Assembly: GCA_015063305.1 (NCBI GenBank)
Contig: SVUJ01000013.1
Location: 1 to 61,627 of the forward strand
Length of the DNA: 61,627 bases
Source: Oscillospiraceae bacterium
GTDB lineage: Bacteria > Bacillota > Clostridia > Oscillospirales > CAG-272
Direction: 5' to 3'
Positions within the stretch are counted from its first letter, which is position 1. Each line of letters starts with the position of its first letter. The notes beneath the pieces are model-generated. The model was not told the origin of the DNA. It did no database searches and saw nothing but the letters and a program-made list of their open reading frames with translations. The position numbers were made by a program, and so were the translations under genes. This document shows positions 1 through 61,627 of this stretch, one piece after another.

Positions 1-32
1 CGATCGCTACCCGTCTCGCGGACAGCTTGACT

Positions 33-61
33 ATTATATCACATCACAAATGCCTTGTCAA
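33..61 (-). promoter_or_regulatory. Sigma-A type promoter reading left out of the window
   Basis: On the minus strand a TTGACA -35 (plus 56-61) and TATAAT -10 (plus 33-38) lie exactly 17 bp apart, a perfect vegetative promoter. It points out of the window, so the gene it serves is not visible. Confidence 0.7.
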
Positions 62-181
62 CACTTTTTTCTAAAGTTTTTTATCTTTTTTGCGACTTTG
101 TCGGGTTTTTGTATTTTATATCCTTTTATTCCCTATTGTTTTGGCAAAATATACAAAAGGCTTATATTATAAGTTTTTACA

Positions 182-360
182 GTGAAATATTCGGCGTTTC
201 CGAATGTGAAATAATGCGCTGTCACGCATTGTGAAATATTGCTCCTTCGTCGCAATGTGAAATGAAATCCGCCTCTTCACATTTGCGAAGCAAATATTTC
301 ACAGCGAAGCTATTTCACATCGCGAAGCCATATTTCACTCGCCGCAGGCGAATTTCGTTG
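182..360. repeat. Alternating GTGAAATA repeat array with hairpin spacers
   Basis: Four direct copies of (T)GTGAAAT(A) start near 182, 205, 230 and 256. They are followed by three inverted copies, TATTTCAC(A), at 295-303, 311-319 and 331-339. Spacers between the direct copies are themselves palindromic (for example ATTCGG/CCGAAT and AATGCG/CGCATT), and spacers in the inverted half contain GAAGC-type mini-hairpins. The array sits downstream of the tRNA terminator. It is not a CRISPR: the repeat is too short and changes orientation halfway. Function unknown. Confidence 0.75.
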
Positions 361-393
361 AAAAAAAGCACTTGCTTTTGCAAGTGCTTTTTT
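361..393 (-). terminator. Intrinsic terminator of the tRNA-Thr/tRNA-Tyr unit
   Basis: AAAAAGCACTTGC and GCAAGTGCTTTTT form a near-perfect stem with a very short loop. It lies directly downstream (minus sense) of tRNA-Tyr. The A/T runs on both sides make it look functional in either direction. Confidence 0.8.
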
Positions 394-394
394 C

Positions 395-479
395 TGGTGG
401 GGGATGGTGGATTCGGACCACCGAAGTCAGTGACAACAGATTTACAGTCTGCCCCCTTTGGCCGCTCGGGAAATCCCCC
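395..479 (-). tRNA. tRNA-Tyr (GTA)
   Basis: On the minus strand an 85-nt cloverleaf begins GGGGGAT and ends ATCCCCC-ACCA, so the acceptor stem pairs perfectly and CCA is encoded. The anticodon loop CTGTAAA carries GTA (plus 443-445). There is a long class II variable arm and a T arm with GGTCCGAATCC. It lies 27 bp downstream of tRNA-Thr and is probably co-transcribed with it from the promoter at 635-663. Confidence 0.93.
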
Positions 480-506
480 AAATCAGGCTACGCTGATGCA
501 CAGCCT

Positions 507-581
507 TGGAGCTGGTGAACGGAGTCGAACCATCAACCTGCTGATTACAAATCAGCTGCTCTGCCATTGAGCCACACCAGC
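507..581 (-). tRNA. tRNA-Thr (TGT)
   Basis: A 75-nt cloverleaf on the minus strand starts GCTGGTG and ends CACCAGC-TCCA, with encoded CCA. The anticodon stem-loop CTGATTTGTAATCAG gives anticodon TGT, and the T arm contains GGTTCGACTCC. It is the first gene of a two-tRNA transcription unit. Confidence 0.94.
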
Positions 582-634
582 ATAATATGTATCGCACGGA
601 CGGAACGAATGCTCGTTCTCACCGAACCTTTAGT

Positions 635-663
635 ATTATATCACAGTCTTTCCCTTTTGTCAA
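635..663 (-). promoter_or_regulatory. Promoter of the tRNA pair
   Basis: A minus-strand TTGACA (plus 658-663) and TATAAT (plus 635-640) with a 17-bp spacer lie about 55 bp upstream of tRNA-Thr. Perfect consensus fits a stable-RNA promoter. Confidence 0.85.
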
Positions 664-752
664 TAACTATTTTAAAAATTTTTTATCTTTTTTCTTTACT
701 TTTTTATGTTTTTATTATACAATATATTTAAGTAAATTATCAGAGGTTTTTT

Positions 753-1433
753 ATGGACAAGAAAAAGCTTATTACCGTAATTATATGCATCCTTATCGTC
801 GCCCTGCTCACGCTGATATTGATAAACAGAACGAATATCATCTCTCATCACACCTGTGATGCCGAGAGCTATTCCTTTAGTTTCAAGGGCTCTTTTAAGG
901 GTGTAAAAAAAGTAGTAATAAAGTCCGAGGAGCTGGGGCGCACATCCCTTCCCTTTGAAGCATCGACAGATATATTTGACAGTGATGATTTTAATATAAC
1001 CTTTACCGACATAAACGCCGACGGCGCAAAGGATATCCTCATTCCCTGCCTGTACGAGGGAGAGGACACATTCTTCTCAATTTTCACCGCCAAGGACGGC
1101 TCGTTCGTATATAATGAGGCTATGCGCTCACTTCCCTTTAAGTCATCGTCCGAAGGAATCATATACAGCGAATATACTCAAAAGGAGATAATAGCCGAAG
1201 CTACCGAAAACTCTCCCGAGGACTATATACTCACCCACGCCATAGAGCGACACGTCCTGAGAGATGAGAAGCTTATAACCTTAGAAAGAAGAGCCATCAT
1301 ATATTATTCCGAAAGCAACTATTACTGCTATTCTATATACACCTACGATCCCGAATACGATGAGCTTACCTACTCGGACGAAAAGTGGTTCTCTCGCGAG
1401 GATGTTGATAAATATACCCTTAATTGGGATTAA
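753..1433 (+). CDS. Hypothetical membrane-anchored protein with an FG-GAP-like DxNxDG motif
   Basis: I do not recognise the family of this 226-residue protein. It begins with a short basic stretch and one hydrophobic helix (about residues 5-24), so it is probably a signal-anchor protein with the rest outside the cell. Around residue 85-95 there is a DINADGAKD motif of the calcium-loop type seen in FG-GAP/VCBS-like repeats, followed by a hydrophobic strand; this suggests a beta-rich extracytoplasmic domain but does not give a function. An AGAGG ribosome site lies six bases before the ATG. The gene stands alone, convergent with serC-serA and sharing a bidirectional terminator with them. Confidence 0.75.
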   Translation: MDKKKLITVIICILIVALLTLILINRTNIISHHTCDAESYSFSFKGSFKGVKKVVIKSEELGRTSLPFEASTDIFDSDDFNITFTDINADGAKDILIPCLYEGEDTFFSIFTAKDGSFVYNEAMRSLPFKSSSEGIIYSEYTQKEIIAEATENSPEDYILTHAIERHVLRDEKLITLERRAIIYYSESNYYCYSIYTYDPEYDELTYSDEKWFSREDVDKYTLNWD

Positions 1434-1464
1434 TAACAAAAGGCTAACTTATTAAGATACAGAA

Positions 1465-1520
1465 GCCGTGATTTGGTTCTCGTCGGCGTACGAGGGTACG
1501 CCAGAGAACCAAAGCGCGGC
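1465..1520. repeat. Long imperfect hairpin between the hypothetical gene and the terminator
   Basis: GCCGTG-TTTGGTTCTC...GAGAACCAAA-CGCGGC flank an inner stem GGCGTAC/GTACGCC, giving a roughly 56-nt stem-loop with small bulges. It is not followed by a T-run, so it is not a standard terminator; a dispersed palindromic repeat or an RNA-processing structure is possible. Confidence 0.6.
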
Positions 1521-1570
1521 TAAAAAACACACATTAAATAAAATTGAAATTCGTAAGAATTTCTACATTA

Positions 1571-1616
1571 AAAACCGCTCTTACTATCAATTAAGTTAGT
1601 AAAAGCGGTTCTTTTA
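1571..1616. terminator. Bidirectional terminator between the convergent genes
   Basis: AACCGCT...AGCGGTT stem (1573-1579 with 1604-1610), with T-rich sequence on the plus side (CTTTTATTT) and TTTTTAATG on the minus side. It ends the upstream plus-strand gene and serC-serA on the minus strand. Confidence 0.8.
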
Positions 1617-1660
1617 TTTCTTTTTGTGTGTTTTTGTTCTGTGCTGAATAAATCAGCCTT

Positions 1661-2815
1661 TTATATAATTCTTACTCTTACTACGCCTTCGATAGCCTTC
1701 AGCTTTTCTGCAACGTCAGCAGAAACTCCGCCGGTCACGTCAACCATAGTGTACGCGTTGTCACCCTTGGACTTGTTGGTCATATTCTCGATATTTACAC
1801 CCGAAAGAGCGGTGGTTATCTGAGAAAGTATCGTGGGAACGTTAGCGTGAAGAACGCAAACTCTCGCATCTCCGCTCATAGGCATCGAAACGTTCGGGAA
1901 GTTTACGCTGTTCTTTATGTTTCCGTAACGCATATAATCGTCAAGCTCAAGAGCAGCCATAACAGCGCAGTTGTCCTCCGACTCTGCCGTGGATGCTCCA
2001 AGGTGAGGAATAGTGACCGCGCCCTCGACCCCTATCATCTCGTCGGTCGGGAAGTCGGTAACGTACGCCGCTACCTTGCCAGCCGCAAGTGCTGCCTTCA
2101 TATCAGCCGCGTTTACAAGATCAGCGCGCGAGAGGTTGATTATTCTTACGCCGTCCTTCATCATTGCGATGGTCTCGGCGTTTATCATATTCTTTGTGTC
2201 CTTAGTTGCGGGAACGTGGAGCGATATGTAGTCACACTCGCGGAATATCTCCTCGAAGGAAGCCGCCTTATTTACGTGGTGGTTGATATTCCAAGCAGCG
2301 TCAACGCTGAGGAAGGGGTCGCAACCGTTGACCTTCATTCCAAGGTGTACCGCGGTGTTTGCCACCATTCCGCCTATAGCTCCAAGGCCTATGATTCCAA
2401 GCTTCTTGCCAAGCACTTCAACGCCTGCAAACTTGGACTTTCCAGCCTCAACAGCCTTGGCAACGCCCTCTGTTCCGATAAGTGTGTCTACCCACTTTAT
2501 TCCGCCTACAACGTTACGAGAAGCGAGCATGAGCGCGCAGATAGCAAGCTCCTTAACTCCGTTTGCGTTAGCGCCGGGAGTGTTGAAAACAACTATTCCC
2601 TCTTTAGCGCAACGGTCAACGGGGATATTGTTAACTCCCGCACCCGCTCTTGCTATCGCAAGGGTTTCGGGGGCAAAGGTCATCTCGTGCATCACAGCCG
2701 AGCGAACCATTATCGCATCGGGGTTAACTACGTCAGTGCCTATATTGTATTCATTCTTATCGAGCTTGTCAGTTCCGACAGCCGCGATCTTGTTCAAGCA
2801 AAGTATGTTTTTCAT
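1661..2815 (-). CDS. serA: D-3-phosphoglycerate dehydrogenase
   Basis: Oxidises 3-phosphoglycerate to 3-phosphohydroxypyruvate with NAD, the first step of serine synthesis. The 384-residue protein has the D-2-hydroxyacid dehydrogenase fold. The NAD-binding loop GLGAIGG is near residues 143-149, with the substrate/NAD arginine in NLSRADLV and the catalytic histidine in IPHLGAS. The C-terminal 70 or so residues form an ACT-like regulatory domain (VLHANVPTILSQITTALS). This is the short clostridial type, lacking the extra intervening domain of long SerA. It follows serC by 19 bp on the same strand, giving the classical serC-serA operon. An AAGGA ribosome site lies nine bases before the ATG. Confidence 0.95.
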   Translation of the reverse strand: MKNILCLNKIAAVGTDKLDKNEYNIGTDVVNPDAIMVRSAVMHEMTFAPETLAIARAGAGVNNIPVDRCAKEGIVVFNTPGANANGVKELAICALMLASRNVVGGIKWVDTLIGTEGVAKAVEAGKSKFAGVEVLGKKLGIIGLGAIGGMVANTAVHLGMKVNGCDPFLSVDAAWNINHHVNKAASFEEIFRECDYISLHVPATKDTKNMINAETIAMMKDGVRIINLSRADLVNAADMKAALAAGKVAAYVTDFPTDEMIGVEGAVTIPHLGASTAESEDNCAVMAALELDDYMRYGNIKNSVNFPNVSMPMSGDARVCVLHANVPTILSQITTALSGVNIENMTNKSKGDNAYTMVDVTGGVSADVAEKLKAIEGVVRVRII

Positions 2816-2834
2816 TTCAGTATGTCCTTTGATT

Positions 2835-3926
2835 TTATTTCTTGGGGTTTTCTTCTGCGAACTTCTTCATAAAGTTGACCAACGCCTCAACACCTGCATA
2901 AGGCATAGCATTGTATATAGAAGCTCTCATTCCGCCTACAGAGCGGTGACCCTTAAGGTTCTTAAGTCCCGCCTTAGCTGCCTCGGAAGCGAACTTCTTA
3001 TCAAGGTCAGCATCACCCGTTACGAAGGTAACGTTCATCATCGAACGGCTTCCCTCCTTTACGGGAGCTATGTAATAATCCTGATTGTCGAGGTAATCGT
3101 AAAGAAGCGCAGCCTTAGCCTCGTTTCTCTTCTTCATCTCGTCAAGACCGCCGATAGAGAGTATCCACTCGTAAACGAGCTTAGCCATATAAATGGTGTA
3201 GCAAGGGGGAGTGTTATACATAGAGCCGTTCTCTGCCATAGTCTTCCACTCAAGCATAGTGGGCATCTTTTCCTCGGCGTAATCGAGAAGATCCTCGCGA
3301 ACGATAACAAGGGTAAGTCCCGCGGGCGCCATATTCTTCTGCGCGCCTGCATAGATAACGCCAAAACGGCTTACGTCAACAGGCTCGGAGATAATGCAGG
3401 ACGACATATCCGCAACGAGCGGGATATCTCCTGTATCCGGAATATATCCGTACTTTGTTCCGTAGATAGTGTTGTTGAAGCAAACGTGTACGTAAGCTGC
3501 ATCGGGTCTTACCATATCCTTGGTAACTGTGGGAACATGGTCAAAGTTATCTTCCTTTGTTGTAGCTATACACTTAACGTCATATCCCAGCTTCTGAGCT
3601 TCCTTGAAAGCCTTGCCCGAGAACTGACCCGAAACAACGTAGTCAGCCTTTCCCGTTCTCTTTATAAGATTCATAGGAACTGCGGCAAACTGTGTGGACG
3701 CTCCGCCCTGAAGGAAGAGCACCTTATAGTTATCGGGAATATTCATAAGCTTGCGAAGCATAGCCTCTGCGTCGTTTATAATTGCCTCATAATCCGGAGA
3801 TCGATGGGACATCTCCATAACCGACATTCCTGATTCGCCATAGCAGACCAACTCGGATGCTGCTTTTTCAAGAACCTCTAAAGGAAGCATGGAAGGGCCC
3901 GCCGAAAAATTGTAAACTCTGTTCAT
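2835..3926 (-). CDS. serC: Phosphoserine aminotransferase
   Basis: A PLP enzyme that converts 3-phosphohydroxypyruvate plus glutamate to phosphoserine, the second serine step. The 363-residue protein starts MNRVYNFSAGPSMLP, the family signature, and has the PLP lysine in AGAQKNMAPAG. An upstream in-frame ATG would add 14 residues, but the ATG at 3926 has a GGAGG ribosome site seven bases before it and gives the usual family length (E. coli 362). It is first in the operon, behind a perfect promoter at 3981-4009. No phosphoserine phosphatase gene is adjacent. Confidence 0.95.
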   Translation of the reverse strand: MNRVYNFSAGPSMLPLEVLEKAASELVCYGESGMSVMEMSHRSPDYEAIINDAEAMLRKLMNIPDNYKVLFLQGGASTQFAAVPMNLIKRTGKADYVVSGQFSGKAFKEAQKLGYDVKCIATTKEDNFDHVPTVTKDMVRPDAAYVHVCFNNTIYGTKYGYIPDTGDIPLVADMSSCIISEPVDVSRFGVIYAGAQKNMAPAGLTLVIVREDLLDYAEEKMPTMLEWKTMAENGSMYNTPPCYTIYMAKLVYEWILSIGGLDEMKKRNEAKAALLYDYLDNQDYYIAPVKEGSRSMMNVTFVTGDADLDKKFASEAAKAGLKNLKGHRSVGGMRASIYNAMPYAGVEALVNFMKKFAEENPKK

Positions 3927-3980
3927 ATCTGAACCTCCGTAAAATATATGAAACTTGTGCTTTTGCACCGTATAAGGTAT

Positions 3981-4009
3981 ATTATATCCCTATTCGCGCC
4001 GTTCGTCAA
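3981..4009 (-). promoter_or_regulatory. serC-serA promoter
   Basis: Minus-strand TTGACG (plus 4004-4009), 17-bp spacer, TATAAT (plus 3981-3986), about 55 bp upstream of the serC start. No riboswitch-like structure is visible in the short leader. Confidence 0.8.
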
Positions 4010-4061
4010 GATATTATCAAAATTTTATCCTATTAAATTACTGATTATATCAAAAAATTTA

Positions 4062-4091
4062 GGGAGAAGACCCCTCCGGTGGTCTTCTCCC
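4062..4091 (-). terminator. Terminator downstream of dnaE
   Basis: A perfect GGGAGAAGACC/GGTCTTCTCCC stem followed on the minus strand by TAAATTTTTT. It sits just after the dnaE stop and upstream of the serC promoter. Confidence 0.85.
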
Positions 4092-4102
4092 TCTGTCCCT
4101 TA

Positions 4103-7100
4103 TTATTTAAGCACGACGTTTTCCTCGCCAAGCAGCCTTTTAAGCTCGGACAAAAAATAGGGTGTGATATTTGCGCCTATACCCGCCGAGATATATTTGC
4201 GCTCCGAGGTGTCGTAAAACACGACCTCGGTCTCTCCCTCGAATATACCCGCGAGATTATACGCCTTCAGATACCCATCGCCCTTCATATCGGGTACTCT
4301 CAAAAATATCCTCTTGGGTCGTTCTGTGGGTTTCTCCTCTGCTTTTTCTTCGGTCTTCTTTTCCTCTTTCTTGACCTCTTTGGAAAGGCGTATTTTCTCA
4401 TATTCCGAGTTTTCTATAAGCTCACGAAGGTCGGAAACGATTATCTTCGGAGCTTCGTCCTCTCGCAGGGTAAGATTTCCCGATATGAGAAGCGCGCTGT
4501 CGACCCTGAGCAGATGAGAAAGCTTTGAATACTGCGTCGAGAAGGCGATGCACTCTGCCTCTCCGTACCTGTCCTCGACTGCGATGAACGCCATCTTCTC
4601 TCCCTTACGGTTGGTCTTGACGGTCACGCCCGAAACTATGGCGGCTATCTTAACTGCCTTTCTGTCGGCGGCTTCGCCGTCCTCTGATATCTCTGCAATA
4701 GTATTCAGCACCATATCCTTTATGTTCTCGGAATAGCTGTCAAGCATATGTCCCGAGAAATACATTCCCGAGCACTCCTTTTCAAGCATAAGCTTTTCCT
4801 TGAGGGAAAACTCGGGGAGATCGGGGAAAACAAAGCTCTCGCCGATCGGCTCTTCGTCTGTAACCATTGAGAATATATCTATCTGACCCGAGATATTGTT
4901 TCTGTTTTTCTCGGCAACGCTGTCTATGAGCTTTTCGTAGGACGCTAAAAGGCTTCTTCTCGTCACACCGAGGCGGTCAAAAGCTCCCGATTTTATAAGC
5001 GCCTCGACCATTCGCTTATTGAGGTCGTATTCCGCCATACGCGTGACAAAATCCTCAAAGCCCTCAAAGGGGGCTCTCTCCCTCTCCTCTATTATCTTTT
5101 CTATGAACTGCTTTCCTATGTTCTTAAGCGCCAGAAGTCCGAAAAGGATATTACCGTCACTCGGCGTGAAATACATCTCACTTCGGTTGATATCGGGCGC
5201 TAACACCTGTATGCCCGCCTTGTTGCACTCGGATATATACTCGGCGAGCTTGGGCAGATTGCCAAGCACCGAGGTCATAAGCGCCGCCATATATTCGCCG
5301 CGGTGATGCGCCTTGAGATACGCTGTTCTGAAGGATATCACGGCGTACGCCGCCGCGTGTGATTTGTTGAAGGCGTAGTTTGCGAACGAGGACATATCCT
5401 CAAACAGCTTTTCCGCCTTATCTCTGTCAATGCCGTTCTTAGCCGCGCCCTCAACAAATCCCTCTCTCTCCGCCTCAAGCACGTCAGCCTTTTTCTTCGC
5501 CATCGCCCTGCGCACGATATCAGCGTGTCCGTATGAGTATCCCGCTATCTCGCGGAATATGCTCATTACCTGCTCCTGATATACCGTACAGCCGTAGGTC
5601 GATGAGAGTATCGGCTTTAGCTCGGGCAGAAAATACTCGGTATTATCGGGGTCGTGCCTTGACTTGATATACTTTGGTATAGAGTCCATAGGGCCTGGGC
5701 GGTAGAGCGCTATTGCCGCCACGATATCGTCAAATCTATCGGGCTTTAGCTCTGTGAGCACTTGACGCATACCCGCTGATTCGAGCTGAAATACTCCCTG
5801 TGTATTTCCCGCAGAGATAAGCTCATAGGTCTTCTTATCGTTTATATCAACTCTTGCGATGTCAAAATCGGGTATGCTCTTGCGCACCGAATTACAGGCA
5901 TCGTTTATGATAGTAAGATAGCGCAGACCAAGGAAGTCGAACTTGAGAAGTCCGAGCTTACCTATCACGTCCATATCAAACTGAGTGACTACTGTTCCGT
6001 TGCTGAGCGAGAGCGGTACGCTGTCGGATATCGGCTGGTCTGTAAGCACAAGTCCCGCGGCGTGTACCGTTATATTTCTCGGCATGCCCTCAACGGCGCA
6101 CGCTGTGTCGAGCAGCAGCTTTATCTCGTCAGATGAGTTATAAAGCTCCTTGATGGCTTTCGAGCGCATCGCGTCGGCAAGCGTAACTCCGTGGTCCTTC
6201 GGTATCGCTTTTGCCACCACGTCCACGTCGGCATAAGGCATTCCAAGGGCACGTCCGACATCCCTTACCGCCGCCCTTGCCGCAAGTGTTCCGAAAGCGA
6301 CTATCTGCGACACGTGCTCAGCGCCGTATCTGCGGTACATATAGTCAATTACCTCTTCGCGGCGGCTGTAACAAAAGTCCACGTCTATATCGGGCATACT
6401 GACTCTCTCGGGGTTCAAAAATCTCTCAAACAGTAGGTCATACGCCACAGAATCAACGTCGGTGATTCCTATAACGTACGCCACAAGGCTTCCCGCGCCC
6501 GAGCCTCTTCCCGGTCCTACGGGGATATCCCTTGATCGCGCGTAGTTTACGTAATCCTGAACTATCAGAAAATAGTCGGAAAAGCCCATACTGTCGATGA
6601 CCGACAGCTCGTATTCGAGCCTCTTCTCATATTCTTCTCGCGAGTGAATTGAAAAGTCTATAGCTCCCGACGCTATCTTTCTCTCAAATCCCTCTTCAAC
6701 AAGGCTCTTAAGATACTCCCCTGCCATCTCGCCGTTTGGGGTTTTAAAGGTGGGCAGCTTGGGGATATCAAACGAGAACTCAAACTCGCACATCTCGGCT
6801 ATCTTGACCGAATTTTCTATCGCTCCCTCATACTTTCCAAAGAGAGCTTTCATTTCCTCTGTGGTCTTATAGTAAAATTCGTCGGTTTCAAAACCTATGG
6901 GTCTGCCGTCGGTGATGACGCGATTGGTCTGTATGCACATAAGCACCGCCTGAGTCTGCGCGTCCTCACGGCGAAGATAGTGGCAGTCGTTAGTCGCTAC
7001 CATCGGAAGCCCCGTATCCTCGGCGAGCTTCACAAGGCTATCAAGTATCTGTATCTGCTCCGCCAGACCGTGGTTTTGAAGCTCTATGTAAAAATTGCCC

Positions 7101-7600
7101 TTGCCGAAGAGCCCTGACATAGTACGGGCATATCTGAGCGCGCCCTCATAATCTCCCGCGCTAAGCAGAGAGGGTATCGCTCCCGCAAGACACGCAGAAA
7201 GACCGATAAGTCCGTCTGTATGTCCCCTAAGAAGCTCCATATCTATTCTCGGCTTTGAATAAAAGCCCTCGGTATATCCCTTTGATACGAGATAGATAAG
7301 GTTCTTATATCCTATCTCGTTTTTGCACAGCAATACAAGGTGATAGGGGCGTCCCGCTGAGGCGCTCTTATCAAAACGGTTCGTGGGAGAAACATAGACC
7401 TCACAGCCTATTATCGGCTTTATTCCGTTCTTTTTACAGGCGTCAAAAAACGCGACCGCTCCGTACATAACTCCGTGGTCTGTCAACGCCACCGCCGTAT
7501 GTCCGCATTCGGCGGCTCTCCTAGGAATGTCGGAAATGCGGCAAGCGCCGTCAAGCAGACTGTATTCACTATGCAAATGAAGATGAACAAAATCCGACAT
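4103..7600 (-). CDS. dnaE: DNA polymerase III alpha subunit
   Basis: Replicative DNA polymerase catalytic subunit of the DnaE type, 1165 residues. The N-terminal PHP domain starts with HLHLHSEYSLLDG (residues 6-18). The polymerase palm has the catalytic PDIDVDF near residue 400 and the third aspartate in LLKFDFLGL near 553. A helix-hairpin-helix region follows, and an OB-fold (AAIVSGVTVKTNRKGEKMAF) lies near residue 1000. A charged KKEEKKTEEKAEEK linker precedes the last ~70 residues. GGGAGG is a strong ribosome site. It starts 42 bp after the glycosyltransferase gene with no obvious promoter between them, so it may be partly read through from the rfb genes. Clostridia normally also carry PolC elsewhere. 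Confidence 0.96.
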   Translation of the reverse strand: MSDFVHLHLHSEYSLLDGACRISDIPRRAAECGHTAVALTDHGVMYGAVAFFDACKKNGIKPIIGCEVYVSPTNRFDKSASAGRPYHLVLLCKNEIGYKNLIYLVSKGYTEGFYSKPRIDMELLRGHTDGLIGLSACLAGAIPSLLSAGDYEGALRYARTMSGLFGKGNFYIELQNHGLAEQIQILDSLVKLAEDTGLPMVATNDCHYLRREDAQTQAVLMCIQTNRVITDGRPIGFETDEFYYKTTEEMKALFGKYEGAIENSVKIAEMCEFEFSFDIPKLPTFKTPNGEMAGEYLKSLVEEGFERKIASGAIDFSIHSREEYEKRLEYELSVIDSMGFSDYFLIVQDYVNYARSRDIPVGPGRGSGAGSLVAYVIGITDVDSVAYDLLFERFLNPERVSMPDIDVDFCYSRREEVIDYMYRRYGAEHVSQIVAFGTLAARAAVRDVGRALGMPYADVDVVAKAIPKDHGVTLADAMRSKAIKELYNSSDEIKLLLDTACAVEGMPRNITVHAAGLVLTDQPISDSVPLSLSNGTVVTQFDMDVIGKLGLLKFDFLGLRYLTIINDACNSVRKSIPDFDIARVDINDKKTYELISAGNTQGVFQLESAGMRQVLTELKPDRFDDIVAAIALYRPGPMDSIPKYIKSRHDPDNTEYFLPELKPILSSTYGCTVYQEQVMSIFREIAGYSYGHADIVRRAMAKKKADVLEAEREGFVEGAAKNGIDRDKAEKLFEDMSSFANYAFNKSHAAAYAVISFRTAYLKAHHRGEYMAALMTSVLGNLPKLAEYISECNKAGIQVLAPDINRSEMYFTPSDGNILFGLLALKNIGKQFIEKIIEERERAPFEGFEDFVTRMAEYDLNKRMVEALIKSGAFDRLGVTRRSLLASYEKLIDSVAEKNRNNISGQIDIFSMVTDEEPIGESFVFPDLPEFSLKEKLMLEKECSGMYFSGHMLDSYSENIKDMVLNTIAEISEDGEAADRKAVKIAAIVSGVTVKTNRKGEKMAFIAVEDRYGEAECIAFSTQYSKLSHLLRVDSALLISGNLTLREDEAPKIIVSDLRELIENSEYEKIRLSKEVKKEEKKTEEKAEEKPTERPKRIFLRVPDMKGDGYLKAYNLAGIFEGETEVVFYDTSERKYISAGIGANITPYFLSELKRLLGEENVVLK

Positions 7601-7642
7601 ATTTTCTACCTCCCGTATTACAAAATTCCATCCATCTTAGAT

Positions 7643-8575
7643 CTAAAAATTTATTCTTTCTTCCTCAACCACAAGCGGACGCTTCATCACTCTTGTGTTG
7701 ATATTCATTATATACTCGGCTATAAATCCCGTGAAGAAGAGCTGTATCCCCGCCACAAAGAGAAGCGTGAGAATTATCGCCGCAGTTCCGCTTGTAAAAA
7801 AGCGCCACGGGGCAATAAGCTTTAGCACAAGGCAGACAAGCGCCGCAAGCGCGCTTGTGCCCGATATAAACGCCCCACCGAAAACGGCAAGTCTTGGCAC
7901 TATCTTCGTATAAGAGGTAAATGAGAGCATCGCCGCATCGTAAAGGCTGTAAAAATTATTGCTGGTCTTCCCCGCTCTTCTTCTCTGTTGCTCATACTCA
8001 ATAGTTTTAACTTTTGGCCCAAGCTCACCAACGATGCCCCGCATAAACGGTATCGGGTCGTCAAGCCTTCTCAGAACATCAACAAAGCTCTTATCATAAA
8101 GACCAAAGCCTGTAAAATGCTCTATCTGCTCGGCTCTGGACATCTTTTTGATAAGCTTATAATACAAGCTCCGCAGAGCGTACATTATTTTATTTTCTTT
8201 GCTGGAGGTCTTAACTCCGCAAACTATCTTATATCCCTTTTCCCATTCGGCAACAAATTTGGGTATCATTTCAACGGGATCTTGAAAATCACAGCAAAGT
8301 GTTATAGTGCAATCTCCCGTGGTCTGACATATAGCGTGGTAGGGGGAGTTGAACTGGCCGAAATTTCTTGTATTGAATATAGCCTTTATCTTCTTATTCC
8401 CCTTGCATATCTGCCTCAGCTTCTCACGCGTGCTGTCAAGCGAGCAATTATCTATAAACACTATCTCATAGTCATATTCGGGCATCTCGGAAAGCTGTTT
8501 TACGAGCGCCTCGCTCATAGGAACAACGTTTTCCTCTTCATTGTAGCAAGGCACCATTATACTAAGCTTTTTCAC
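7643..8575 (-). CDS. GtrB/DPM1-like family 2 glycosyltransferase
   Basis: A 310-residue membrane-bound GT2 enzyme. The N-terminal Rossmann-like domain has the family motifs MVPCYNEEENV, FIDNCSLDSTRE and the DFQDP metal/nucleotide site. Two transmembrane helices near the C-terminus (about 225-250 and 262-288) match the GtrB/PglC/DPM1-like branch, which usually transfers a sugar from a nucleotide donor to undecaprenyl phosphate. The start codon is GTG; an ATG start is not available at this N-terminus and the ribosome site is weak, which suggests coupling to the gene ten bases upstream. Its position after CDP-sugar genes suggests it handles the sugar they make; that is inference. Confidence 0.85.
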   Translation of the reverse strand: MKKLSIMVPCYNEEENVVPMSEALVKQLSEMPEYDYEIVFIDNCSLDSTREKLRQICKGNKKIKAIFNTRNFGQFNSPYHAICQTTGDCTITLCCDFQDPVEMIPKFVAEWEKGYKIVCGVKTSSKENKIMYALRSLYYKLIKKMSRAEQIEHFTGFGLYDKSFVDVLRRLDDPIPFMRGIVGELGPKVKTIEYEQQRRRAGKTSNNFYSLYDAAMLSFTSYTKIVPRLAVFGGAFISGTSALAALVCLVLKLIAPWRFFTSGTAAIILTLLFVAGIQLFFTGFIAEYIMNINTRVMKRPLVVEEERINF

Positions 8576-8585
8576 TCTTTGCTTC

Positions 8586-9506
8586 TCACTTTCGCATTTG
8601 TTCTGCTACCCACAAAGCTGTCCTTGCTATTCCGTCTTCAAAATTTATTTTGGGCTCAAAGCCCGTATCCTCTTTGAGCTTGGTTATATCAGCGCAAAGA
8701 TACATAACTTGATTTTTATCATAAGGCCGCTTCCCAAGTCCAAGCGGACAGTCGGGAGCTACCGCGTCCCTCATTTTTCTTATATAATCCCGAAGCTTCT
8801 CGGCTTTTCCGCTTCCAAGACAGTATACTCCACCGTCCCTGCCGCGTTCAGCCAGCGCCAAAAGCGCTCTCGCCGCGTCCTCGGAGTAGAGATAATCCCA
8901 CATCTGCTCCCCTGCGGTAAGCTCGGGCTCTTCTCCTCTGAGCATCTTTTTCAGAGTGGATATTACCATAGAGCCATCTCCGTCGTAAGGACCGTACACG
9001 CTGAGTATCCTTGCCCATATATGTTTTATACCGAGAGAGGCACACATAACGCGGCTCATTCTACCCGCGCAGAGCTTTGCCATTCCGTATCCCGTTTCGG
9101 GATCTGTAGGGGTAGTATCCGAAAGCTTACCCTCGACCCTTCCGTATTCAGCCTGAGAGCCTGCGCCCACAAACACACTACACCCAAAGCGATGCGCAAG
9201 CTCTACCGCATCGAGTGTATATTCGATATTCTTGTTTTGCAAGAACATATCGTTTCTCGCTTCTCCCGTAGTACCCATCCACCCAAAGTGGAAAAACACG
9301 TCGTACCTATCTTCCTCCAAGGTCTTATAGTTCTTAATGTCGCTCAGGTCGCACTCCGCCGTGCGGACAAGCGCCGACGTCTTTATCCTCTCATTTCTCT
9401 TGGAATCGGGACGGCAAAGCACAAGCACCTGCGCTCCAATGCGCTCAAGCTCGGAGATAAGAGCCATTCCAACAGCTCCCGTAGCTCCTGTAATAACAGC
9501 CTTCAT
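8586..9506 (-). CDS. NAD-dependent epimerase/reductase, probably CDP-sugar reductase (RfbJ-like)
   Basis: An extended short-chain dehydrogenase of 306 residues. It has the nucleotide-binding GATGAVG (residues 7-13), the catalytic YGMAK with a preceding SQAEYG serine region, and a C-terminal sugar-binding half. It is 60 bp after rfbG. In CDP-hexose pathways the RfbJ/RfbS proteins in this position reduce or epimerise a CDP-4-keto sugar; that is the best guess here. The 3-dehydratase RfbH that makes 3,6-dideoxy sugars is not in the cluster, so the product may be a 6-deoxyhexose rather than a dideoxy sugar. AAGGA lies six bases before the ATG. Confidence 0.8.
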   Translation of the reverse strand: MKAVITGATGAVGMALISELERIGAQVLVLCRPDSKRNERIKTSALVRTAECDLSDIKNYKTLEEDRYDVFFHFGWMGTTGEARNDMFLQNKNIEYTLDAVELAHRFGCSVFVGAGSQAEYGRVEGKLSDTTPTDPETGYGMAKLCAGRMSRVMCASLGIKHIWARILSVYGPYDGDGSMVISTLKKMLRGEEPELTAGEQMWDYLYSEDAARALLALAERGRDGGVYCLGSGKAEKLRDYIRKMRDAVAPDCPLGLGKRPYDKNQVMYLCADITKLKEDTGFEPKINFEDGIARTALWVAEQMRK

Positions 9507-9566
9507 AAATTTTCCTTTATGCAGAAGCAGCGCCAGGGGATACTGTCGCTGCTGATTCTGAAATTT

Positions 9567-10637
9567 TTATTTATCTATCCAATCCGATGCCGCAACAAAA
9601 TCCGATATCTGTCTATCCATACACTCGCCCATATCCCCACCGTCGCGGTGACATTTAGCCCACTCAACGGTATATCTCATTGCCCCCTCAATATTCCAAG
9701 AGGGCGTCCAGCCGAACACCGTTTTGAACTTTGAACAGTCGAGCTTTAAGAAATTCGCCTCGTGCGGTCCGCCGTCGTAACGGTCGATCCACCCGATTTC
9801 CTCTCCCCAAATTCTACAGAAAAGGTCAACAAGGCTTCCCGTTGTAAGGCAATCGACCTCATCGGGCCCTACGTTGTAATACCCCGCGTACGAGCTGTCC
9901 TCATACTGCTTCGCAGCTATCATAAGATAAGCCATTACAGGCTCTAAAACGTGCTGATAGGGTCTTGTGGAATGAGGATTTCGAACGACTATATCCTTTC
10001 CGCCAAGAGCTGCTCTTATACAGTCGGGAATAATTCGGTCAGTGGCATAATCTCCGCCGCCGATAACGTTTCCCGCTCGCGCCGTTGAGACCGCCACTCT
10101 TCTGTCGGCAAAGAAGGAATTGTTGTAAGCGTGCGTTACAAGCTCGGAGCAGGATTTGCTGTTGGAATATGGGTCAAAGCCGTCAAGCGGCTCGTTCTCT
10201 CTGTATCCCCACTCCCACTCGTTATTCCGATAGACCTTATCGGTGGTGACGTTTACCACAGACTTAACACTACCCGAAAGCCTTACGCATTCAAGTATAT
10301 TTACCGTACCCATAACGTTAGTCTCATAAGTGTACTTAGGGTCTTTATAGCTATCTCTCACTATCGGCTGAGCCGCAAGGTGAAAAACTATCTCGGGCTC
10401 TGCCCCGTCAAAGCATTCCTTAAGGGCCGCGAAGTCGCGGATATCTCCGATATAGGAGTGCATACCCTCTTTCACATTCGATATTTCAAAGAGCGAAGGG
10501 TCTGTGGGCGGCTCAAGAGAAAATCCAGTGACCTCAGCCCCGAGATCTTTCAGAACTCTGCACAGCCACGAGCCCTTAAAACCCGTGTGTCCCGTTACGA
10601 ACACTCTTTTACCTACATAAAATTTTAAATCAAGCAT
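9567..10637 (-). CDS. rfbG: CDP-glucose 4,6-dehydratase
   Basis: Converts CDP-glucose to CDP-4-keto-6-deoxyglucose, the common intermediate of CDP-linked deoxy sugars. The 356-residue SDR protein has the GHTGFKGSWL nucleotide loop (residues 16-25), the FHLAAQPIVRDSY and VYRNNEW segments typical of RfbG, and the GGGDYATDRIIPD and NPHSTRPYQHVLEP substrate motifs. It begins three bases after the rfbF stop, so the two are translationally coupled. Confidence 0.93.
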   Translation of the reverse strand: MLDLKFYVGKRVFVTGHTGFKGSWLCRVLKDLGAEVTGFSLEPPTDPSLFEISNVKEGMHSYIGDIRDFAALKECFDGAEPEIVFHLAAQPIVRDSYKDPKYTYETNVMGTVNILECVRLSGSVKSVVNVTTDKVYRNNEWEWGYRENEPLDGFDPYSNSKSCSELVTHAYNNSFFADRRVAVSTARAGNVIGGGDYATDRIIPDCIRAALGGKDIVVRNPHSTRPYQHVLEPVMAYLMIAAKQYEDSSYAGYYNVGPDEVDCLTTGSLVDLFCRIWGEEIGWIDRYDGGPHEANFLKLDCSKFKTVFGWTPSWNIEGAMRYTVEWAKCHRDGGDMGECMDRQISDFVAASDWIDK

Positions 10638-10640
10638 AGA

Positions 10641-11420
10641 TCAATCCCACTTCTTCCACGGAGCTTTTCCGCTGTTCCATATCAGCTCAAGCTCCTCTTT
10701 ATCCCTCATGGTGTCCATACATTGCCAAAATCCGTCGTGCCTATATGCCATAAGCTGACCGTCGCCAACAAGTCTTTCAAGGGGCTCTTTCTCGAATATG
10801 GTGCTGTCTCCGTCAATATAATCAAGGACCCGTGGGTCAAGGACCATATATCCGCCGTTTATCGGTATTCCGTCTATATTCTTCTTTTCTCGAAATGAGG
10901 TTATCTGTCCCCCCGGTGTCATATTTATAACGCCAAAGCGCTGTGACGCATTTACCACAGTCATAGTAGCAAGCTTTCCGTGAGAGCGGTGAAACGCCTC
11001 AAGCGCGTTAAGATCTATATCAGAAACACCATCACCATAGGTCATCATAAAGGGCTCACCGTCAAGATAGGGCTTTATCCTCTTTATTCTTCCGCCCGTC
11101 ATCGTGTTAAGTCCCGTGTCTACCACGGTCACTCTCCACTTCTCGGTAAAATTCTTATGGACCTTTATTTTATTTGCTTTGTCGGTAAAATCAAAGGTGA
11201 TATCCGAGTTACGGATAAAGCACTCGTTAAAGAAATCCTTTATAACGTATTGCTTATAGCCGCAACAAATAATAAACTCATTATATCCGTAAGCCGAATA
11301 GCTCTTCATAATATGCCAGAGTATCGGCATTCCGCCTATCTCTATCATCGGCTTTGGTTTAAGGTGTGATTCCTCGGTTATTCTCGTTCCAAAGCCTCCC
11401 GCCAACAGTACGACCTTCAT
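10641..11420 (-). CDS. rfbF: Glucose-1-phosphate cytidylyltransferase
   Basis: Makes CDP-glucose from CTP and glucose 1-phosphate, the first step of CDP-hexose synthesis. The 259-residue protein has the nucleotidyltransferase signature LLAGGFGTRI followed by KPKPMIEIGGMPILWHIM, and the metal-binding YGDGVSDI. An in-frame ATG six codons upstream exists, but AAAGGA lies inside that extension nine bases before the ATG at 11420, so the shorter start is preferred. It is the first gene of a unit with a near-perfect promoter 60 bp upstream. Confidence 0.93.
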   Translation of the reverse strand: MKVVLLAGGFGTRITEESHLKPKPMIEIGGMPILWHIMKSYSAYGYNEFIICCGYKQYVIKDFFNECFIRNSDITFDFTDKANKIKVHKNFTEKWRVTVVDTGLNTMTGGRIKRIKPYLDGEPFMMTYGDGVSDIDLNALEAFHRSHGKLATMTVVNASQRFGVINMTPGGQITSFREKKNIDGIPINGGYMVLDPRVLDYIDGDSTIFEKEPLERLVGDGQLMAYRHDGFWQCMDTMRDKEELELIWNSGKAPWKKWD

Positions 11421-11479
11421 TTCAAGTGATCCTTTCAATACTTATGCGCACAGTTGGCAAAACGGTCTTTATCCTATTT

Positions 11480-11508
11480 ATGATATCATATTTTCACTAT
11501 GTTGTCAA
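11480..11508 (-). promoter_or_regulatory. rfb operon promoter
   Basis: Minus-strand TTGACA (plus 11503-11508), 17-bp spacer, TATCAT (plus 11480-11485). It likely drives rfbF, rfbG, the reductase and glycosyltransferase, and perhaps dnaE, since no strong terminator was seen between them. Confidence 0.75.
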
Positions 11509-11534
11509 CAGACCGTTCAAGCGCCGCACGTGCG

Positions 11535-12080
11535 TTAATTACCAAGGTTTTTCAAAAAAACTTTGTATGTAGAAGGGATCATATCGCATATTCTGTCTGC
11601 CGACGTTGCTTTTCTTGCGCCCTCTTTGTCGCATATAAATATGTCAAGCTCACGCGGGGATATAATGAATACTTTTACAACCTTTCTGTTCTTTACGTCA
11701 GCACCCGAAAGTCTGCCCACGCTTCCCGCTCTCTTTTCAATAACACTGTGAGTGCGCTTTCCCGTTTGGCTGAGAGGGTCTGTGACCTTTCTCTTTTTCA
11801 TCACCGCTCCGCTCTTATTAAAATAGAGCGCCGAGTGACGGTAAAACTCACTCCACAGCTTCAGGGCGTAAAAGGTCTTTCCCGTGTCAACGGTAATATC
11901 ATAGCAGTCCGACACATTGCAAAAATATGCGCAAAACGGCTTGGGAATATTCACTTTATACATTTTCAGCGCGCATATCTTCTTTACCTCTTTGAAGAAG
12001 ACAAGCCGCTCCCACGCCCGTTTGATATAAGGCGCAAGGAGAACACCGCACAACACAAGACAAGCTATCAATACAAGCAT
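11535..12080 (-). CDS. Hypothetical protein with an N-terminal membrane helix
   Basis: Not recognised. The 181-residue protein has a hydrophobic N-terminal helix (about residues 1-17) followed by a basic stretch, consistent with a single-pass anchor with a cytoplasmic domain. The rest contains mixed alpha/beta sequence, a basic segment (VMKKRKV, ADVKNRKVVKVF) and no catalytic motif I can name. It starts 25 bp after trxB with its own GGGGA site and probably shares the trxB transcript. No link to redox function can be claimed. Confidence 0.7.
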   Translation of the reverse strand: MLVLIACLVLCGVLLAPYIKRAWERLVFFKEVKKICALKMYKVNIPKPFCAYFCNVSDCYDITVDTGKTFYALKLWSEFYRHSALYFNKSGAVMKKRKVTDPLSQTGKRTHSVIEKRAGSVGRLSGADVKNRKVVKVFIISPRELDIFICDKEGARKATSADRICDMIPSTYKVFLKNLGN

Positions 12081-12105
12081 AGCTCTTCCCCTTTACCCTC
12101 AATTA

Positions 12106-13044
12106 TTATTCCAGATGCGATATATAATCAGCCGCCGCTATAGCCGCTATCACTCCATCGGATGCCGCGGTCGCAAGCTGTCTTACACTTTTGGCGCGGC
12201 AATCACCGGCAACGAAAATTCCGGCGTTTCCGCTGACACATCTCTCGTCAACGTCAAAATATCCGCTTTCGTCAAGCTCTACGATGTTTGAAAAATTACC
12301 CGTATCGGGAATACTTCCAACAGCGATAAAGATACCGTTGACCTCTATTTTCTTACTCTTTGTTTTATCTGAAACGTCTGTGATCTCAATCTCGGAAAGT
12401 CTGTCCTCGCCGCCAAGCGCCGAAACGGTATATCCCGTGATTATCTTCACGTTCTCCTTGTTTTTCAGCTTGCCGAGGGTAAGCGTGTTTCCTCTGAACT
12501 CATCTCGCCTGTGTATAAGTGTGACCTCCTCACACATCTCCGAGAGATAGAGCGCGTCGTCAAGCGCGGTGTTTCCACCGCCAACGACAGCCACCCTCTT
12601 ACCCTTGAAGAAAGAGCCGTCACAGGTGGCGCAATATGAAACTCCGCGGCCTATAAATCTATCCTCGTTTTCAAGTCCAAGCTTTCTTTTCTGCGCTCCC
12701 GTTGCGAGTATCACGGCAGATGCCTCATGTTCTCCAAGGGCGCACCTGACCGTTTTTATATCTCCCACAGAAACCTCGAGCACCTCGTCAAAGGTTATCT
12801 CGCACCCAAAGCTCTCTGCCTGCTCATAAAGCGCCGCCGCGAGCTCATAACCCGAAATACTCACTATGCCGGGATAATTTTCCACCTTTGGGGAATTGAT
12901 TATCTGTCCGCCGCAAAGGCTCTTTTCTATAAGCAGCGTCTTTTTTCCCGCTCTCGACGCATAGACCGCCGCCGAAAGCCCTGCTATACCGCCGCCCACG
13001 ATTATGATATCATAAATTTTTTCCACTTCTCCAAACGCCCCCAA
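12106..13044 (-). CDS. trxB: Thioredoxin-disulfide reductase
   Basis: An FAD/NADPH enzyme that reduces thioredoxin, about 310 residues. It has the FAD loop IIVGGGIAGLSAA (residues 14-26), the redox-active CATC in VSYCATCDGSFFKG, the second dinucleotide loop VAVVGGGNTALDDA, and the C-terminal GIFVAGDCRAKSVRQLATAA. The start is uncertain: a TTG at 13044 has AAAGG only about one base before it, and a GTG at 13026 gives MEKIYDIIIVGGG; no ATG is in frame. It follows whiA by about 46 bp. Confidence 0.93.
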   Translation of the reverse strand: MGAFGEVEKIYDIIIVGGGIAGLSAAVYASRAGKKTLLIEKSLCGGQIINSPKVENYPGIVSISGYELAAALYEQAESFGCEITFDEVLEVSVGDIKTVRCALGEHEASAVILATGAQKRKLGLENEDRFIGRGVSYCATCDGSFFKGKRVAVVGGGNTALDDALYLSEMCEEVTLIHRRDEFRGNTLTLGKLKNKENVKIITGYTVSALGGEDRLSEIEITDVSDKTKSKKIEVNGIFIAVGSIPDTGNFSNIVELDESGYFDVDERCVSGNAGIFVAGDCRAKSVRQLATAASDGVIAAIAAADYISHLE

Positions 13045-13090
13045 ACCTTTACGATATTATTTTTGACATCTTTAAATCGGTCTATTCACC

Positions 13091-13978
13091 TTAGTTTATT
13101 TCATCAGCCGCACGACATATTTTTTCAAGGCGGTGGTTAAGTCCCGACTTTGATATCGGCGGCTCGTGGATCTTCGCAAGCTCGGAAAGAGAGAGCTCGT
13201 TATTCTCAAGCCTCAGCCTTGCCGTTTGTATAAGCTCCTTTGGAAGTCTTTCGAGCCTGTTGGTTTCTATTAGCTTATTTATCGCCGCAAGCTGTATTTT
13301 CGTGGCGTCTACCGACTTGGATATATTTTTTGCCATACAGTTCGTGGCTCTGTTTTCGTTGTTTCGTATATCTCTTTCGATGCACACGTTTGCCATATCA
13401 AAGCCCGATTGCATCGCCCCCGAATAATTAAGGATATCGGCTATCACGGCATTGCTCTTGAAATATACAGAGCTTGAATTTTTTCGCTCTGTGCGTTTAG
13501 GTAAAAATCCACACTCCTCAAATATATCCGAAAGCGGGGTGGCTCTTTCGGCGTGAACACGCGCCACGGGCACTTCCAAATGATATCCCTTATGAGGGTC
13601 ATTGAGTGTGGCGCAGGATATCATTATGCCCCTTATGAAGCAGACCCTGCACTCCTCGCACCTGAATTTTGCCGCATCCGATACCGACTGACCGTGTGAT
13701 ATTTTTGAGAGGAACGCCGAAAATGATTTTGACGAAAACTCTATCTCCCAAATCTTTCTACCGGCGCGAAAACCCTCCCTCACCGTGACGTTTGCCGCAT
13801 CTCCAAGCAGCTCGCGCGCAAGGACAGCGCTTTCCTCAAGAGAAAGCGACACACGCATTCTTCCGTTATCTGCCGTCTGCGCGTTATACAAAAGCCCAAA
13901 AAGCAGAGCCTTTCTGCAACAATTCATCTTCACGGGGAGCGATATAAGTTCTCTTTTTACATGTTCTGCAAATGACAT
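13091..13978 (-). CDS. whiA: WhiA-family DNA-binding protein
   Basis: WhiA (formerly DUF199) is conserved in Gram-positives and linked to cell division and chromosome segregation, with a regulatory role in sporulation of Streptomyces. This 295-residue protein has the N-terminal MSFAEHVKREL, two degenerate LAGLIDADG-like halves (FIRGIMISCATLNDPHKGYHLE is the typical core) and a C-terminal helix-turn-helix with LSLSELAKIHEPPISKSGLNHRL. The ATG at 13978 has an AGG site five bases before it; a GTG two codons upstream is the alternative. It abuts murB. The rapZ/yvcK genes that usually sit between them in Firmicutes are absent here. Confidence 0.93.
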   Translation of the reverse strand: MSFAEHVKRELISLPVKMNCCRKALLFGLLYNAQTADNGRMRVSLSLEESAVLARELLGDAANVTVREGFRAGRKIWEIEFSSKSFSAFLSKISHGQSVSDAAKFRCEECRVCFIRGIMISCATLNDPHKGYHLEVPVARVHAERATPLSDIFEECGFLPKRTERKNSSSVYFKSNAVIADILNYSGAMQSGFDMANVCIERDIRNNENRATNCMAKNISKSVDATKIQLAAINKLIETNRLERLPKELIQTARLRLENNELSLSELAKIHEPPISKSGLNHRLEKICRAADEIN

Positions 13979-13984
13979 ACACAC

Positions 13985-14887
13985 CTACCCAATATATCTT
14001 ACTTCTCTTTCGAGCCTCACTCCAAATTCGGCGTAGACTTTATCCGCAACGTACTCAGCAAGGCGAAGCACATCCTTTGCCGTAGCGCCGCCGAGATTTA
14101 CTATAAATCCCGCGTGCTTTTCCGAAACCGCCGCGTTGCCCACTCTGTACCCCTTAAGTCCGCAATCATCAATAAGCTTTGCCGCAAAATAGCCCTCGGG
14201 ACGCTTGAAAAAGCTACCCGCAGACGGACTTGAAAGCGGCTGTGAGCCCTTTCTCTTTTCGGTATTTTCCCTCATTTTTGCCGATATCTCTTCCTTATCC
14301 GAGGGTGAGAGCGCAAGCTCCGCGCCAAGGCAGACAAGGGCTCTGTTATCGGCATATATGCTATGCCTGTATGAGAAAAGATGCTCGTCAGCATTAATGG
14401 TTACAACGGTGTCGTTTTTCGTATCGTATGCGACGCTTGAGCGCAAAACACCCGATATCTCGCCGCCGTGCGCCCCCGCGTTCATAAAGACCGCGCCGCC
14501 CACGCTTCCGGGTATCCCACAGGCAAACTCAAGTCCTGACAAAGATCTGTCGCACGCTGCCGCAGAGAGTGCGGGAAGCATCGCCCCGCATCCGCAAAAT
14601 ACACTTCCGTCTTCCTTAAATGAGATATCCTTTATGTTTTTCGTAACGACTATCAATCCCCTGTAGCCATCATCGGAAAAGAGCATATTCGAGCCGTTTC
14701 CAACGACCTCATACGGCATACCCATATCCTTTGCCGCCTTTATTGCCGCGGTCAGCTTTTCGGTGCTGTCGGGAAACGCGATAACGTCTGCCACCCCGCC
14801 TATTTTAAAGGTGCTGTAACGCGAAAGCATCTCGTTTTTGCGCACCTCTACCTTCGCCTCCGAAAGCTTATGTAAAAGCTCCTTCAT
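13985..14887 (-). CDS. murB: UDP-N-acetylenolpyruvoylglucosamine reductase
   Basis: A cytoplasmic FAD enzyme that makes UDP-MurNAc in peptidoglycan synthesis. The 300-residue type II MurB has YSTFKIGGVADV (substrate/FAD), VVGNGSNMLFSDDGYRG, the ACGIPGSVGGAVFMNAGAHGG FAD region (in two adjacent blocks), and the catalytic serine region PSAGSFFKRP. The ATG at 14887 overlaps the stop of the HAD gene by one base (TGATG) with GAGGGAG just upstream. It lies between the HAD gene and whiA in a tightly packed unit. Confidence 0.95.
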   Translation of the reverse strand: MKELLHKLSEAKVEVRKNEMLSRYSTFKIGGVADVIAFPDSTEKLTAAIKAAKDMGMPYEVVGNGSNMLFSDDGYRGLIVVTKNIKDISFKEDGSVFCGCGAMLPALSAAACDRSLSGLEFACGIPGSVGGAVFMNAGAHGGEISGVLRSSVAYDTKNDTVVTINADEHLFSYRHSIYADNRALVCLGAELALSPSDKEEISAKMRENTEKRKGSQPLSSPSAGSFFKRPEGYFAAKLIDDCGLKGYRVGNAAVSEKHAGFIVNLGGATAKDVLRLAEYVADKVYAEFGVRLEREVRYIG

Positions 14888-15588
14888 CAAGCTCCCTCGC
14901 TTTCCGCCGTAATAAAGGCGTACACATCATCATAATTTTGGGATATGCGACTTATCGGCATATCCTCGGGTGCGGACACACCATTGGGGTTATACCAGCA
15001 GGTGTCTATTCCGTAATTTACGCCGCCCTTGATATCCGAGCTTAGTGAATCCCCGATGATCAGCGCGCTTTCGCGGCTGAAATTCGGGACGTTTGCCGCA
15101 ACGTAGTCAAAATACTCACGCGAGGGCTTTTCGCTTCCGATAGCGCCAGAGATGAACAGACCCTTGAAATATCTTTCAAGTCCGCTGTTTTTGTATCTGT
15201 TTTTCTGTATAAACTCCACTCCGTTGGTGACTATATACATATTGGCTTTATCGCAGAGCGCCTTGCAGAGCTCCTCTGCCCCCTCAAACAAATAATTTTT
15301 CTGCGAGAGCATATTCATATAGGTCGATGCCATCTGCTTTGCGTCAACACCGAATCCGTGCTTATCCGAGAAGAGCTCAAATCGCTTATAGAGCAAGACC
15401 TTCTTCTCTATCTCTCCCCTCTCAAGCATCTTCCACAGGGAATCGTTTATCGCGCTGTAATCGGCAACAAGAGTGTCGTCAAGCTCTATACCAACACTCA
15501 GAAAAGCCTCTTTCACAGCTTCCGCTTCTCCCTTTTTGAAGTCAAAGAGAGTGCCGTCCGCATCGAACAAAAGTGTTTTATATTTCAT
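14887..15588 (-). CDS. HAD-family phosphatase, YjjG-like
   Basis: A 233-residue haloacid dehalogenase-type hydrolase. Motif I is LLFDADGTLFDF (catalytic aspartates at residues 7 and 9), motif II ITNGVEF, and the lysine and acidic motifs are in GSEKPSREYFDY and IIGDSLSSDIKGG. The sequence resembles the YjjG/YfnB group of noncanonical pyrimidine nucleotidases. The ATG at 15588 has a GGGGGA site; the longer in-frame extension would run into the promoter. First gene of the HAD-murB-whiA-trxB run. Confidence 0.88.
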   Translation of the reverse strand: MKYKTLLFDADGTLFDFKKGEAEAVKEAFLSVGIELDDTLVADYSAINDSLWKMLERGEIEKKVLLYKRFELFSDKHGFGVDAKQMASTYMNMLSQKNYLFEGAEELCKALCDKANMYIVTNGVEFIQKNRYKNSGLERYFKGLFISGAIGSEKPSREYFDYVAANVPNFSRESALIIGDSLSSDIKGGVNYGIDTCWYNPNGVSAPEDMPISRISQNYDDVYAFITAESEGA

Positions 15589-15618
15589 AAATATCCCCCG
15601 ATAGTTTTTATTACTTGA

Positions 15619-15647
15619 ATTATACCACATCTGCCGTGTCTGTTCAA
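15619..15647 (-). promoter_or_regulatory. Promoter of the HAD-murB-whiA unit
   Basis: Minus-strand TTGAAC (plus 15642-15647), 17-bp spacer, TATAAT (plus 15619-15624), back to back with the coaE promoter. Confidence 0.8.
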
Positions 15648-15694
15648 GAGATTTTTATATTAATAAAAATATTATAATATTAATTAAATAATAC

Positions 15695-15723
15695 TTGAAA
15701 AAATGGGGCAATTGAGTTATAAT
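15695..15723 (+). promoter_or_regulatory. Promoter of the coaE-to-topoisomerase unit
   Basis: TTGAAA (15695-15700), 17-bp spacer, TATAAT (15718-15723). The next six genes and a small peptide follow without a visible terminator until 22920. Confidence 0.85.
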
Positions 15724-15758
15724 ATAATATTGATATTGTGGGAAGGAGGGTCTTCGTT

Positions 15759-16364
15759 TTGAGAACAGTTGGAATAACAGGTCCGAGCGGCTCGGGTAAA
15801 TCCTTGCTTTGCGAATATATAAAAAACACGGGTGTCCCCTGTATAGATGCCGATGCCTTGTATCACTCTATGCTCACCCCTCACGCTCCCATTCTTCAAG
15901 CTATCGCCGATGCCTTTGGCGCTGAGGTCTTAAATCCCGACGGCTCACTCAACAGACAGGTACTCGGCGCGTGTGTGTTTGGCGACAAGGAAAAGCTTGA
16001 GCGCCTTAACGCCACCGTGCTTCCCTTCGTTATAGCAGAGATAAGAGAAAGAATAGGCGCACTTAAGCGAGAGGGATACTCCTTGGTTGCCCTTGATGCC
16101 CCCACTCTCATAGAGTCGGGATTTTACCGTGAGTGTGACTTGGTAGTGTCGGTCATAGCGCCGAGCGAGATACGAATAAAGCGCATAGCCGAGCGCGACA
16201 GCATCTCGATAGAAAAAGCTATCGAAAGAGTAACCGCGCAACATTCCGACGATTTTTATACCGACGCCTCGGACATCACGCTTATAAACGACTGCGATCA
16301 AGCCGACTTTGCGCGCCGCGCGCTGGAGTTTGCGACCGAGCTTAAAAACCTACTCTCAAACTAA
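15759..16364 (+). CDS. coaE: Dephospho-CoA kinase
   Basis: Phosphorylates the 3'-hydroxyl of dephospho-CoA, the last step of CoA synthesis. The protein starts with the P-loop GITGPSGSGKS and ends after 201 residues, normal for CoaE. CIDADALYHSM is the usual substrate loop, and DAPTLIESGF corresponds to the DxPLLFE motif with a conservative change. The start chosen is TTG at 15759, because GGAAGGAGG lies nine bases before it; the upstream GTG at 15738 would place the ribosome site inside the gene. It is followed 12 bp later by a lytic transglycosylase. Confidence 0.92.
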   Translation: MRTVGITGPSGSGKSLLCEYIKNTGVPCIDADALYHSMLTPHAPILQAIADAFGAEVLNPDGSLNRQVLGACVFGDKEKLERLNATVLPFVIAEIRERIGALKREGYSLVALDAPTLIESGFYRECDLVVSVIAPSEIRIKRIAERDSISIEKAIERVTAQHSDDFYTDASDITLINDCDQADFARRALEFATELKNLLSN

Positions 16365-16376
16365 AAAGGAAAAGAT

Positions 16377-16958
16377 ATGAGTACACAGACCAAACGTATT
16401 CTTGCCCTGCTTATCGTTCTGGCGCTCTCTATTGGTATAGGAGTTGCCGTGAACGAGCTGTGGAATTTTATAGACAGAAAAATACATCCGCTCTCTTATG
16501 AAGAGATAATCAGCAACGCGTCGGAAGAATTTGACGTCCCCAAAAACGTCATTTACGCCACGATAAAGGTGGAAAGCGGATTTGACGCGCTGGCTATGTC
16601 CTCTAAGGGAGCTTCGGGACTTATGCAGATGATGCCCTCGACCTTCGAGTGGCTGACGGGTGACGAGCACCTTGGAGAGCATCTGCCCCAGAGAAAGCTG
16701 AACGACCCCGAGGTAAGTATAAGATACGGAACGTATTACCTCTCTTACCTTTACAAAAAATTCGATTACAACTGGGATACCGCTTTTGCCGCGTATAACG
16801 GCGGCGAAGGCAACGTCGCAAAATGGCTGAACGACCCCAAGTATTCCGACGGCAAGGGAAATCTCACCGATATTCCCTTTGAGGAGACCGAAAAATACGT
16901 AAAGAAGATAAACCGAGCAATAGAGGCTTACGACAAGCTTTATGGTGAAAATACATAA
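16377..16958 (+). CDS. Membrane-anchored lytic transglycosylase (SLT domain)
   Basis: Cleaves the MurNAc-GlcNAc bond of peptidoglycan. The 193-residue protein has an N-terminal membrane helix (residues 7-26) and then a compact SLT domain. The catalytic glutamate is E66 in IKVESGFD, followed by the family motifs GASGLMQMMPST and AAYNGGEGNVAKWL. It is the short clostridial form without LysM or other binding modules. AAAAGGAAAAG before the ATG is the ribosome site. Located after coaE, an arrangement I recall as common in Clostridia. Confidence 0.92.
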   Translation: MSTQTKRILALLIVLALSIGIGVAVNELWNFIDRKIHPLSYEEIISNASEEFDVPKNVIYATIKVESGFDALAMSSKGASGLMQMMPSTFEWLTGDEHLGEHLPQRKLNDPEVSIRYGTYYLSYLYKKFDYNWDTAFAAYNGGEGNVAKWLNDPKYSDGKGNLTDIPFEETEKYVKKINRAIEAYDKLYGENT

Positions 16959-16982
16959 AAAAGTATTGCAAAGGAGATTTTT

Positions 16983-18368
16983 ATGAACACTCAGAAATTA
17001 TCGGATAAACTCACCTATTCAAAGAAATCGGTCTACGAGAGAGACGGCAAGAAAAATCTTGCCCTCGCTATGGAGTACGCCGAAAAATACAAAAGCTATC
17101 TCGATGCGGGAAAGACCGAGCGCGAGTGCGTTAAAATATCTATCGCCCTTGCCGAGGCTGCGGGATATACCGAATATAAGCTTGGCGACGACATAAAGAA
17201 GGGGGAGAAAAAATATTACAACAACCGCGGAAAAAATCTCCTTCTCTTCTCTATCGGAAAAGAGCATATAAACAACGGTATCAGAATAACCGCGGCGCAT
17301 ATCGACTCGCCCCGCATAGACCTCAAGCAATGCCCCCTTTACGAGGAGGGCGGTATGGCTTTCTTCAAGACCCACTATTACGGCGGTATCCGCAAATATC
17401 AATGGGTAGCCACTCCCCTCTCTTTGCACGGAGTATTTGCAAAGGCAGACGGCTCAGTGGTTGAGGTGAATATCGGAGAGGACGATAACGACCCGCTCTT
17501 CTATATAAACGACCTTCTTCCCCACCTCGGTCACAAGCAGGGCAAAGACCCTCTTGACGATGCCATTAAGGGAGAACAGCTCAACATTCTCGTTGGCAGC
17601 GAGCCCTATACCGACGAGGAAGAAAACTCAATAAAGCTTAACGTGCTTAAGCTCCTTAACGAAAAATACGGAATTACCGAGGACGATTTTCTCTCTGCGG
17701 AGCTCTCCGCAGTCCCTGCCGCAAAGGCGAGAGATATAGGCTTTGACCGCTCTATGATAGGCGCTTACGGTCACGATGATAGAGTGTGCGCCTACCCCGC
17801 CCTCACCGCGCTTCTTGATATGAAGGACAGCGAGCATACCGCTATGTGTATACTTGCCGACAAGGAAGAAACGGGCAGCGACGGACCGAGCGGAATGCAG
17901 AGCCAAATAATGATAGACCTCATAAACGAGATATCCTCAAAGCTTGGCGGAAATCCCGCGCTGGTAAGGGCAAACTCAAAATGCCTCTCCGCCGACGTAT
18001 CTGCCGCTTACGACCCGAATTTTCCCGACGTGTTTGAAAAGAAAAATGCGGCTATGCTTTCCTGCGGAGTGGTATTTACAAAATTCACGGGAAGCAGAGG
18101 AAAATCGGGCACGAACGACGCAAACGCAGAATTTATAGGCTGGCTTCGCGGTCTGCTCGCAAATGACGGTGTCATCTGGCAGGCGGCTGAGCTTGGAAAG
18201 GTAGACTGCGGTGGCGGCGGCACTGTTGCTAAATATATCTCGAGCCACAACATCGACACCATAGACCTCGGTGTCCCTGTGATATCTATGCACGCGCCCT
18301 ACGAGGTGATATCTAAGGCAGACCTTTACGAGGCATACAGAGCGATGCTCGCATTTTATAAATACTGA
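16983..18368 (+). CDS. M18 family zinc aminopeptidase
   Basis: A cytoplasmic dizinc aminopeptidase of the M18 (aspartyl aminopeptidase/LAP4) family, 461 residues. Metal-binding and catalytic motifs are visible: TAAHIDSPR with H106, YGHDDRVCAYPAL near residue 265, DKEETGSDGPSG, and the C-terminal VISMHAPYEVISKADLY with the last metal histidine. It sits between the transglycosylase and prfA, the place where prmC is found in many Firmicutes. Peptide specificity cannot be read from the sequence. Confidence 0.92.
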   Translation: MNTQKLSDKLTYSKKSVYERDGKKNLALAMEYAEKYKSYLDAGKTERECVKISIALAEAAGYTEYKLGDDIKKGEKKYYNNRGKNLLLFSIGKEHINNGIRITAAHIDSPRIDLKQCPLYEEGGMAFFKTHYYGGIRKYQWVATPLSLHGVFAKADGSVVEVNIGEDDNDPLFYINDLLPHLGHKQGKDPLDDAIKGEQLNILVGSEPYTDEEENSIKLNVLKLLNEKYGITEDDFLSAELSAVPAAKARDIGFDRSMIGAYGHDDRVCAYPALTALLDMKDSEHTAMCILADKEETGSDGPSGMQSQIMIDLINEISSKLGGNPALVRANSKCLSADVSAAYDPNFPDVFEKKNAAMLSCGVVFTKFTGSRGKSGTNDANAEFIGWLRGLLANDGVIWQAAELGKVDCGGGGTVAKYISSHNIDTIDLGVPVISMHAPYEVISKADLYEAYRAMLAFYKY

Positions 18369-18390
18369 TTAGACGCGACTAAGGAGTTTT

Positions 18391-19461
18391 ATGCTTAACA
18401 AACTACAGGCGGCTGAAGAAAAATATCTTAATATCGAGGCCGAGCTTGCCTCGCCCGACGTGTTCTCAAATCAAGAAAAATTTACCGCCCTGATGAAGGA
18501 ATACAAATCACTTACACCTATAATCGAAAAATTCCGCGAATATAAAAAGGCTTGCTCTGACAACGAGGAAGCAAGAATACTGATGGAAGACTCGCAAGAC
18601 CCCGAAATGAAGGAGCTTGCGACCGAGGAATTCAGGGAAACGAAACAAGCGATGGAGACTCTCTTTGAAGAGCTTAAGGTACTCCTTCTGCCCCGCGACC
18701 CTAACGACGAGAAAAACGTTATCATCGAGATACGAAGCGGTGCGGGCGGAGAGGAGGCGGCGCTCTTTGCGGCGGTACTCTACCGTATGTACACGATGTA
18801 CGCCGACACAAAGGGATTTAAGACCTCGCTTATGAACGCCAACGAGACCGAGCTGGGGGGATTCCGCGAGGTGTCCTTTACGGTCGAGGGCGACGGCGCT
18901 TATTCAAGATTTAAATTTGAAAGCGGAGTTCACCGCGTTCAGCGCGTACCCGAAACAGAATCTCAGGGCAGGATCCAGACCTCTACCGCAACGGTTGCCG
19001 TTCTCCCCGAGGTCGAGGATATCGCTATCGAAATAAATCCTGCGGACATAACTATAGAATCCTGCAAGTCAAGCGGCGCGGGCGGTCAGCATATAAACAA
19101 GACCGAGTCGGCTGTAAGACTTACGCACAAGCCCACGGGAATAGTTATAGAGTGTCAGGAGGAGCGAAGCCAGTTCAAGAACCGCGACAAGGCTATGAAA
19201 ATGCTCCGCGCCAAGCTCTACGATATGAAGCAGACCGAGCAGAACGAAAAGATAGCCTCGGACAGAAAAAGTCAGGTCGGCACGGGTGACCGAAGTGAGC
19301 GCATAAGAACTTATAACTACCCTCAGGGGCGCATCACCGACCACCGTATATCCTTGACACTTCACTCGCTCGAAAGCTTCCTTAACGGAAACATCGACGA
19401 TATGATAGACGCGCTTCTCACAGCGGACACCGCGGAAAAGCTTAAGCAAAATTCATTCTGA
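18391..19461 (+). CDS. prfA: Peptide chain release factor 1
   Basis: Recognises UAA and UAG and triggers peptide release. The 356-residue protein has the catalytic GGQ in SSGAGGQHINKTES near residue 230 and the stop-codon recognition region RVPETESQGRIQTSTATVAV. The tripeptide reads PET rather than E. coli PAT, which I recall from other clostridial RF1 proteins. The usual partner prmC, which methylates the GGQ glutamine, is not adjacent; Sua5 follows directly. AAGGAG lies before the ATG. Confidence 0.96.
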   Translation: MLNKLQAAEEKYLNIEAELASPDVFSNQEKFTALMKEYKSLTPIIEKFREYKKACSDNEEARILMEDSQDPEMKELATEEFRETKQAMETLFEELKVLLLPRDPNDEKNVIIEIRSGAGGEEAALFAAVLYRMYTMYADTKGFKTSLMNANETELGGFREVSFTVEGDGAYSRFKFESGVHRVQRVPETESQGRIQTSTATVAVLPEVEDIAIEINPADITIESCKSSGAGGQHINKTESAVRLTHKPTGIVIECQEERSQFKNRDKAMKMLRAKLYDMKQTEQNEKIASDRKSQVGTGDRSERIRTYNYPQGRITDHRISLTLHSLESFLNGNIDDMIDALLTADTAEKLKQNSF

Positions 19462-19475
19462 GAGGATTCTCTTAA

Positions 19476-20507
19476 ATGACTGAAATAATAAGAATGGACG
19501 CGCTCTCTCCCGACAGAGAGGGTATCCTCAGGGCGTCCGAAATAATAAAACGCGGCGGTCTTGTCGCCTTCCCCACCGAAACGGTATACGGTCTGGGGGC
19601 TGACGCGACCGACGCCGAGGCGGCAAAGAAAATATACGCCGCAAAGGGTCGTCCCTCGGACAACCCCTTGATAATCCATATCGCAGACCCCGAGGACGCC
19701 GAAAAATACGCCTACACGAACGAGCTTTATTATAAGCTGGCAAAAGCTTTTATGCCGGGGCCCTTGACCGTGATACTGCCGAAGCGCGACAGCATTCCCG
19801 CCTCGGTCACGGGCGGACTTGATTCGGTTGCGGTAAGGTGTCCCTCACACGCCGTTGCCAGAGAGCTTATACGCGCTTCGGGCAGGGCTATCGCCGCTCC
19901 CTCGGCAAATCTTTCGGGCTCACCCTCGCCAAGCTGCGCCGAGCACGTGATATCCGACATGACCGACCGCATAGATATGATAATAGACGGCGGTAAGTGC
20001 GATATAGGACTTGAATCCACCATCGTAAAGATAAGCGAGGATTCGGCTATCCTGCTCCGTCCGGGAGCTGTGACGTACGACGCGCTTCTTTGCGTTTGCC
20101 CAAAGGTGGAGATATCCCACGCCGTGACAGATGCCCTTGCCGAGGGTGAGCGTCCGCTATCCCCCGGTATGAAATACAGGCATTACGCGCCAAGCGCTCC
20201 GCTTATACTTCTTGACGGCAAGGACGGGGATGTTCTCGCCTTTATGAAGAAAGCTCAGCAGAGCGAGAACTGCGCCCTGATATGCTATGACGAGGACGCT
20301 GTTTCTTTAGATAACAAAAAGCTTATAATCCTCGGCTCGAAGGACGACCTCAGTGCTCAGGCAAATTCGCTCTTCTCTGCTCTCCGTCAGTCCGACAAGC
20401 TGGACGCTGACGTCATATACGCGCACCTGCCTCCCAAGGAAGGAATAGGACTTGCACTTTATAACCGTATGATACGCGCCGCGGCGCATACGGTGAAAAA
20501 AATATAA
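19476..20507 (+). CDS. tsaC: L-threonylcarbamoyladenylate synthase (Sua5/YwlC type)
   Basis: Makes threonylcarbamoyl-AMP from Thr, bicarbonate and ATP for the t6A modification at position 37 of ANN-decoding tRNAs. The 343-residue protein has the YrdC domain (FPTETVYGLGADA, AKGRPSDNPLIIHI, RAIAAPSANLSGSPSP) and, after SPGMKYRHYAP, the extra C-terminal Sua5 domain, so it is the long Sua5 type. The gene lies 14 bp after prfA, a common Firmicutes pairing. Confidence 0.94.
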   Translation: MTEIIRMDALSPDREGILRASEIIKRGGLVAFPTETVYGLGADATDAEAAKKIYAAKGRPSDNPLIIHIADPEDAEKYAYTNELYYKLAKAFMPGPLTVILPKRDSIPASVTGGLDSVAVRCPSHAVARELIRASGRAIAAPSANLSGSPSPSCAEHVISDMTDRIDMIIDGGKCDIGLESTIVKISEDSAILLRPGAVTYDALLCVCPKVEISHAVTDALAEGERPLSPGMKYRHYAPSAPLILLDGKDGDVLAFMKKAQQSENCALICYDEDAVSLDNKKLIILGSKDDLSAQANSLFSALRQSDKLDADVIYAHLPPKEGIGLALYNRMIRAAAHTVKKI

Positions 20508-20524
20508 AAACAGGACGGTACATA

Positions 20525-22771
20525 ATGGCTAAGAAAACGAAAAAAGGCTCATTTTCCGATGAACCTATAGTTTCAGCTCCCATACAAAATCAAATAATTA
20601 CCGACACCATAGAAAAGAACTATATGCCCTACGTTATGAGCGTCATAATCTCGCGAGCTATTCCCGAGATAGACGGCTTTAAGCCCGCGCACAGAAAGCT
20701 CCTTTACACTATGTATAAGATGGGGCTTCTCACGGGCAACCGCACCAAGAGCGCGAACGTAGTCGGTCAGACGATGAAGCTCAATCCTCACGGAGATATG
20801 GCTATATACGAAACTATGGTTCGTCTTACGCGCGGAAACGAGTCGCTTCTCCACCCCTTCGTTGACTCCAAGGGAAGCTTTGGTAAGCAGTATTCGTCGG
20901 ATATGAAGTTCGCCGCGTCAAGATACACCGAGGTAAAGCTTGACAGCTTTTGTAACGAGCTCTTCCGCGGCATAGATAAGAACGCAGTCGATATGGTGGA
21001 CAACTATGACAGCACGATGAAAGAGCCCGTCTTGCTCCCCACGACCTATCCCAACGTGCTGGTCACTCCCAATAAGGGTATCGCCGTCGGTATGGCATCG
21101 GATATCTGCTCCTTCAACCTCGCCGAGGTCTGTGACGGAACGATAGCCGTACTGAAAAATCCCAACATAACTACCGATAAGATCCTTGATATAATCAAAG
21201 CTCCCGACTTCCCCGGCGGCGGAGCTATAATATACGACAGAGAGGCTATGAAGCAGATATACGAAACAGGCTCGGGCTCTGTTCGTATCCGTTCAAGATA
21301 CAATTACGACAAGACCGAAAACTGTATAGATATCATTCAGATACCCTACTCCACCACGATAGAAGCTATCCTTAAGCGCATCTCCGAGCTTGTAAAGGAA
21401 GGTAAGCTCAAGGAGATAACCGACTTCCGCGACGAGATAGACCTTAACGGATTTAAGCTCACGCTCGACCTCAGACGCGGAGTAGACCCAGACAAGCTTA
21501 TGACCAAGCTCTTCAAGATGACTCCCCTTGAGGACAGCTTTAAGTGTAACTTCAATATCCTTATCGATTCCTCGCCAAGACAGCTTGGTGTTGTGGATAT
21601 AATCAAGGAATGGATACGCTTCCGTATAGGCTGTGTACGCCGTGAGCTTGAATTTGACCTCGCGAAGAAAAAAGACAAGCTCCATCTGCTTCTCGGCCTT
21701 GGAAAGATACTGCTTGACATCGACAAGGCGATAAAGATAATCCGTCATACCGAGAAGGACGAGGACGTTGTTCCCAACCTTATGCAGGGCTTCAGTATTG
21801 ACAAGATACAGGCTGATTACATCTGCGAAATAAAGCTCAGAAATCTCAATAAGGAATACATTATAAATCGCATCAACGAGATCGAGGGACTTCAGAACGA
21901 GATAGCAAAGATAGAAGAGATACTCGGCGACGAGCTGAAGATAAAGGCGCTTATCGCTTCTCAGCTTACCGATATCAAGAAAAAGTACTCTCAGCCAAGA
22001 CGTTCTCAGCTCATTCAGAGCAACGAGATAGTGGCTTATAACGAGGAAGACCACATTGAAAATTACAACGTGCGTCTTTACCTCACACGCGAGGGCTATT
22101 TCAAGAAGATCACTCTTCAGAGTCTGCGCGGAAACGATGAGCAGAAGCTCAAAGAGGGTGACAGCGTTGTCCTTACTGAGGATACCGACAATCTCTCCGA
22201 CCTTATATTTGTCACCGACAAGTGTCAGCTCTACCGCGCGAGAGCGTCGGATTTTGACTGCGTGAAGGCGTCGTCTATGGGTGATTATATCCCCGTTAAG
22301 CTCAAGATGGACGAAAACGAAAAGCCTGTATTTATGCGCGTTCAAAAGGGATATCCCGAGGGCGAGAACTTCGTATTCCTCTTTGAAAACGGCAAGGGAG
22401 TGCGCGTTCCCGTTATAAATTACGAGACCAAGGGCAACAGAAGAAAGCTTATCAACGCTTACTCATCTGCATCTCCGATATGCGGTGTGTTTTACGAAAA
22501 GGAAAAAGAGCCCTTTGAGATCATGCTCGTAAACTCCGAGGACAAGGCGATAATCGTAAAGACCTCGCTTATCCCGATAAAGAACACAAGGACCTCGGCA
22601 GGCGTTACCGTGATGACCCTTAAGAGGGGTGCGGCGCTTCGCGAATGTATAAAGGATTTCGATCCCTACTACGATACCGCCAAGGGATACCGAAAGCTGA
22701 AGATACCCGCAAGCGGTCAGCTTCTCGCCGATAAGGACATTATGTCACAACAGCTTAAAATAGATACCTAA
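20525..22771 (+). CDS. Type II DNA topoisomerase subunit A (GyrA/ParC family)
   Basis: The DNA-cleaving subunit of an ATP-dependent topoisomerase. The 748-residue protein has a winged-helix cleavage domain with the active-site tyrosine Y134 in KFAASRYTEVKL. A coiled-coil (about 400-470) and a C-terminal beta-pinwheel (about 510-740) follow. The QRRGGKG 'GyrA box' is not seen, and the length is shorter than typical GyrA, so a topoisomerase IV or non-canonical role is more likely. No gyrB/parE gene is adjacent, which is unusual for ParC. A ribosome site is weak (AGGACGG). It is the last large gene of the coaE unit. Confidence 0.9.
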   Translation: MAKKTKKGSFSDEPIVSAPIQNQIITDTIEKNYMPYVMSVIISRAIPEIDGFKPAHRKLLYTMYKMGLLTGNRTKSANVVGQTMKLNPHGDMAIYETMVRLTRGNESLLHPFVDSKGSFGKQYSSDMKFAASRYTEVKLDSFCNELFRGIDKNAVDMVDNYDSTMKEPVLLPTTYPNVLVTPNKGIAVGMASDICSFNLAEVCDGTIAVLKNPNITTDKILDIIKAPDFPGGGAIIYDREAMKQIYETGSGSVRIRSRYNYDKTENCIDIIQIPYSTTIEAILKRISELVKEGKLKEITDFRDEIDLNGFKLTLDLRRGVDPDKLMTKLFKMTPLEDSFKCNFNILIDSSPRQLGVVDIIKEWIRFRIGCVRRELEFDLAKKKDKLHLLLGLGKILLDIDKAIKIIRHTEKDEDVVPNLMQGFSIDKIQADYICEIKLRNLNKEYIINRINEIEGLQNEIAKIEEILGDELKIKALIASQLTDIKKKYSQPRRSQLIQSNEIVAYNEEDHIENYNVRLYLTREGYFKKITLQSLRGNDEQKLKEGDSVVLTEDTDNLSDLIFVTDKCQLYRARASDFDCVKASSMGDYIPVKLKMDENEKPVFMRVQKGYPEGENFVFLFENGKGVRVPVINYETKGNRRKLINAYSSASPICGVFYEKEKEPFEIMLVNSEDKAIIVKTSLIPIKNTRTSAGVTVMTLKRGAALRECIKDFDPYYDTAKGYRKLKIPASGQLLADKDIMSQQLKIDT

Positions 22772-22786
22772 AGGAGGAAGATATAA

Positions 22787-22909
22787 ATGAACAAGGAAAA
22801 GAACAGATCTAAATTCGCAACAAGATTGCTTTGTCTTGTCTTAGCGCTTGCTATGTTCGGAAGCTTTATAATATACCTGTTATACGCTTTGTTCGGCGTT
22901 TTCGGTTAA
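22787..22909 (+). CDS. 40-residue single-pass membrane peptide
   Basis: A small gene with a strong AAGGAGG site eight bases before the ATG. It starts 15 bp after the topoisomerase stop and ends ten bases before a strong terminator. The peptide starts MNKEKNRSKFATRLL, then has one hydrophobic helix of about 25 residues and ends GVFG. Positive charges at the N-terminus suggest a cytoplasmic N-terminus. I do not know the family or function; the context (last in an operon, good ribosome site, terminator) makes it likely to be translated. Confidence 0.75.
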   Translation: MNKEKNRSKFATRLLCLVLALAMFGSFIIYLLYALFGVFG

Positions 22910-22919
22910 TAGAATACAG

Positions 22920-22943
22920 AAAAAGGGGCGTATGCCCCTTTTT
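22920..22943. terminator. Bidirectional terminator
   Basis: AAAAAGGGGC and GCCCCTTTTT pair around a GTAT loop. It ends the coaE-to-topoisomerase unit on plus and the Q/N-rich gene on minus. Confidence 0.9.
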
Positions 22944-22951
22944 CTGTGAAT

Positions 22952-23146
22952 TCAAAAATTCATACAGTTTTCCAAAATTGTAGCTATCTCGTAGATGTCC
23001 TTCACAACCCAGAGCGACTTCTCCGTCCTTAAAAGATTCAGCGGTTGTTGTTCTGCTGATTCTTGTTCTGGTTGTTCTGATTGTTCTGGTTGTTCTGCTG
23101 ATTCTTGTTCTGGTTGTTCTGATTGTTCTGGTTGTTCTGCTGATTC
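22952..23146 (-). other. Coherent out-of-frame tail behind the Q/N-repeat gene, possible frameshifted C-terminus
   Basis: In the -1 frame relative to the Q/N-rich gene, an open frame of 64 codons runs from a stop inside the repeats to a TGA at 22952-22954, nine bases before the terminator. Its non-repetitive end reads TEKSLWVVKDIYEIATILEN and then CMNF, with codon use like the neighbours, in what would otherwise be an 85-base 3' untranslated stretch. It has no start codon of its own. It could be the lost C-terminus of the repeat protein after a slip in the repeats, or chance. Confidence 0.35.
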
Positions 23147-23184
23147 TTATTCTGATTGTTCTGCTGATTCTGATTGTTCTGCAT
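23038..23184 (-). CDS. Small glutamine/asparagine-repeat protein
   Basis: A 48-residue protein made almost only of Asn, Gln and a few Lys, in repeats of the QNNQNNQNKNQ type, ending NNNR. The ATG at 23184 has a GGAG site six bases before it. Copies of the 45-bp repeat differ by AAC/AAT changes that are silent in this frame but create a stop in another frame, which supports this frame as the coding one. Similar low-complexity small proteins occur in spore-forming Clostridia, some annotated as gamma-type small acid-soluble spore proteins; that link is not proven here. Confidence 0.6.
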   Translation of the reverse strand: MQNNQNQQNNQNKNQQNNQNNQNNQNKNQQNNQNNQNNQNKNQQNNNR

Positions 23185-23361
23185 TTCAATCTCCGTTCTC
23201 CGCCGACGATAATTTTCATGCAACCGCAAGTCGGCGGGGTACGGTTTGCCGATAACGTTCCGAAGCTGTGAATATTTGCGTTTCGGGACGTGTAATTCAT
23301 TTGAATTACAAATACAGTATGCAGCAAAACGTCATTGATTATACCTGCTTTTTATAAAATT

Positions 23362-23392
23362 AAAAAGGAGAACTTATCAAAAGCTCTCCTTT
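23362..23392 (-). terminator. Terminator of the membrane protein gene at 23400
   Basis: AAAGGAGAGC...TTCTCCTTTTT stem-loop just after the stop codon, T-run on the minus strand. Confidence 0.8.
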
Positions 23393-23399
23393 ATAATAT

Positions 23400-23981
23400 T
23401 TATTTCTTTTTTGCTTTATCGGGTGCTTGATAATCAAACAGTGTGGTAAGCTTTTTGTTCTTAAATCCAAGGTAATAGCCCACCCACGAGACCATCATAG
23501 CCGGCAGAATGATAAGGAAATACGACCACCAGAATGTGTTGAGCAGTTTTGCTCCTATGCTTATCGAGGTTGTAACCCCAAGATACATTCCCTCAAGCAA
23601 CAAAGTGAGAACGCTTGTTACAACACAAACACCGCCCGCCACCGTGTTTGTAGCCTTAAAGGGCGAGAACGCCGTGAATACTATCGCTATGAGGAAATTG
23701 GGGATATTGGCAACAAGAGATACCAAAAGCCCTGTATGCGGACGGTATTTCTTCTTCCCGATATCAACCGATATCCTATCCTTAGCTCCGACCTCCCAAG
23801 CGACGGTATATATAAGGAAGAGATAAAACAATATCGATATCACGCTTACAACTATAGACAGCGTATTATTAGCCGCCGCCGAGGTCGCCATCGAAAGCAT
23901 TGCTCCAAATATTGATATCGCAAATTGGTTCACGAACATTTTTATAGAGCTATAGGAATAATTATGTAAAAACTCTTTCAT
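23400..23981 (-). CDS. Hypothetical five-helix membrane protein
   Basis: Family not recognised. The 193-residue protein has about five hydrophobic helices (near residues 15-35, 42-65, 87-108, 113-137 and 150-173), a charged loop KDRISVDIGKKKYRPHTG between helices 2 and 3, and a basic tail ending KAKKK. Nothing suggests a substrate. It is monocistronic: its own terminator follows, and the divergent recombinase gene lies on the other side. No repeat or mobile-element signature flanks it. Confidence 0.75.
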   Translation of the reverse strand: MKEFLHNYSYSSIKMFVNQFAISIFGAMLSMATSAAANNTLSIVVSVISILFYLFLIYTVAWEVGAKDRISVDIGKKKYRPHTGLLVSLVANIPNFLIAIVFTAFSPFKATNTVAGGVCVVTSVLTLLLEGMYLGVTTSISIGAKLLNTFWWSYFLIILPAMMVSWVGYYLGFKNKKLTTLFDYQAPDKAKKK

Positions 23982-24162
23982 AAATCCTCCGGACTACGCA
24001 AATTATACTGTGAACGTTGCCGTTCGATATAAATTACTTATTAATTATATAAAATTTACGCCCCATTTGCAACATATTACAATGAAAATTTACATTTTAT
24101 CCACTAAATTATCACTATATGTTATATAATATAATTATAATCCTCAAAAAAGGAGAAGCAAT

Positions 24163-25170
24163 ATGTCAAATAACATACCCGCAAATTCCCTTCCCCCATT
24201 AGTAAGAGAATATGCTTCATATAAATCGGCTATTCAGAATTGCTCTGAAAAAACGGTTTCGGAATATCTTCTCGACCTGAGGACCTTTTTCCGCTATCTT
24301 CTCGCAAGAGATAAAAAAATTTCGCCAAGCTCAGAGGAGTTTGAGCAAATAGATATCAGCGGAGTTGACCTCGACTACATAAAAAATATAACCACAGAGG
24401 ATATATACGAATTTATTATGTACGCCGACAACGTCAGGGGAAATATGGCGGCGGCAAAATCGCGTAAGCTTTCGGCTGTCAAGGGTTTTTTCAAATATCT
24501 GACCACGAAACGCTTTATGCTTGAGGACAACCCTGCTATAAACATAGAATCCCCAAAAAAGAAACAGGCGCTTCCCAAATTCCTCACGCTTGAGGAGAGC
24601 CTTATGCTTCTTGATGCTGTCAAAAACGACAAGGAGTCAAAAAACCGAGTTCGTGACTACGCCATAATCACCCTCTTTTTGAATTGCGGTATGCGTGTTT
24701 CCGAGCTTGTTGGAATAGATATAAACGATATTGACCGTGAGCTTCGCTCCCTGACGGTTACGGGAAAAGGAAACAAGCAGCGCATAGTATATCTCAACGA
24801 TGCCTGTAAGGACGCGCTCCGCGATTATATGGGTGAGCGACTTGGGGAGAAATATCAGAAGGTCGATTGCCGCGCGCTCTTTCTGAGTGTGCGCTCACAG
24901 CGCATAAGCGTTAAGACCGTTCAATGGTTAGTCTATAAATATCTTGATATGGCAGGACTTGAATCCAAGCATTATTCGGTACACAAGCTAAGGCACACCG
25001 CCGCCACGCTTATGTATCAAACGGGCAACGTTGACGTGCGCGTCCTCAAGGATATCCTCGGCCACGAGCAGCTCAACACCACCCAGATATACACCCACGT
25101 AAGCAACAGAAGTATGGAAGAAGCGATGGCGCAAAACCCGCTCTCTTCCCAGAAAAAAGATGATAAATAA
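24163..25170 (+). CDS. Xer-type tyrosine recombinase
   Basis: A site-specific recombinase of 335 residues. The N-terminal SAM-like DNA-binding domain (about 1-125) is followed by a catalytic domain with the full set: R in NCGMRVSELVG, K in VTGKGNKQRIV, H and R in HKLRHTAATLM, H in ILGHEQLNTTQIY and the nucleophile tyrosine in the same block. Length and motifs fit XerC/XerD, which resolve chromosome dimers. No integrase-associated genes, att-like repeats or phage genes lie nearby, so a housekeeping role is more likely than a mobile one. AAGGAG is the ribosome site. Confidence 0.88.
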   Translation: MSNNIPANSLPPLVREYASYKSAIQNCSEKTVSEYLLDLRTFFRYLLARDKKISPSSEEFEQIDISGVDLDYIKNITTEDIYEFIMYADNVRGNMAAAKSRKLSAVKGFFKYLTTKRFMLEDNPAINIESPKKKQALPKFLTLEESLMLLDAVKNDKESKNRVRDYAIITLFLNCGMRVSELVGIDINDIDRELRSLTVTGKGNKQRIVYLNDACKDALRDYMGERLGEKYQKVDCRALFLSVRSQRISVKTVQWLVYKYLDMAGLESKHYSVHKLRHTAATLMYQTGNVDVRVLKDILGHEQLNTTQIYTHVSNRSMEEAMAQNPLSSQKKDDK

Positions 25171-25175
25171 CAACG

Positions 25176-25198
25176 CCCCGACAGAAATTCTGTCGGGG
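25176..25198. terminator. Bidirectional terminator between recombinase and tatD
   Basis: CCCCGACAGA and TCTGTCGGGG form a perfect 10-bp stem with a three-base loop, with T-rich sequence on both outer sides. Confidence 0.88.
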
Positions 25199-25209
25199 TT
25201 TCTACTTTA

Positions 25210-26013
25210 TCATATCCCAAAAAGCCCACGCGTGTTATTATAGGTCGCCTCAGCTATCTTCTCGATATCTGTTCCCTTTATCTCGGCTATAGCCGCCGCG
25301 GTGTACTCAATAAGCCCCGAATGGTTTATCCTTCCGCGGTACGGGTGCGGAGCAAGATAAGGCGCGTCGGTCTCTATAAGTATCCTCTCGGTCGGCACGC
25401 TTGCCACCACATCTCTCACTCGCGACGCGTTCTTAAAGGTCACCACTCCCGAAAAAGAGATATACCAGCCTCGCCTTATAAGCTCTGCCGCCATTTCGGC
25501 ACTTCCGCTGTAGCTGTGGAAAACTCCCCTGACGCCCTTGTGTCTTAGCACACACTCAAAGCAGTCGCCGTGCGCCTCTCTGTCGTGGATTATAACAGGC
25601 ATATCCAACTCGAGAGCCAGCTCCATCTGGGCATCAAAATATTTCATCTGAAGCTCCTTGTCAAAGCCCTCGTAATGGTAATCGAGCCCTATCTCTCCAA
25701 GCGCGACTATCTTTTTACTTTTTCTGTTTTCACTATCGCCTATGATGCCTTTGAGGGTATCGACCTCATCCGAAACGTTTCCTCGGCAATAAGCCACGTC
25801 CTCGGGGTGTATCCCCACCGCAGCGTACATATCTTCATACCTTGCCGCCTGCTCTATGCAATAAAGACTGTTCCGGTTATTCGTACCCACGTTTATCACG
25901 CCAACGACGTTCTTACCCCAAACGTCATTTTGAAGTACATTATCAGCGCCGCCCGCCTCGTCAAACCGCTTGTCGAAGTAGTGCGCGTGTGAATCAAACA
26001 GCTTTATACTCAT
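25210..26013 (-). CDS. TatD-family metal-dependent hydrolase
   Basis: A TIM-barrel metal hydrolase of 267 residues with the TatD signatures FDSHAHYFDKRF, ALGEIGLDYHYEG, VIIHDREAHGD, GVFHSYSGS and LIETDAPYLAPHPYRG. Family members are 3'-5' DNA/RNA exonucleases or D-aminoacyl-tRNA-related hydrolases (YcfH/YabD group). Like YabD in Bacillus it sits downstream of metG, here separated by gpsA, with a four-base ATGA overlap with gpsA. Last gene of the operon. Confidence 0.93.
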   Translation of the reverse strand: MSIKLFDSHAHYFDKRFDEAGGADNVLQNDVWGKNVVGVINVGTNNRNSLYCIEQAARYEDMYAAVGIHPEDVAYCRGNVSDEVDTLKGIIGDSENRKSKKIVALGEIGLDYHYEGFDKELQMKYFDAQMELALELDMPVIIHDREAHGDCFECVLRHKGVRGVFHSYSGSAEMAAELIRRGWYISFSGVVTFKNASRVRDVVASVPTERILIETDAPYLAPHPYRGRINHSGLIEYTAAAIAEIKGTDIEKIAEATYNNTRGLFGI

Positions 26014-26966
26014 TGTTCCCTCTTAAGCGTCCTGTGGAAAAGCCCTTCAAGTGTTTCTTTGGGGTCGCATCCGCAATAAAGTACCTTGTATACAGCCTCG
26101 CATATCGGCAGCTCTACCTGATATTTCTCCGAAAGCTCGACAAGTGCCTTTACGGTGTAATACCCTTCCGCAAGAGAGTCATACTTTTCTCCGCGCACCA
26201 GCTTCTCTCCAAACATTCTGTTGTGGCTGTACTTTGAAAATACCGTAGCCTCATAGTCGCCAAGATGGCAGAGACCGTATGCCGAGAGCTCGTTTCCACC
26301 CATCGCAACTATCAGCCTTGCTATCTCGCAAGTTCCCCTTGACATAAGCGCTCCCTTGAGCGTACCCAGTCCAAGACCGTCAAGCAGTCCCGACGCAATA
26401 CCCACAACGTTCTTTGCCGCCGCGCCTATCTCATTACCTATGATATCTGCTCCGTAATAAAATCTTATAAGTTCGCTCGAAAAGCTGTCAACGAGAAGTT
26501 TTTTGACATCCTCGTCCTCGCTGTCTATTACCATACAGTTGGGTATACCCGCGTAAAATTCCTGAACGTGTCCCGGGCCAAGCCAGACTGCAACCTCGTT
26601 TGAAGGGTCGCTCTTTTCCTTGACTATCTCGGAAAGTCTTTTTCCGCTTCCTATCTCGATACCCTTCATACAGAGCACGAATATCTTATTTTTAAGCTCA
26701 AGAGGCTTGAGCTCTTCCATAAATCCGCCAAGCGCCTGCGATGCTATCGAGATTATTATAACGTCGGCATCGCGAAAGCACTCGTAAGAGGTTGAGAGCT
26801 CTATTCTCTCGTCAAGCTCAAGAAGGTCGTTCCTTCTCTCGGCTATAAAGCGCTTCATATGCTCTGACGTGCTTCTTCCGTAAAGGGTCAGAGAATGTCC
26901 CAGAGAATCAAGATACCAGGTTATCAGAGAGCCCCAGCGACCGCAGCCCGCTACAGTTATCTTCAT
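26010..26966 (-). CDS. gpsA: NAD(P)-dependent glycerol-3-phosphate dehydrogenase
   Basis: Reduces dihydroxyacetone phosphate to sn-glycerol 3-phosphate for phospholipid synthesis. The 318-residue protein has the dinucleotide loop AGCGRWGSLI at the N-terminus, the catalytic lysine in NEIGAAAKNVVGIASG, and LGTLKGALMSRG with the downstream substrate-binding residues. The ATG at 26966 has AGGGA seven bases before it; an ATG six codons upstream is the alternative. Between metG and tatD; the coupling suggests a housekeeping operon. The usual partners plsY and der are not adjacent. Confidence 0.93.
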   Translation of the reverse strand: MKITVAGCGRWGSLITWYLDSLGHSLTLYGRSTSEHMKRFIAERRNDLLELDERIELSTSYECFRDADVIIISIASQALGGFMEELKPLELKNKIFVLCMKGIEIGSGKRLSEIVKEKSDPSNEVAVWLGPGHVQEFYAGIPNCMVIDSEDEDVKKLLVDSFSSELIRFYYGADIIGNEIGAAAKNVVGIASGLLDGLGLGTLKGALMSRGTCEIARLIVAMGGNELSAYGLCHLGDYEATVFSKYSHNRMFGEKLVRGEKYDSLAEGYYTVKALVELSEKYQVELPICEAVYKVLYCGCDPKETLEGLFHRTLKREQ

Positions 26967-26985
26967 TTTCTTTCCCTGTGTCATT

Positions 26986-28947
26986 TTATCTTATCCTCTC
27001 GCCGAGGGGAGTGTCTTCGGAAAGGAATACCACTCTCACCTTCTCCTCGCCGCTTGCGAGTATCATTCCCTGCGACTCTATTCCGCAGAGCTTTGCGGGT
27101 TTAAGGTTGGCAACCACCACTACCTTCTTGCCTATAAGTTCCTCGGGCGAATAGAACTGCGCTATTCCCGACACTACCTGTCTTTTCTCATATCCGAGGT
27201 CGAGCTGCAAGCAAAGAAGCTTCTTAGCCTTCGGTACTTTCTCACAGGAGATGACCTTTGCGCTTCTGAGCTCAAGCGCCATAAAGTGCTCTATGCCCAC
27301 AGGATCGCAAGGCTCGGGCTTCTCCTGCGCCTTTTCGGCTGCCTGTGCCGCCGCTATCTGAGCCTTTCTCAGCTCCTCAAACTCGGCAAGCTTTTTAGCC
27401 TCGTCTATTCTCGCAAACAGAACCTTAGAATCCTTTACAGACTCTCCCGCCTTCATCATTCCAAACTTATCCGCACTTCCTATGCTGTCATAACCGCCGA
27501 CCGCACCGCCGAGCTCGTCAAGTATCTCAGCAGAGGTTTCGGGTATGAAGGGCGCGAGAAGCGCCGCTCCCCAACGGATAGTTTCCATAAGGTTGTAAAG
27601 CACCGTTCCAAGACGCTCCTTACAGCTCTCGTCCTTTGCGAGTGACCAGGGAGTTGTTTCGTCTATATACTTGTTAGCGCGGCGAAGCATTGTGAATATC
27701 GCCTCAAGCGCGTCTGCTATTCTGAACTCGTCCATATTAGCTATAACGCTATTGTATGCTTCAACACAAGCCGCCTTAAGCTCATCATCAAGTGCCTCGG
27801 GCGCGGTGGGCGCGGGAATAACCTTGTCAAAATACTTCTTATCCATATCAAGCGTTCTCTTTACAAGGTTTCCGAGGTTATTAACGAGGTCTGTGTTATA
27901 TCTGTTTATTACCGACTCATAAGTTATCGAGCCGTCAGAGTTATAAGGCATCTCAGCAAGAGCGTAATATCTCACGCCGTCAACGCCAAAGTGCTCTGCA
28001 AGTCCGTCGGCGTAGATAACGTTACCCTTGGATTTTGACATCTTGTCCATACCGAAGTTGAACCACGGGTGTCCGAATACTCTCTTAGGCAGGGGGAGTC
28101 CGAGTGCCATAAGGAATATGGGCCAATATATGGTGTGGAAACGGAGTATGTCCTTGCCTATTATATGAACGTCGCAGGGCCAGTACTTCTTGAAGTGCTC
28201 AGACTGCTCCTCATAGCTCTTGTCGGGGTCATATCCGAGAGCCGTGATATAGTTGGTGAGCGCGTCAAGCCATACGTATACAACGTGCTTATCGTCAAAG
28301 TCAACGGGTATTCCCCACTTGAATGAGGTTCTCGAAACGCAAAGATCCTGAAGTCCCGCCTTGAGGAAGTTGTTCACCATCTCCTTCTTGCGCGACTCGG
28401 GCTGGATAAACTCGGGATTTTCGTCGATATGCTTCATAAGTCTATCGACGTACTTGGTCATCTTGAAGAAGTATGCCTCCTCCTTCGCCTGCTGTACCTC
28501 TCTGCCGCAGTCGGGACACTTGCCGTCGGGCACTTGGGTCTGTGTGAAGAAGGACTCACAGGGGGTACAGTACCAACCCTCGTAATGTCCCTTGTATATA
28601 TCTCCGCTCTCATAAAATCTCTTGAATATCTTGGCTACCGCCTTTTCGTGGTAGTCGTCGGTGGTGCGGATAAAGTAATCGTAAGAGGAGTTCATCTTAT
28701 CCCAGATGCCCTTTATCTCTCCCGCAACTCCGTCAACGTATTTCTGAGGGGTGATACCCGCCTCATTCGCGAGGTTTTCTATCTTTTGACCGTGCTCGTC
28801 AGTACCCGTACAGAAGAACACGTCAAATCCTCTCTCTCTCTTATAACGCGCGATAGCGTCGGTCATAATTACCTCGTAGGTATTTCCAAAGTGCGGCTTT
28901 CTGGACGCGTAAGCTATCGCCGTTGTTATATAAAATTTCTCTTTCAT
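26986..28947 (-). CDS. metG: Methionyl-tRNA synthetase
   Basis: Charges tRNA-Met. The 653-residue protein has the class I HIGH variant KPHFGNTY (about residues 17-24), a zinc knuckle CTPCE...CPDCG near residue 125-147, the KMSKS loop DKMSKSKGNV near residue 300 and an anticodon-binding helical domain. A C-terminal EMAP/Arc1p-like tRNA-binding domain (about 550-653, LRSAKVISCEKVPKAKKLL) follows an Ala/Glu-rich linker. It begins five bases after the upstream membrane protein gene. No T-box leader is visible. Confidence 0.96.
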   Translation of the reverse strand: MKEKFYITTAIAYASRKPHFGNTYEVIMTDAIARYKRERGFDVFFCTGTDEHGQKIENLANEAGITPQKYVDGVAGEIKGIWDKMNSSYDYFIRTTDDYHEKAVAKIFKRFYESGDIYKGHYEGWYCTPCESFFTQTQVPDGKCPDCGREVQQAKEEAYFFKMTKYVDRLMKHIDENPEFIQPESRKKEMVNNFLKAGLQDLCVSRTSFKWGIPVDFDDKHVVYVWLDALTNYITALGYDPDKSYEEQSEHFKKYWPCDVHIIGKDILRFHTIYWPIFLMALGLPLPKRVFGHPWFNFGMDKMSKSKGNVIYADGLAEHFGVDGVRYYALAEMPYNSDGSITYESVINRYNTDLVNNLGNLVKRTLDMDKKYFDKVIPAPTAPEALDDELKAACVEAYNSVIANMDEFRIADALEAIFTMLRRANKYIDETTPWSLAKDESCKERLGTVLYNLMETIRWGAALLAPFIPETSAEILDELGGAVGGYDSIGSADKFGMMKAGESVKDSKVLFARIDEAKKLAEFEELRKAQIAAAQAAEKAQEKPEPCDPVGIEHFMALELRSAKVISCEKVPKAKKLLCLQLDLGYEKRQVVSGIAQFYSPEELIGKKVVVVANLKPAKLCGIESQGMILASGEEKVRVVFLSEDTPLGERIR

Positions 28948-28952
28948 TTTTT

Positions 28953-29735
28953 CTACCTCTCTATAATAGTCATTTTTTCACAATGAATAAAATACGCAAA
29001 TATCATCATCGGCGCGCTGTAAACAACGAACAGCACTCCAACTGTAAGTAAGGACAGAATACATATCGGCAAAAGTCCAAATAAATATCCCCATATCTTA
29101 AACCTTTTCTTTTTAACGGCTGCTTTGCTGAGCGCGACCGCTCCCGAAAGGCTGTTTCCCGCACATAAGTAATACGGAACAAAATACTGCTTCTGTGTGA
29201 GATGCGCTATCAAAAACGCAATTCCAACGCAGATCAAAAGCGCAACGCCTGAGAAGAACAGGCATACCAAGAAGGCGATCGGAGAATCGTTATTCTCCCA
29301 AATAGTGGCTATAAAAGCAAAGCTGAATACTATCGGTATTATGACCGCTATGCCTCTGGCAACAAACATAAGCCCCGCAACGATAGCTCTGAAATATCTT
29401 CGCGGCGAGATGAATATAGAAAACATCTCTGCGGGGTGTGAGCTTCCCACCCCTTTGTATATGTTGTATGACAGCTTCAAATATCCCCCAAGCATCGGGA
29501 TAGTGAAAAATCCAAACAGAATAAGCGTACCGAAAACGGCTACCTCTGTTAAAATATAAGCTATATTTTCATCAATTCCCTCAAACGAGGCAAAATACAT
29601 AAGACAAACAAGGAACATCAGCGGTATCATCAGCGCGGCTATTGACATAAACACGCCGACCGACATACGCCAAAGCCTACCCTCGCTGAGCAAAAAACGC
29701 GAGGCGTGTTTTCTTATCTCTTTATTAGTAAGCAT
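28953..29735 (-). CDS. Polytopic membrane protein, DUF975-like
   Basis: A 260-residue protein with about six hydrophobic helices (roughly 27-50, 62-85, 110-135, 140-175, 222-248). The N-terminal MLTNKEIRKHASRFL and the pattern of helices resemble DUF975-type membrane proteins, whose function is unknown. It is the first gene of the metG-gpsA-tatD transcription unit and the only one with a promoter in front. The stop is five bases from the metG start, so metG translation may be coupled to it. Confidence 0.75.
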   Translation of the reverse strand: MLTNKEIRKHASRFLLSEGRLWRMSVGVFMSIAALMIPLMFLVCLMYFASFEGIDENIAYILTEVAVFGTLILFGFFTIPMLGGYLKLSYNIYKGVGSSHPAEMFSIFISPRRYFRAIVAGLMFVARGIAVIIPIVFSFAFIATIWENNDSPIAFLVCLFFSGVALLICVGIAFLIAHLTQKQYFVPYYLCAGNSLSGAVALSKAAVKKKRFKIWGYLFGLLPICILSLLTVGVLFVVYSAPMMIFAYFIHCEKMTIIER

Positions 29736-29785
29736 AAATATCTCCGTATATCATAAAACAGCTCTTTTGTTTACATACATAGATA

Positions 29786-29814
29786 ATTATACCAAATTTT
29801 TTTCACTTTTACAA
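29786..29814 (-). promoter_or_regulatory. Promoter of the metG operon
   Basis: Minus-strand TTGTAA (plus 29809-29814), 17-bp spacer, TATAAT (plus 29786-29791), about 50 bp before the first gene. Confidence 0.7.
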
Positions 29815-29917
29815 TAGGTGTTTAAAATTATTTAACTTTTAAGTGGATATTATTGATATATATTTGTTATAACCGAAGGAAGTCGAGAGCCTTACCTTAT
29901 AATTGGCATGGGTAACG

Positions 29918-30076
29918 TTTGGTTTTCTAATTTATGTTTTGTTTATCTGTTTGTTTCTCGGGGCGTCGAGGACGTCGCCCCCTACAATTTGAAATATCCG
30001 TTGTGGTGAATTACACTGTAACAGATTGTACGTTAAATATTAGTTAACCTGTAGGGGGCGACGTAGCGAAGCGGCG
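29918..30076. repeat. Dispersed repeat, copy 1 of an element with terminal inverted repeats
   Basis: From TTTGGTTTTCTAATTTAT onward this stretch is nearly the same as 60551-60708. The left arm (GGGGCGTCGAGGACG..., 29960-29985) is intact. The right arm matches for 14 bases (30051-30064) and then diverges to AGCGAAGCGGCG, so this copy is damaged. It occupies most of the gene-free gap 29736-30242; the rest of that gap is AT-rich with no feature I can support. Confidence 0.8.
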
Positions 30077-30242
30077 TGAGCGCAATGAATGACACCGCAA
30101 CTTTGTAATAGATGATAAATTTTATATAGGTTAGACTTATTAAAGTGTAAGATTTCTCGTTTTGGATTGTATTAAATAGTGATACTGTAATATGTGAACT
30201 GAATTATATTATTAAGATCTCATTATGAGAAAAGGAATTATT

Positions 30243-31358
30243 ATGAAGATTTCATTTAAGGCATCTATTGCTCTGCTACTTTCTATCGTTATGCTTATCA
30301 CGATGCTTCTGACAGGTTGCAACGTCAAAAATTCAAACGAAGGCAATGAAAACCAAAGCACTACGAAAAGCACCGCAACTACTACCGAAACAACGCTCGA
30401 TGAAACAACCGTTGAAGAAACAACCGCACTCGACCTAACTCATACACACGCTCCTTCTTCAAAATGGTATTGTGACGAAACATACCATTGGAATGTCTGT
30501 TCCGCAAAAAACTGTACTGAAGAACTACATAAATCCGCACATATCTATGATTCAAAAAACAAATGTACAGAATGTTGGTATCGCAAAGATACGGAATTAA
30601 AATTTTTATTGCTAATTAACGAATACGTAGTAAGCGGTTATACCGGTAGTTCTCCCACGGTGGTTATCCCCTCACATTATAAAGGCAAGCCCGTCGGGGG
30701 CATCGGTAATTCTGCATTTGAGGATTGTGAAAGTCTTAAGAGCATTGTTATACCAGATACCGTCACACGTATCGGAAACAATGCATTCTGTTTCTGTTCC
30801 GGTCTCACAAGCATTAAAATACCTGACCGTGTCACAAGCATCGGAGATTTCGTGTTCTGCGGTTGTCCTGCCCTTACAAGTATTACAATATCTGATAGTG
30901 TCACGAGTATCGGACTTTGGGCGTTCAACTTTTGTGACGATCTTACAAGCATTACCGTTGAGGAAGGAAATTCCAGATATCACAGTACCGGTAATTGTTT
31001 GATTGAAACTGCGACAAAAACATTGATTTTGGGATGTAAAAATAGTGTTATCCCCGATGACGGAAGTGTCACTAGCATCGACGATTACGCGTTCTCAACT
31101 TCCAGAAGTATTACAAGCATTACAAGCATTACAATACCCGACAGCATAACAAGCATAGGTGATTACGCATTCTCAGGTTACGACAGCCTTGCGAGTGTAT
31201 ATTATAGCGGAACACCAGCAGAGTGGAGCGGAATTACTATAGGTTCATACAACTCCAATTTAATCAATGCAACACTTTATTATTACAGCGCAACTCAACC
31301 CACCGACACCGCGTATAATTATTGGCGTTACGTTGACGGTGTACCCGCACCGTGGTAA
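30243..31358 (+). CDS. Leucine-rich-repeat lipoprotein (BspA/LRR_5 type)
   Basis: A 371-residue predicted cell-surface lipoprotein. The signal peptide ends in the lipobox LLTGC (Cys about 26), followed by a low-complexity Thr/Glu linker (about 35-60), a Cys/His-rich segment (CSAKNC, CTECW) and then five to six LRR_5 repeats of the form LTSITIPDSVTSIGDYAFSG, ending in PAEWSGITIG and a Trp/Tyr-rich tail. Such proteins mediate surface binding in gut bacteria. The ATG at 30243 is chosen because AAAGGA lies seven bases before it. One central repeat is interrupted by an insert with NCLIETATKTLILGCKNS, usual for this family. Monocistronic, next to a repeat element; AT-rich relative to neighbours. 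Confidence 0.88.
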   Translation: MKISFKASIALLLSIVMLITMLLTGCNVKNSNEGNENQSTTKSTATTTETTLDETTVEETTALDLTHTHAPSSKWYCDETYHWNVCSAKNCTEELHKSAHIYDSKNKCTECWYRKDTELKFLLLINEYVVSGYTGSSPTVVIPSHYKGKPVGGIGNSAFEDCESLKSIVIPDTVTRIGNNAFCFCSGLTSIKIPDRVTSIGDFVFCGCPALTSITISDSVTSIGLWAFNFCDDLTSITVEEGNSRYHSTGNCLIETATKTLILGCKNSVIPDDGSVTSIDDYAFSTSRSITSITSITIPDSITSIGDYAFSGYDSLASVYYSGTPAEWSGITIGSYNSNLINATLYYYSATQPTDTAYNYWRYVDGVPAPW

Positions 31359-31371
31359 ATCTTAATTAACA

Positions 31372-31403
31372 AAAGAGCAGAACTCATACGAGTTCTGCTC
31401 TTT
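31372..31403. terminator. Bidirectional terminator between the LRR gene and rnfB
   Basis: AAAGAGCAGAACT pairs perfectly with AGTTCTGCTCTTT around a CATACG loop. Confidence 0.9.
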
Positions 31404-31407
31404 CATT

Positions 31408-32196
31408 TTATAATTCAACGATACAACCAACAGGACAGTTCTTAACGCACTCCCCGCAAGACGTACATTTTTCGTAGTCTATATGCGCGAGATTGTCAAC
31501 GACCGTGATAGCTCCCGCAGGGCAATTCTTTTCGCACTTTTTACAGCCGATACAGCCCGCCGTACACTTCTTTCTTACTACCGCGCCCTTTTCCTTGTTG
31601 CTGCAAAGCACGGCAACCTTTTCGGTAGCGTTCTCAACAGATATCAGCTTTTGAGGGCAGGTCTTCGCGCAAAGTCCGCATCCGCCGCACTTTCTTGTGT
31701 CGATGTGCGCGATGCCGTTCTTTATACATATCGCGTCATTGGTACATACCTTAACGCAGTCGCCAAGTCCTATACATCCGTAGGAGCACTTTCCCTTTCC
31801 GCCGTAAAGAGTTTTTGCGGCTTCACAGCTCTGTATTCCTATGTAGTCCATCTTGTTCGAGGTATGCTCACAGTCGCCGTGACAGTGTATCACCGCCACC
31901 TTTTCAATAACGTCCTCAAACTCAACGCCGAGTATTTCGGATATGTTTTTCGCAGTGCCGTCACCGCCCGGGATACACAGATTGGTCTTTACTCCGTCCT
32001 CTGCCAACGCCTTGGCGTAACCGTCACAGCCCGCGTATCCGCAAGCTCCGCAGTTCGCTCCCGGCAGACACTCGCGTATCTGCTTAGCTCTTTCGTCCTC
32101 TTCGACAGCAAAGAACTTAGCCGCCACGACAAGCATTACAGCGCACAGAATTCCAATAGAGCAAACAACTATTACTGCAGTAATTATAGCATCCAT
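31408..32196 (-). CDS. rnfB: Rnf complex subunit B
   Basis: The ferredoxin-interacting iron-sulfur subunit of the Rnf ferredoxin:NAD oxidoreductase. The 262-residue protein has one N-terminal membrane helix (about 3-25), a FeS domain CLPGANCGACGYAGC (4Fe-4S) and then ferredoxin-like clusters: CSYGCIGLGDCVKVC, CGGCGLCAKTCP, CIGCKKCEKNCP and CTSCGECVKNCP. The ATG at 32196 has GGGGGGTGAAGAG before it. Last gene of rnfCDGEAB, the clostridial order. Confidence 0.96.
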   Translation of the reverse strand: MDAIITAVIVVCSIGILCAVMLVVAAKFFAVEEDERAKQIRECLPGANCGACGYAGCDGYAKALAEDGVKTNLCIPGGDGTAKNISEILGVEFEDVIEKVAVIHCHGDCEHTSNKMDYIGIQSCEAAKTLYGGKGKCSYGCIGLGDCVKVCTNDAICIKNGIAHIDTRKCGGCGLCAKTCPQKLISVENATEKVAVLCSNKEKGAVVRKKCTAGCIGCKKCEKNCPAGAITVVDNLAHIDYEKCTSCGECVKNCPVGCIVEL

Positions 32197-32200
32197 CTCT

Positions 32201-32797
32201 TCACCCCCCAAACAGTCCTTCTACAAGACCCGAAAATCCTGTAAAGGAGAGCGCAACTATAGACGCCGCAACAAGTGTTATCGGCAATCCCTTAAATGCT
32301 TCGGGCGGATTTGCACTCTCAAGCCTTGATCTTACTCCCGCGAAAAGCACCATCGCAAGTAAAAATCCAAGTCCGCATCCGAGCGAGTTGACCATCGACT
32401 CTATGAAATTATAGGAATCGTTTATATTGTTGAGGGTAACTCCCAAAACGGCGCAGTTAGTGGTGATAAGCGGAAGATATATTCCAAGGGACGCGTGAAG
32501 CGCGGGCATATACTTCTTAAGTATTATCTCAACGAGCTGTACGAGCGAGGCTATAACGAGGATAAATACTATCGTCCTCATATATTCAAGCCCGCCGCTG
32601 ACGAGTATATAATTATGTATGGGCCAGGTAACCGCCGTTGCAAGCATCATTACGAATATAACAGCCGCCCCCATTCCCGCCGCCTGATTGAGCTTTTTGG
32701 AAACTCCGAGGAAGGGACATATTCCGAGAAATCTTGAAAGCACGTAGTTGTTTACAAGCACAGAGGTCATAAGAATGATAATAAGTGACTTCATCAT
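32201..32797 (-). CDS. rnfA: Rnf complex subunit A
   Basis: A 198-residue integral membrane subunit with six hydrophobic helices. RnfA and RnfE are related and inverted in the membrane. It has the conserved NNYVLSRFLGICPFLGV with a cysteine in helix 1 (residue 27) and TNCAVLGV, the two cysteine sites that hold the intramembrane iron-sulfur cluster with RnfE. ATGA overlap with rnfE; either of two consecutive ATG codons may be used. Confidence 0.95.
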   Translation of the reverse strand: MMKSLIIILMTSVLVNNYVLSRFLGICPFLGVSKKLNQAAGMGAAVIFVMMLATAVTWPIHNYILVSGGLEYMRTIVFILVIASLVQLVEIILKKYMPALHASLGIYLPLITTNCAVLGVTLNNINDSYNFIESMVNSLGCGLGFLLAMVLFAGVRSRLESANPPEAFKGLPITLVAASIVALSFTGFSGLVEGLFGG

Positions 32798-33477
32798 TTG
32801 TCATCGCCCTCCTTTGCTTCGGATACTGCCTTGCCGCACAGGTGCGCCGAGGGACAGCCCTCGCAGCCAAGCTCTCTTTTTTTGCCGCCCTTTGACTTGG
32901 TTATCTTATTTACAAGCGCGATAAGACAGCCAAACACGAAAAATCCGCCGGGGGCAAGACCGAATATCGCTATCGGATTATCGGCAAGTACGGGTATGCT
33001 GATCCCCATCCACGAGCCGCTTCCGAGTATCTCTCTTATACTTGACATAGCGAAGAGCGCAAGTGTAAATCCAACGCCCATACCAAGAGCATCTATTGCC
33101 GAATCGACAACGTTATTCTTACTTGCATACATCTCTGCTCTGCCGAGAATGATACAGTTTACAACTATGAGTGAGAGGAATATTCCAAGCGACTCATAGA
33201 GGTCAGGGGTAAAGGCGTGCATAAGCATCTCTACCATCGTAACGAATCCCGCGATAAGAACTATATAGCAGGGTATTCTTACTTTATCGGGTATAAGGTT
33301 TCTGAGCGCCGATATCGCCATATTGGAGCACAGGAGCACCACCGTTGCCGCAACTCCCATTCCAAGGGCATTCGCCACCGACGTACTGACCGCAAGTGTG
33401 GGACAAGTTCCAAGCACAAGCACGAGAACGGGATTTTCTTTAATTATACCCTTCAAAAAGTTTTGAAGCTTTGTCAT
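32794..33477 (-). CDS. rnfE: Rnf complex subunit E with a cysteine-rich tail
   Basis: A 227-residue membrane subunit with six helices. The cluster cysteines are in VLVLGTCPTLAVS (C25) and VVNCIILGRAE. After the last helix a cytoplasmic tail contains GCEGCPSAHLCGK, a CxxCx5C arrangement, then a charged end. RnfE is part of the electron path through the membrane. Four-base overlaps with rnfG and rnfA. Confidence 0.95.
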   Translation of the reverse strand: MTKLQNFLKGIIKENPVLVLVLGTCPTLAVSTSVANALGMGVAATVVLLCSNMAISALRNLIPDKVRIPCYIVLIAGFVTMVEMLMHAFTPDLYESLGIFLSLIVVNCIILGRAEMYASKNNVVDSAIDALGMGVGFTLALFAMSSIREILGSGSWMGISIPVLADNPIAIFGLAPGGFFVFGCLIALVNKITKSKGGKKRELGCEGCPSAHLCGKAVSEAKEGDDK

Positions 33478-34010
33478 TTTCCCGCCTCCTTTGTCATCTC
33501 GTAAACCTCGAGTGCATCTCTCACCGCCGATATAAATGCGCTTGAAGAAATAGTAGCGCCCGATATGGTGTCAACACCTTCAAGACCGTTCCCTGCTCTC
33601 GAAAATTGATCCAGGAATGCGGGGGTATTGACCTTAGTTCCTATTCCCGAGGTCTCACCGTTGCAGGACACAACGTGACATTTTGTTATCTTTCCCTCGG
33701 CATCAATTCCAACAGCTATGACCATCGGGTTTGAGCTGTCGTATCCCTTTGCGTTGAGCATAACGGCAACTCCCTTGCCCTTGGTTTCAACGTACACAGC
33801 CGTCACGCTCTCGGGAAGCTCAATGCCGTCCTCGACCTTTTCAAAATCCTCTGCCTCGGGAAGCACCGTAAAGAGCGCTTCCTTCTCTGCCTTGGCGTTA
33901 GCCTCGGCTATCATAGGCGACGTAATGCTGTTTATAGCCGCCATAAGCGCCGCTATAACAAGGCAGATAGCCGTGATAACTATTATACTTTTAAGTGAAT
34001 CCTTTTTCAT
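33474..34010 (-). CDS. rnfG: Rnf complex subunit G (covalent FMN)
   Basis: A 178-residue subunit with one N-terminal helix and an extracytoplasmic FMN-binding domain. The covalent attachment site is the threonine of SGATISSSAF near the C-terminus. The ATG at 34010 is preceded by GAGGTGGCGG and removes a 14-residue basic extension that would overlap the end of rnfD. FMN transfer by ApbE is needed; no apbE gene is in the window. Confidence 0.94.
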   Translation of the reverse strand: MKKDSLKSIIVITAICLVIAALMAAINSITSPMIAEANAKAEKEALFTVLPEAEDFEKVEDGIELPESVTAVYVETKGKGVAVMLNAKGYDSSNPMVIAVGIDAEGKITKCHVVSCNGETSGIGTKVNTPAFLDQFSRAGNGLEGVDTISGATISSSAFISAVRDALEVYEMTKEAGK

Positions 34011-34020
34011 AGCCGCCACC

Positions 34021-34953
34021 TCACGCTTTCTTAGTCTTCTTGGCAGCGCCAAAGGGTCTGCGGCGCGTGAGCGCGTTTATGTAAGGAGTAACGATATTCA
34101 TAAGCAGTATCGCGAAGGAAACTCCCTCGGGATAATTGCCGAACACACGGATAAGCACGGTTATGATACCGCATCCAACTCCGAATACCACCTTACCCCA
34201 TGACGTACTCGGCGACGTGGAATAGTCGGTCGCCATAAAGACAGCACCAAGGATAAGTCCGCCCGCAAGCAGATGATACATCGGGTCTTCTCCGAGTGCC
34301 AAGGTAAAGAGGAAGACCGTTCCCATAAATACCACGGGCGTATGCCAGGTAATGACCTTACGCGCTACAAGATAAATACCGCCTATAAGCAGAGTGAGAG
34401 CACAGGTCTCTCCAAGGCTTCCGCCGTGTCTGCCAAGGAACATATCAAGGAGCGAGGGCATATTTCCGTTAGCTCCCATAATAGCGAGGGGAGTTGCTCC
34501 GCTGACCGCATCGTTTATCGGGTCTTTGAAGCTCGACATTGAACCCGCAAAGGATATAAGCAAGACCACTCTCGCGGTTATCGCGGGATTTGCAAAGTTA
34601 CGTCCTATGCCGCCAAAAAGCTGTTTTACAACGACGATAGCAACTATACTTCCGAACGCCGCCTGCCAAAGCGGTATGGTTGAGGGTAGATTGAAGGCGA
34701 GAAGTATTCCCGTTACCACCGCCGAAAGATCCCCGACCGTGACATCTCTTTTGCAGAGCTTCTCGAACGCCCATTCGGATATCACACAGACCGCCACGCA
34801 CAGGGCCGTAACGCCAAGCGCTCTGAAGCCGAATATAATCGCCGATGCGATAAGCGTGGGAATGAGCGCTATCACAACGTCAAGCATTATTCTTCTTGTG
34901 TTGACAGCTGAGCGCACGTGTGGCGCGGGGGAAACGAGCAAGGTATCTTCCAT
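34021..34953 (-). CDS. rnfD: Rnf complex subunit D (covalent FMN)
   Basis: A 310-residue polytopic membrane subunit of the RnfD/NqrB family. The FMN-attachment motif is in DAVSGATPLAIM near residue 150. The ATG at 34953 overlaps the rnfC stop by one base (TGATG) and has GGAGG nine bases upstream; a GTG one codon earlier is the alternative. It begins with the conserved LLVSPAPHVRS. Confidence 0.95.
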   Translation of the reverse strand: MEDTLLVSPAPHVRSAVNTRRIMLDVVIALIPTLIASAIIFGFRALGVTALCVAVCVISEWAFEKLCKRDVTVGDLSAVVTGILLAFNLPSTIPLWQAAFGSIVAIVVVKQLFGGIGRNFANPAITARVVLLISFAGSMSSFKDPINDAVSGATPLAIMGANGNMPSLLDMFLGRHGGSLGETCALTLLIGGIYLVARKVITWHTPVVFMGTVFLFTLALGEDPMYHLLAGGLILGAVFMATDYSTSPSTSWGKVVFGVGCGIITVLIRVFGNYPEGVSFAILLMNIVTPYINALTRRRPFGAAKKTKKA

Positions 34954-36272
34954 CACTTATTTCCTCCCTTCTGTGATATCTGATAATTTCTCAGCATTGT
35001 TTTAGCCATTTTATTTCTCTGAACTATATTTCTCTTTGCAGGGCAAACGTAGCTGCAGCAGCCGCACTCCATACAGAGGTTTACCTTAAGCTTTTGGAGT
35101 CTTGCCGCATCCGATGCCTTATACGCGTCGGATATCTCACAGGGAGAAAGGCCAAACGGACAGCTTTGGGCGCACTTTCCGCATCTTATGCAGGGTGTTA
35201 CCTTGGGCGGAGTTGCCTCTTTCTTTGCAAAGGCAAGTACCGCGTTTGTCTGCTTCAAAACGGGAAAATCGGTGTCAACAGACGCAGTTCCCATCATAGG
35301 TCCGCCAAATATTATCTTTCTGGGCTCTTCGCAAAATCCGCCGCAGAACTCAAAGAGGTCTTTAACGGGCGTTCCTATCGGCGCTATGACGTTCTTAGGC
35401 GTCTTTACGGCAGAGCCGTCCACAGTGATGCACTTCTGGACGAGCGGCATACCCGTGTTTATGTATCTCGCTATACCCGCAAGTGTTGTGCAGTTTATAA
35501 CCAGCACTCCCGCGTCTATCGGCAGCTTTCCCTCTTCGATAACTCTTCCCGTGGTGTGGTAAACAAGCACCTTTTCACCGCCCTGAGGATAGACCGCAGC
35601 AAGCGGCTTCACCTCAGCACCCACGACGTCGGCAAGCGCCGCCCTCATACTCTTTATGCACTCGGGCTTGTTCTTCTCAATACCAACGACCGCGTGTGCC
35701 ACCTCAAGATATTTCATAAGAAGCTTTAATCCGTCCGCCACAAGAGCGGCGTCATCTATCATAGTTCTCGTGTCAGAGGTTATGTAAGGCTCACACTCAG
35801 CACCGTTCACAACTATAGTATCTATTCTCTCTTTATCGGCATCAAGCTTTATAAAGGTCGGAAATCCCGCGCCGCCGAGCCCAACGATACCGCTGTTCTT
35901 TATCGCCTCTACAAGCTCCGCGAGAGAATTGACCGTGGGAGGCTCTATTCCCTCAAACACAGTCTGCTCTCCGTCGCTCTCTATCACGACGGTTTTTATC
36001 GGCGCACCGTTTGAAAAGACTATCTCGTCTATTTTCTTTACCGTACCCGAAACTCCCGAATATACGGGTGAGGACACCTTGGCGTTAGCCGCTCCCACAA
36101 GCTGTCCCACCTTCACCGTATCTCCCGCCTTTACCACAGGCTCTGCGGGAGCGCCTATGTGCATAGACATCGGAAGTATGACAGTTTTGGGCGTATCTAT
36201 TCTTTCGGGCGGCATCTGCGCGGTATTTTTACAGTGCTTCAGATGCACTCCTTTAAGTCTGAATAAGGACAC
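34953..36272 (-). CDS. rnfC: Rnf complex subunit C
   Basis: The NADH-binding peripheral subunit, 439 residues. It has a Complex I 51-kDa-like Rossmann region (GLGGAGFPTFIKL, VNGAECEPYITSD), an SLBB region, and two C-terminal 4Fe-4S motifs, CIRCGKCAQSCPFGLSP and CMECGCCSYVCPAKR. The start is GTG at 36272 with AAGGAGG seven bases before it. First gene of the six-gene operon. Confidence 0.95.
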   Translation of the reverse strand: MSLFRLKGVHLKHCKNTAQMPPERIDTPKTVILPMSMHIGAPAEPVVKAGDTVKVGQLVGAANAKVSSPVYSGVSGTVKKIDEIVFSNGAPIKTVVIESDGEQTVFEGIEPPTVNSLAELVEAIKNSGIVGLGGAGFPTFIKLDADKERIDTIVVNGAECEPYITSDTRTMIDDAALVADGLKLLMKYLEVAHAVVGIEKNKPECIKSMRAALADVVGAEVKPLAAVYPQGGEKVLVYHTTGRVIEEGKLPIDAGVLVINCTTLAGIARYINTGMPLVQKCITVDGSAVKTPKNVIAPIGTPVKDLFEFCGGFCEEPRKIIFGGPMMGTASVDTDFPVLKQTNAVLAFAKKEATPPKVTPCIRCGKCAQSCPFGLSPCEISDAYKASDAARLQKLKVNLCMECGCCSYVCPAKRNIVQRNKMAKTMLRNYQISQKGGNK

Positions 36273-36322
36273 TTTTCTCCTCCTTAAAATTCATTCATAT
36301 CTAATTAATAAACAGATATTTT

Positions 36323-36351
36323 ATTATAGCATATTTTCAATATTATGTCAA
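36323..36351 (-). promoter_or_regulatory. rnf operon promoter
   Basis: Minus-strand TTGACA (plus 36346-36351), exactly 17 bp, TATAAT (plus 36323-36328). A perfect consensus site about 50 bp before rnfC, divergent from ribF. Confidence 0.88.
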
Positions 36352-36377
36352 GAAATTAGCAGCTCTTAATATTTGTA

Positions 36378-36406
36378 GTGACAAAATAAAAATAATGTGT
36401 TATAAT
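36378..36406 (+). promoter_or_regulatory. ribF promoter
   Basis: GTGACA (36378-36383), 17-bp spacer, TATAAT (36401-36406). The leader to the ATG is about 25 bases, so there is no room for an FMN riboswitch. Confidence 0.75.
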
Positions 36407-36436
36407 AGGAGTAATCAGAATATGAAAGGCTAAAAA

Positions 36437-37363
36437 ATGATATCATACAGGACAAATAAATTCAGATCTGCCGACCCTTGTGTGGTCGCTCTCGGTTGCT
36501 TTGACGGCGTTCATCTTGGGCACAAGGCGGTAATATCCGAGGCGGTTCGTATTTCCGGGGAAATATCGGCAAAGAGCGCAGTATGGACCTTTGACGCTCC
36601 CCCCCGAAATTTTTTCACTCCCTCTGCTTCCCCCATAATAACCGATCGTGACGAGAAGCGCAAACTTATGCGTGAGCTTGGCATAGACCTTTTTGTTTCC
36701 GTGCCCTTTGATACCGAGATGTCTGCTCTCAGCGCCCGCGACTTCTTTGTTGATATACTCATAGGTAAGCTCAACGCCGTGCATATCGTGTGCGGATTTA
36801 ATTACTCGTTTGGAAAAAACGGCGAGGGCAACGTAGCTCTTCTCAGAGAGCTTTGCCGTGAGAACGGTGTGGGGCTTAGCTGTGTAGAACCGATAGATAT
36901 CGACGGTGTGCCCGTCAGCTCCTCGGTCATAAGAAGTGCGGTAGAACAAGGAGATATGGACACGGTCAAAAAATATCTTGGACGTCCTTATGCTATAAAC
37001 ACTCTCGTAATAAACGGACAGAAGCTTGGCAGAAGACTTGGATTTCCAACGATAAATCAGGTCTTCAAGGACGGAATTCTCGTTCCCCGAAACGGCGTAT
37101 ATATCACTCGCGTTTCAATATCCTCCAAAAAGTATTTTGGAGTAACAAACGTAGGGGTTCGCCCAACTGTGGGCGGAAGTGTCCTTTGTGCCGAAACACA
37201 TATCCTCAACTTCAGCGGCGACCTTTACGGACAGAAGTTGAGAGTTGAATTCCTTAGATTTATGCGCCCCGAAACTAAATTTTCCTCGGTCGAGGAGCTA
37301 TCGCAAAGAGTACATCTCGATATAGCCGAGGCAAAGAAGATTATAGAGCAAAAAGTTTTATAA
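36437..37363 (+). CDS. ribF: Bifunctional riboflavin kinase/FAD synthetase
   Basis: Makes FMN and then FAD from riboflavin. The 308-residue protein has the FAD-synthetase half with ALGCFDGVHLGHKAVI and the SSSVIRSAVEQGD motif, followed by the kinase half with GRRLGFPTINQ, the flavin/ATP loops NGVYITRVS and TNVGVRPTV, and ETHILNFSGDLYG. It is divergent from rnfCDGEAB, whose D and G subunits carry covalent FMN. It has its own promoter with a short leader. Often next to truB/rbfA in Firmicutes; not here. Confidence 0.95.
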   Translation: MISYRTNKFRSADPCVVALGCFDGVHLGHKAVISEAVRISGEISAKSAVWTFDAPPRNFFTPSASPIITDRDEKRKLMRELGIDLFVSVPFDTEMSALSARDFFVDILIGKLNAVHIVCGFNYSFGKNGEGNVALLRELCRENGVGLSCVEPIDIDGVPVSSSVIRSAVEQGDMDTVKKYLGRPYAINTLVINGQKLGRRLGFPTINQVFKDGILVPRNGVYITRVSISSKKYFGVTNVGVRPTVGGSVLCAETHILNFSGDLYGQKLRVEFLRFMRPETKFSSVEELSQRVHLDIAEAKKIIEQKVL

Positions 37364-37378
37364 AATTGCCAAAAACCC

Positions 37379-37407
37379 TTGACAAATCTTGATTTAGGTG
37401 ATAAACT
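37379..37407 (+). promoter_or_regulatory. Promoter of the aromatic amino acid operon
   Basis: TTGACA (37379-37384), 17-bp spacer, TAAACT (37402-37407). A short inverted repeat CTAACT-CCAT-AGTTAG (37406-37421) lies on the expected start site and may be an operator or a 5' stem. Confidence 0.8.
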
Positions 37408-37437
37408 AACTCCATAGTTAGAAAAAAGGAGTAATCT

Positions 37438-37500
37438 ATGATGAACGCCGTTAACTTCGCTAACAAGTTTTATTACCTTTATTTTTATTGTAACCAATAA
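37438..37500 (+). CDS. Phe/Tyr-rich leader peptide of the aromatic operon
   Basis: A 20-codon reading frame with AAGGAG six bases before its ATG, located between the promoter and an intrinsic terminator. It reads MMNAVNFANKFYYLYFYCNQ, so seven of its 20 residues are Phe (7, 11, 16) or Tyr (12, 13, 15, 17), with six of them packed into residues 11-17. Such a clustered run of control codons is the hallmark of ribosome-mediated attenuation, as in pheA, pheST and trp leaders. Stalling at low Phe-tRNA or Tyr-tRNA would prevent the terminator at 37556-37599. The peptide itself is not expected to have a function. Confidence 0.88.
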   Translation: MMNAVNFANKFYYLYFYCNQ

Positions 37501-37506
37501 GATAAG

Positions 37507-37583
37507 GGTGCTTTTTGTTGCGGATTTACGTTTCATCTGTTTTCTATATAGAAAAAATGAAGCCTTTCCGGTGAAAAACACCG
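37507..37583 (+). promoter_or_regulatory. Candidate antiterminator pairing
   Basis: By hand, GGTGCTTTTT (37507-37516) can pair with AAAAACACC (37575-37583) with one bulged base. That would consume the loop and the start of the 3' arm of the terminator. TTTTTGTTGCG (37512-37522) can alternatively pair with the leader-coding CGCTAACAAG (37459-37468). These are the 2:3 and 1:2 pairings expected for an attenuator. No energies were computed. Confidence 0.45.
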
Positions 37584-37599
37584 AAGGCTTCATTTTTTC
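37556..37599 (+). terminator. Attenuator terminator of the aromatic operon
   Basis: TGAAGCCTT-TC-CGGTG pairs with CACCG-AAGGCTTCA around GAAAAA... and is followed by TTTTTTCTTTT. It lies between the leader peptide and the DAHP synthase ATG (37646), so it must be bypassed for operon expression. Confidence 0.9.
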
Positions 37600-37645
37600 T
37601 TTTATTAAGCACTAAATCAAGTAACTTATATTAAGGAGAACAACA

Positions 37646-38644
37646 ATGATTGCTGTAATTAAAAAAGGAACTTCGGATAAACAATTAGAGAATCTTACCT
37701 CCTGGCTTCGCGCTCAGGGACTTGACATACACCTCTCACGCGGAAGCACACATACCATAGTCGGTCTTGTGGGCGACACATCAAAGATAGATGCCGAGCT
37801 TCTCGAAAGCCTTGAGATAGTTGAATCTGTAAAGCGCATAAGTGAACCCTTCAAGAGCGCAAACAGAAAATTCCACCCCGATGACACAGTCATCAACGTG
37901 GGAAATACCTCTGTGGGCGGTGATATCTTTGCGATTATCGCGGGCCCCTGCTCTGTTGAGAGTGAGGAGCAGGTACTTTCTATCGCGCACTCTGTGAAGG
38001 CGGCGGGAGCTACGATGCTCCGCGGCGGCGCATTCAAGCCCCGCACATCTCCTTACGATTTTCAGGGTCTTAAGGCTGACGGTATAGACTATCTGATAAA
38101 GGCAAAGAAGGAGACCGGACTTCCCATAGTCACCGAGATAATGAACGCAAACCACCTCGAGCTCTTCGAAGATGTCGACGTTATACAGGTAGGCGCGAGA
38201 AATATGCAGAACTTTGAGCTTCTCAAGGAGCTTGGACGTACGAAGAAGACTATACTTCTCAAGCGCGGTCTTGCAAACACTCTTAAAGAGCTTCTTATGT
38301 CCGCCGAGTACATAATGGCGGGCGGCAACGAAAACATCATACTCTGTGAGAGAGGCATCAGAACCTTTGATACATACACGAGAAACACACTTGACCTCTC
38401 TGCTGTTCCTATGCTCAAGGAACTCTCGCATCTCCCTGTTGTGGTAGACCCCTCTCACGCTACGGGACTTTCCAGACTTGTTAAGCCCATGGCTCTTGCG
38501 GCTACGGCGGCAGGCGCTCACGGTCTTATGATAGAGGTCCACAACGACCCCAAGCACGCACTGTGCGACGGAGCGCAGTCCCTCACCCCCGAGGCGTTTG
38601 CCGATGTTTGTGCATCTGTAAAGCGCGTACTTGATGTTATCTGA
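37646..38644 (+). CDS. aroF: 3-deoxy-7-phosphoheptulonate synthase (DAHP synthase)
   Basis: Condenses PEP and erythrose 4-phosphate, the entry to the shikimate pathway. The 332-residue protein is of type I-beta: an N-terminal ferredoxin-like regulatory domain (about 1-70) followed by the KDO8P/DAHP barrel with [76 protein letters not shown] and [10 protein letters not shown]. The N-terminal domain is a known allosteric site for Phe/Tyr in related enzymes. First gene behind the attenuator, so both transcription and activity are probably feedback-controlled. A GGAG site precedes the ATG. Confidence 0.96.
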
Positions 38645-38662
38645 TTTTAAGGAGAAGAAAAA

Positions 38663-39496
38663 ATGAAGGTTGGAATATGCGGTCTTGGCCTTATAGGCGG
38701 ATCTATGGCAAAGGCATACAAGGCGGCGGGACACACCGTTTACGGCTTTGATAAAAACGCCTCGGCGCTTGGCTTTGCTCAGCTTTCGGGAATATGCGAT
38801 GCTGAGCTTGGCGATGACAATCTGCGCGAATGCGACCTGATACTCATAGCGCTCTATCCTTTTGCGGCGATCGAATATCTCCGCGATATAGCGCCAAAAC
38901 TTGCCTCTTCCAAGACAGTGGTGATCGACCTGTGCGGAACGAAAAAGCAGATATGCGATATAGGCTTTGCCCTTGCAAAAGAATATAACTTTACCTTCGT
39001 TGGCGGACATCCTATGGCGGGTACTCAGTATTCGGGAATAAAATACGCCAAGGAAAATCTTTTCAAGAACGCGCCTATGGTGCTCGTTCCGAGCGTTTGC
39101 GACGATATATTTTTCTTGGAGAAAATAAAAAATCTCCTCGCCCCCGCTATGTTCGGCAAGATAACCGTGACCACGGCGGAAAAGCACGACAGAATGATCG
39201 CGTTCACCTCTCAGCTTGCACACGTGGTATCGAACGCCTACGTCAAAAGTCCCACGGCTCAGGAGCACAAGGGATTCTCGGCGGGAAGCTACAAGGATCT
39301 TACCCGCGTGGCTTGGCTGAACGAATATATGTGGAGCGAGCTTTTCCTTGAGAATAAAGAGCCTCTTCTCTTTGAGATAGACAGTATAATAAATTCTCTG
39401 TCTGAATACAGAGATGCTATCGCGGCGGACGACGCCGAAAGGCTGACATCTCTTTTGCGCGACGGACGCGTGGCAAAAGAGCTTGTGGACGGCTGA
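38663..39496 (+). CDS. tyrA: Prephenate dehydrogenase
   Basis: Oxidatively decarboxylates prephenate to 4-hydroxyphenylpyruvate for tyrosine. The 277-residue protein has GLGLIGGSMAKAYK at the N-terminus for NAD(P), VVIDLCGTKKQIC, and the catalytic GGHPMAGTQYSG. It has neither a chorismate mutase nor an ACT domain, so it is the single-domain form. It is 18 bp after DAHP synthase. Confidence 0.94.
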   Translation: MKVGICGLGLIGGSMAKAYKAAGHTVYGFDKNASALGFAQLSGICDAELGDDNLRECDLILIALYPFAAIEYLRDIAPKLASSKTVVIDLCGTKKQICDIGFALAKEYNFTFVGGHPMAGTQYSGIKYAKENLFKNAPMVLVPSVCDDIFFLEKIKNLLAPAMFGKITVTTAEKHDRMIAFTSQLAHVVSNAYVKSPTAQEHKGFSAGSYKDLTRVAWLNEYMWSELFLENKEPLLFEIDSIINSLSEYRDAIAADDAERLTSLLRDGRVAKELVDG

Positions 39497-39514
39497 GAAT
39501 ATCGGAGGTTTGAA

Positions 39515-40570
39515 ATGAAGACGATAAAAGTCAAGGCTTCAACTGAATATGAGGTCATTATAGATAAGGGGATACTCTCAAAAGTGGGAGAGCTTTCTCT
39601 GCCGATATGCGGCGCTTGCTCTGCTTGTATCGTTACAGACGACAACGTAGACCCGCTTTATTCGAGCATTGTAGAGAGTTCACTTGAGAAGAGCGGATTT
39701 AGTGTTATAAAATTCGTTATACCTCACGGAGAGGCTTCAAAGAATACTACCTCTCTTATCTCTCTTCTTGAGTTTTTAGCCGAGAATAAGATAACCCGAA
39801 GCGACTGTATTTTTGCGCTCGGCGGCGGAGTAGTTGGCGACCTTGCGGGATTTGCCGCGGCTGTATATCTCAGAGGAATAAAGTTTATTCAGCTCCCCAC
39901 CACTCTTTTGGCGGCAGTTGATTCCTCGGTTGGGGGCAAGACCGCCGTTGACCTTATTGCGGGAAAAAATCTTGCGGGTGCTTTTCATCAGCCCTCGCTC
40001 GTTATATGCGACTATACCACGCTCGACACACTCTCTGACGAGATATTCGCCGACGGTTGTGCCGAGGTGATAAAATACGGAATAATAAACGACCGTCCGC
40101 TATTTGAACTCGCAAAGCGCGGAATACGTGAGAATATTGAAGAAATAATCGCCGCTTGCGTGCTCAACAAGAGCCGTATCGTAGCCGAGGACGAGTTTGA
40201 CACGGGAATGCGTCAGCTCCTCAATTTGGGTCACACGGTAGGACACGCCATAGAGGCGCGCTCAGAATTTGCCATCTCGCACGGAAGTGCGGTCGCAATG
40301 GGAATAGCTATAGTTTCCCGCGCCGCTACTACGATGGGCATCTGTCCCGAAGCTGACCTTGCCGAGATAATCGATATTTTGCGAGGCGCATCTCTCCCGA
40401 CCGAGTGTCCCTACTCAGCCGAGGAGCTTTGTGAGATAGCGCTCAACGATAAAAAACGAACAGGTGACACGATATCCCTTGTCGTTCCCTACTCTATAGG
40501 CGACACAAGGCTTTATAAGATAAAAGTCGGCGAGATCTGCGGCTTTATCGGGAAAGGACTTAAAAAATGA
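39515..40570 (+). CDS. aroB: 3-dehydroquinate synthase
   Basis: Cyclises DAHP to 3-dehydroquinate with NAD and a divalent metal. The 351-residue protein has the diagnostic LGGGVVGDLAGFAAAVYLRG and QLPTTLLAAVDSSVGGKTAVD segments, plus metal ligands in EVIKYGII and the LGHTVGHAIEA histidines. GGAGG lies before the ATG. Its stop overlaps the aroA start by four bases. Confidence 0.96.
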   Translation: MKTIKVKASTEYEVIIDKGILSKVGELSLPICGACSACIVTDDNVDPLYSSIVESSLEKSGFSVIKFVIPHGEASKNTTSLISLLEFLAENKITRSDCIFALGGGVVGDLAGFAAAVYLRGIKFIQLPTTLLAAVDSSVGGKTAVDLIAGKNLAGAFHQPSLVICDYTTLDTLSDEIFADGCAEVIKYGIINDRPLFELAKRGIRENIEEIIAACVLNKSRIVAEDEFDTGMRQLLNLGHTVGHAIEARSEFAISHGSAVAMGIAIVSRAATTMGICPEADLAEIIDILRGASLPTECPYSAEELCEIALNDKKRTGDTISLVVPYSIGDTRLYKIKVGEICGFIGKGLKK

Positions 40571-41838
40571 AGGTTACTTTGACCCCCTCTGCTCCCAGAG
40601 GTAAAATAAAAGCTATAGCCTCAAAGTCTGCCGCGCACAGACTTCTTATCTGCGCCGCATTCGCAGACAGACCCACCGAGCTTGTCTGCGAGGAGATAAA
40701 CGAGGATATATCGGCAACCGTGCGCTGTCTTAACGCGCTCGGCGCTAAGATAAGCCGCAAGGATAACTTGTTTATAGTACTTCCCGTGAAAAATCTCAGA
40801 CAGAGTCCCACACTTGACTGCGGTGAGAGCGGCTCTACGATGAGATTTTTAGTTCCCGTTGTAGCGGCTCTCGGTTGCGGCGCGTCATTCAAAATGTCGG
40901 GCAGACTGCCGAGCCGTCCCCTTTCTCCGCTTCGCGAGGAGCTTGAGCGCCACGGGATCACTTTTTCCGAGGCAGGCTCAAATCCCCTTACAATCGAGGG
41001 AAAGATAGGTGCGGGAGAATACCGCATACGCGGTGACGTATCATCGCAGTTTATAAGCGGACTTCTCTTCGCGCTTTCTCTGCTTGAGGGTGAGAGCCGT
41101 ATAATCATTGAGGGGAAGACCGAATCCGCACCCTATATAAATATGACGCTTGATGCTCTTTACGAGTTTGGCGCTGAGCCCGAGCGCTGTGATGACGGAT
41201 TTGTAATATGTTGCGGCGGAAATCTGAGATCCCCCGAAAAGCTCACCGTTGAGGGCGACTGGTCAGGTGCGGCGTTTGCTCTGTGCGCGGGTGCGATATC
41301 AAAGGGAGCAAAGGTAAGTGTCTGCTCTCTTGACCCCGAATCAACTCAGGGCGACAGGGCGATAATAGAGCTTCTTGTTCGTTTCGGCGCTGACGTGCGC
41401 CGCAAGGGCGACTGCTTCACCGTTTGCGGCGGCGAGCTGTGCGGTATGGAAATAGACGCCTCTAACATTCCCGACCTTGTGCCGATACTCTCGGTGGTCG
41501 CCGCGGCGGCAAAGGGACAGACCGTTATATACGGCGCGTCAAGGCTCAAAATAAAAGAAAGCGATAGACTGTCCACAGTCACCGAGATGCTCACCGCTCT
41601 CGGTGCGGATATAAGTAAGACCGATGACGGCCTTATAATAAACGGCGGCGCTCCCCTGCGCGGCGGCGAAGTGTCTTCGTGCGGCGACCATAGAATAGCT
41701 ATGAGCGCGGCGATCGCGGCAACTATCGCCGAGGGCGAGGTAACTATCCGCTCTGCCGAGGCGGCGGCGAAGTCCTACCCTACATTCTGGGACGATATCG
41801 CGGCTCTCGGTGTTTCAATTATAAAAGAAGAGGATTGA
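40567..41838 (+). CDS. aroA: 3-phosphoshikimate 1-carboxyvinyltransferase (EPSP synthase)
   Basis: Transfers enolpyruvyl from PEP to shikimate 3-phosphate. The 423-residue protein has the N-terminal lysine region IASKSAAHRLLI, the CGESGSTMRFLVPV PEP-site segment, IRGDVSSQFISGLLFAL, the LKIKESDRLSTV motif and GDHRIAMSAAI near the C-terminus. The P-loop segment here reads ESGSTMRFL where many enzymes have NSGTTMRLL; I have not assigned it to a glyphosate class. ATGA overlap with aroB. Confidence 0.96.
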   Translation: MKVTLTPSAPRGKIKAIASKSAAHRLLICAAFADRPTELVCEEINEDISATVRCLNALGAKISRKDNLFIVLPVKNLRQSPTLDCGESGSTMRFLVPVVAALGCGASFKMSGRLPSRPLSPLREELERHGITFSEAGSNPLTIEGKIGAGEYRIRGDVSSQFISGLLFALSLLEGESRIIIEGKTESAPYINMTLDALYEFGAEPERCDDGFVICCGGNLRSPEKLTVEGDWSGAAFALCAGAISKGAKVSVCSLDPESTQGDRAIIELLVRFGADVRRKGDCFTVCGGELCGMEIDASNIPDLVPILSVVAAAAKGQTVIYGASRLKIKESDRLSTVTEMLTALGADISKTDDGLIINGGAPLRGGEVSSCGDHRIAMSAAIAATIAEGEVTIRSAEAAAKSYPTFWDDIAALGVSIIKEED

Positions 41839-41841
41839 ACT

Positions 41842-42930
41842 ATGTCCACTACTTACGGTAAAAATCTGAAGATAACTATATACGGCGGCTCACACGACAG
41901 CGAGATAGGGGTAATTGCCGAAGGACTTCCCGAGGGATTTAGACCCGACCTCGCGGCACTTGAGAGCTTTATGCAAAGACGCGCGCCCGGAAGGAACGCC
42001 CACTCAACCGCAAGAAAAGAGCCCGACAAGCCTGTTTTCCTCAGCGGTATAGACGAGGACGGCGCGCTTAACGGTGATACTCTCCACGCCGTGATATACA
42101 ATACAAATCAGCGCTCGGCGGATTACGCAAGAGAGTCATTTATCCCCCGCCCCTCTCACGCCGATTTTGCGGCGAGAATGAAATACGGAGAGCGTGTTGA
42201 CCTTCGCGGCGGCGGCCATTTTTCGGGAAGACTTACCGCGCCTATGTGTATCATAGGCGGAATATGCTTGCAGTATCTTTCCTCGCTTGGCATACACGTG
42301 GGCGCTCACGTATACTGTGTTGAAAATGTATACGACACGCCTTTCGATAAGGTAAACCTTGACAAGGAAACCCTACTTTCTCCGCAGAACTCCGACTTCC
42401 CCGTTCTTAACGGCGATGCGGGAGCTGAAATGCGCGAGGCTATAGAGAGGGCAAGACTTGACGGAGATTCGGTTGGCGGTATAGTTGAATGCGCCGCTAT
42501 CGGTCTGCCCGCAGGACTTGGAGAGCATATGTTCGACGGAATCGAGAACCGAATATCGGGAATAGTTTTCGGTATTCCCGCCGTAAAGGGCATAGAATTC
42601 GGAAACGGATTTGAATGCGCTCATATCAGGGGCTCTGAGAACAATGACCCCTTCCGCACCGACGGCACTCGCGTATACACCGAAACAAACAACGCGGGCG
42701 GTATCCTTGGCGGAATGAGCAGCGGTATGCCGCTTGTATTCCGCGCCGCTATGAAGCCCACCCCCTCGATATTCAAGGAGCAAAACAGCGTTGATATGAA
42801 TACTATGACAAATCAGTCCTTCACTATCGTGGGCAGACACGACCCTTGCGTTGCTATACGCGCCGTACCCGTATTCGAGGCGGCTGCCGCTATAGCCATA
42901 ACAGATCTACTATTTGACAGGAACAACTAA
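41842..42930 (+). CDS. aroC: Chorismate synthase
   Basis: An FMN-dependent lyase that makes chorismate from EPSP. The 362-residue protein has RRAPGRNAHSTARKEPD, RPSHADFAARMKYG and the C-terminal GRHDPCVAIRAVPV. The usual RGGGRSSGRETA reads RGGGHFSGRLTAP here, a variant I recall from some Clostridia rather than a damaged site. It is three bases after aroA. Confidence 0.95.
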   Translation: MSTTYGKNLKITIYGGSHDSEIGVIAEGLPEGFRPDLAALESFMQRRAPGRNAHSTARKEPDKPVFLSGIDEDGALNGDTLHAVIYNTNQRSADYARESFIPRPSHADFAARMKYGERVDLRGGGHFSGRLTAPMCIIGGICLQYLSSLGIHVGAHVYCVENVYDTPFDKVNLDKETLLSPQNSDFPVLNGDAGAEMREAIERARLDGDSVGGIVECAAIGLPAGLGEHMFDGIENRISGIVFGIPAVKGIEFGNGFECAHIRGSENNDPFRTDGTRVYTETNNAGGILGGMSSGMPLVFRAAMKPTPSIFKEQNSVDMNTMTNQSFTIVGRHDPCVAIRAVPVFEAAAAIAITDLLFDRNN

Positions 42931-42933
42931 ACT

Positions 42934-44145
42934 ATGAAATTAGGTCCAAAGCACACCAAGCTTGCAGGGTATACGGGGTATCTCACACAAGCTCTTATTA
43001 TCAATTTCCCTCCCCTGCTTTTTCTCACATTTATAAATACCTACAATCTTTCGATATCAAGCATAAGTGTCCTCATAACCGTAAGCTTTATGGTACAGCT
43101 TGCGGTTGACGCTTTTGCCGCAAAATTTTCAAGCAAGCTCAATATCAGAGCGACTGTAGTGACAGCGCTTATCCTCGCGACCGTTGGAATAACGGGATAT
43201 TCCTATCTCCCCGAGATAATCCCCTCTCCGTTTGTCGGTCTGCTTATATGTACCGTAGTGTCAAGCATAGGTGCGGGATTTGTTGAGGTGCTGGTAAGCC
43301 CGATAATCGAGGCTTGTCCTACCGACGGCAAAAGCGCCGCGATGAGTATCCTTCACTCCTTTTACGCTTGGGGTCACGCGGGAATAATTATTCTATCTAC
43401 CGTTTTCTTTGGCGTATTCGGTCTTGAAAATTGGAGAATACTCGCCTGTCTGTGGACTATAATTCCTCTGGTCGGCGCGGTCGCTTTTATGATAGTTCCC
43501 ATCTATACGCTCGAAGGCGACAAGCCTGTCCAAAATACAAAAGTAAAAAAGCGCTCCCCCTTCCGCTCGGGAATATTTCTTGTTTTCTTCACAATTATGG
43601 TGTGCGCGGGGGCGGCTGAGCAAGCGATGGCTCAATGGGCGTCCACCTTTGCCGAGTCGGGACTCGGCGTATCGAAGGCAACGGGAGATATCCTCGGACC
43701 TTGCGCTTTCGCTCTTCTTATGGGCGTTGCGCGTGTTATATACGCCAAATTCAGTGACAGACTTGACCTTCAAAAGGCTATATATCTATCAAGCTTAGTT
43801 TGTATTGCGGCATATCTCGTTGCCGCGCTTTCGCCAAATGCCGTTATCTCCCTTGTCGGCTGCGCACTTTGCGGTCTTTCAACGGGTATAATGTGGCCCG
43901 GAACGTATAGCCTTGCGGCGCAAAAGATACCCCGCGTTGGCATACAGATATTTGCGCTTCTCGCACTTGGCGGCGACCTCGGCTGTGCGTTAGGCCCTGC
44001 CGCCGCGGGTTGGATAGCCGAGCTTTTCGGCAACGACCTGAGGATCTCATTTGCCATCTCGGCAATATTCCCCTTGATAATGGTAATTCTCCTTCTCGCA
44101 AATAAAAAGGACAGAAGAAAGGATATTGAAAATGGAAATAACTGA
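42934..44145 (+). CDS. MFS transporter embedded in the aromatic operon
   Basis: A 403-residue major facilitator with about twelve hydrophobic helices and a charged central loop (EGDKPVQNTKVKKRSPF, about residues 190-207). Sequence such as WASTFAESGLGVSKATGDILGP and YAKFSDRLDLQKAIY fits the FucP/sugar-like branch, but the substrate cannot be read from it. It lies three bases after aroC and overlaps pheA by 14 bases, so it is an integral part of the operon. Export or import of an aromatic amino acid, shikimate or quinate is possible; this is inference only. Confidence 0.85.
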   Translation: MKLGPKHTKLAGYTGYLTQALIINFPPLLFLTFINTYNLSISSISVLITVSFMVQLAVDAFAAKFSSKLNIRATVVTALILATVGITGYSYLPEIIPSPFVGLLICTVVSSIGAGFVEVLVSPIIEACPTDGKSAAMSILHSFYAWGHAGIIILSTVFFGVFGLENWRILACLWTIIPLVGAVAFMIVPIYTLEGDKPVQNTKVKKRSPFRSGIFLVFFTIMVCAGAAEQAMAQWASTFAESGLGVSKATGDILGPCAFALLMGVARVIYAKFSDRLDLQKAIYLSSLVCIAAYLVAALSPNAVISLVGCALCGLSTGIMWPGTYSLAAQKIPRVGIQIFALLALGGDLGCALGPAAAGWIAELFGNDLRISFAISAIFPLIMVILLLANKKDRRKDIENGNN

Positions 44146-45277
44146 ACTCAGAAATCAAATAGACCAAATAGATGCCCAGCTCGTTGAACTCTTTAAGAAG
44201 CGAATGGACGTTGCCGCCAATGTTGCTGAATATAAGCGCGAGAACAACATGAAGGTGCTTGATGCCTCGCGTGAGCGAGCTCTCCTTCAGAAGGTATCCG
44301 AGCTTTCGGGCGAGGAGTTCGAGGATTACACAAGAACTCTTTACTCGACCATTCTCGACCTCTCTCGCTCCTATCAGCATAAGCGCTTGGGCACGGGCTC
44401 TGAGCTCTCCGCTATCATAGATACCGCACAGACGAACACCCCAAAAATATTCCCCGAAAGAGCTACCGTTGCCTGTCAGGGAGTTGAGGGCGCGTACTCT
44501 CAGATAGCCACAGAAAGACTTTTCAAAGCCCCCGCTATAATGTTCTTTTCAAGCTTTGAGAGCGTTTTCTCGGCTATTGAAAAGGGCCTTTGCAAGTACG
44601 GAGTGCTCCCTATCGAGAACAGCACCGCGGGCTCTGTAAAGCAGGTATACGACCTCATGGTCAGCCGTAAATTCAAGATAGTCCGCTCGGTAAGAATAAA
44701 AATAGACCATAATCTTCTCGCAAACAACGGCGCGAAGCTTTCGGATATAAAGGAAATTTTCTCGCACGAGCAGGCGATAAATCAATGCTCGGATTTCCTC
44801 GCTTCTCTGGGCGAGGGTGTAAAGATAACGCGTGTTGAGAATACCGCCGCCGCGGCGCGTATGGTTGCAGAATCGGGCAGAAGTGACGTTGCGTCTATTT
44901 CCTCTCGCTCCTGCGCTTCGCAGTACGGTCTTTCGGTGGTGTCTCCCGCTATACAGAACAACGGAAACAACCACACCCGCTTTATTTGCATATCAAACGA
45001 GCTTGAGATATATCCCGGTGCTGACCGCACGAGCCTTATGCTCGTAACTCCCCACAGACCCGGTGCGCTTTACAAGATCCTCTCGCGCTTCAACGCGCTT
45101 GGAATAAACCTTCTCAAGCTTGAATCCCGTCCCCTGCCCGACCGCGATTTTGAATTTATGTTCTACTTTGATATTGAGGCATCGGTCTACTCCTCAAAGC
45201 TCCCCCAGCTCCTTGCCGAGCTTGAGCAGGAGTGTGAGGAATTCAACTATCTCGGCTCGTATTCGGAGGTCGTGTGA
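44132..45277 (+). CDS. pheA: Bifunctional chorismate mutase/prephenate dehydratase
   Basis: Converts chorismate to prephenate and then phenylpyruvate. The 381-residue protein has an AroQ-type mutase domain (about 1-90: LRNQIDQIDAQLVELFKKRM), the dehydratase domain (about 110-285: ACQGVEGAYSQIATERLF, GVLPIENSTAGSV, NHTRFICI) and a C-terminal ACT domain with the Phe-binding RPGALYKIL and LKLESRP motifs, so feedback inhibition by Phe is expected. The ATG at 44132 has AAAGGA upstream and lies inside the end of the MFS gene. Confidence 0.96.
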   Translation: MEITELRNQIDQIDAQLVELFKKRMDVAANVAEYKRENNMKVLDASRERALLQKVSELSGEEFEDYTRTLYSTILDLSRSYQHKRLGTGSELSAIIDTAQTNTPKIFPERATVACQGVEGAYSQIATERLFKAPAIMFFSSFESVFSAIEKGLCKYGVLPIENSTAGSVKQVYDLMVSRKFKIVRSVRIKIDHNLLANNGAKLSDIKEIFSHEQAINQCSDFLASLGEGVKITRVENTAAAARMVAESGRSDVASISSRSCASQYGLSVVSPAIQNNGNNHTRFICISNELEIYPGADRTSLMLVTPHRPGALYKILSRFNALGINLLKLESRPLPDRDFEFMFYFDIEASVYSSKLPQLLAELEQECEEFNYLGSYSEVV

Positions 45278-46518
45278 TGCGCTCGGGATACGGCAATATG
45301 AAGTGCGGACTTATAGGTGAGCATCTCGGACACAGCTTCTCCCCTCTGATACATAACGAGCTTGCAGACTATTCATACGAGCTGTGTGAGCTCGACCCCT
45401 CGGAGCTTGAGGGATTTTTGAAGAGCGGAATGCTTGATGCCTTTAACGTGACTATTCCATACAAAAAACAGGTAATGCCCTACCTTGACGAGATATCCCC
45501 CGAGGCGCTATCTATCGGCTCGGTGAATACCGTGGTGAAGGACAAAGAGGGCAAGCTCCACGGATATAACACCGACTATTTTGGCTTTAGCCATATGGTA
45601 GAACTGTCGGGCATAGATATAAGTGGCAAAAAGGCGATAGTCTTTGGCAGAGGCGGCGCGGCTCTGACCGTCTGCGCGGTGCTCCGCGACAGAGGTGTGC
45701 GTGAATGGGTGGTGATAGGAAGTAAGGACAACACCCCCGAAAACCTCGCAAAGCACGCCGACGCCGATATCGTTATCAATGCTACCCCCGCGGGAATGTA
45801 CCCAAACAACGGAGCATCTCCCGCAGACCTATCTCTCTTTCCGAAATGCCGTTTGGTTCTCGACCTTATCTTCAATCCCGCGCGTACCGCGCTGATACTT
45901 GATGCCGAGCGCAGAGGGATACCCTATATGAACGGACTTCCGATGCTCGTGGCTCAGGCGGCAAAGGCTTTTGAATATTTTACAGGCGGAGAATTTGAAG
46001 AGGGCGCTATCGAGCGCATCACTTCGCTGATATCCGAAAAAACGGTAAATATAGTGCTTGTGGGTATGCCCGGTTGCGGAAAAAGCACGGTAGGCAAGCT
46101 TATAGCGGATATCCTTGGCAGAAGCTTTTTCGATGCCGATGACGAATTCACGAAAATGCACGGTATATCCCCCGCCGAATGTATAAAGGCATTTGGCGAG
46201 GATAGCTTCAGAGAGCTTGAGCACAAGACGCTTTGTGAGCTTGGAAAGCTCAGCTCGGCGGTTATTGCCACGGGAGGCGGCGCGGTAACACGGGAATTCA
46301 ATTATGACCCGTTGCACCAGAACGGCTGTATCTTCTTCATTGAGCGTGAGCTTAGCCGACTTGCAAGGGGCGGCAGACCCCTCTCGCTGAGTACCACACC
46401 CGAGGAGATGTATCGGACAAGAATTGATTCATACCGTCGCTTTGCAGACGTCACTGTAGTCAGCAACGAGATAATACAGGACACCGCGAATAAGATAATA
46501 TCCGAATTTAAAAGATAA
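45277..46518 (+). CDS. aroE-aroK: Shikimate dehydrogenase-shikimate kinase fusion
   Basis: A 413-residue fusion of two consecutive-pathway enzymes. Residues about 8-255 are AroE: GEHLGHSFSPLIHNEL, FNVTIPYKKQV, SIGSVNTVVK, FGRGGAALTVCAVL for NADP, and the C-terminal GLPMLVAQAAKAFEYFTG. Residues about 260-413 are AroK: P-loop VGMPGCGKSTVGKL, the shikimate-binding FFDADDEF and ATGGGAVTR, and the lid/R region ARGGRPLS. The start at 45277 overlaps the pheA stop (TGATG) and has GGAGG seven bases before it. No internal start with a good ribosome site was seen between the halves. Confidence 0.95.
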   Translation: MRSGYGNMKCGLIGEHLGHSFSPLIHNELADYSYELCELDPSELEGFLKSGMLDAFNVTIPYKKQVMPYLDEISPEALSIGSVNTVVKDKEGKLHGYNTDYFGFSHMVELSGIDISGKKAIVFGRGGAALTVCAVLRDRGVREWVVIGSKDNTPENLAKHADADIVINATPAGMYPNNGASPADLSLFPKCRLVLDLIFNPARTALILDAERRGIPYMNGLPMLVAQAAKAFEYFTGGEFEEGAIERITSLISEKTVNIVLVGMPGCGKSTVGKLIADILGRSFFDADDEFTKMHGISPAECIKAFGEDSFRELEHKTLCELGKLSSAVIATGGGAVTREFNYDPLHQNGCIFFIERELSRLARGGRPLSLSTTPEEMYRTRIDSYRRFADVTVVSNEIIQDTANKIISEFKR

Positions 46519-46531
46519 CAGGAGAAAACAA

Positions 46532-46960
46532 ATGAAGGTACTTGTTATAAACGGCCCTAATCTTAATATGCTGGGCATACGTGAGCCCGACATTTACGGC
46601 GCGCAGAACTTTGCGTCACTTGAGAGCTTCATAAAGTCCTCGGCGGCAGAGCTTGGAGTTGACGTAACTCTCTTTCAATCGAACCACGAGGGCGAGATAG
46701 TTGACGTTATACAGTCGGCATACGGCGTATTTGACGGCATAGTTATAAACCCCGCCGCCTATACGCACACGAGCGTGGCAATACTTGACGCGCTCAAGGC
46801 TGTTGGGATACCGACCGCCGAGGTCCACCTCTCTGATATCAATTCAAGAGAGGAATTCAGACGCTTCTCGTATATTTCCCTTGCCGCAAAAACGACCATC
46901 TGCGGTCTTGGATTTGAAGGCTACCGCAAGGCGCTTGAGTTCCTTTGCGAAAATATATGA
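46532..46960 (+). CDS. aroQ: 3-dehydroquinate dehydratase, type II
   Basis: Dehydrates 3-dehydroquinate to 3-dehydroshikimate. The 142-residue dodecameric-type enzyme has the N-terminal INGPNLNMLGIREPDIYG with the catalytic tyrosine, FQSNHEGEIVD, VINPAAYTHTSVA and EVHLSDINSREEFR. Last gene of the operon, completing all seven shikimate steps, followed by a terminator. Confidence 0.96.
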   Translation: MKVLVINGPNLNMLGIREPDIYGAQNFASLESFIKSSAAELGVDVTLFQSNHEGEIVDVIQSAYGVFDGIVINPAAYTHTSVAILDALKAVGIPTAEVHLSDINSREEFRRFSYISLAAKTTICGLGFEGYRKALEFLCENI

Positions 46961-46962
46961 AT

Positions 46963-46992
46963 AAAAGGGCGAGTATCCTCGCCCTTTTATTT
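46963..46992 (+). terminator. Terminator of the aromatic operon
   Basis: AAAAGGGCGAG pairs with CTCGCCCTTTT around a TATC loop and is followed by ATTTTG. Confidence 0.9.
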
Positions 46993-47091
46993 TGTCATTT
47001 TAATTTTTCAATCACATATTTTTCAAGTTTATATCCACATTAAAAATCGAAAAATAAATATACAAAAAGAAATTATAAAGGAGAAATAGAT

Positions 47092-47880
47092 ATGAAGATC
47101 ATCAGGAAAATTTTTTCTTTTTGTATCGCGATTTTTATGATATCTTCCCTGTGTATCGGCGCGTCGGCGCTTGATAACACCCCTATAAATTGGTACTGCA
47201 CACGCAACCGAGAGCACCGTCAGCCGTCAGCCGCCCCCGAGCTTCGTGTCGTTGAAAAATACAACGGATACTATATCGACAAAAATCACGGCGACGATTG
47301 CGAGGACAAGGTCATATATCTCACCTTTGACGCGGGCTATGAAAACGGAAACGTGGAAAAGATACTCGACACTCTCGCCTCAGAAAACGTATGCGGCGCG
47401 TTTTTTATACTTGGAAATCTCATAACCAAAAACACCGACCTTGTCAAACGAATGGCAGAGGACGGTCACACGGTATGCAATCACACCAACCGCCACAAGG
47501 ATATGACCGCGATATCCCCGGAGGAACTAAAAAAAGAGCTCGACGATCTCGAGGCTCTTTACCGTGAATATACCGGCTATGAAATGGCAAAATACTACCG
47601 TCCGCCCGAGGGTAGATTTAACGAAGCCTCGCTACGATACGTTTCCGAGCTCGGATACAAGACGGTATTCTGGAGCTTTGCTTATGCCGACTGGGATAAC
47701 GGGAATCAGCCCTCAGCCGACGCCGCAAAGAAAAAGATACTCGACAATATCCACAACGGAGCAGTAATTCTTCTCCACCCCACCTCAGCGACCAATGCCG
47801 AGATACTTGGCGACGTGATACGTGAGCTTAAATCTCAGGGCTTCAGATTCGGAACGCTCGACGAGCTTACGGGCGGGTAA
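47092..47880 (+). CDS. Secreted polysaccharide deacetylase, PdaA-like
   Basis: A 262-residue extracellular NodB-homology enzyme. A signal peptide (about 1-26) precedes the catalytic domain: LTFDAGYENGNVEKILDTL, CGAFFILGNL, GHTVCNHTNRHKD (metal histidines), YYRPPEGRFNE and ILLHPTSATN. The TFDAGYENG form is typical of PdaA, which deacetylates muramic acid for muramic delta-lactam in the spore cortex. That would fit a spore former but is inference. GGAG is at the ribosome site; it starts a new unit after the aro terminator. Confidence 0.88.
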   Translation: MKIIRKIFSFCIAIFMISSLCIGASALDNTPINWYCTRNREHRQPSAAPELRVVEKYNGYYIDKNHGDDCEDKVIYLTFDAGYENGNVEKILDTLASENVCGAFFILGNLITKNTDLVKRMAEDGHTVCNHTNRHKDMTAISPEELKKELDDLEALYREYTGYEMAKYYRPPEGRFNEASLRYVSELGYKTVFWSFAYADWDNGNQPSADAAKKKILDNIHNGAVILLHPTSATNAEILGDVIRELKSQGFRFGTLDELTGG

Positions 47881-47885
47881 AATAT

Positions 47886-48569
47886 ATGAAAAAAGCAATC
47901 CTTATTTTTATCCTTATTTTTTGCCTCATATCGTCGGCAACGCTTCATACAAGCGCAAACGCAAGTAATGTTTTTTTAAAGAACCGCTCTGCGGGAAAGA
48001 AGATCGCCCTCACCTTTGATGACGGCCCACACCCCATATATACGGGGCGTATACTCGAGGTGTTAGAGGAGTACGGAGTAAAGGCGACCTTCTTCGTTAT
48101 CGGCTGTAACGTTGAGAATTACCCCGATGCCTTCAAAGAACTGCTTGACTCAGGCTGTGAGATAGGCAATCATACCTATTCTCACAAGGATATCGGCAAA
48201 ATGAGTGAGAAGGACGTACTGTATCAGCTTGAAAAAACAGAAGAAGCCGTATCGAAATTCACCGACCAAAAGCTCTCTCTTTGCCGTCCGCCCGAGGGCT
48301 CTTGCGGAAAAGCGCTTGAGGCTGTGAGCATTGAAAAAGGCTACGATATAATCCTTTGGAGCATCGACACGCTCGATTGGGCGCACACGCCTTCGGAGCG
48401 TATAGCCAACAAGATACTCGACAGCACCTGCGGCGGAGATATAGTGCTGATGCACGACTATGTTTCGGGCGGCTGTCAAGCCCCCGATGCCCTTCGCATC
48501 ATAATCCCCAAGCTCTTGGATGAGGGCTATGAATTTGTAACCGTCAGCGAGCTTATTGGTGAGGAGTAA
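47886..48569 (+). CDS. Secreted polysaccharide deacetylase
   Basis: A 227-residue NodB-domain protein with signal peptide (about 1-25). Motifs are LTFDDGPHPIYTGRIL (catalytic and metal aspartates), ATFFVIGCNV, EIGNHTYSHKD, CRPPEGSCGK and IVLMHDYVSGG. It is more like general peptidoglycan or chitin deacetylases (PgdA type) than its PdaA-like neighbour, which ends five bases upstream. The pair probably arose from divergent family members rather than a recent duplication, since the sequences differ widely. Confidence 0.88.
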   Translation: MKKAILIFILIFCLISSATLHTSANASNVFLKNRSAGKKIALTFDDGPHPIYTGRILEVLEEYGVKATFFVIGCNVENYPDAFKELLDSGCEIGNHTYSHKDIGKMSEKDVLYQLEKTEEAVSKFTDQKLSLCRPPEGSCGKALEAVSIEKGYDIILWSIDTLDWAHTPSERIANKILDSTCGGDIVLMHDYVSGGCQAPDALRIIIPKLLDEGYEFVTVSELIGEE

Positions 48570-48631
48570 CCTTTCATAAGTCACCTCTCGACCTTTTTCG
48601 GCATAAAATGCCTATGAAGGAGGTGTATTTA

Positions 48632-48865
48632 ATGAAAGGAAATTTTAATGAATGTACCGCGGAGATAGGCTCTGTAACTCAGGCTATGCGCGCTCAGGAT
48701 GCGCTTGGAGCGGCCGCTATTCCTGCAAAGGTGATAAAAACTCAATCCTCCTCCCGCCGCGGATGTATCTACGGCATAAGCTATTCCTGCGCACAGGAGA
48801 AAAACGTTCGCACCGTTCTTGATAATGTAAGAATATCGGTCAAGAACCCACGTTCGGGGCGCTGA
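48632..48865 (+). CDS. DUF3343 putative Se/S carrier-like protein
   Basis: A 77-residue protein of the DUF3343 type, which is often found beside cysteine desulfurases and is annotated as a putative Se/S carrier. It has the typical SVTQAMRAQDALGAAAIPAKVI, a basic loop SSSRRGC and a C-terminal SCAQEKNVRTVL with two cysteines. The ATG at 48632 has AAGGAGG eight bases before it; an upstream in-frame ATG would put that site inside the gene. It is two bases before the desulfurase gene. No selenium genes (selD, yedF) are nearby. Confidence 0.82.
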   Translation: MKGNFNECTAEIGSVTQAMRAQDALGAAAIPAKVIKTQSSSRRGCIYGISYSCAQEKNVRTVLDNVRISVKNPRSGR

Positions 48866-48867
48866 AT

Positions 48868-50013
48868 ATGATAAATTATCTTGACAATGCGGCTACCACC
48901 TTTCCAAAGCCGCAGGGCGTTTATGATGAGGTCTATCGCTGTATGACCCGTTATTGCGGCAATCCCGGAAGAGGCTCTCACTCGCTCTCCCTTCTTGCCG
49001 CCCGCAAAATATTTGAATGTCGCTCTCTCATCGCGGATATGTTCGGAGTGGGCGACCTTGAACGCATAGTTTTTACTATGAACACGACCTATGCCCTCAA
49101 TACCGTTATAAAAGGTCTTCTCAAGCAGGGCGACCACGTTATAATATCCGATATGGAGCACAATGCCGTGCTTCGTCCGATTTGGAAGCTTGCGGACGAG
49201 GGCATTATCGAATACGATGTTTTTTCCACGATGGTGAAGGACGCAAGGCGCTCCCCAACCCTTATATGCGCCAAGATCGCTTCTCTTCTCCGTTCAAACA
49301 CGAAAATGGTGATATGCTCTCACGCTTCGAATATATGCTCTGCCGTTCTGCCTATAGCGCAGATAGGAGCTTTTTGTCAGCGGCACTCTCTCCTTTTTGT
49401 TGTTGATGCCGCCCAATCTGCGGGGCACTATCCGATATCGGTTGACAAGATGGGCATCAGCGCGCTCTGTATGCCCTCTCACAAGGGACTTTACGGCCCT
49501 CAGGGCGGCGGAATTATCGCGCTCGGAGAGAACATTATGCTCGACACGCTTATAGAGGGCGGCAACGGAATAAACTCACTTGACGCCGCCATGCCCGACT
49601 TCTCCCCCGAGCGCTATGAGGCGGGAACACTTCCAACACCGATAATTGCAGGTCTTTGCGAGGGCTTACGAGCCGTAAACGAGCGCGGAATAAAAGCGAT
49701 ATCCGAGCACGAGGCATCTCTGTTCATCTCGGCGAGAGAAGCGCTTTGCAATATACCACGCATCTCGCTTTACGGCGCGGACCACGTGGGCTCTACTCTG
49801 CTTTTCAGCATGACCGGTATGAGCTCCGAGCAACTTGCAAGTCGTCTTGACAGCTTCGGAATATGCTCGCGCGCCGGCTTTCACTGCTCAGCCCTCGCTC
49901 ACAAAACACTGGGCACTCCCGAGGACGGGGCTGTAAGAATAAGCTTTGGCATCTTCAATCATCACCGCGACATTGACTCCCTTACCAAAGCGCTATCTGT
50001 AATATCTGTATAA
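48868..50013 (+). CDS. Class V aminotransferase, cysteine desulfurase-like
   Basis: A PLP enzyme of 381 residues that probably removes sulfur from cysteine. Motifs are YLDNAATTFPKP, DMEHNAVLRP, VVDAAQSAGHYPI, the PLP lysine in PSHKGLYGPQGGG and the reactive cysteine in SRAGFHCSALAHKTLGT. It belongs to the CsdB/SufS-like group commonly paired with DUF3343. No iscU or suf genes follow, so the acceptor is unknown. Confidence 0.9.
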   Translation: MINYLDNAATTFPKPQGVYDEVYRCMTRYCGNPGRGSHSLSLLAARKIFECRSLIADMFGVGDLERIVFTMNTTYALNTVIKGLLKQGDHVIISDMEHNAVLRPIWKLADEGIIEYDVFSTMVKDARRSPTLICAKIASLLRSNTKMVICSHASNICSAVLPIAQIGAFCQRHSLLFVVDAAQSAGHYPISVDKMGISALCMPSHKGLYGPQGGGIIALGENIMLDTLIEGGNGINSLDAAMPDFSPERYEAGTLPTPIIAGLCEGLRAVNERGIKAISEHEASLFISAREALCNIPRISLYGADHVGSTLLFSMTGMSSEQLASRLDSFGICSRAGFHCSALAHKTLGTPEDGAVRISFGIFNHHRDIDSLTKALSVISV

Positions 50014-50016
50014 AAA

Positions 50017-50050
50017 AATATTGGTGGCGCTATATACGCCACCAATATTT
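50017..50050. terminator. Bidirectional terminator after the desulfurase
   Basis: AAATATTGGTGGCG and CGCCACCAATATTT pair perfectly around a CTATATA loop, between convergent genes. Confidence 0.88.
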
Positions 50051-50077
50051 CGTATCGATCCACTATGTTTTAGATAC

Positions 50078-50395
50078 TTAACCCTGAGCTTTTCTTCGCT
50101 CTTCGAAACAAGCGCTGCAATATACAGGTCTGTCGTTAGAGGGCTGGAAGATAACCTTAGCTACTCCGCCACACTGCGCACAGGTTGTTTCAAAGTACTC
50201 ACGGGGAGCCTTTGCAGCATTTTTCTTAGCATCACGGCATGCCTTGCAGCTCTTAGGCTTATTCAAAAATCCCTTTTCCTTGTAGAACTGCTGCTCTCCG
50301 GCTGTAAATACAAATTCCTTGCCGCATTCCTTGCAAACAAGGGTTTCGTCTACAAACTCGCCTTCTGCTTCGACTTTTACTTCTTCTTCGTACAT
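50078..50395 (-). CDS. Zinc-ribbon protein
   Basis: A 105-residue protein with two zinc-binding modules: CKECGKEFVFTAGEQQFYKEKGF with CKAC (about 21-55, a zf-trcl-like domain) and CAQCGGVAKV with CSAC (about 72-99). The family is widespread in Clostridia and has no assigned function; nucleic-acid binding is a guess. AGAGAGG is upstream of the ATG. It is preceded by a 173-base leader with no recognised riboswitch. Confidence 0.82.
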   Translation of the reverse strand: MYEEEVKVEAEGEFVDETLVCKECGKEFVFTAGEQQFYKEKGFLNKPKSCKACRDAKKNAAKAPREYFETTCAQCGGVAKVIFQPSNDRPVYCSACFEERRKAQG

Positions 50396-50568
50396 GATCT
50401 TACCTCTCTTTGTTAAGATGGATTATTTTGTGCCCAAAGTACTCCGATAGTGCTGAACTTGCGGACTAGCTGTAGGCTATCTGATTCGGCCTTGCCGTAC
50501 CATTCTGAATAATTGCGCGGGGGTATTTTTAATTTTTTATACGCATATCCTCTATGAACTATCAATAT
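50396..50568. other. 173-bp gap between sigma factor and zinc-ribbon genes
   Basis: No gene, tRNA or riboswitch I can name. The minus strand contains short complementary stretches (GATAGCCTACAGCTAG... and ...CACTATCGGAGTAC). A structured leader for the zinc-ribbon gene is possible but unproven. Confidence 0.3.
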
Positions 50569-51141
50569 TCAGCGCAAAAGCTTTCTAAGCTTTTGACGTA
50601 TCCTGTATATCGCATTAGTAACCGATTTTTCGTTCACATTCGCCGAAGCGCCGATCTCCTTCGCCGTCTTTCCTGACGCAAATTGGCACCATATGCGGTA
50701 TTCATAGTCCGACAAGCTCTCTCGGATAACCGAATCTATCTCTCGCAAGCTTTCCTGTTCGATAAGATTCACCGAGGGCTCGTCCTGCATTGCCGCATCT
50801 TCCTCATCAAGCACACCGAAAAACTGCTCCGCTCCCCATCTTCCCATCTTTCTCATCTGGGATATAAGGGCATTGGTAACGCAGATCTTCGCATACAAGC
50901 CGAATTCAACACCATCACTACCAAGATCATAGCTAAGTATCGCATTATAAAAAACCAAGATGGCTTCCTGACGAAGATCCTCTTCTAAAGACCCGAACAT
51001 AGCATCATTACTGAACTTCTGAACTGCCGCATCCAAAAGTGGCTTATATCTATCAAGCAGCTGCTCAAAGGCCTGCTGGTCGCCAACTCTGACCTTACGA
51101 ATCAATTCAACGTTCTCTGATCTGCTCTTTTCAACCTTCAT
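50569..51141 (-). CDS. RNA polymerase sigma factor, SigH-like
   Basis: A 190-residue sigma-70 family protein. Region 2 spans about 20-95 (VGDQQAFEQLLDRYKPLL, EEDLRQEAILVFYNAILSYDL, FGLYAKICVTNALISQMRK). Region 4 spans about 130-188 with a helix-turn-helix in GKTAKEIGASANVNEKSVTNAIYRI. Architecture fits the sporulation/competence sigma H group. The ATG at 51141 has AGGAG upstream; longer starts lack one. A perfect 9-bp inverted repeat (50575-50595) lies in the last codons. The promoter at 51194-51221 is vegetative in type. Confidence 0.88.
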   Translation of the reverse strand: MKVEKSRSENVELIRKVRVGDQQAFEQLLDRYKPLLDAAVQKFSNDAMFGSLEEDLRQEAILVFYNAILSYDLGSDGVEFGLYAKICVTNALISQMRKMGRWGAEQFFGVLDEEDAAMQDEPSVNLIEQESLREIDSVIRESLSDYEYRIWCQFASGKTAKEIGASANVNEKSVTNAIYRIRQKLRKLLR

Positions 51142-51193
51142 TAGACTCCTCGTCATGGCAGAAAATATTATATACTTTCGACCGCCATATACC

Positions 51194-51221
51194 ATTATAC
51201 CATTAATTTGTATAATGTCAA
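51194..51221 (-). promoter_or_regulatory. Promoter of the sigma factor gene
   Basis: Minus-strand TTGACA (plus 51216-51221), 16-bp spacer, TATAAT (plus 51194-51199). The rest of the gap to 51365 shows nothing else. Confidence 0.78.
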
Positions 51222-51365
51222 TAGTTTTTTTAAAATTATTTTTGTTAAATATTAACTAAAATCACAGCAATAATCACTTTTGACCAAATTGCTCACGCCT
51301 GTTTTGTGTAATTAGCCCAAAGCGTTCTATTGGTTTTCTTTTTGCTCTGATTTAGCATACGAGAA

Positions 51366-51911
51366 TTAATCAAAAAGAAAATTTACGTTCCCCGCCATAA
51401 GCGCCAATACACCTCGGTATATTGCCTCGGGTCGCTCGTAAAAGTTCTCCTTCATTCTCTGCGCACGGTTCAGAGTATCAACGATAAGGCTCTGAGAGAA
51501 CATGATCTCCCCTTTCTCTATGAACGAAGCGGTGACCTTATACTTGTCGCCCTCAAGCTTTTCTATCTCGCATTTGGTCACGACCTCTCTCTTCTTAAAG
51601 TCAAGATAGCGAAGCGCCATCGCAAGGCTCTGGTCAAGGATAGTGGAAAGAATATCGCCGTTGAGCTCTCTTGCAACGCATCTTCCCTTCTCTGTCACCT
51701 CGTAAAGAGTTTCCTCCTCTGTTTTGACCTCTCTTATCAGGTCAAGATCGATCATCTCGTGAAACGCCTCGGCAAAGTCGAGATACACGATATAATCGGT
51801 CTGCATAACAATGTCGTTTATACTTATAAAGTCAAGCGGATAGTTTATATTTTCAAGAAGATACAGCACGAATATCTTGACATTCCGCATGCCTCCTATT
51901 TGTGAAGCCAT
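51366..51911 (-). CDS. DUF4364 family protein
   Basis: A 181-residue protein of the clostridial DUF4364 family. The N-terminal part (about 1-80) resembles a winged helix-turn-helix (KIFVLYLLENINYPLDFISINDIV and a YEVTEKGR wing), so a regulator is likely, but no target is known. AAGGAGG lies eight bases before the ATG. Divergent from hom; monocistronic. Confidence 0.83.
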   Translation of the reverse strand: MASQIGGMRNVKIFVLYLLENINYPLDFISINDIVMQTDYIVYLDFAEAFHEMIDLDLIREVKTEEETLYEVTEKGRCVARELNGDILSTILDQSLAMALRYLDFKKREVVTKCEIEKLEGDKYKVTASFIEKGEIMFSQSLIVDTLNRAQRMKENFYERPEAIYRGVLALMAGNVNFLFD

Positions 51912-51978
51912 ATATTTTACCTCCTTAGGTAGCTTTTATGATATTTTATCATATTTTTTATTTTTTTTCAATATATGT

Positions 51979-52007
51979 TTGCATTTTAATAAAAAATATG
52001 GTATTAT
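51979..52007 (+). promoter_or_regulatory. hom promoter
   Basis: TTGCAT (51979-51984), 17-bp spacer, TATTAT (52002-52007), giving a leader of about 25 bases before the hom ATG; no riboswitch fits. Confidence 0.7.
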
Positions 52008-52040
52008 ATATCTATTACAGATGAGAGGAATGATTTATCC

Positions 52041-53240
52041 ATGATAAAAATAGCTATTCTTGGTTTTGGTGTTGTTGGAAGCGGTACTGCTGAGGTGCTC
52101 ACCGAAAATCAAAAAATAATCGAGGAACGTCTTGGCTGTGAATACAGCATAAAATATATTCTCGACCTTCGCGATTTTCCCGAAAGTCCTTTTGCTGACC
52201 TCGTTGTCCGCGACTTCAACGTAATACTTAACGACCCTGAGGTAACGGTAGTAGCCGAGATGATGGGCGGCTCTCACCCCGCTTACGACTTCTCTAAGGC
52301 TTGTCTTGAGGCGGGAAAGAATGTTGTTACATCTAACAAAGAGGTCGTATCCAACTTCGGTGTTGAGCTCTGCGAGATCGCTCGTAAGAACGGCGTACGC
52401 TATCTCTTTGAGGCGAGCGTTGGCGGCGGCATACCCGTTATACGTCCTATGCTCAACGACCTTGCATCAAATAAAATAACTAAAATCTGCGGTATCCTCA
52501 ACGGAACTACAAACTATATCCTCACTAAGATGCGCGACGAGGGCGCGTCCTTTGCCGATGCTCTCGGCGAGGCTCAGAGGCTCGGATACGCAGAGGCTAA
52601 CCCCTCTGCCGACGTCGACGGTATAGACGCCGCAAGAAAGATAGTTATCCTTGCCGCGCTTGCTTCGGGTAAGCTTATCTCCCCCAAGTCTATCCACACC
52701 GAGGGTATATCGAGCATCTCCCTGCTTGACACAAAGGTGGCTGAGGCTCTGGGCTGCTCTATAAAGCTTATCGGTCAGGCTCATGTGTCGGCTGACGGTC
52801 TTTGCGCGCTCGTTTCTCCTTGTATGGTACCTAAGCACAATCCTCTTAGCAGAATAGACGACGTTTTCAACGGTATCCTTATAGACGCGAATATGGTTGG
52901 CGAGGTAATGTTCTACGGACCGGGCGCAGGTAAGCTCCCCACAGCAAGCGCCGTTGTTGCCGATATAATAGACGTTATCGCGCATATGGATTCCGAGCTC
53001 AAGACTATAAATTGGGAAGAGGCTGTGCCCGCAGACCTTACCGATTTTGACAGTTTCTCCTGCGCGAGAGTATTTATAGCGTCCGAAGCATTGAGCTTTG
53101 CAGACGACGTAACGGTTGTAAAGACCGCGCAGCTTGACGAAGCTTTTGCTTATCTCACCGCTCCCCTCACCGAGGCACAGGCGAACGATATAAGCCAGAC
53201 AAACAAAAACAGCATTATCTCTGTATTCAGAGCTCTCTGA
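52041..53240 (+). CDS. hom: Homoserine dehydrogenase
   Basis: Reduces aspartate semialdehyde to homoserine for threonine and methionine synthesis. The 399-residue protein has the NAD(P) loop ILGFGVVGSGTAEVL, VVTSNKEVVSNFG, ICGILNGTTNYILTKM, and the catalytic region AEANPSADVDGIDAARKIVILA with the conserved lysine and aspartates. After residue ~340 there is a short C-terminal segment, possibly a reduced ACT domain. The gene is alone; asd, thrB and thrC are not adjacent. Confidence 0.95.
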   Translation: MIKIAILGFGVVGSGTAEVLTENQKIIEERLGCEYSIKYILDLRDFPESPFADLVVRDFNVILNDPEVTVVAEMMGGSHPAYDFSKACLEAGKNVVTSNKEVVSNFGVELCEIARKNGVRYLFEASVGGGIPVIRPMLNDLASNKITKICGILNGTTNYILTKMRDEGASFADALGEAQRLGYAEANPSADVDGIDAARKIVILAALASGKLISPKSIHTEGISSISLLDTKVAEALGCSIKLIGQAHVSADGLCALVSPCMVPKHNPLSRIDDVFNGILIDANMVGEVMFYGPGAGKLPTASAVVADIIDVIAHMDSELKTINWEEAVPADLTDFDSFSCARVFIASEALSFADDVTVVKTAQLDEAFAYLTAPLTEAQANDISQTNKNSIISVFRAL

Positions 53241-53257
53241 TATTACCCAAAACAGAA

Positions 53258-53290
53258 ACACGGCTGACGTAGTACGTCAGCCGTGTTTTT
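53258..53290. terminator. Terminator after hom
   Basis: ACACGGCTGACGT pairs with ACGTCAGCCGTGT and is followed by TTTTATAG. Also placed to stop the convergent DUF6440-like gene. Confidence 0.9.
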
Positions 53291-53316
53291 ATAGTTTGTT
53301 TGCACCGACAAATCAG

Positions 53317-53493
53317 TTATTCTTCGATAGGTGTAACTATCGGTTTTCCTTCTTTGTCAAGCAAAACCGTAAGTCCGCCCGCATGACCGCTTGCGTGATA
53401 CAAATAATTAACGCCTGTTTCCTTATCTACCCAAATTTCGATAGTCCCTGCCCCTTGGCGGTATACTCTTTCAAATCTTTTTTCTTTAGCCAT
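53317..53493 (-). CDS. Small DUF6440-like protein
   Basis: A 58-residue protein (MAKEKRFERVYRQGAGTIEI...) with the DKETGVNYLYHASGHAGGLT and LLDKEGKPIV segments I associate with DUF6440, a family of small proteins of unknown function in Firmicutes. The ATG at 53493 has AGGA seven bases before it; a start eight codons upstream is less good. Located at the edge of the accessory patch. Confidence 0.75.
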   Translation of the reverse strand: MAKEKRFERVYRQGAGTIEIWVDKETGVNYLYHASGHAGGLTVLLDKEGKPIVTPIEE

Positions 53494-53823
53494 AGTAATA
53501 TCCTCAGTCAAATTCAAGTTTATCTGTCAGTTGCATTATATCATAAAATCCCCGAAATCTAAATACTCTTTGCGGGGTTCTTTGCAAATCAAGTACCATT
53601 AAAAACGGGAGGGCGAAACAAAAAGCTCTGCCAACAAATTTTATACGGGAGCATTCCATATGCTCCCGTATAATCGGGCGTATATGGAATCCGCCCCTAC
53701 AAAGACACCCATAAACAAAAACAGCACCCACCAAAAGTGGGTGCCGTAATTTTGAAATAAGAATACAGAGAACCGTCCCCTGTCTTCCGAACCGTCCCCT
53801 GTCTTCCTTGGTGTTTCAAAAAA
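53494..53823. repeat. Gene-free gap with several hairpins and repeat units
   Basis: Contains a perfect TATACGGGAGCAT/ATGCTCCCGTATA hairpin (53642-53672), then a GGGCG...CGCCCCTAC unit (53675-53700). A GCACCCAC/GTGGGTGC stem (53724-53744) is followed on minus by TGTTTTTGTTT and is a likely terminator for the gene at 53824. Two tandem 19-bp copies beginning GAACCGTCCCCTGT lie at 53770-53807. A TATAAT-like -10 lies close to the DUF6440-like gene. Confidence 0.7.
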
Positions 53824-54681
53824 TCACTCTTTTGCTGTAAGACCGGTCAAACGTTCGAGCACATCAATTTCATAACAGGGGAAATATATGCCAAACGCCT
53901 GCCCATCGCGTTCACCTTCCAAAATATAATATGGTTTAAAGAAGACGTTGCCGACATTATTTTCCGTCATCTTATACTTCTTAAACTCACCGCTTCTTGG
54001 ACCTTCTTCTTTATTCCAGAACAAAATGGAAATGCGTTTATTTACAGTTTTGATTGCCTTTAACTCATCGAGCTTAAACGAGTGAACAGTTTCCAGATCA
54101 GTTATATGAAGCATTCCGTCATTTACATATATTTTCATCTCTGCATTAAAGCATGCGGCGCTTTGAAGCGCAGAGTACTGTATTACTATATCTTCGTTTT
54201 TGATCTTGTAGTTGAAGGTCAAAATGTCCACAGTATTGGCATCTGCGGGAACACCTAACAAATCATATATGTCCTGAATGTTTTTTTCAAGCTGTTCTGC
54301 CTGTTCCTCGGCATTCTCTTCCTGCATGACTGCTTTTTCTTTGGATTTTGCCATAAGGGTAAGTACCAGCCAAATAAGCCCGCATATGATTCCACTTCCA
54401 ATTAGAATCGGAGCGTTTCTTAATGCCTCGGCAAAGCTTATTGAGCCAAGAGCCTTTATTATGGCGATAAATACGAAAAGAGCATATACACCAGATAAAT
54501 ATTTCACAATCCTTATCCACAGGGGCAGCTTGCTTTTCTCAACTGTCTGCTCCAAGCATTCACGTCGGTTTTCAAACTCCTCCGATGCCTGTGACGGTAT
54601 TGTTTTAGTTATAAATTCATCGCCGTTTATTACTTCATTCTTTTTGTCAGTTGTAATGTCTATAGCAAAGATAGGTTTCAT
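53824..54681 (-). CDS. Hypothetical membrane protein with two helices and coiled coil
   Basis: Not recognised. The 285-residue protein has a cytoplasmic-looking N-terminus (about 1-55), two membrane helices (about 62-82 and 92-116), an acidic Glu/Gln-rich coiled-coil stretch (KEKAVMQEENAEEQAEQLEK) and a C-terminal beta-rich domain of about 150 residues resembling a PH-like or YcxB-like fold (VNDGMLHITDLETVHSFKLDEL). The ATG at 54681 has AGGAGG nine bases before it. Transcription probably starts in the repeat at 54754-54841. Confidence 0.72.
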   Translation of the reverse strand: MKPIFAIDITTDKKNEVINGDEFITKTIPSQASEEFENRRECLEQTVEKSKLPLWIRIVKYLSGVYALFVFIAIIKALGSISFAEALRNAPILIGSGIICGLIWLVLTLMAKSKEKAVMQEENAEEQAEQLEKNIQDIYDLLGVPADANTVDILTFNYKIKNEDIVIQYSALQSAACFNAEMKIYVNDGMLHITDLETVHSFKLDELKAIKTVNKRISILFWNKEEGPRSGEFKKYKMTENNVGNVFFKPYYILEGERDGQAFGIYFPCYEIDVLERLTGLTAKE

Positions 54682-54753
54682 AGAATCTTGCCTCCTAATG
54701 TCATTGAAAACAGAGAGCACGGATTTGCGTTTATCGCCCCCTGCTTGCTTACA

Positions 54754-54841
54754 ATAATTATACCATACGCATGGTATATTGTCAAGAACTGTAAGAAGTT
54801 AAAAACTCCGTACTTGAATGTTGCCAAACAAGTACGGAGAA
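54754..54841 (-). repeat. 88-bp terminator-promoter repeat, copy A
   Basis: On the minus strand, in order: a CTCCGTACTTG/CAAGTACGGAG stem (plus 54806-54839) followed by TTTTT, then TTGACA (plus 54780-54785), 17 bp, TATAAT (plus 54757-54762). It aligns without gaps to 55586-55673 with about 13 mismatches by my count. It stands just upstream of the gene at 54681. Confidence 0.85.
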
Positions 54842-54865
54842 GTATTTACTTTTTTATATCACACA

Positions 54866-54940
54866 GAGAACCGTCACCTGTGTTCTCTTTTTATAGGGCA
54901 AAGGACTGCGATTTGTCAAGACAGCGAACCGTCCCCTGTC
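54866..54940. repeat. Two dispersed ACCGTCCCCTGT-type repeat units
   Basis: One unit forms a GAGAAC...GTTCTC hairpin (54866-54887, with ACCTG in place of CCCTG), and the second is at 54925-54940. A minus-strand TTGACA-18-TATAAA lies between them (about 54891-54920). The same core occurs at 53770-53807 and inverted at 55532-55555. Confidence 0.7.
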
Positions 54941-54965
54941 TTTCCCGGAGAATTAAATTAATATT

Positions 54966-55427
54966 TTAATTTTTACTTTCCATGGTTTCACCTGTATTTA
55001 AATACTTATTAATTAAATCATTAAATTGTTCTTCATTACATTTCAACCATGAAATATGAGGCTGTAAGGAACCGTCTTCTTCATCATATTTAAAATGTTT
55101 GGATTCAACTACAGATATAAGATCATATTCTCCGTTTGCAAAAACAATCATAAAACATTTTCCACGCGGCGTTTTTAAATTTGTACCATATCTTTTCATT
55201 TCAAAGCTCTCAATATCGTTCATACACTGCTCAACCATAGTAATATCCAATTGTTTTATAATCACATAATTTTCATAATTATAATGATCATTTGTTAGAC
55301 TTAAATCAACTATTTTTATTTCAGTCACTTCAGAGCAATCCTTTTCAAACTTCCAATAGTGGGGACTTTGTTTACAAGAAACAAATGTCAATAAAATTAC
55401 TAATAGCAATATTGAAAACTTTTTCAT
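54966..55427 (-). CDS. Small hypothetical lipoprotein
   Basis: A 153-residue protein with a lipoprotein signal peptide ending in the lipobox TFVSC (Cys 18), so it is probably membrane-anchored on the outside. The mature part is hydrophilic with no motif I know. Base composition and codon use (AAA, AAT, ATT, TTA) are much more AT-rich than the neighbours, which suggests acquisition. AGGAG lies before the ATG. It is flanked on both sides by copies of the 88-bp terminator-promoter repeat. Confidence 0.75.
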   Translation of the reverse strand: MKKFSILLLVILLTFVSCKQSPHYWKFEKDCSEVTEIKIVDLSLTNDHYNYENYVIIKQLDITMVEQCMNDIESFEMKRYGTNLKTPRGKCFMIVFANGEYDLISVVESKHFKYDEEDGSLQPHISWLKCNEEQFNDLINKYLNTGETMESKN

Positions 55428-55444
55428 AGTTTCTCCTAATTAAG

Positions 55445-55537
55445 TTAATATCCAAACAAAAAGTATAAAGGAATTGCGATTGGTCCAAATAGGTTTTCAA
55501 CAATAGCCCACGCCAATGAACTTTTTTTGAAGAACAC
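55445..55537 (-). pseudogene. 3' remnant of a membrane protein gene cut by a repeat
   Basis: On the minus strand an open frame ends ...SLAWAIVENLFGPIAIPL-YFLFGY and stops at 55445-55447, 17 bases before the start of the lipoprotein gene. This looks like the last membrane helix of a real protein. Upstream it runs directly into the inverted ACCGTCCCCTGT repeat (55532-55555) and a stop, so the 5' part is missing and there is no start codon. Confidence 0.55.
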
Positions 55538-55555
55538 AGGGGACGGTTCTCTGTG
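55532..55555. repeat. Inverted ACCGTCCCCTGT repeat unit
   Basis: GAACACAGGGGACGGTTC followed by TCTGTG, the reverse complement of the units to the left, with an AACACAG/CTGTGTT stem around it. Confidence 0.7.
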
Positions 55556-55585
55556 TTATTAAGATTTCACGCGCCCTCTGTTTTT

Positions 55586-55673
55586 ATAATTGTACCATAT
55601 CCCCGACATATTGTCAAGAACTGTAAGAAGTCAAAAACTCCGTACTTGAATGTTACGGGACAAGTACGGAGAA
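55586..55673 (-). repeat. 88-bp terminator-promoter repeat, copy B
   Basis: Same layout as copy A: CTCCGTACTTG/CAAGTACGGAG stem (plus 55638-55671) with TTTTT on minus, then TTGACA (plus 55612-55617), 17 bp, TACAAT (plus 55589-55594). It lies downstream of rpsI and upstream of the lipoprotein gene. Confidence 0.85.
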
Positions 55674-55686
55674 TTTCCTGTCTTTC

Positions 55687-55711
55687 GGGTCGCCGAGGAC
55701 GTCGACCCCTA
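55687..55711. repeat. Solo arm of the inverted-repeat element
   Basis: GGGTCGCCGAGGACGTCGAC then CCCTA matches one arm of the elements at 60593 and 61135 but has no partner arm nearby. Confidence 0.65.
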
Positions 55712-55735
55712 CAATTATACAATAACATACACAAA

Positions 55736-55766
55736 ACAAAAAGCTCTGCCGAAGCAGAGCCTTTTG
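55736..55766 (-). terminator. rplM-rpsI terminator
   Basis: GCTCTGC/GCAGAGC stem with a CGAA loop, followed on minus by TTTTTGTTTTG. Confidence 0.85.
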
Positions 55767-55793
55767 TATATCGAAATAATCCCAAACGGGTAA

Positions 55794-56195
55794 TTATCTC
55801 TTGGAGAACTGAGGAGCACGACGTGCTGCCTTGAGTCCGTACTTCTTTCTTTCCTTCATACGAGGGTCACGAGTGAGGAAGCCTGCTGCCTTGAGTGCGG
55901 GCTTGTAGCTCTCGTCTGCCTGTACAAGGGCTCTTGCAAGACCGTGACGGATTGCTCCTGCCTGTCCGGAAAGGCCGCCGCCGTTTACTCTTGCGATGAT
56001 ATCGAACTTACCTGCTGTTCCGGTTGCCGCGAAAGGCTGGTTTACGATAAGCTTGAGTGTTTCAAGTCCGAAATACTCCTCGATATCCTTCTTGTTTATT
56101 GTGATAACTCCTGTGCCGGGTACTATGCGTACGCGTGCAACAGACTTCTTTCTTCTTCCTGTGCCGTAGAAATAAGGCTTAGAACTGGTATACAT
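55794..56195 (-). CDS. rpsI: 30S ribosomal protein S9
   Basis: Ribosomal small-subunit protein, 133 residues, with the signature [17 protein letters not shown] at the N-terminus, [19 protein letters not shown] and the conserved C-terminal RRAPQFSKR whose tail contacts the P-site tRNA. It follows rplM by 19 bp, the universal rplM-rpsI pair. Confidence 0.97.
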
Positions 56196-56214
56196 TATTT
56201 AAGTCCCCCTTCCA

Positions 56215-56643
56215 TTATATCTCATAAGCTTCGGGCTTCTGTGCCGCATGCTTATGATCTGCTCCGGCGTAAACCTTGAGTCTTGTTGCACTCTTTGCGC
56301 CGATAGTGTTGTGAGGGAGCATTCCCTTTATTGCAAGCTCCATTGCAAGCTCAGGCTTTGTTGCCATAAGAGTCTTGTACTGAACCTCCTTAAGTCCTCC
56401 GATGTAGCCGGAGTGACGGCGGTAGTACTTCTGCTCAAGCTTCTTGCCTGTGAGAACTGCCTTGTCTGCATTGATTACTATAACGAATTCTCCGCAATCA
56501 ACGTGGGGAGTGAATTCGGGACGGTGCTTTCCGCGAAGGATATTTGCCGCTGCTACTGCGGTTCTTCCCATGGGCTTACCCGCTGCATCGATAACATACC
56601 ACTTACGCTCAAGCGTTTCTGCTTTTGCCATGTAAGTTGACAT
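56215..56643 (-). CDS. rplM: 50S ribosomal protein L13
   Basis: Ribosomal large-subunit protein, 142 residues, with [39 protein letters not shown] and the KMLPHNTIG-like [21 protein letters not shown]. The ATG at 56643 has GGAGG upstream and fits the normal length; a long in-frame extension to 56718 would run through the promoter. Confidence 0.97.
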
Positions 56644-56689
56644 TTCTGTTTCCTCCAAAAATTTTATCTTTATTTTTTCATGCTTGCAT

Positions 56690-56718
56690 ATTATATCATG
56701 CAATATTATGCTTGTCAA
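56690..56718 (-). promoter_or_regulatory. rplM-rpsI promoter
   Basis: Minus-strand TTGACA (plus 56713-56718), 17-bp spacer, TATAAT (plus 56690-56695), perfect consensus. Confidence 0.9.
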
Positions 56719-56911
56719 TAGCTTTTTTGAATTTTTTTCAATATTTTAATTTAGATATTTCATATCTCTCGTTTTCTCTCGTTTTCGTATCATTTCCTCT
56801 TAAATCCTCAACTTCGATTTCATTTTTATTTTTAACTTTTTCTCTGTCATAATCTGATTTTCCGCCGAATATGATTTAACATCTGAAATCTACGGAGGAT
56901 AATTAAAAACC

Positions 56912-57865
56912 ATGATAAACACGTATAAACCCGAAGGAAGACTCATTTCAAGTGTCCAAAACCACGAATACACCTCTTCCCTGCCTATGCTTGAACGCGC
57001 TATGGACGAGGGAAAAATACTTGAAGCTACCGTCCTTTTGTGCGACAGCGATCTCTCTCTTCACGTTGATCTGGGCGGCATAAGCGGTATCATCGCCCGC
57101 GAGGATGCGCTCTGGTGTCGCGAGGGCGAGGTACTTAAGGATATAGCCGTAATAAGCCGAGTGGGAAAGCCCGTATGCTTCAAGGTGACCGAGATACGAA
57201 GTGAGAACGGAAAGCCTGTTGCTATCCTCTCCCGCAGACTTGCTCAGCTTGAATGTATGAGAAATTATCTTTCTCTCTTAAACGCGGGAGATATAATCCC
57301 CGCTACGGTTACTCATATGGAAAATTTCGGGGCGTTTGTAGATATCGGTTGCGGTATATCCTCTTTGCTGTCGGTCGACTGCATATCTGTATCGCGCATA
57401 TCACACCCCTCGGACCGTCTTTGCGTGGGTGACAAGATACATACCGTTGTAAAGAGCATAGACCGCGACAGCGGGAGAATTTTCGTTAGTATGCGTGAGC
57501 TTCTCGGTACTTGGGAGGAAAACGCCGCCGAGTTCGAGGCGGGGCAGACGGTTGCGGGGATTGTGAGAAGCATCGAGAGCTATGGCGTGTTTATCGAGCT
57601 TGCGCCAAACCTTGCGGGACTTGCCGAGATAAGAGAAAACACGCGCGACACCCAGATAGCGGTGGTGGGCGAATACGTTGCCGTATACATAAAGAGCATA
57701 ATCCCCGAGAGAATGAAGATAAAGCTGGTTATGATAGACTCCTACAAGGGCAATCTACCTCCAAACACCTTGAAATATTTTATCGACACCGCACACACCT
57801 CGCACATAGACCGTTGGAGATACTCCCCCGAGGGAAGCCGAAAGCTTATTGAAAGTGTATTTTAA
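56912..57865 (+). CDS. Triple S1-domain RNA-binding protein
   Basis: A 317-residue protein with three S1/OB-type domains, roughly residues 36-110 (degenerate), 126-198 (PATVTHMENFGAFVDIGCG, RIFVSMREL) and 208-278 (VAGIVRSIESYGVFIELAPN). It is similar to the S1-like proteins of Clostridia (not the six-domain S1 of proteobacteria) and probably binds mRNA or the ribosome. GGAGG precedes the ATG. Alone between rplM and pcrA, with a terminator after it. Confidence 0.85.
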   Translation: MINTYKPEGRLISSVQNHEYTSSLPMLERAMDEGKILEATVLLCDSDLSLHVDLGGISGIIAREDALWCREGEVLKDIAVISRVGKPVCFKVTEIRSENGKPVAILSRRLAQLECMRNYLSLLNAGDIIPATVTHMENFGAFVDIGCGISSLLSVDCISVSRISHPSDRLCVGDKIHTVVKSIDRDSGRIFVSMRELLGTWEENAAEFEAGQTVAGIVRSIESYGVFIELAPNLAGLAEIRENTRDTQIAVVGEYVAVYIKSIIPERMKIKLVMIDSYKGNLPPNTLKYFIDTAHTSHIDRWRYSPEGSRKLIESVF

Positions 57866-57870
57866 ATAGG

Positions 57871-57896
57871 AAAGGCAGAGCGTTGCTCTGCCTTTT
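57871..57896. terminator. Bidirectional terminator between S1-like gene and pcrA
   Basis: AAAGGCAGAGC/GCTCTGCCTTT stem with a three-base loop, between convergent genes. Confidence 0.9.
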
Positions 57897-57897
57897 A

Positions 57898-60315
57898 TCA
57901 TTCATCGATTTTCTTGAGCCTTGCGTAAGTTCCCATAAGCTTCTTAGTACCAACGCTGTCAAAGATGACCTCGTAAAGCACGTCAGCACCCATAGGCTTG
58001 GCTGTAAGTATCTCGCCACGTCCAAAGGTCATATGCTTCACGATATCCCCCGCCTTAAAACTCTGCTTTGCGCTCTGATCGGGCTTTGAGAATATCGGTT
58101 TGCCGACTGTGACCTTTTCCTCGGTAAATGTGTTGGAATAGCTCGAGAAGGAATACTGCTTCGGCTTTGCCGAGGGCAGGTCTGCCCAAGCGTCATTCGC
58201 AGCTTTCTGCTTTTCAAGAAGCACTTCGGGAATCTCCCCAACAAATCTTGATACGGGATTATACGACGTCCTTCCGTAGAGCATACGGCGCTTGGTATGC
58301 ACGATATACAGCTCGTCCTTGGCTCTTGTTATCGCAACGTAGGCGAGTCTTCTCTCCTCCTCCATCTCGTCGTCAGAGCCGAGGATATTCTGCATTCCGG
58401 GGAAAATTCCGTCCTCCATACCGGGCAGGAAGACCACGGGAAATTCAAGTCCCTTTGCCGAGTGTATCGTCATCATAACGACGGCATCCGCCGTTTCGTC
58501 GTATTTGTCCACGTCGGATATAAGCGCGTTTTCCTCCAAAAATCCTGTAAGCGTGGGGATCTCTCCCTCCTTCTTCATTCTCTCGGAGTAATCTATGATA
58601 CCCGACACAAATTCTTCGATATTGTCAAGCCTGTCCTTCTCCTCCTCGCCTGCGTCGATAAGCATCTGCCTGTATCCCGAGCGGTCAAGCACCTGCTTTA
58701 CAAACGCTTCAAGCGTGATGTCGGTGTCAAGCAGGGATATGAGGTACTCTATGAGCCTGGCAAATCCGAGCAATGTGCTCTCCGAGCGCTTGAGCGCCAT
58801 ATATTTGTCGGCATTTCTCACAACCTCAAACATCGAACAGCCCTGCTCGTCCGCTATCGCTTCTATAGCATCTATAGTTGTGCCGCCTATCTTTCTCTTG
58901 GGCTCGTTTATTATTCGCTTAAGCCTTTCATTATCTCTCGGATTATTAACCACCTGAAGGTATGCAAGAACGTCCTTAATTTCCTTTCGGTCGTTGAAAC
59001 GCTGACCGCAAAGTATGCGATAAGGTATGCCACTCTTGGCAAAAATGCGCTCTATGACCTGCGACTGCGCGTTGGTGCGGTAAAGTATAGAGAAATCACG
59101 GTAGCTTCTCTTTCCGTCGGCGACGAGCTCGTTTATCGTGTCAACGATATAGTTCGCCTCGGCGTTCTGATCCTCGCTCAGCTTCAGCTTTATCTTATCG
59201 CCGTCCTCGCGCGCGGTAAAAAGGGTCTTTCCCTTTCTGCCCTTGTTGTTGGCGATGACCTCGTTTGCCGCGTCAAGTATCGGCTTTGTGGAGCGGTAGT
59301 TCTGCTCAAGACGAATGACCTTTGCGTTCTTGTACGCCCTGTCAAATTCAAGGATATTGGTTATGTCCGCGCCTCTGAATTTGTAGATACTCTGGTCGTC
59401 GTCGCCAACGACCATAACGTTGCCGTAGCCCGATCCCAAGAGTTTTGTAAGCACAAATTGCGAATGGTTGGTGTCCTGATACTCGTCAACACAAACGTAT
59501 TTGAACTTGTTTTTGTAGTAGTCAAGAACCTCTTTGTCGTCACGGAGAAGCAGAACAGTCTGCATTATTATATCGTCGTAGTCAAGCGCGTTGCACTCGC
59601 GGAGCTTCTTCTGATATGCCGTGTATATTTTCGATATCTGGCGCAAGCGGTAGTCGCCCGCGTGCTCAAGAGCATACGTTTCGGGCGTGATAAGACGCTC
59701 CTTTGCCCTGCTTATCTCGGCCATTACCGATTTTATAGGCAGAGCCTTTTCGTCTATCCTGAGGTCCTTCATCGCCGCTATGATAGTCTTCTTGGTATCG
59801 TCGGTGTCATATACGGTAAAGCCGGGGGCGTAACCCACCCTATCCCCGTATTTGCGCAAGATCCTCATACATACCGAATGGAACGTGCCCGACCATATCG
59901 AGGTCGCCACGCTCTCGTCATCAAACGAGGATATGAGCCTGTTCTTTATCTCGCCCGCCGCCTTGTTGGTAAAGGTTATGGCGAGCATCTGCCAAGGGGC
60001 GCAGGGCTCGGTGATGAATTGCGGGAGTATCTGCTCGATCTCATCTACTGACAGCTCCACCGCGCGTTCGAGCGCAGTCACACTCTCCTCGGAGAGATCG
60101 CGCGGAAGCTTCTCGCCAAAGTAGGCGTTGCCGTATTTTATTATAAAGGCTATTCTTTTGACAAGGACGGTAGTCTTACCGCTTCCCGCGCCCGCAAGCA
60201 CCAAAAGAGGGCCGTTTACGTTGAAAACGGCTTCTCTTTGGGCATCGTTAAGATTTGAGTAGACCTTGTCAAAAAGGCGTTTTTTGGCTCTTAGATATCT
60301 TTCTTCTATATTCAT
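57898..60315 (-). CDS. pcrA: ATP-dependent DNA helicase PcrA/UvrD
   Basis: A superfamily 1A 3'-5' DNA helicase for repair and replication restart, 805 residues. Motifs in order: Q-motif LNDAQREAV, Walker A LAGAGSGKTTV (41-48), Ia AITFTNKAAGEI, Walker B VDEYQDTN, III VVGDDDQSIYKFRGAD, IV LEQNYRS, V TIHSAKGLEFPVVFL and VI LAYVAITRAKDELY. A C-terminal Tudor-like segment (GDIVKHMTFGRGEIL), which binds RNA polymerase in PcrA, is present. Start at 60315 (GAGG upstream) is preferred to an extension of 21 residues. No ligA is adjacent, unlike Bacillus. Confidence 0.96.
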   Translation of the reverse strand: MNIEERYLRAKKRLFDKVYSNLNDAQREAVFNVNGPLLVLAGAGSGKTTVLVKRIAFIIKYGNAYFGEKLPRDLSEESVTALERAVELSVDEIEQILPQFITEPCAPWQMLAITFTNKAAGEIKNRLISSFDDESVATSIWSGTFHSVCMRILRKYGDRVGYAPGFTVYDTDDTKKTIIAAMKDLRIDEKALPIKSVMAEISRAKERLITPETYALEHAGDYRLRQISKIYTAYQKKLRECNALDYDDIIMQTVLLLRDDKEVLDYYKNKFKYVCVDEYQDTNHSQFVLTKLLGSGYGNVMVVGDDDQSIYKFRGADITNILEFDRAYKNAKVIRLEQNYRSTKPILDAANEVIANNKGRKGKTLFTAREDGDKIKLKLSEDQNAEANYIVDTINELVADGKRSYRDFSILYRTNAQSQVIERIFAKSGIPYRILCGQRFNDRKEIKDVLAYLQVVNNPRDNERLKRIINEPKRKIGGTTIDAIEAIADEQGCSMFEVVRNADKYMALKRSESTLLGFARLIEYLISLLDTDITLEAFVKQVLDRSGYRQMLIDAGEEEKDRLDNIEEFVSGIIDYSERMKKEGEIPTLTGFLEENALISDVDKYDETADAVVMMTIHSAKGLEFPVVFLPGMEDGIFPGMQNILGSDDEMEEERRLAYVAITRAKDELYIVHTKRRMLYGRTSYNPVSRFVGEIPEVLLEKQKAANDAWADLPSAKPKQYSFSSYSNTFTEEKVTVGKPIFSKPDQSAKQSFKAGDIVKHMTFGRGEILTAKPMGADVLYEVIFDSVGTKKLMGTYARLKKIDE

Positions 60316-60420
60316 AAAATCCTCGTGGCCTATGTAATGATATAATATAATTTTAACATATAAGAGGATCTTTTTCAAGGTTTAAAATAAATTTGGGGAT
60401 TAAAATAGATAGAAGTAGAT

Positions 60421-60545
60421 TTGCTTACACCTCATCCGTCGCCTAACGGCGCCACCTTCTCCTACTGGAGAAGGCTTTTATGCGGACGATTCGTGAATCG
60501 CCCCTACATTGGGCGGGAGCAAGCCCCCGCCCTACGGTCTGTGGG
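60421..60545. repeat. Dispersed repeat units at the left of the repeat island
   Basis: Contains CACCTCATCCGTCGCCTAAC..., a CCTTCTCCTACTGGAGAAGG hairpin, a GCGGACGATTCGTGAATCGC unit (60482-60507) and a GGGCGGGAGC/GCCCCCGCCC stem. The GATTCGTGAATC unit recurs at 61024-61049 and inverted at 60749-60775. No open frame here looks coding. Confidence 0.75.
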
Positions 60546-60592
60546 TGAATTTTGGTTTTCTGATTTATATTTTGCCTATTTGTTTATTTTTT

Positions 60593-60708
60593 GGGGCGTC
60601 GAGGACGTCGCCCCCTACAATTTGAAATGTCCGTTGTGGTGAATTTCCCGGTAACAGATAATTTTAAAATTATAATTTACCTATAGGGGGCGACGTCCTC
60701 GACGCCCC
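60593..60708. repeat. 116-bp element with perfect 25-bp terminal inverted repeats (copy 2)
   Basis: Left arm 60593-60617 and right arm 60684-60708 are exact reverse complements. Each arm is itself palindromic (GGGGCG...CGCCCC). The interior is AT-rich and non-coding. The copy extends leftward with homology to the 29918 copy. Confidence 0.82.
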
Positions 60709-60748
60709 GCACCATTAGGTAATACAATCCGGCTATAATTTTTATTTG

Positions 60749-60960
60749 TAGGGGCGATTCACGAATCGCCCGCGGACAACCATTGGTCGGTCGGGAGTCC
60801 CGACAGCCAATCTTCGGGGTAACTTACCTTTTTCGTTTATCCCGCCCCGAGATTCTTCGGTGCGCCTTTTCCTCGTTGTCATTCTCGAACGAAGTGAAGA
60901 ATCCCGAGGAAAAGGCTTCCTCAAGAATGACGGCGGGGCGGGACGGGTATGACCCGCGGC
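60749..60960. repeat. Clustered dispersed repeats
   Basis: A GGGCGATTC/GAATCGCCC palindrome (60752-60771), a CGGTCGGGAGTCCCGAC palindrome, and paired GATTCTTCGG... and GAAGAATCCCGAGGAAAAGG segments (about 60850-60930) which are mutually inverted. Nothing coding is visible. Confidence 0.65.
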
Positions 60961-61023
60961 AACAGATCGGGGTAGTTCGCCTTAATCAATTATTTGCACC
61001 CAATGGTGGGGGGTGTTTACTTT

Positions 61024-61049
61024 GCGGACGATTCGTGAATCGCCCCTAC
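61024..61049 (+). repeat. GATTCGTGAATC repeat unit
   Basis: GCGGACGATTCGTGAATCGC followed by CCCTAC, identical to 60482-60507. Confidence 0.7.
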
Positions 61050-61134
61050 GTTGTGGGAGGATAATATCCTCCGTTACAATTTGTGAGTGACGTTTGTTTT
61101 TCTATATTATATTTTGCTTATTTGTTTATTTTTA

Positions 61135-61241
61135 GGGTCGTCGAGGGCGCCGACCCCTACCACTAACATTATAATCCAACTTCACCACGGTGTGGAAAAC
61201 ATTACCTTATAACCGGTAGGGGTCGGCGCCCTCGACGACCC
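61135..61241. repeat. 107-bp element with perfect 27-bp terminal inverted repeats (copy 3)
   Basis: Left arm 61135-61161 (GGGTCGTCGAGGGCGCCGAC...) and right arm 61215-61241 are exact reverse complements. The arms differ from copy 2 at four positions, and every change is mirrored in both arms. Confidence 0.82.
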
Positions 61242-61289
61242 ATTAAACAATCATTACAAATAAACTTCATCACTGTAGCCAAAAATATT

Positions 61290-61442
61290 GTAAAAAGGTT
61301 TGGAGAGTGGCGGGTAAGACCCGCGGCAACACTTCGGGGTGGTTCCCACTATTCGCTCACTACCACCCGATGGTAAAAATAGTGTGAAAAGGTTTGGAGA
61401 GGGTTCAAGGGAGAACCTTTCCTTAAAAGGTTCTCCCTTGAA
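61290..61442. repeat. Direct repeats and a 17-bp hairpin
   Basis: AAAAGGTTTGGAGAG occurs near 61294 and 61387. The first is followed by GGCGGGTAAGACCCGCGGCA, which is also present near 60943. TTCAAGGGAGAACCTTT (61404-61420) pairs with AAAGGTTCTCCCTTGAA (61426-61442). Confidence 0.7.
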
Positions 61443-61449
61443 ATAACAA

Positions 61450-61477
61450 AAGCCCACCGACAAGTGTCGGTGGGCTT
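61450..61477 (-). terminator. Terminator of the surface protein gene at the right edge
   Basis: AAGCCCACCGACA pairs with TGTCGGTGGGCTT around two bases, followed on minus by TTGTTATT. A further ATTAGTTAAA/TTTAACTAAT palindrome (61499-61520) lies at the stop codon. Confidence 0.85.
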
Positions 61478-61518
61478 GGTTGTTTAGATTAAGTAATTAT
61501 TAGTTAAAGTTTAACTAA

Positions 61519-61627
61519 TTAGTCCTCTTTCTTCTTGGAAACAACTGCAACGCCAAGACCAAGAACAGGAACTATTGCGAGAGCGGAAAGTGCTATGGAC
61601 TTGCCGCATCCCTTTTCCTCAGCTGCT
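61519..61627 (-). CDS. C-terminus of a cell-surface protein (partial)
   Basis: The last 35 codons of a minus-strand gene that continues beyond the window. They encode AAEEKGCGKSIALSALAIVP followed by VLGLGVAVVSKKKED and a TAA stop. This is an acidic linker, a GCGKS motif, one hydrophobic helix and a short basic/acidic tail, a C-terminal anchor pattern I have seen on exported proteins of gut Clostridia. It is not an LPXTG signal. The function of the protein cannot be judged. Confidence 0.7.
   Translation of the reverse strand, partial: AAEEKGCGKSIALSALAIVPVLGLGVAVVSKKKED

Follow-up and report, generated by a model that had tools for sequence, protein, structure and literature searches.

The window, i.e., the whole stretch of DNA analysed (61,627 nucleotides), is contig C3 of a host assembly of 1.58 Mb in 22 contigs. 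Annotation with Pfam showed the presence of a nine-gene operon of aromatic amino acid synthesis, running from aroF to aroQ, and of a leader region in front of it, which contains a promoter-like site, a short open reading frame (ORF) and segments predicted to fold into alternative hairpins (Table 1). No gene for a Phe/Tyr aminotransferase was detected among the nine Pfam-named genes; with this reservation, the term 'complete aromatic operon', used in the original prediction for this DNA, is fair as far as Phe and Tyr are concerned. Among the best 80 relatives listed by similarity of the AroF protein, the nearest named ones are mostly MAGs of Clostridia, Oscillospiraceae and Ruminococcus, and many of the 80 originate from herbivore guts. 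Elsewhere in the window, its beginning (180-581, Rfam) contains two tRNA genes and a pair of Gut-1 RNAs, one on each strand, and the genes at 32794-36272 of the minus strand, judging by eye from the ORF translations, resemble a part of an Rnf electron-transport cluster.

Table 1. Features of the aroF leader region and of the downstream aromatic operon in the window
Feature	Position	Strand	Basis
Promoter-like site TTGACA-17-TAAACT	37379-37407	+	Sequence; extended -10 TG
Shine-Dalgarno AAAGGAG of leader ORF	37425-37431	+	Sequence
Leader ORF MMNAVNFANKFYYLYFYCNQ, 20 codons, ATG ATG start, TAA stop	37438-37500	+	Sequence; kind kept at 24/24 genus loci
Predicted 1:2 protector hairpin	37440-37537	+	Folding, pair counts
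Putative regulatory codons 11-17 (F Y Y L Y F Y)	37468-37488	+	Codon tally, 24 genus loci
Predicted 2:3 antiterminator hairpin	37521-37570	+	Folding, pair counts
Predicted 3:4 intrinsic terminator, T run 37593-37603	37550-37603	+	Local fold -29.0 kcal/mol
Shine-Dalgarno of aroF	37633-37639	+	Sequence
aroF, DAHP synthase (DAHP_synth_1 with ferredoxin-like domain)	37646-38644	+	Pfam
tyrA, prephenate dehydrogenase	38663-39496	+	Pfam
aroB, 3-dehydroquinate synthase	39515-40570	+	Pfam
aroA, EPSP synthase	40567-41838	+	Pfam
aroC, chorismate synthase	41842-42930	+	Pfam
MFS transporter within operon, between aroC and pheA	42934-44145	+	Pfam MFS_1
pheA, chorismate mutase-prephenate dehydratase, start codon uncertain	44126-45277	+	Pfam CM_2 and PDT
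aroE-aroK fusion, shikimate dehydrogenase + shikimate kinase	45274-46518	+	Pfam
aroQ, type II dehydroquinase	46532-46960	+	Pfam
Terminator-like hairpin at operon end, 15 pairs then TGTCATTTTA	46959-47002	+	Hairpin search

The promoter-like site is represented by the hexamers TTGACA (37379-37384) and TAAACT (37402-37407), separated by the 17-nt spacer that had been predicted; a promoter scan gave 10/12 matches, and a TG is located one base 5' of the -10 hexamer. The leader ORF contains Phe/Tyr codons at residues 7, 11, 12, 13, 15, 16 and 17, and the proposed 20-codon leader with seven such codons, six of them within codons 11-17, behind a Shine-Dalgarno sequence, is thus borne out by the sequence. 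As in leader-peptide attenuators, the first gene is preceded by a short ORF with its own ribosome-binding site, rich in codons for the products of the operon, and an intrinsic terminator lies between this ORF and the first gene. Local folding agrees with the strong terminator suggested in front of aroF; its stem spans 37550-37600 with a core at 37557-37593, and the T run is interrupted by one C. The terminator was not listed by a simple terminator scan, perhaps because of an internal bulge, and was recovered by folding and by a separate terminator search. The fold of the whole leader RNA (37408-37645) has a value of -70.6 versus a mean of -39.6 for dinucleotide shuffles (z -7.15), which was reached in 0/200 of them.

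A search of 40 genomes located aroF in 36, among them 24 of the 25 genomes of the same genus, that of the window counted. A leader ORF with an FYYLYFY-like block is present in all 24 aroF upstream regions of the genus, and in most of them TTGACA and a TAAACT-like hexamer, recognised by eye, precede it. The seven block codons of these 24 loci are represented by Y (96), F (43), L (23), S (4), T (1) and C (1), with Phe and Tyr interchanging at the same positions. Of the 23 other genus loci, 22 have a tblastn match for tyrA. Between the leader and aroF, a terminator below -8 kcal/mol was found in 24/24 loci of the genus and in 113 of the 117 leader loci of the genus and the order, no strong terminator being found by the same search at the other 4/117.

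In the order, an aroF match was detected in 181 of 295 genomes. For the 112 order loci analysed, namely, 32 from the initial searches and 80 of 90 further picked places, incomplete matches, less strong places and a part of the second copies were omitted. By the criterion of a Shine-Dalgarno-preceded ORF of 9-42 residues with at least five Phe/Tyr in eight, a leader is present in 93 of the 112 upstream regions, versus 0/112 reverse complements and 6/1120 shuffles, and occurs in 19 of the 21 sampled families; 19 of the 112 loci contain no leader of the Phe/Tyr kind by this criterion. Among the named genomes, some of which duplicate unnamed organisms, 53 of 78 usable loci qualify and 0 reverse complements do (80 were fetched, one without a recognisable aroF and one too short). 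For the class, 19 of 28 loci qualify, with one reverse complement (29 fetched, one too short), and for more distant class loci, spread over families, 14 of 40, again with one reverse complement. In the named and class sets, a few aroF starts came from automatic placement and seem wrong (L211, L246); this can do no more than blur the counts. The cultured Anaerotignum neopropionicum DSM 3847 (L218) is among the carriers of a leader. Accordingly, the leader arrangement is frequent within the order and becomes sparser with distance. Loss of the Phe/Tyr codons or of the terminator in relatives, named in the original prediction as counter-evidence, is not the pattern found: both are present at every genus locus, and the leader at most order loci.

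When 190 residue pairs were tested by the same approach, Phe+Tyr led in the order set (93 loci, next pair 44), in the named genomes (53, next 26, n = 78), in the class loci (19, next 15, n = 28) and in the distant class loci (13, next 8, n = 40). In the genus set, owing to the conserved Leu codon, Phe+Tyr and Leu+Tyr are level at 24 loci each. Both Phe and Tyr are contained in all 117 leaders of the genus and the order, the 936 block residues of which include Y 376, F 345 and W 1.

Folding of the window leader predicts a 1:2 hairpin, whose 3' strand, 37495-37537, is paired to the start region as well as to the FANK and Phe/Tyr codons; the pairing of 37459-37468 with 37512-37522 proposed earlier overlaps its folded helix 37456-37467 with 37514-37524. 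In an alignment of 24 sequences, 82.5% of the cells are paired, versus at most 58.0% in slid controls; 11 pairs carry changes on both sides, and the covariation score was reached by 0/500 shuffles. The hairpin is above shuffles in percentage paired, double-changed pairs and covariation score, and above every slid control in percentage paired and covariation score. In a partner swap, the own pairing was better in 72 of 81 deduplicated order sequences, a result reached by 0/5000 permutations, and the duplex is in the best 5% of shuffles at 24/24 genus and 40/89 other loci. The pair counts support a putative protector hairpin built on the Phe/Tyr codons, with the regulatory codons placed in the strand that would pair with the antiterminator strand.

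The predicted 2:3 hairpin, with an energy of -13.7 kcal/mol in the window leader, consists of the helices 37521-37524 with 37567-37570 and 37530-37536 with 37557-37563, and of the apical stem 37540-37555. In the alignment of 24 sequences, 72.2% of its cells are paired (slid controls, at most 52.5%), 10 pairs are double-changed, and the covariation score was reached by 7/500 shuffles; as for 1:2, the hairpin is above shuffles in these three measures and above every slid control in percentage paired and covariation score. The number of further pair types is not above shuffles (256/500 as high), and slid control -2 has more double-changed cells (23 vs. 21). The partner swap favoured the own pairing in 73 of the 81 deduplicated order sequences (0/5000 permutations), and the duplex is in the best 5% of shuffles at 39 of the 89 other loci. 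Formation of this hairpin would exclude the terminator, as expected for an attenuator, and in the genus its duplex is better than shuffles at 1/24 loci only. An outer helix between the switch strand and the 5' arm of the terminator was seen by eye in 23 of the 24 genus folds, with the exception of L015, and varies in step across the genus (CGGA/UCCG, CGAG/CUCG and CGGG/CUCG in per-sequence folds).

The 2:3 pairing put forward in the original prediction, 37507-37516 with 37575-37583, has conserved complementarity, with 92.8% of the cells paired and 63.0% in the best slid control. It failed the swap test (own pairing better in 5/24), shows no double-changed pairs and no covariation, and was dropped as the main antiterminator; the hairpin 37521-37570 most likely plays this role.

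Alignment of the switch strands of 85 sequences revealed, by eye, matched changes (CTTTTAC/GTAAAAG, CTTTACC/GGTAAGG and CTATTAC/GTAATAG) and a common core near GGTAAGG..TTTGTGTTGC, which together suggest shared ancestry. A fixed pattern of this core missed 41 of the 117 leader loci. At the 76 loci with the pattern, the leader stop is located before the core in 40 and after it in 36; at the latter, a ribosome at the stop codon would itself mask the switch strand, and this arrangement probably represents a second layout of the same attenuator. In the leaders L052, L056, L059 and the like, the ORF extends through the switch strand and has endings like KVKAIRAA.

For the terminator itself, the genus alignment gives pair counts that do not clearly exceed shuffles, and the covariation of slid controls is equal or higher; several rows of the alignment look misaligned there. 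Folding with and without a stalled ribosome, proposed as a check in the original prediction, gave the expected direction without a mask, the stalled value being above the free one at 19/24 genus and 67/89 other loci; the stalled value was clearly above shuffled switch strands at only 2/24 and 20/89, respectively. With a masked ribosome the contrast was weak. In the window, the 5' arm is paired at 0.63-0.71 for stalls at the aromatic codons, 0.58 at the stop codon and 0.62 at codon 2; the aromatic-stall mean exceeds the stop position at 15/24 genus and 61/89 other loci, and the codon-2 stall at only 13/24 and 38/89. Since such folding assumes equilibrium and the switch acts co-transcriptionally, the comparative evidence was given more weight.

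No match for Chorismate_bind (TrpE/PabB) or TrpA was detected in the host genome; the absence of these genes is likely, not certain, because the genome is 94.6% complete. Chorismate_bind was found in 1 of 25 genomes of the genus and in 82 of 295 genomes of the order, some of them incomplete; set beside the 181 order genomes with an aroF match, entry into the tryptophan branch seems often to be absent. Dependence of Trp codons in leaders on trpE, considered as a candidate relation, was unsupported (4/26 genomes with trpE vs. 4/67, Fisher p 0.21), and the presence of the leader across the order shows no dependence on trpE (p 0.27). Therefore, loss of tryptophan genes is the setting of the leader rather than its demonstrated cause. 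A T-box at G000:C7:131825-132070 (L003) precedes the NCBIfam-named trpB in the host genome, which is without a TrpA or Chorismate_bind match; indole salvage controlled by the T-box is a possible role of this trpB.

It is highly probable that the Phe/Tyr branch of aromatic synthesis is controlled here by a ribosome-mediated (leader-peptide) transcription attenuator, also because the operon makes these amino acids and because the genome is without Chorismate_bind and TrpA matches. Comparative evidence supports the core of the original prediction, namely, a leader-peptide attenuator with Phe/Tyr regulatory codons in front of an aromatic operon. In Firmicutes, amino-acid genes are usually switched by T-boxes, and TRAP-regulated leaders contain an array of GAG/UAG repeats for TRAP binding. 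Six T-box matches, four of them over the cut-off, were found by Rfam in the host genome itself, in front of the NCBIfam-named valS, ilvA, trpB, ilvB, cysE and thrS, which fits control of the operon by a T-box or another tRNA- or metabolite-binding riboswitch, the small ORF being incidental. This is very improbable, as the leader is conserved as residues, Shine-Dalgarno sequence and frame, and Rfam gave no match, T-box included, in the leader region at gathering. At the relaxed threshold all matches were far below gathering, with no T-box among them; of the amino-acid operon leader families, Thr_leader reached 16.7 bits versus 55 (E 0.86), and no phenylalanine leader was listed up to E 1. A T-box signature that finds all six T-boxes of the host genome, which replaced an earlier, too narrow pattern, matched 1 of 284 aroF upstream regions (0/24 genus, 0/112 order, 0/79 named, 0/29 and 1/40 class). 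The only match, L278 of the class, was confirmed by Rfam. Rfam found no match up to E 0.05 at the 19 leaderless order loci, none at gathering at 20 leader-bearing order loci, and, among the 40 distant class loci, none in 20 and this one T-box in the other 20. At the loci covered, with the exception of L278, both searches speak against replacement of the leader by a T-box at aroF. The argument that a leader peptide is unusual for Firmicutes aromatic genes, part of the original prediction, is accordingly weak for aroF, given the leader counts in the order and the class.

That the ORF encodes a small protein acting in trans, with the terminator as a constitutive brake, has a precedent in the trans-acting leader peptide peTrpL, on record in the accessible part of PMC7298713. 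Across families, however, it is the density of Phe/Tyr that is kept, with little other sequence (by eye), and the ORF codons pair with the downstream switch strand, so we consider this reading far-fetched. Another possibility, which we regard as rather unlikely, is that the same attenuator senses a single amino acid, most likely Phe, and that the Tyr codons serve RNA pairing. The Corynebacterium glutamicum leader AroR contains Phe-Tyr-Phe and responds to limitation by Phe, not by Tyr, as far as described in the available text of PMC11802643; moreover, since the codons of strand 1 engage the switch strand in pairing, part of the codon choice would be RNA-driven. The excess of Tyr over Phe in the genus block, the interchange of the two and the retention of both in every leader of the genus and the order speak against it. 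Judging from the codons, charging of both Phe and Tyr may be sensed, as the original prediction inferred.

The leader-peptide attenuator would act as follows. Transcription probably starts near 37414, as judged from the promoter, and a ribosome would then load on the leader ORF. When Phe and Tyr are plentiful, the ribosome would reach the stop codon fast; the strand up to 37537 could then pair with the 5' portion of the ORF that the ribosome has passed, or with the complete ORF once the ribosome is released. This 1:2 pairing would hide the left arm of the antiterminator, the terminator would form, and RNA polymerase would stop before aroF. When the supply of charged tRNA-Phe or tRNA-Tyr runs low, the ribosome would stall in codons 11-17 and cover strand 1; the freed 37521-37555 would pair with the terminator 5' arm (37550-37570) and block the terminator, and aroF-tyrA-aroB-aroA-aroC-MFS-pheA-aroEK-aroQ would be transcribed. 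The parts of this system are present and conserved, and both hairpins have comparative support; the stall, termination itself and the sufficiency of either amino acid are what we infer from them.

Genes of amino acid metabolism in Firmicutes are usually described as T-box territory, and the host genome combines T-box matches at six other genes with a leader peptide at the Phe/Tyr operon. The occurrence of leaders in nearly all sampled families of the order provides a simple annotation rule for many Clostridia, the 117 leader examples are a resource on the co-evolution of leader codons and switch RNA, and the aroF leader is a natural candidate for a two-amino-acid sensor. A broader reading is put forward tentatively, at somewhat less than an even chance: in much of the class Clostridia, the entry step of the shikimate pathway may be governed by one ancestral family of attenuators, the switch strand of which is conserved near GGTAAGG..TTTGTGTTGC. 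As a joint sensor, it would open the chorismate-to-Phe/Tyr operon when either of the two charged tRNAs, tRNA-Phe or tRNA-Tyr, is scarce, and it would coexist with T-boxes for other amino acids and with a frequent lack of tryptophan genes. If so, hosts without tryptophan synthesis would tune the shikimate pathway to the demand for Phe and Tyr alone.

A leader in front of the aroF operon of C. glutamicum, AroR, was reportedly described by Neshat et al. in 2014. For this leader, the accessible text of PMC11802643 indicates that the availability of Phe, not of Tyr, matters. AroR resembles the leader considered here in having Phe and Tyr codons before a DAHP synthase gene and in ribosome-mediated attenuation; it differs in belonging to Actinobacteria and in its Phe-Tyr-Phe motif (PMC11802643, same part), the leader of the window having six Phe/Tyr among seven block codons and being Tyr-rich. 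The motif uORFC-13-1, also located before aroF, likewise combines a uORF with Phe codon(s), a terminator and predicted attenuation, but in the portion of PMC8632094 consulted it is restricted to Acholeplasma and environmental sequences, with 24 representatives and at least one Phe, and Tyr is not named there. Two candidate uORFs at shikimate genes, reported in 2019 in a study of five genomes, likewise contain Phe and Tyr; compared by description in the available part of PMC6429828, they may or may not belong to the same family, of which the uORF of Fig. 6b may be a member. No description of a Clostridia-wide Phe/Tyr leader at aroF was found in a literature search mostly covering papers outside subscription, partly in excerpts; within these sources, it is the breadth in Clostridia that was not found in print, the mechanism and close precedents being known. 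Ordinary leader-peptide attenuators occur in T-box users, as the Firmicutes His leaders, sensing histidine instead, illustrate (excerpts of PMC9413887, PMC2965389). By analogy, the mechanism would work like the classic leader-peptide attenuators pheL and trpL. In Escherichia coli, according to the accessible text of PMC11802643, pheL provides leader-peptide attenuation before the chorismate mutase-prephenate dehydratase gene; it senses Phe and precedes pheA, whereas in the window one leader precedes the genes from aroF through pheA and aroQ.
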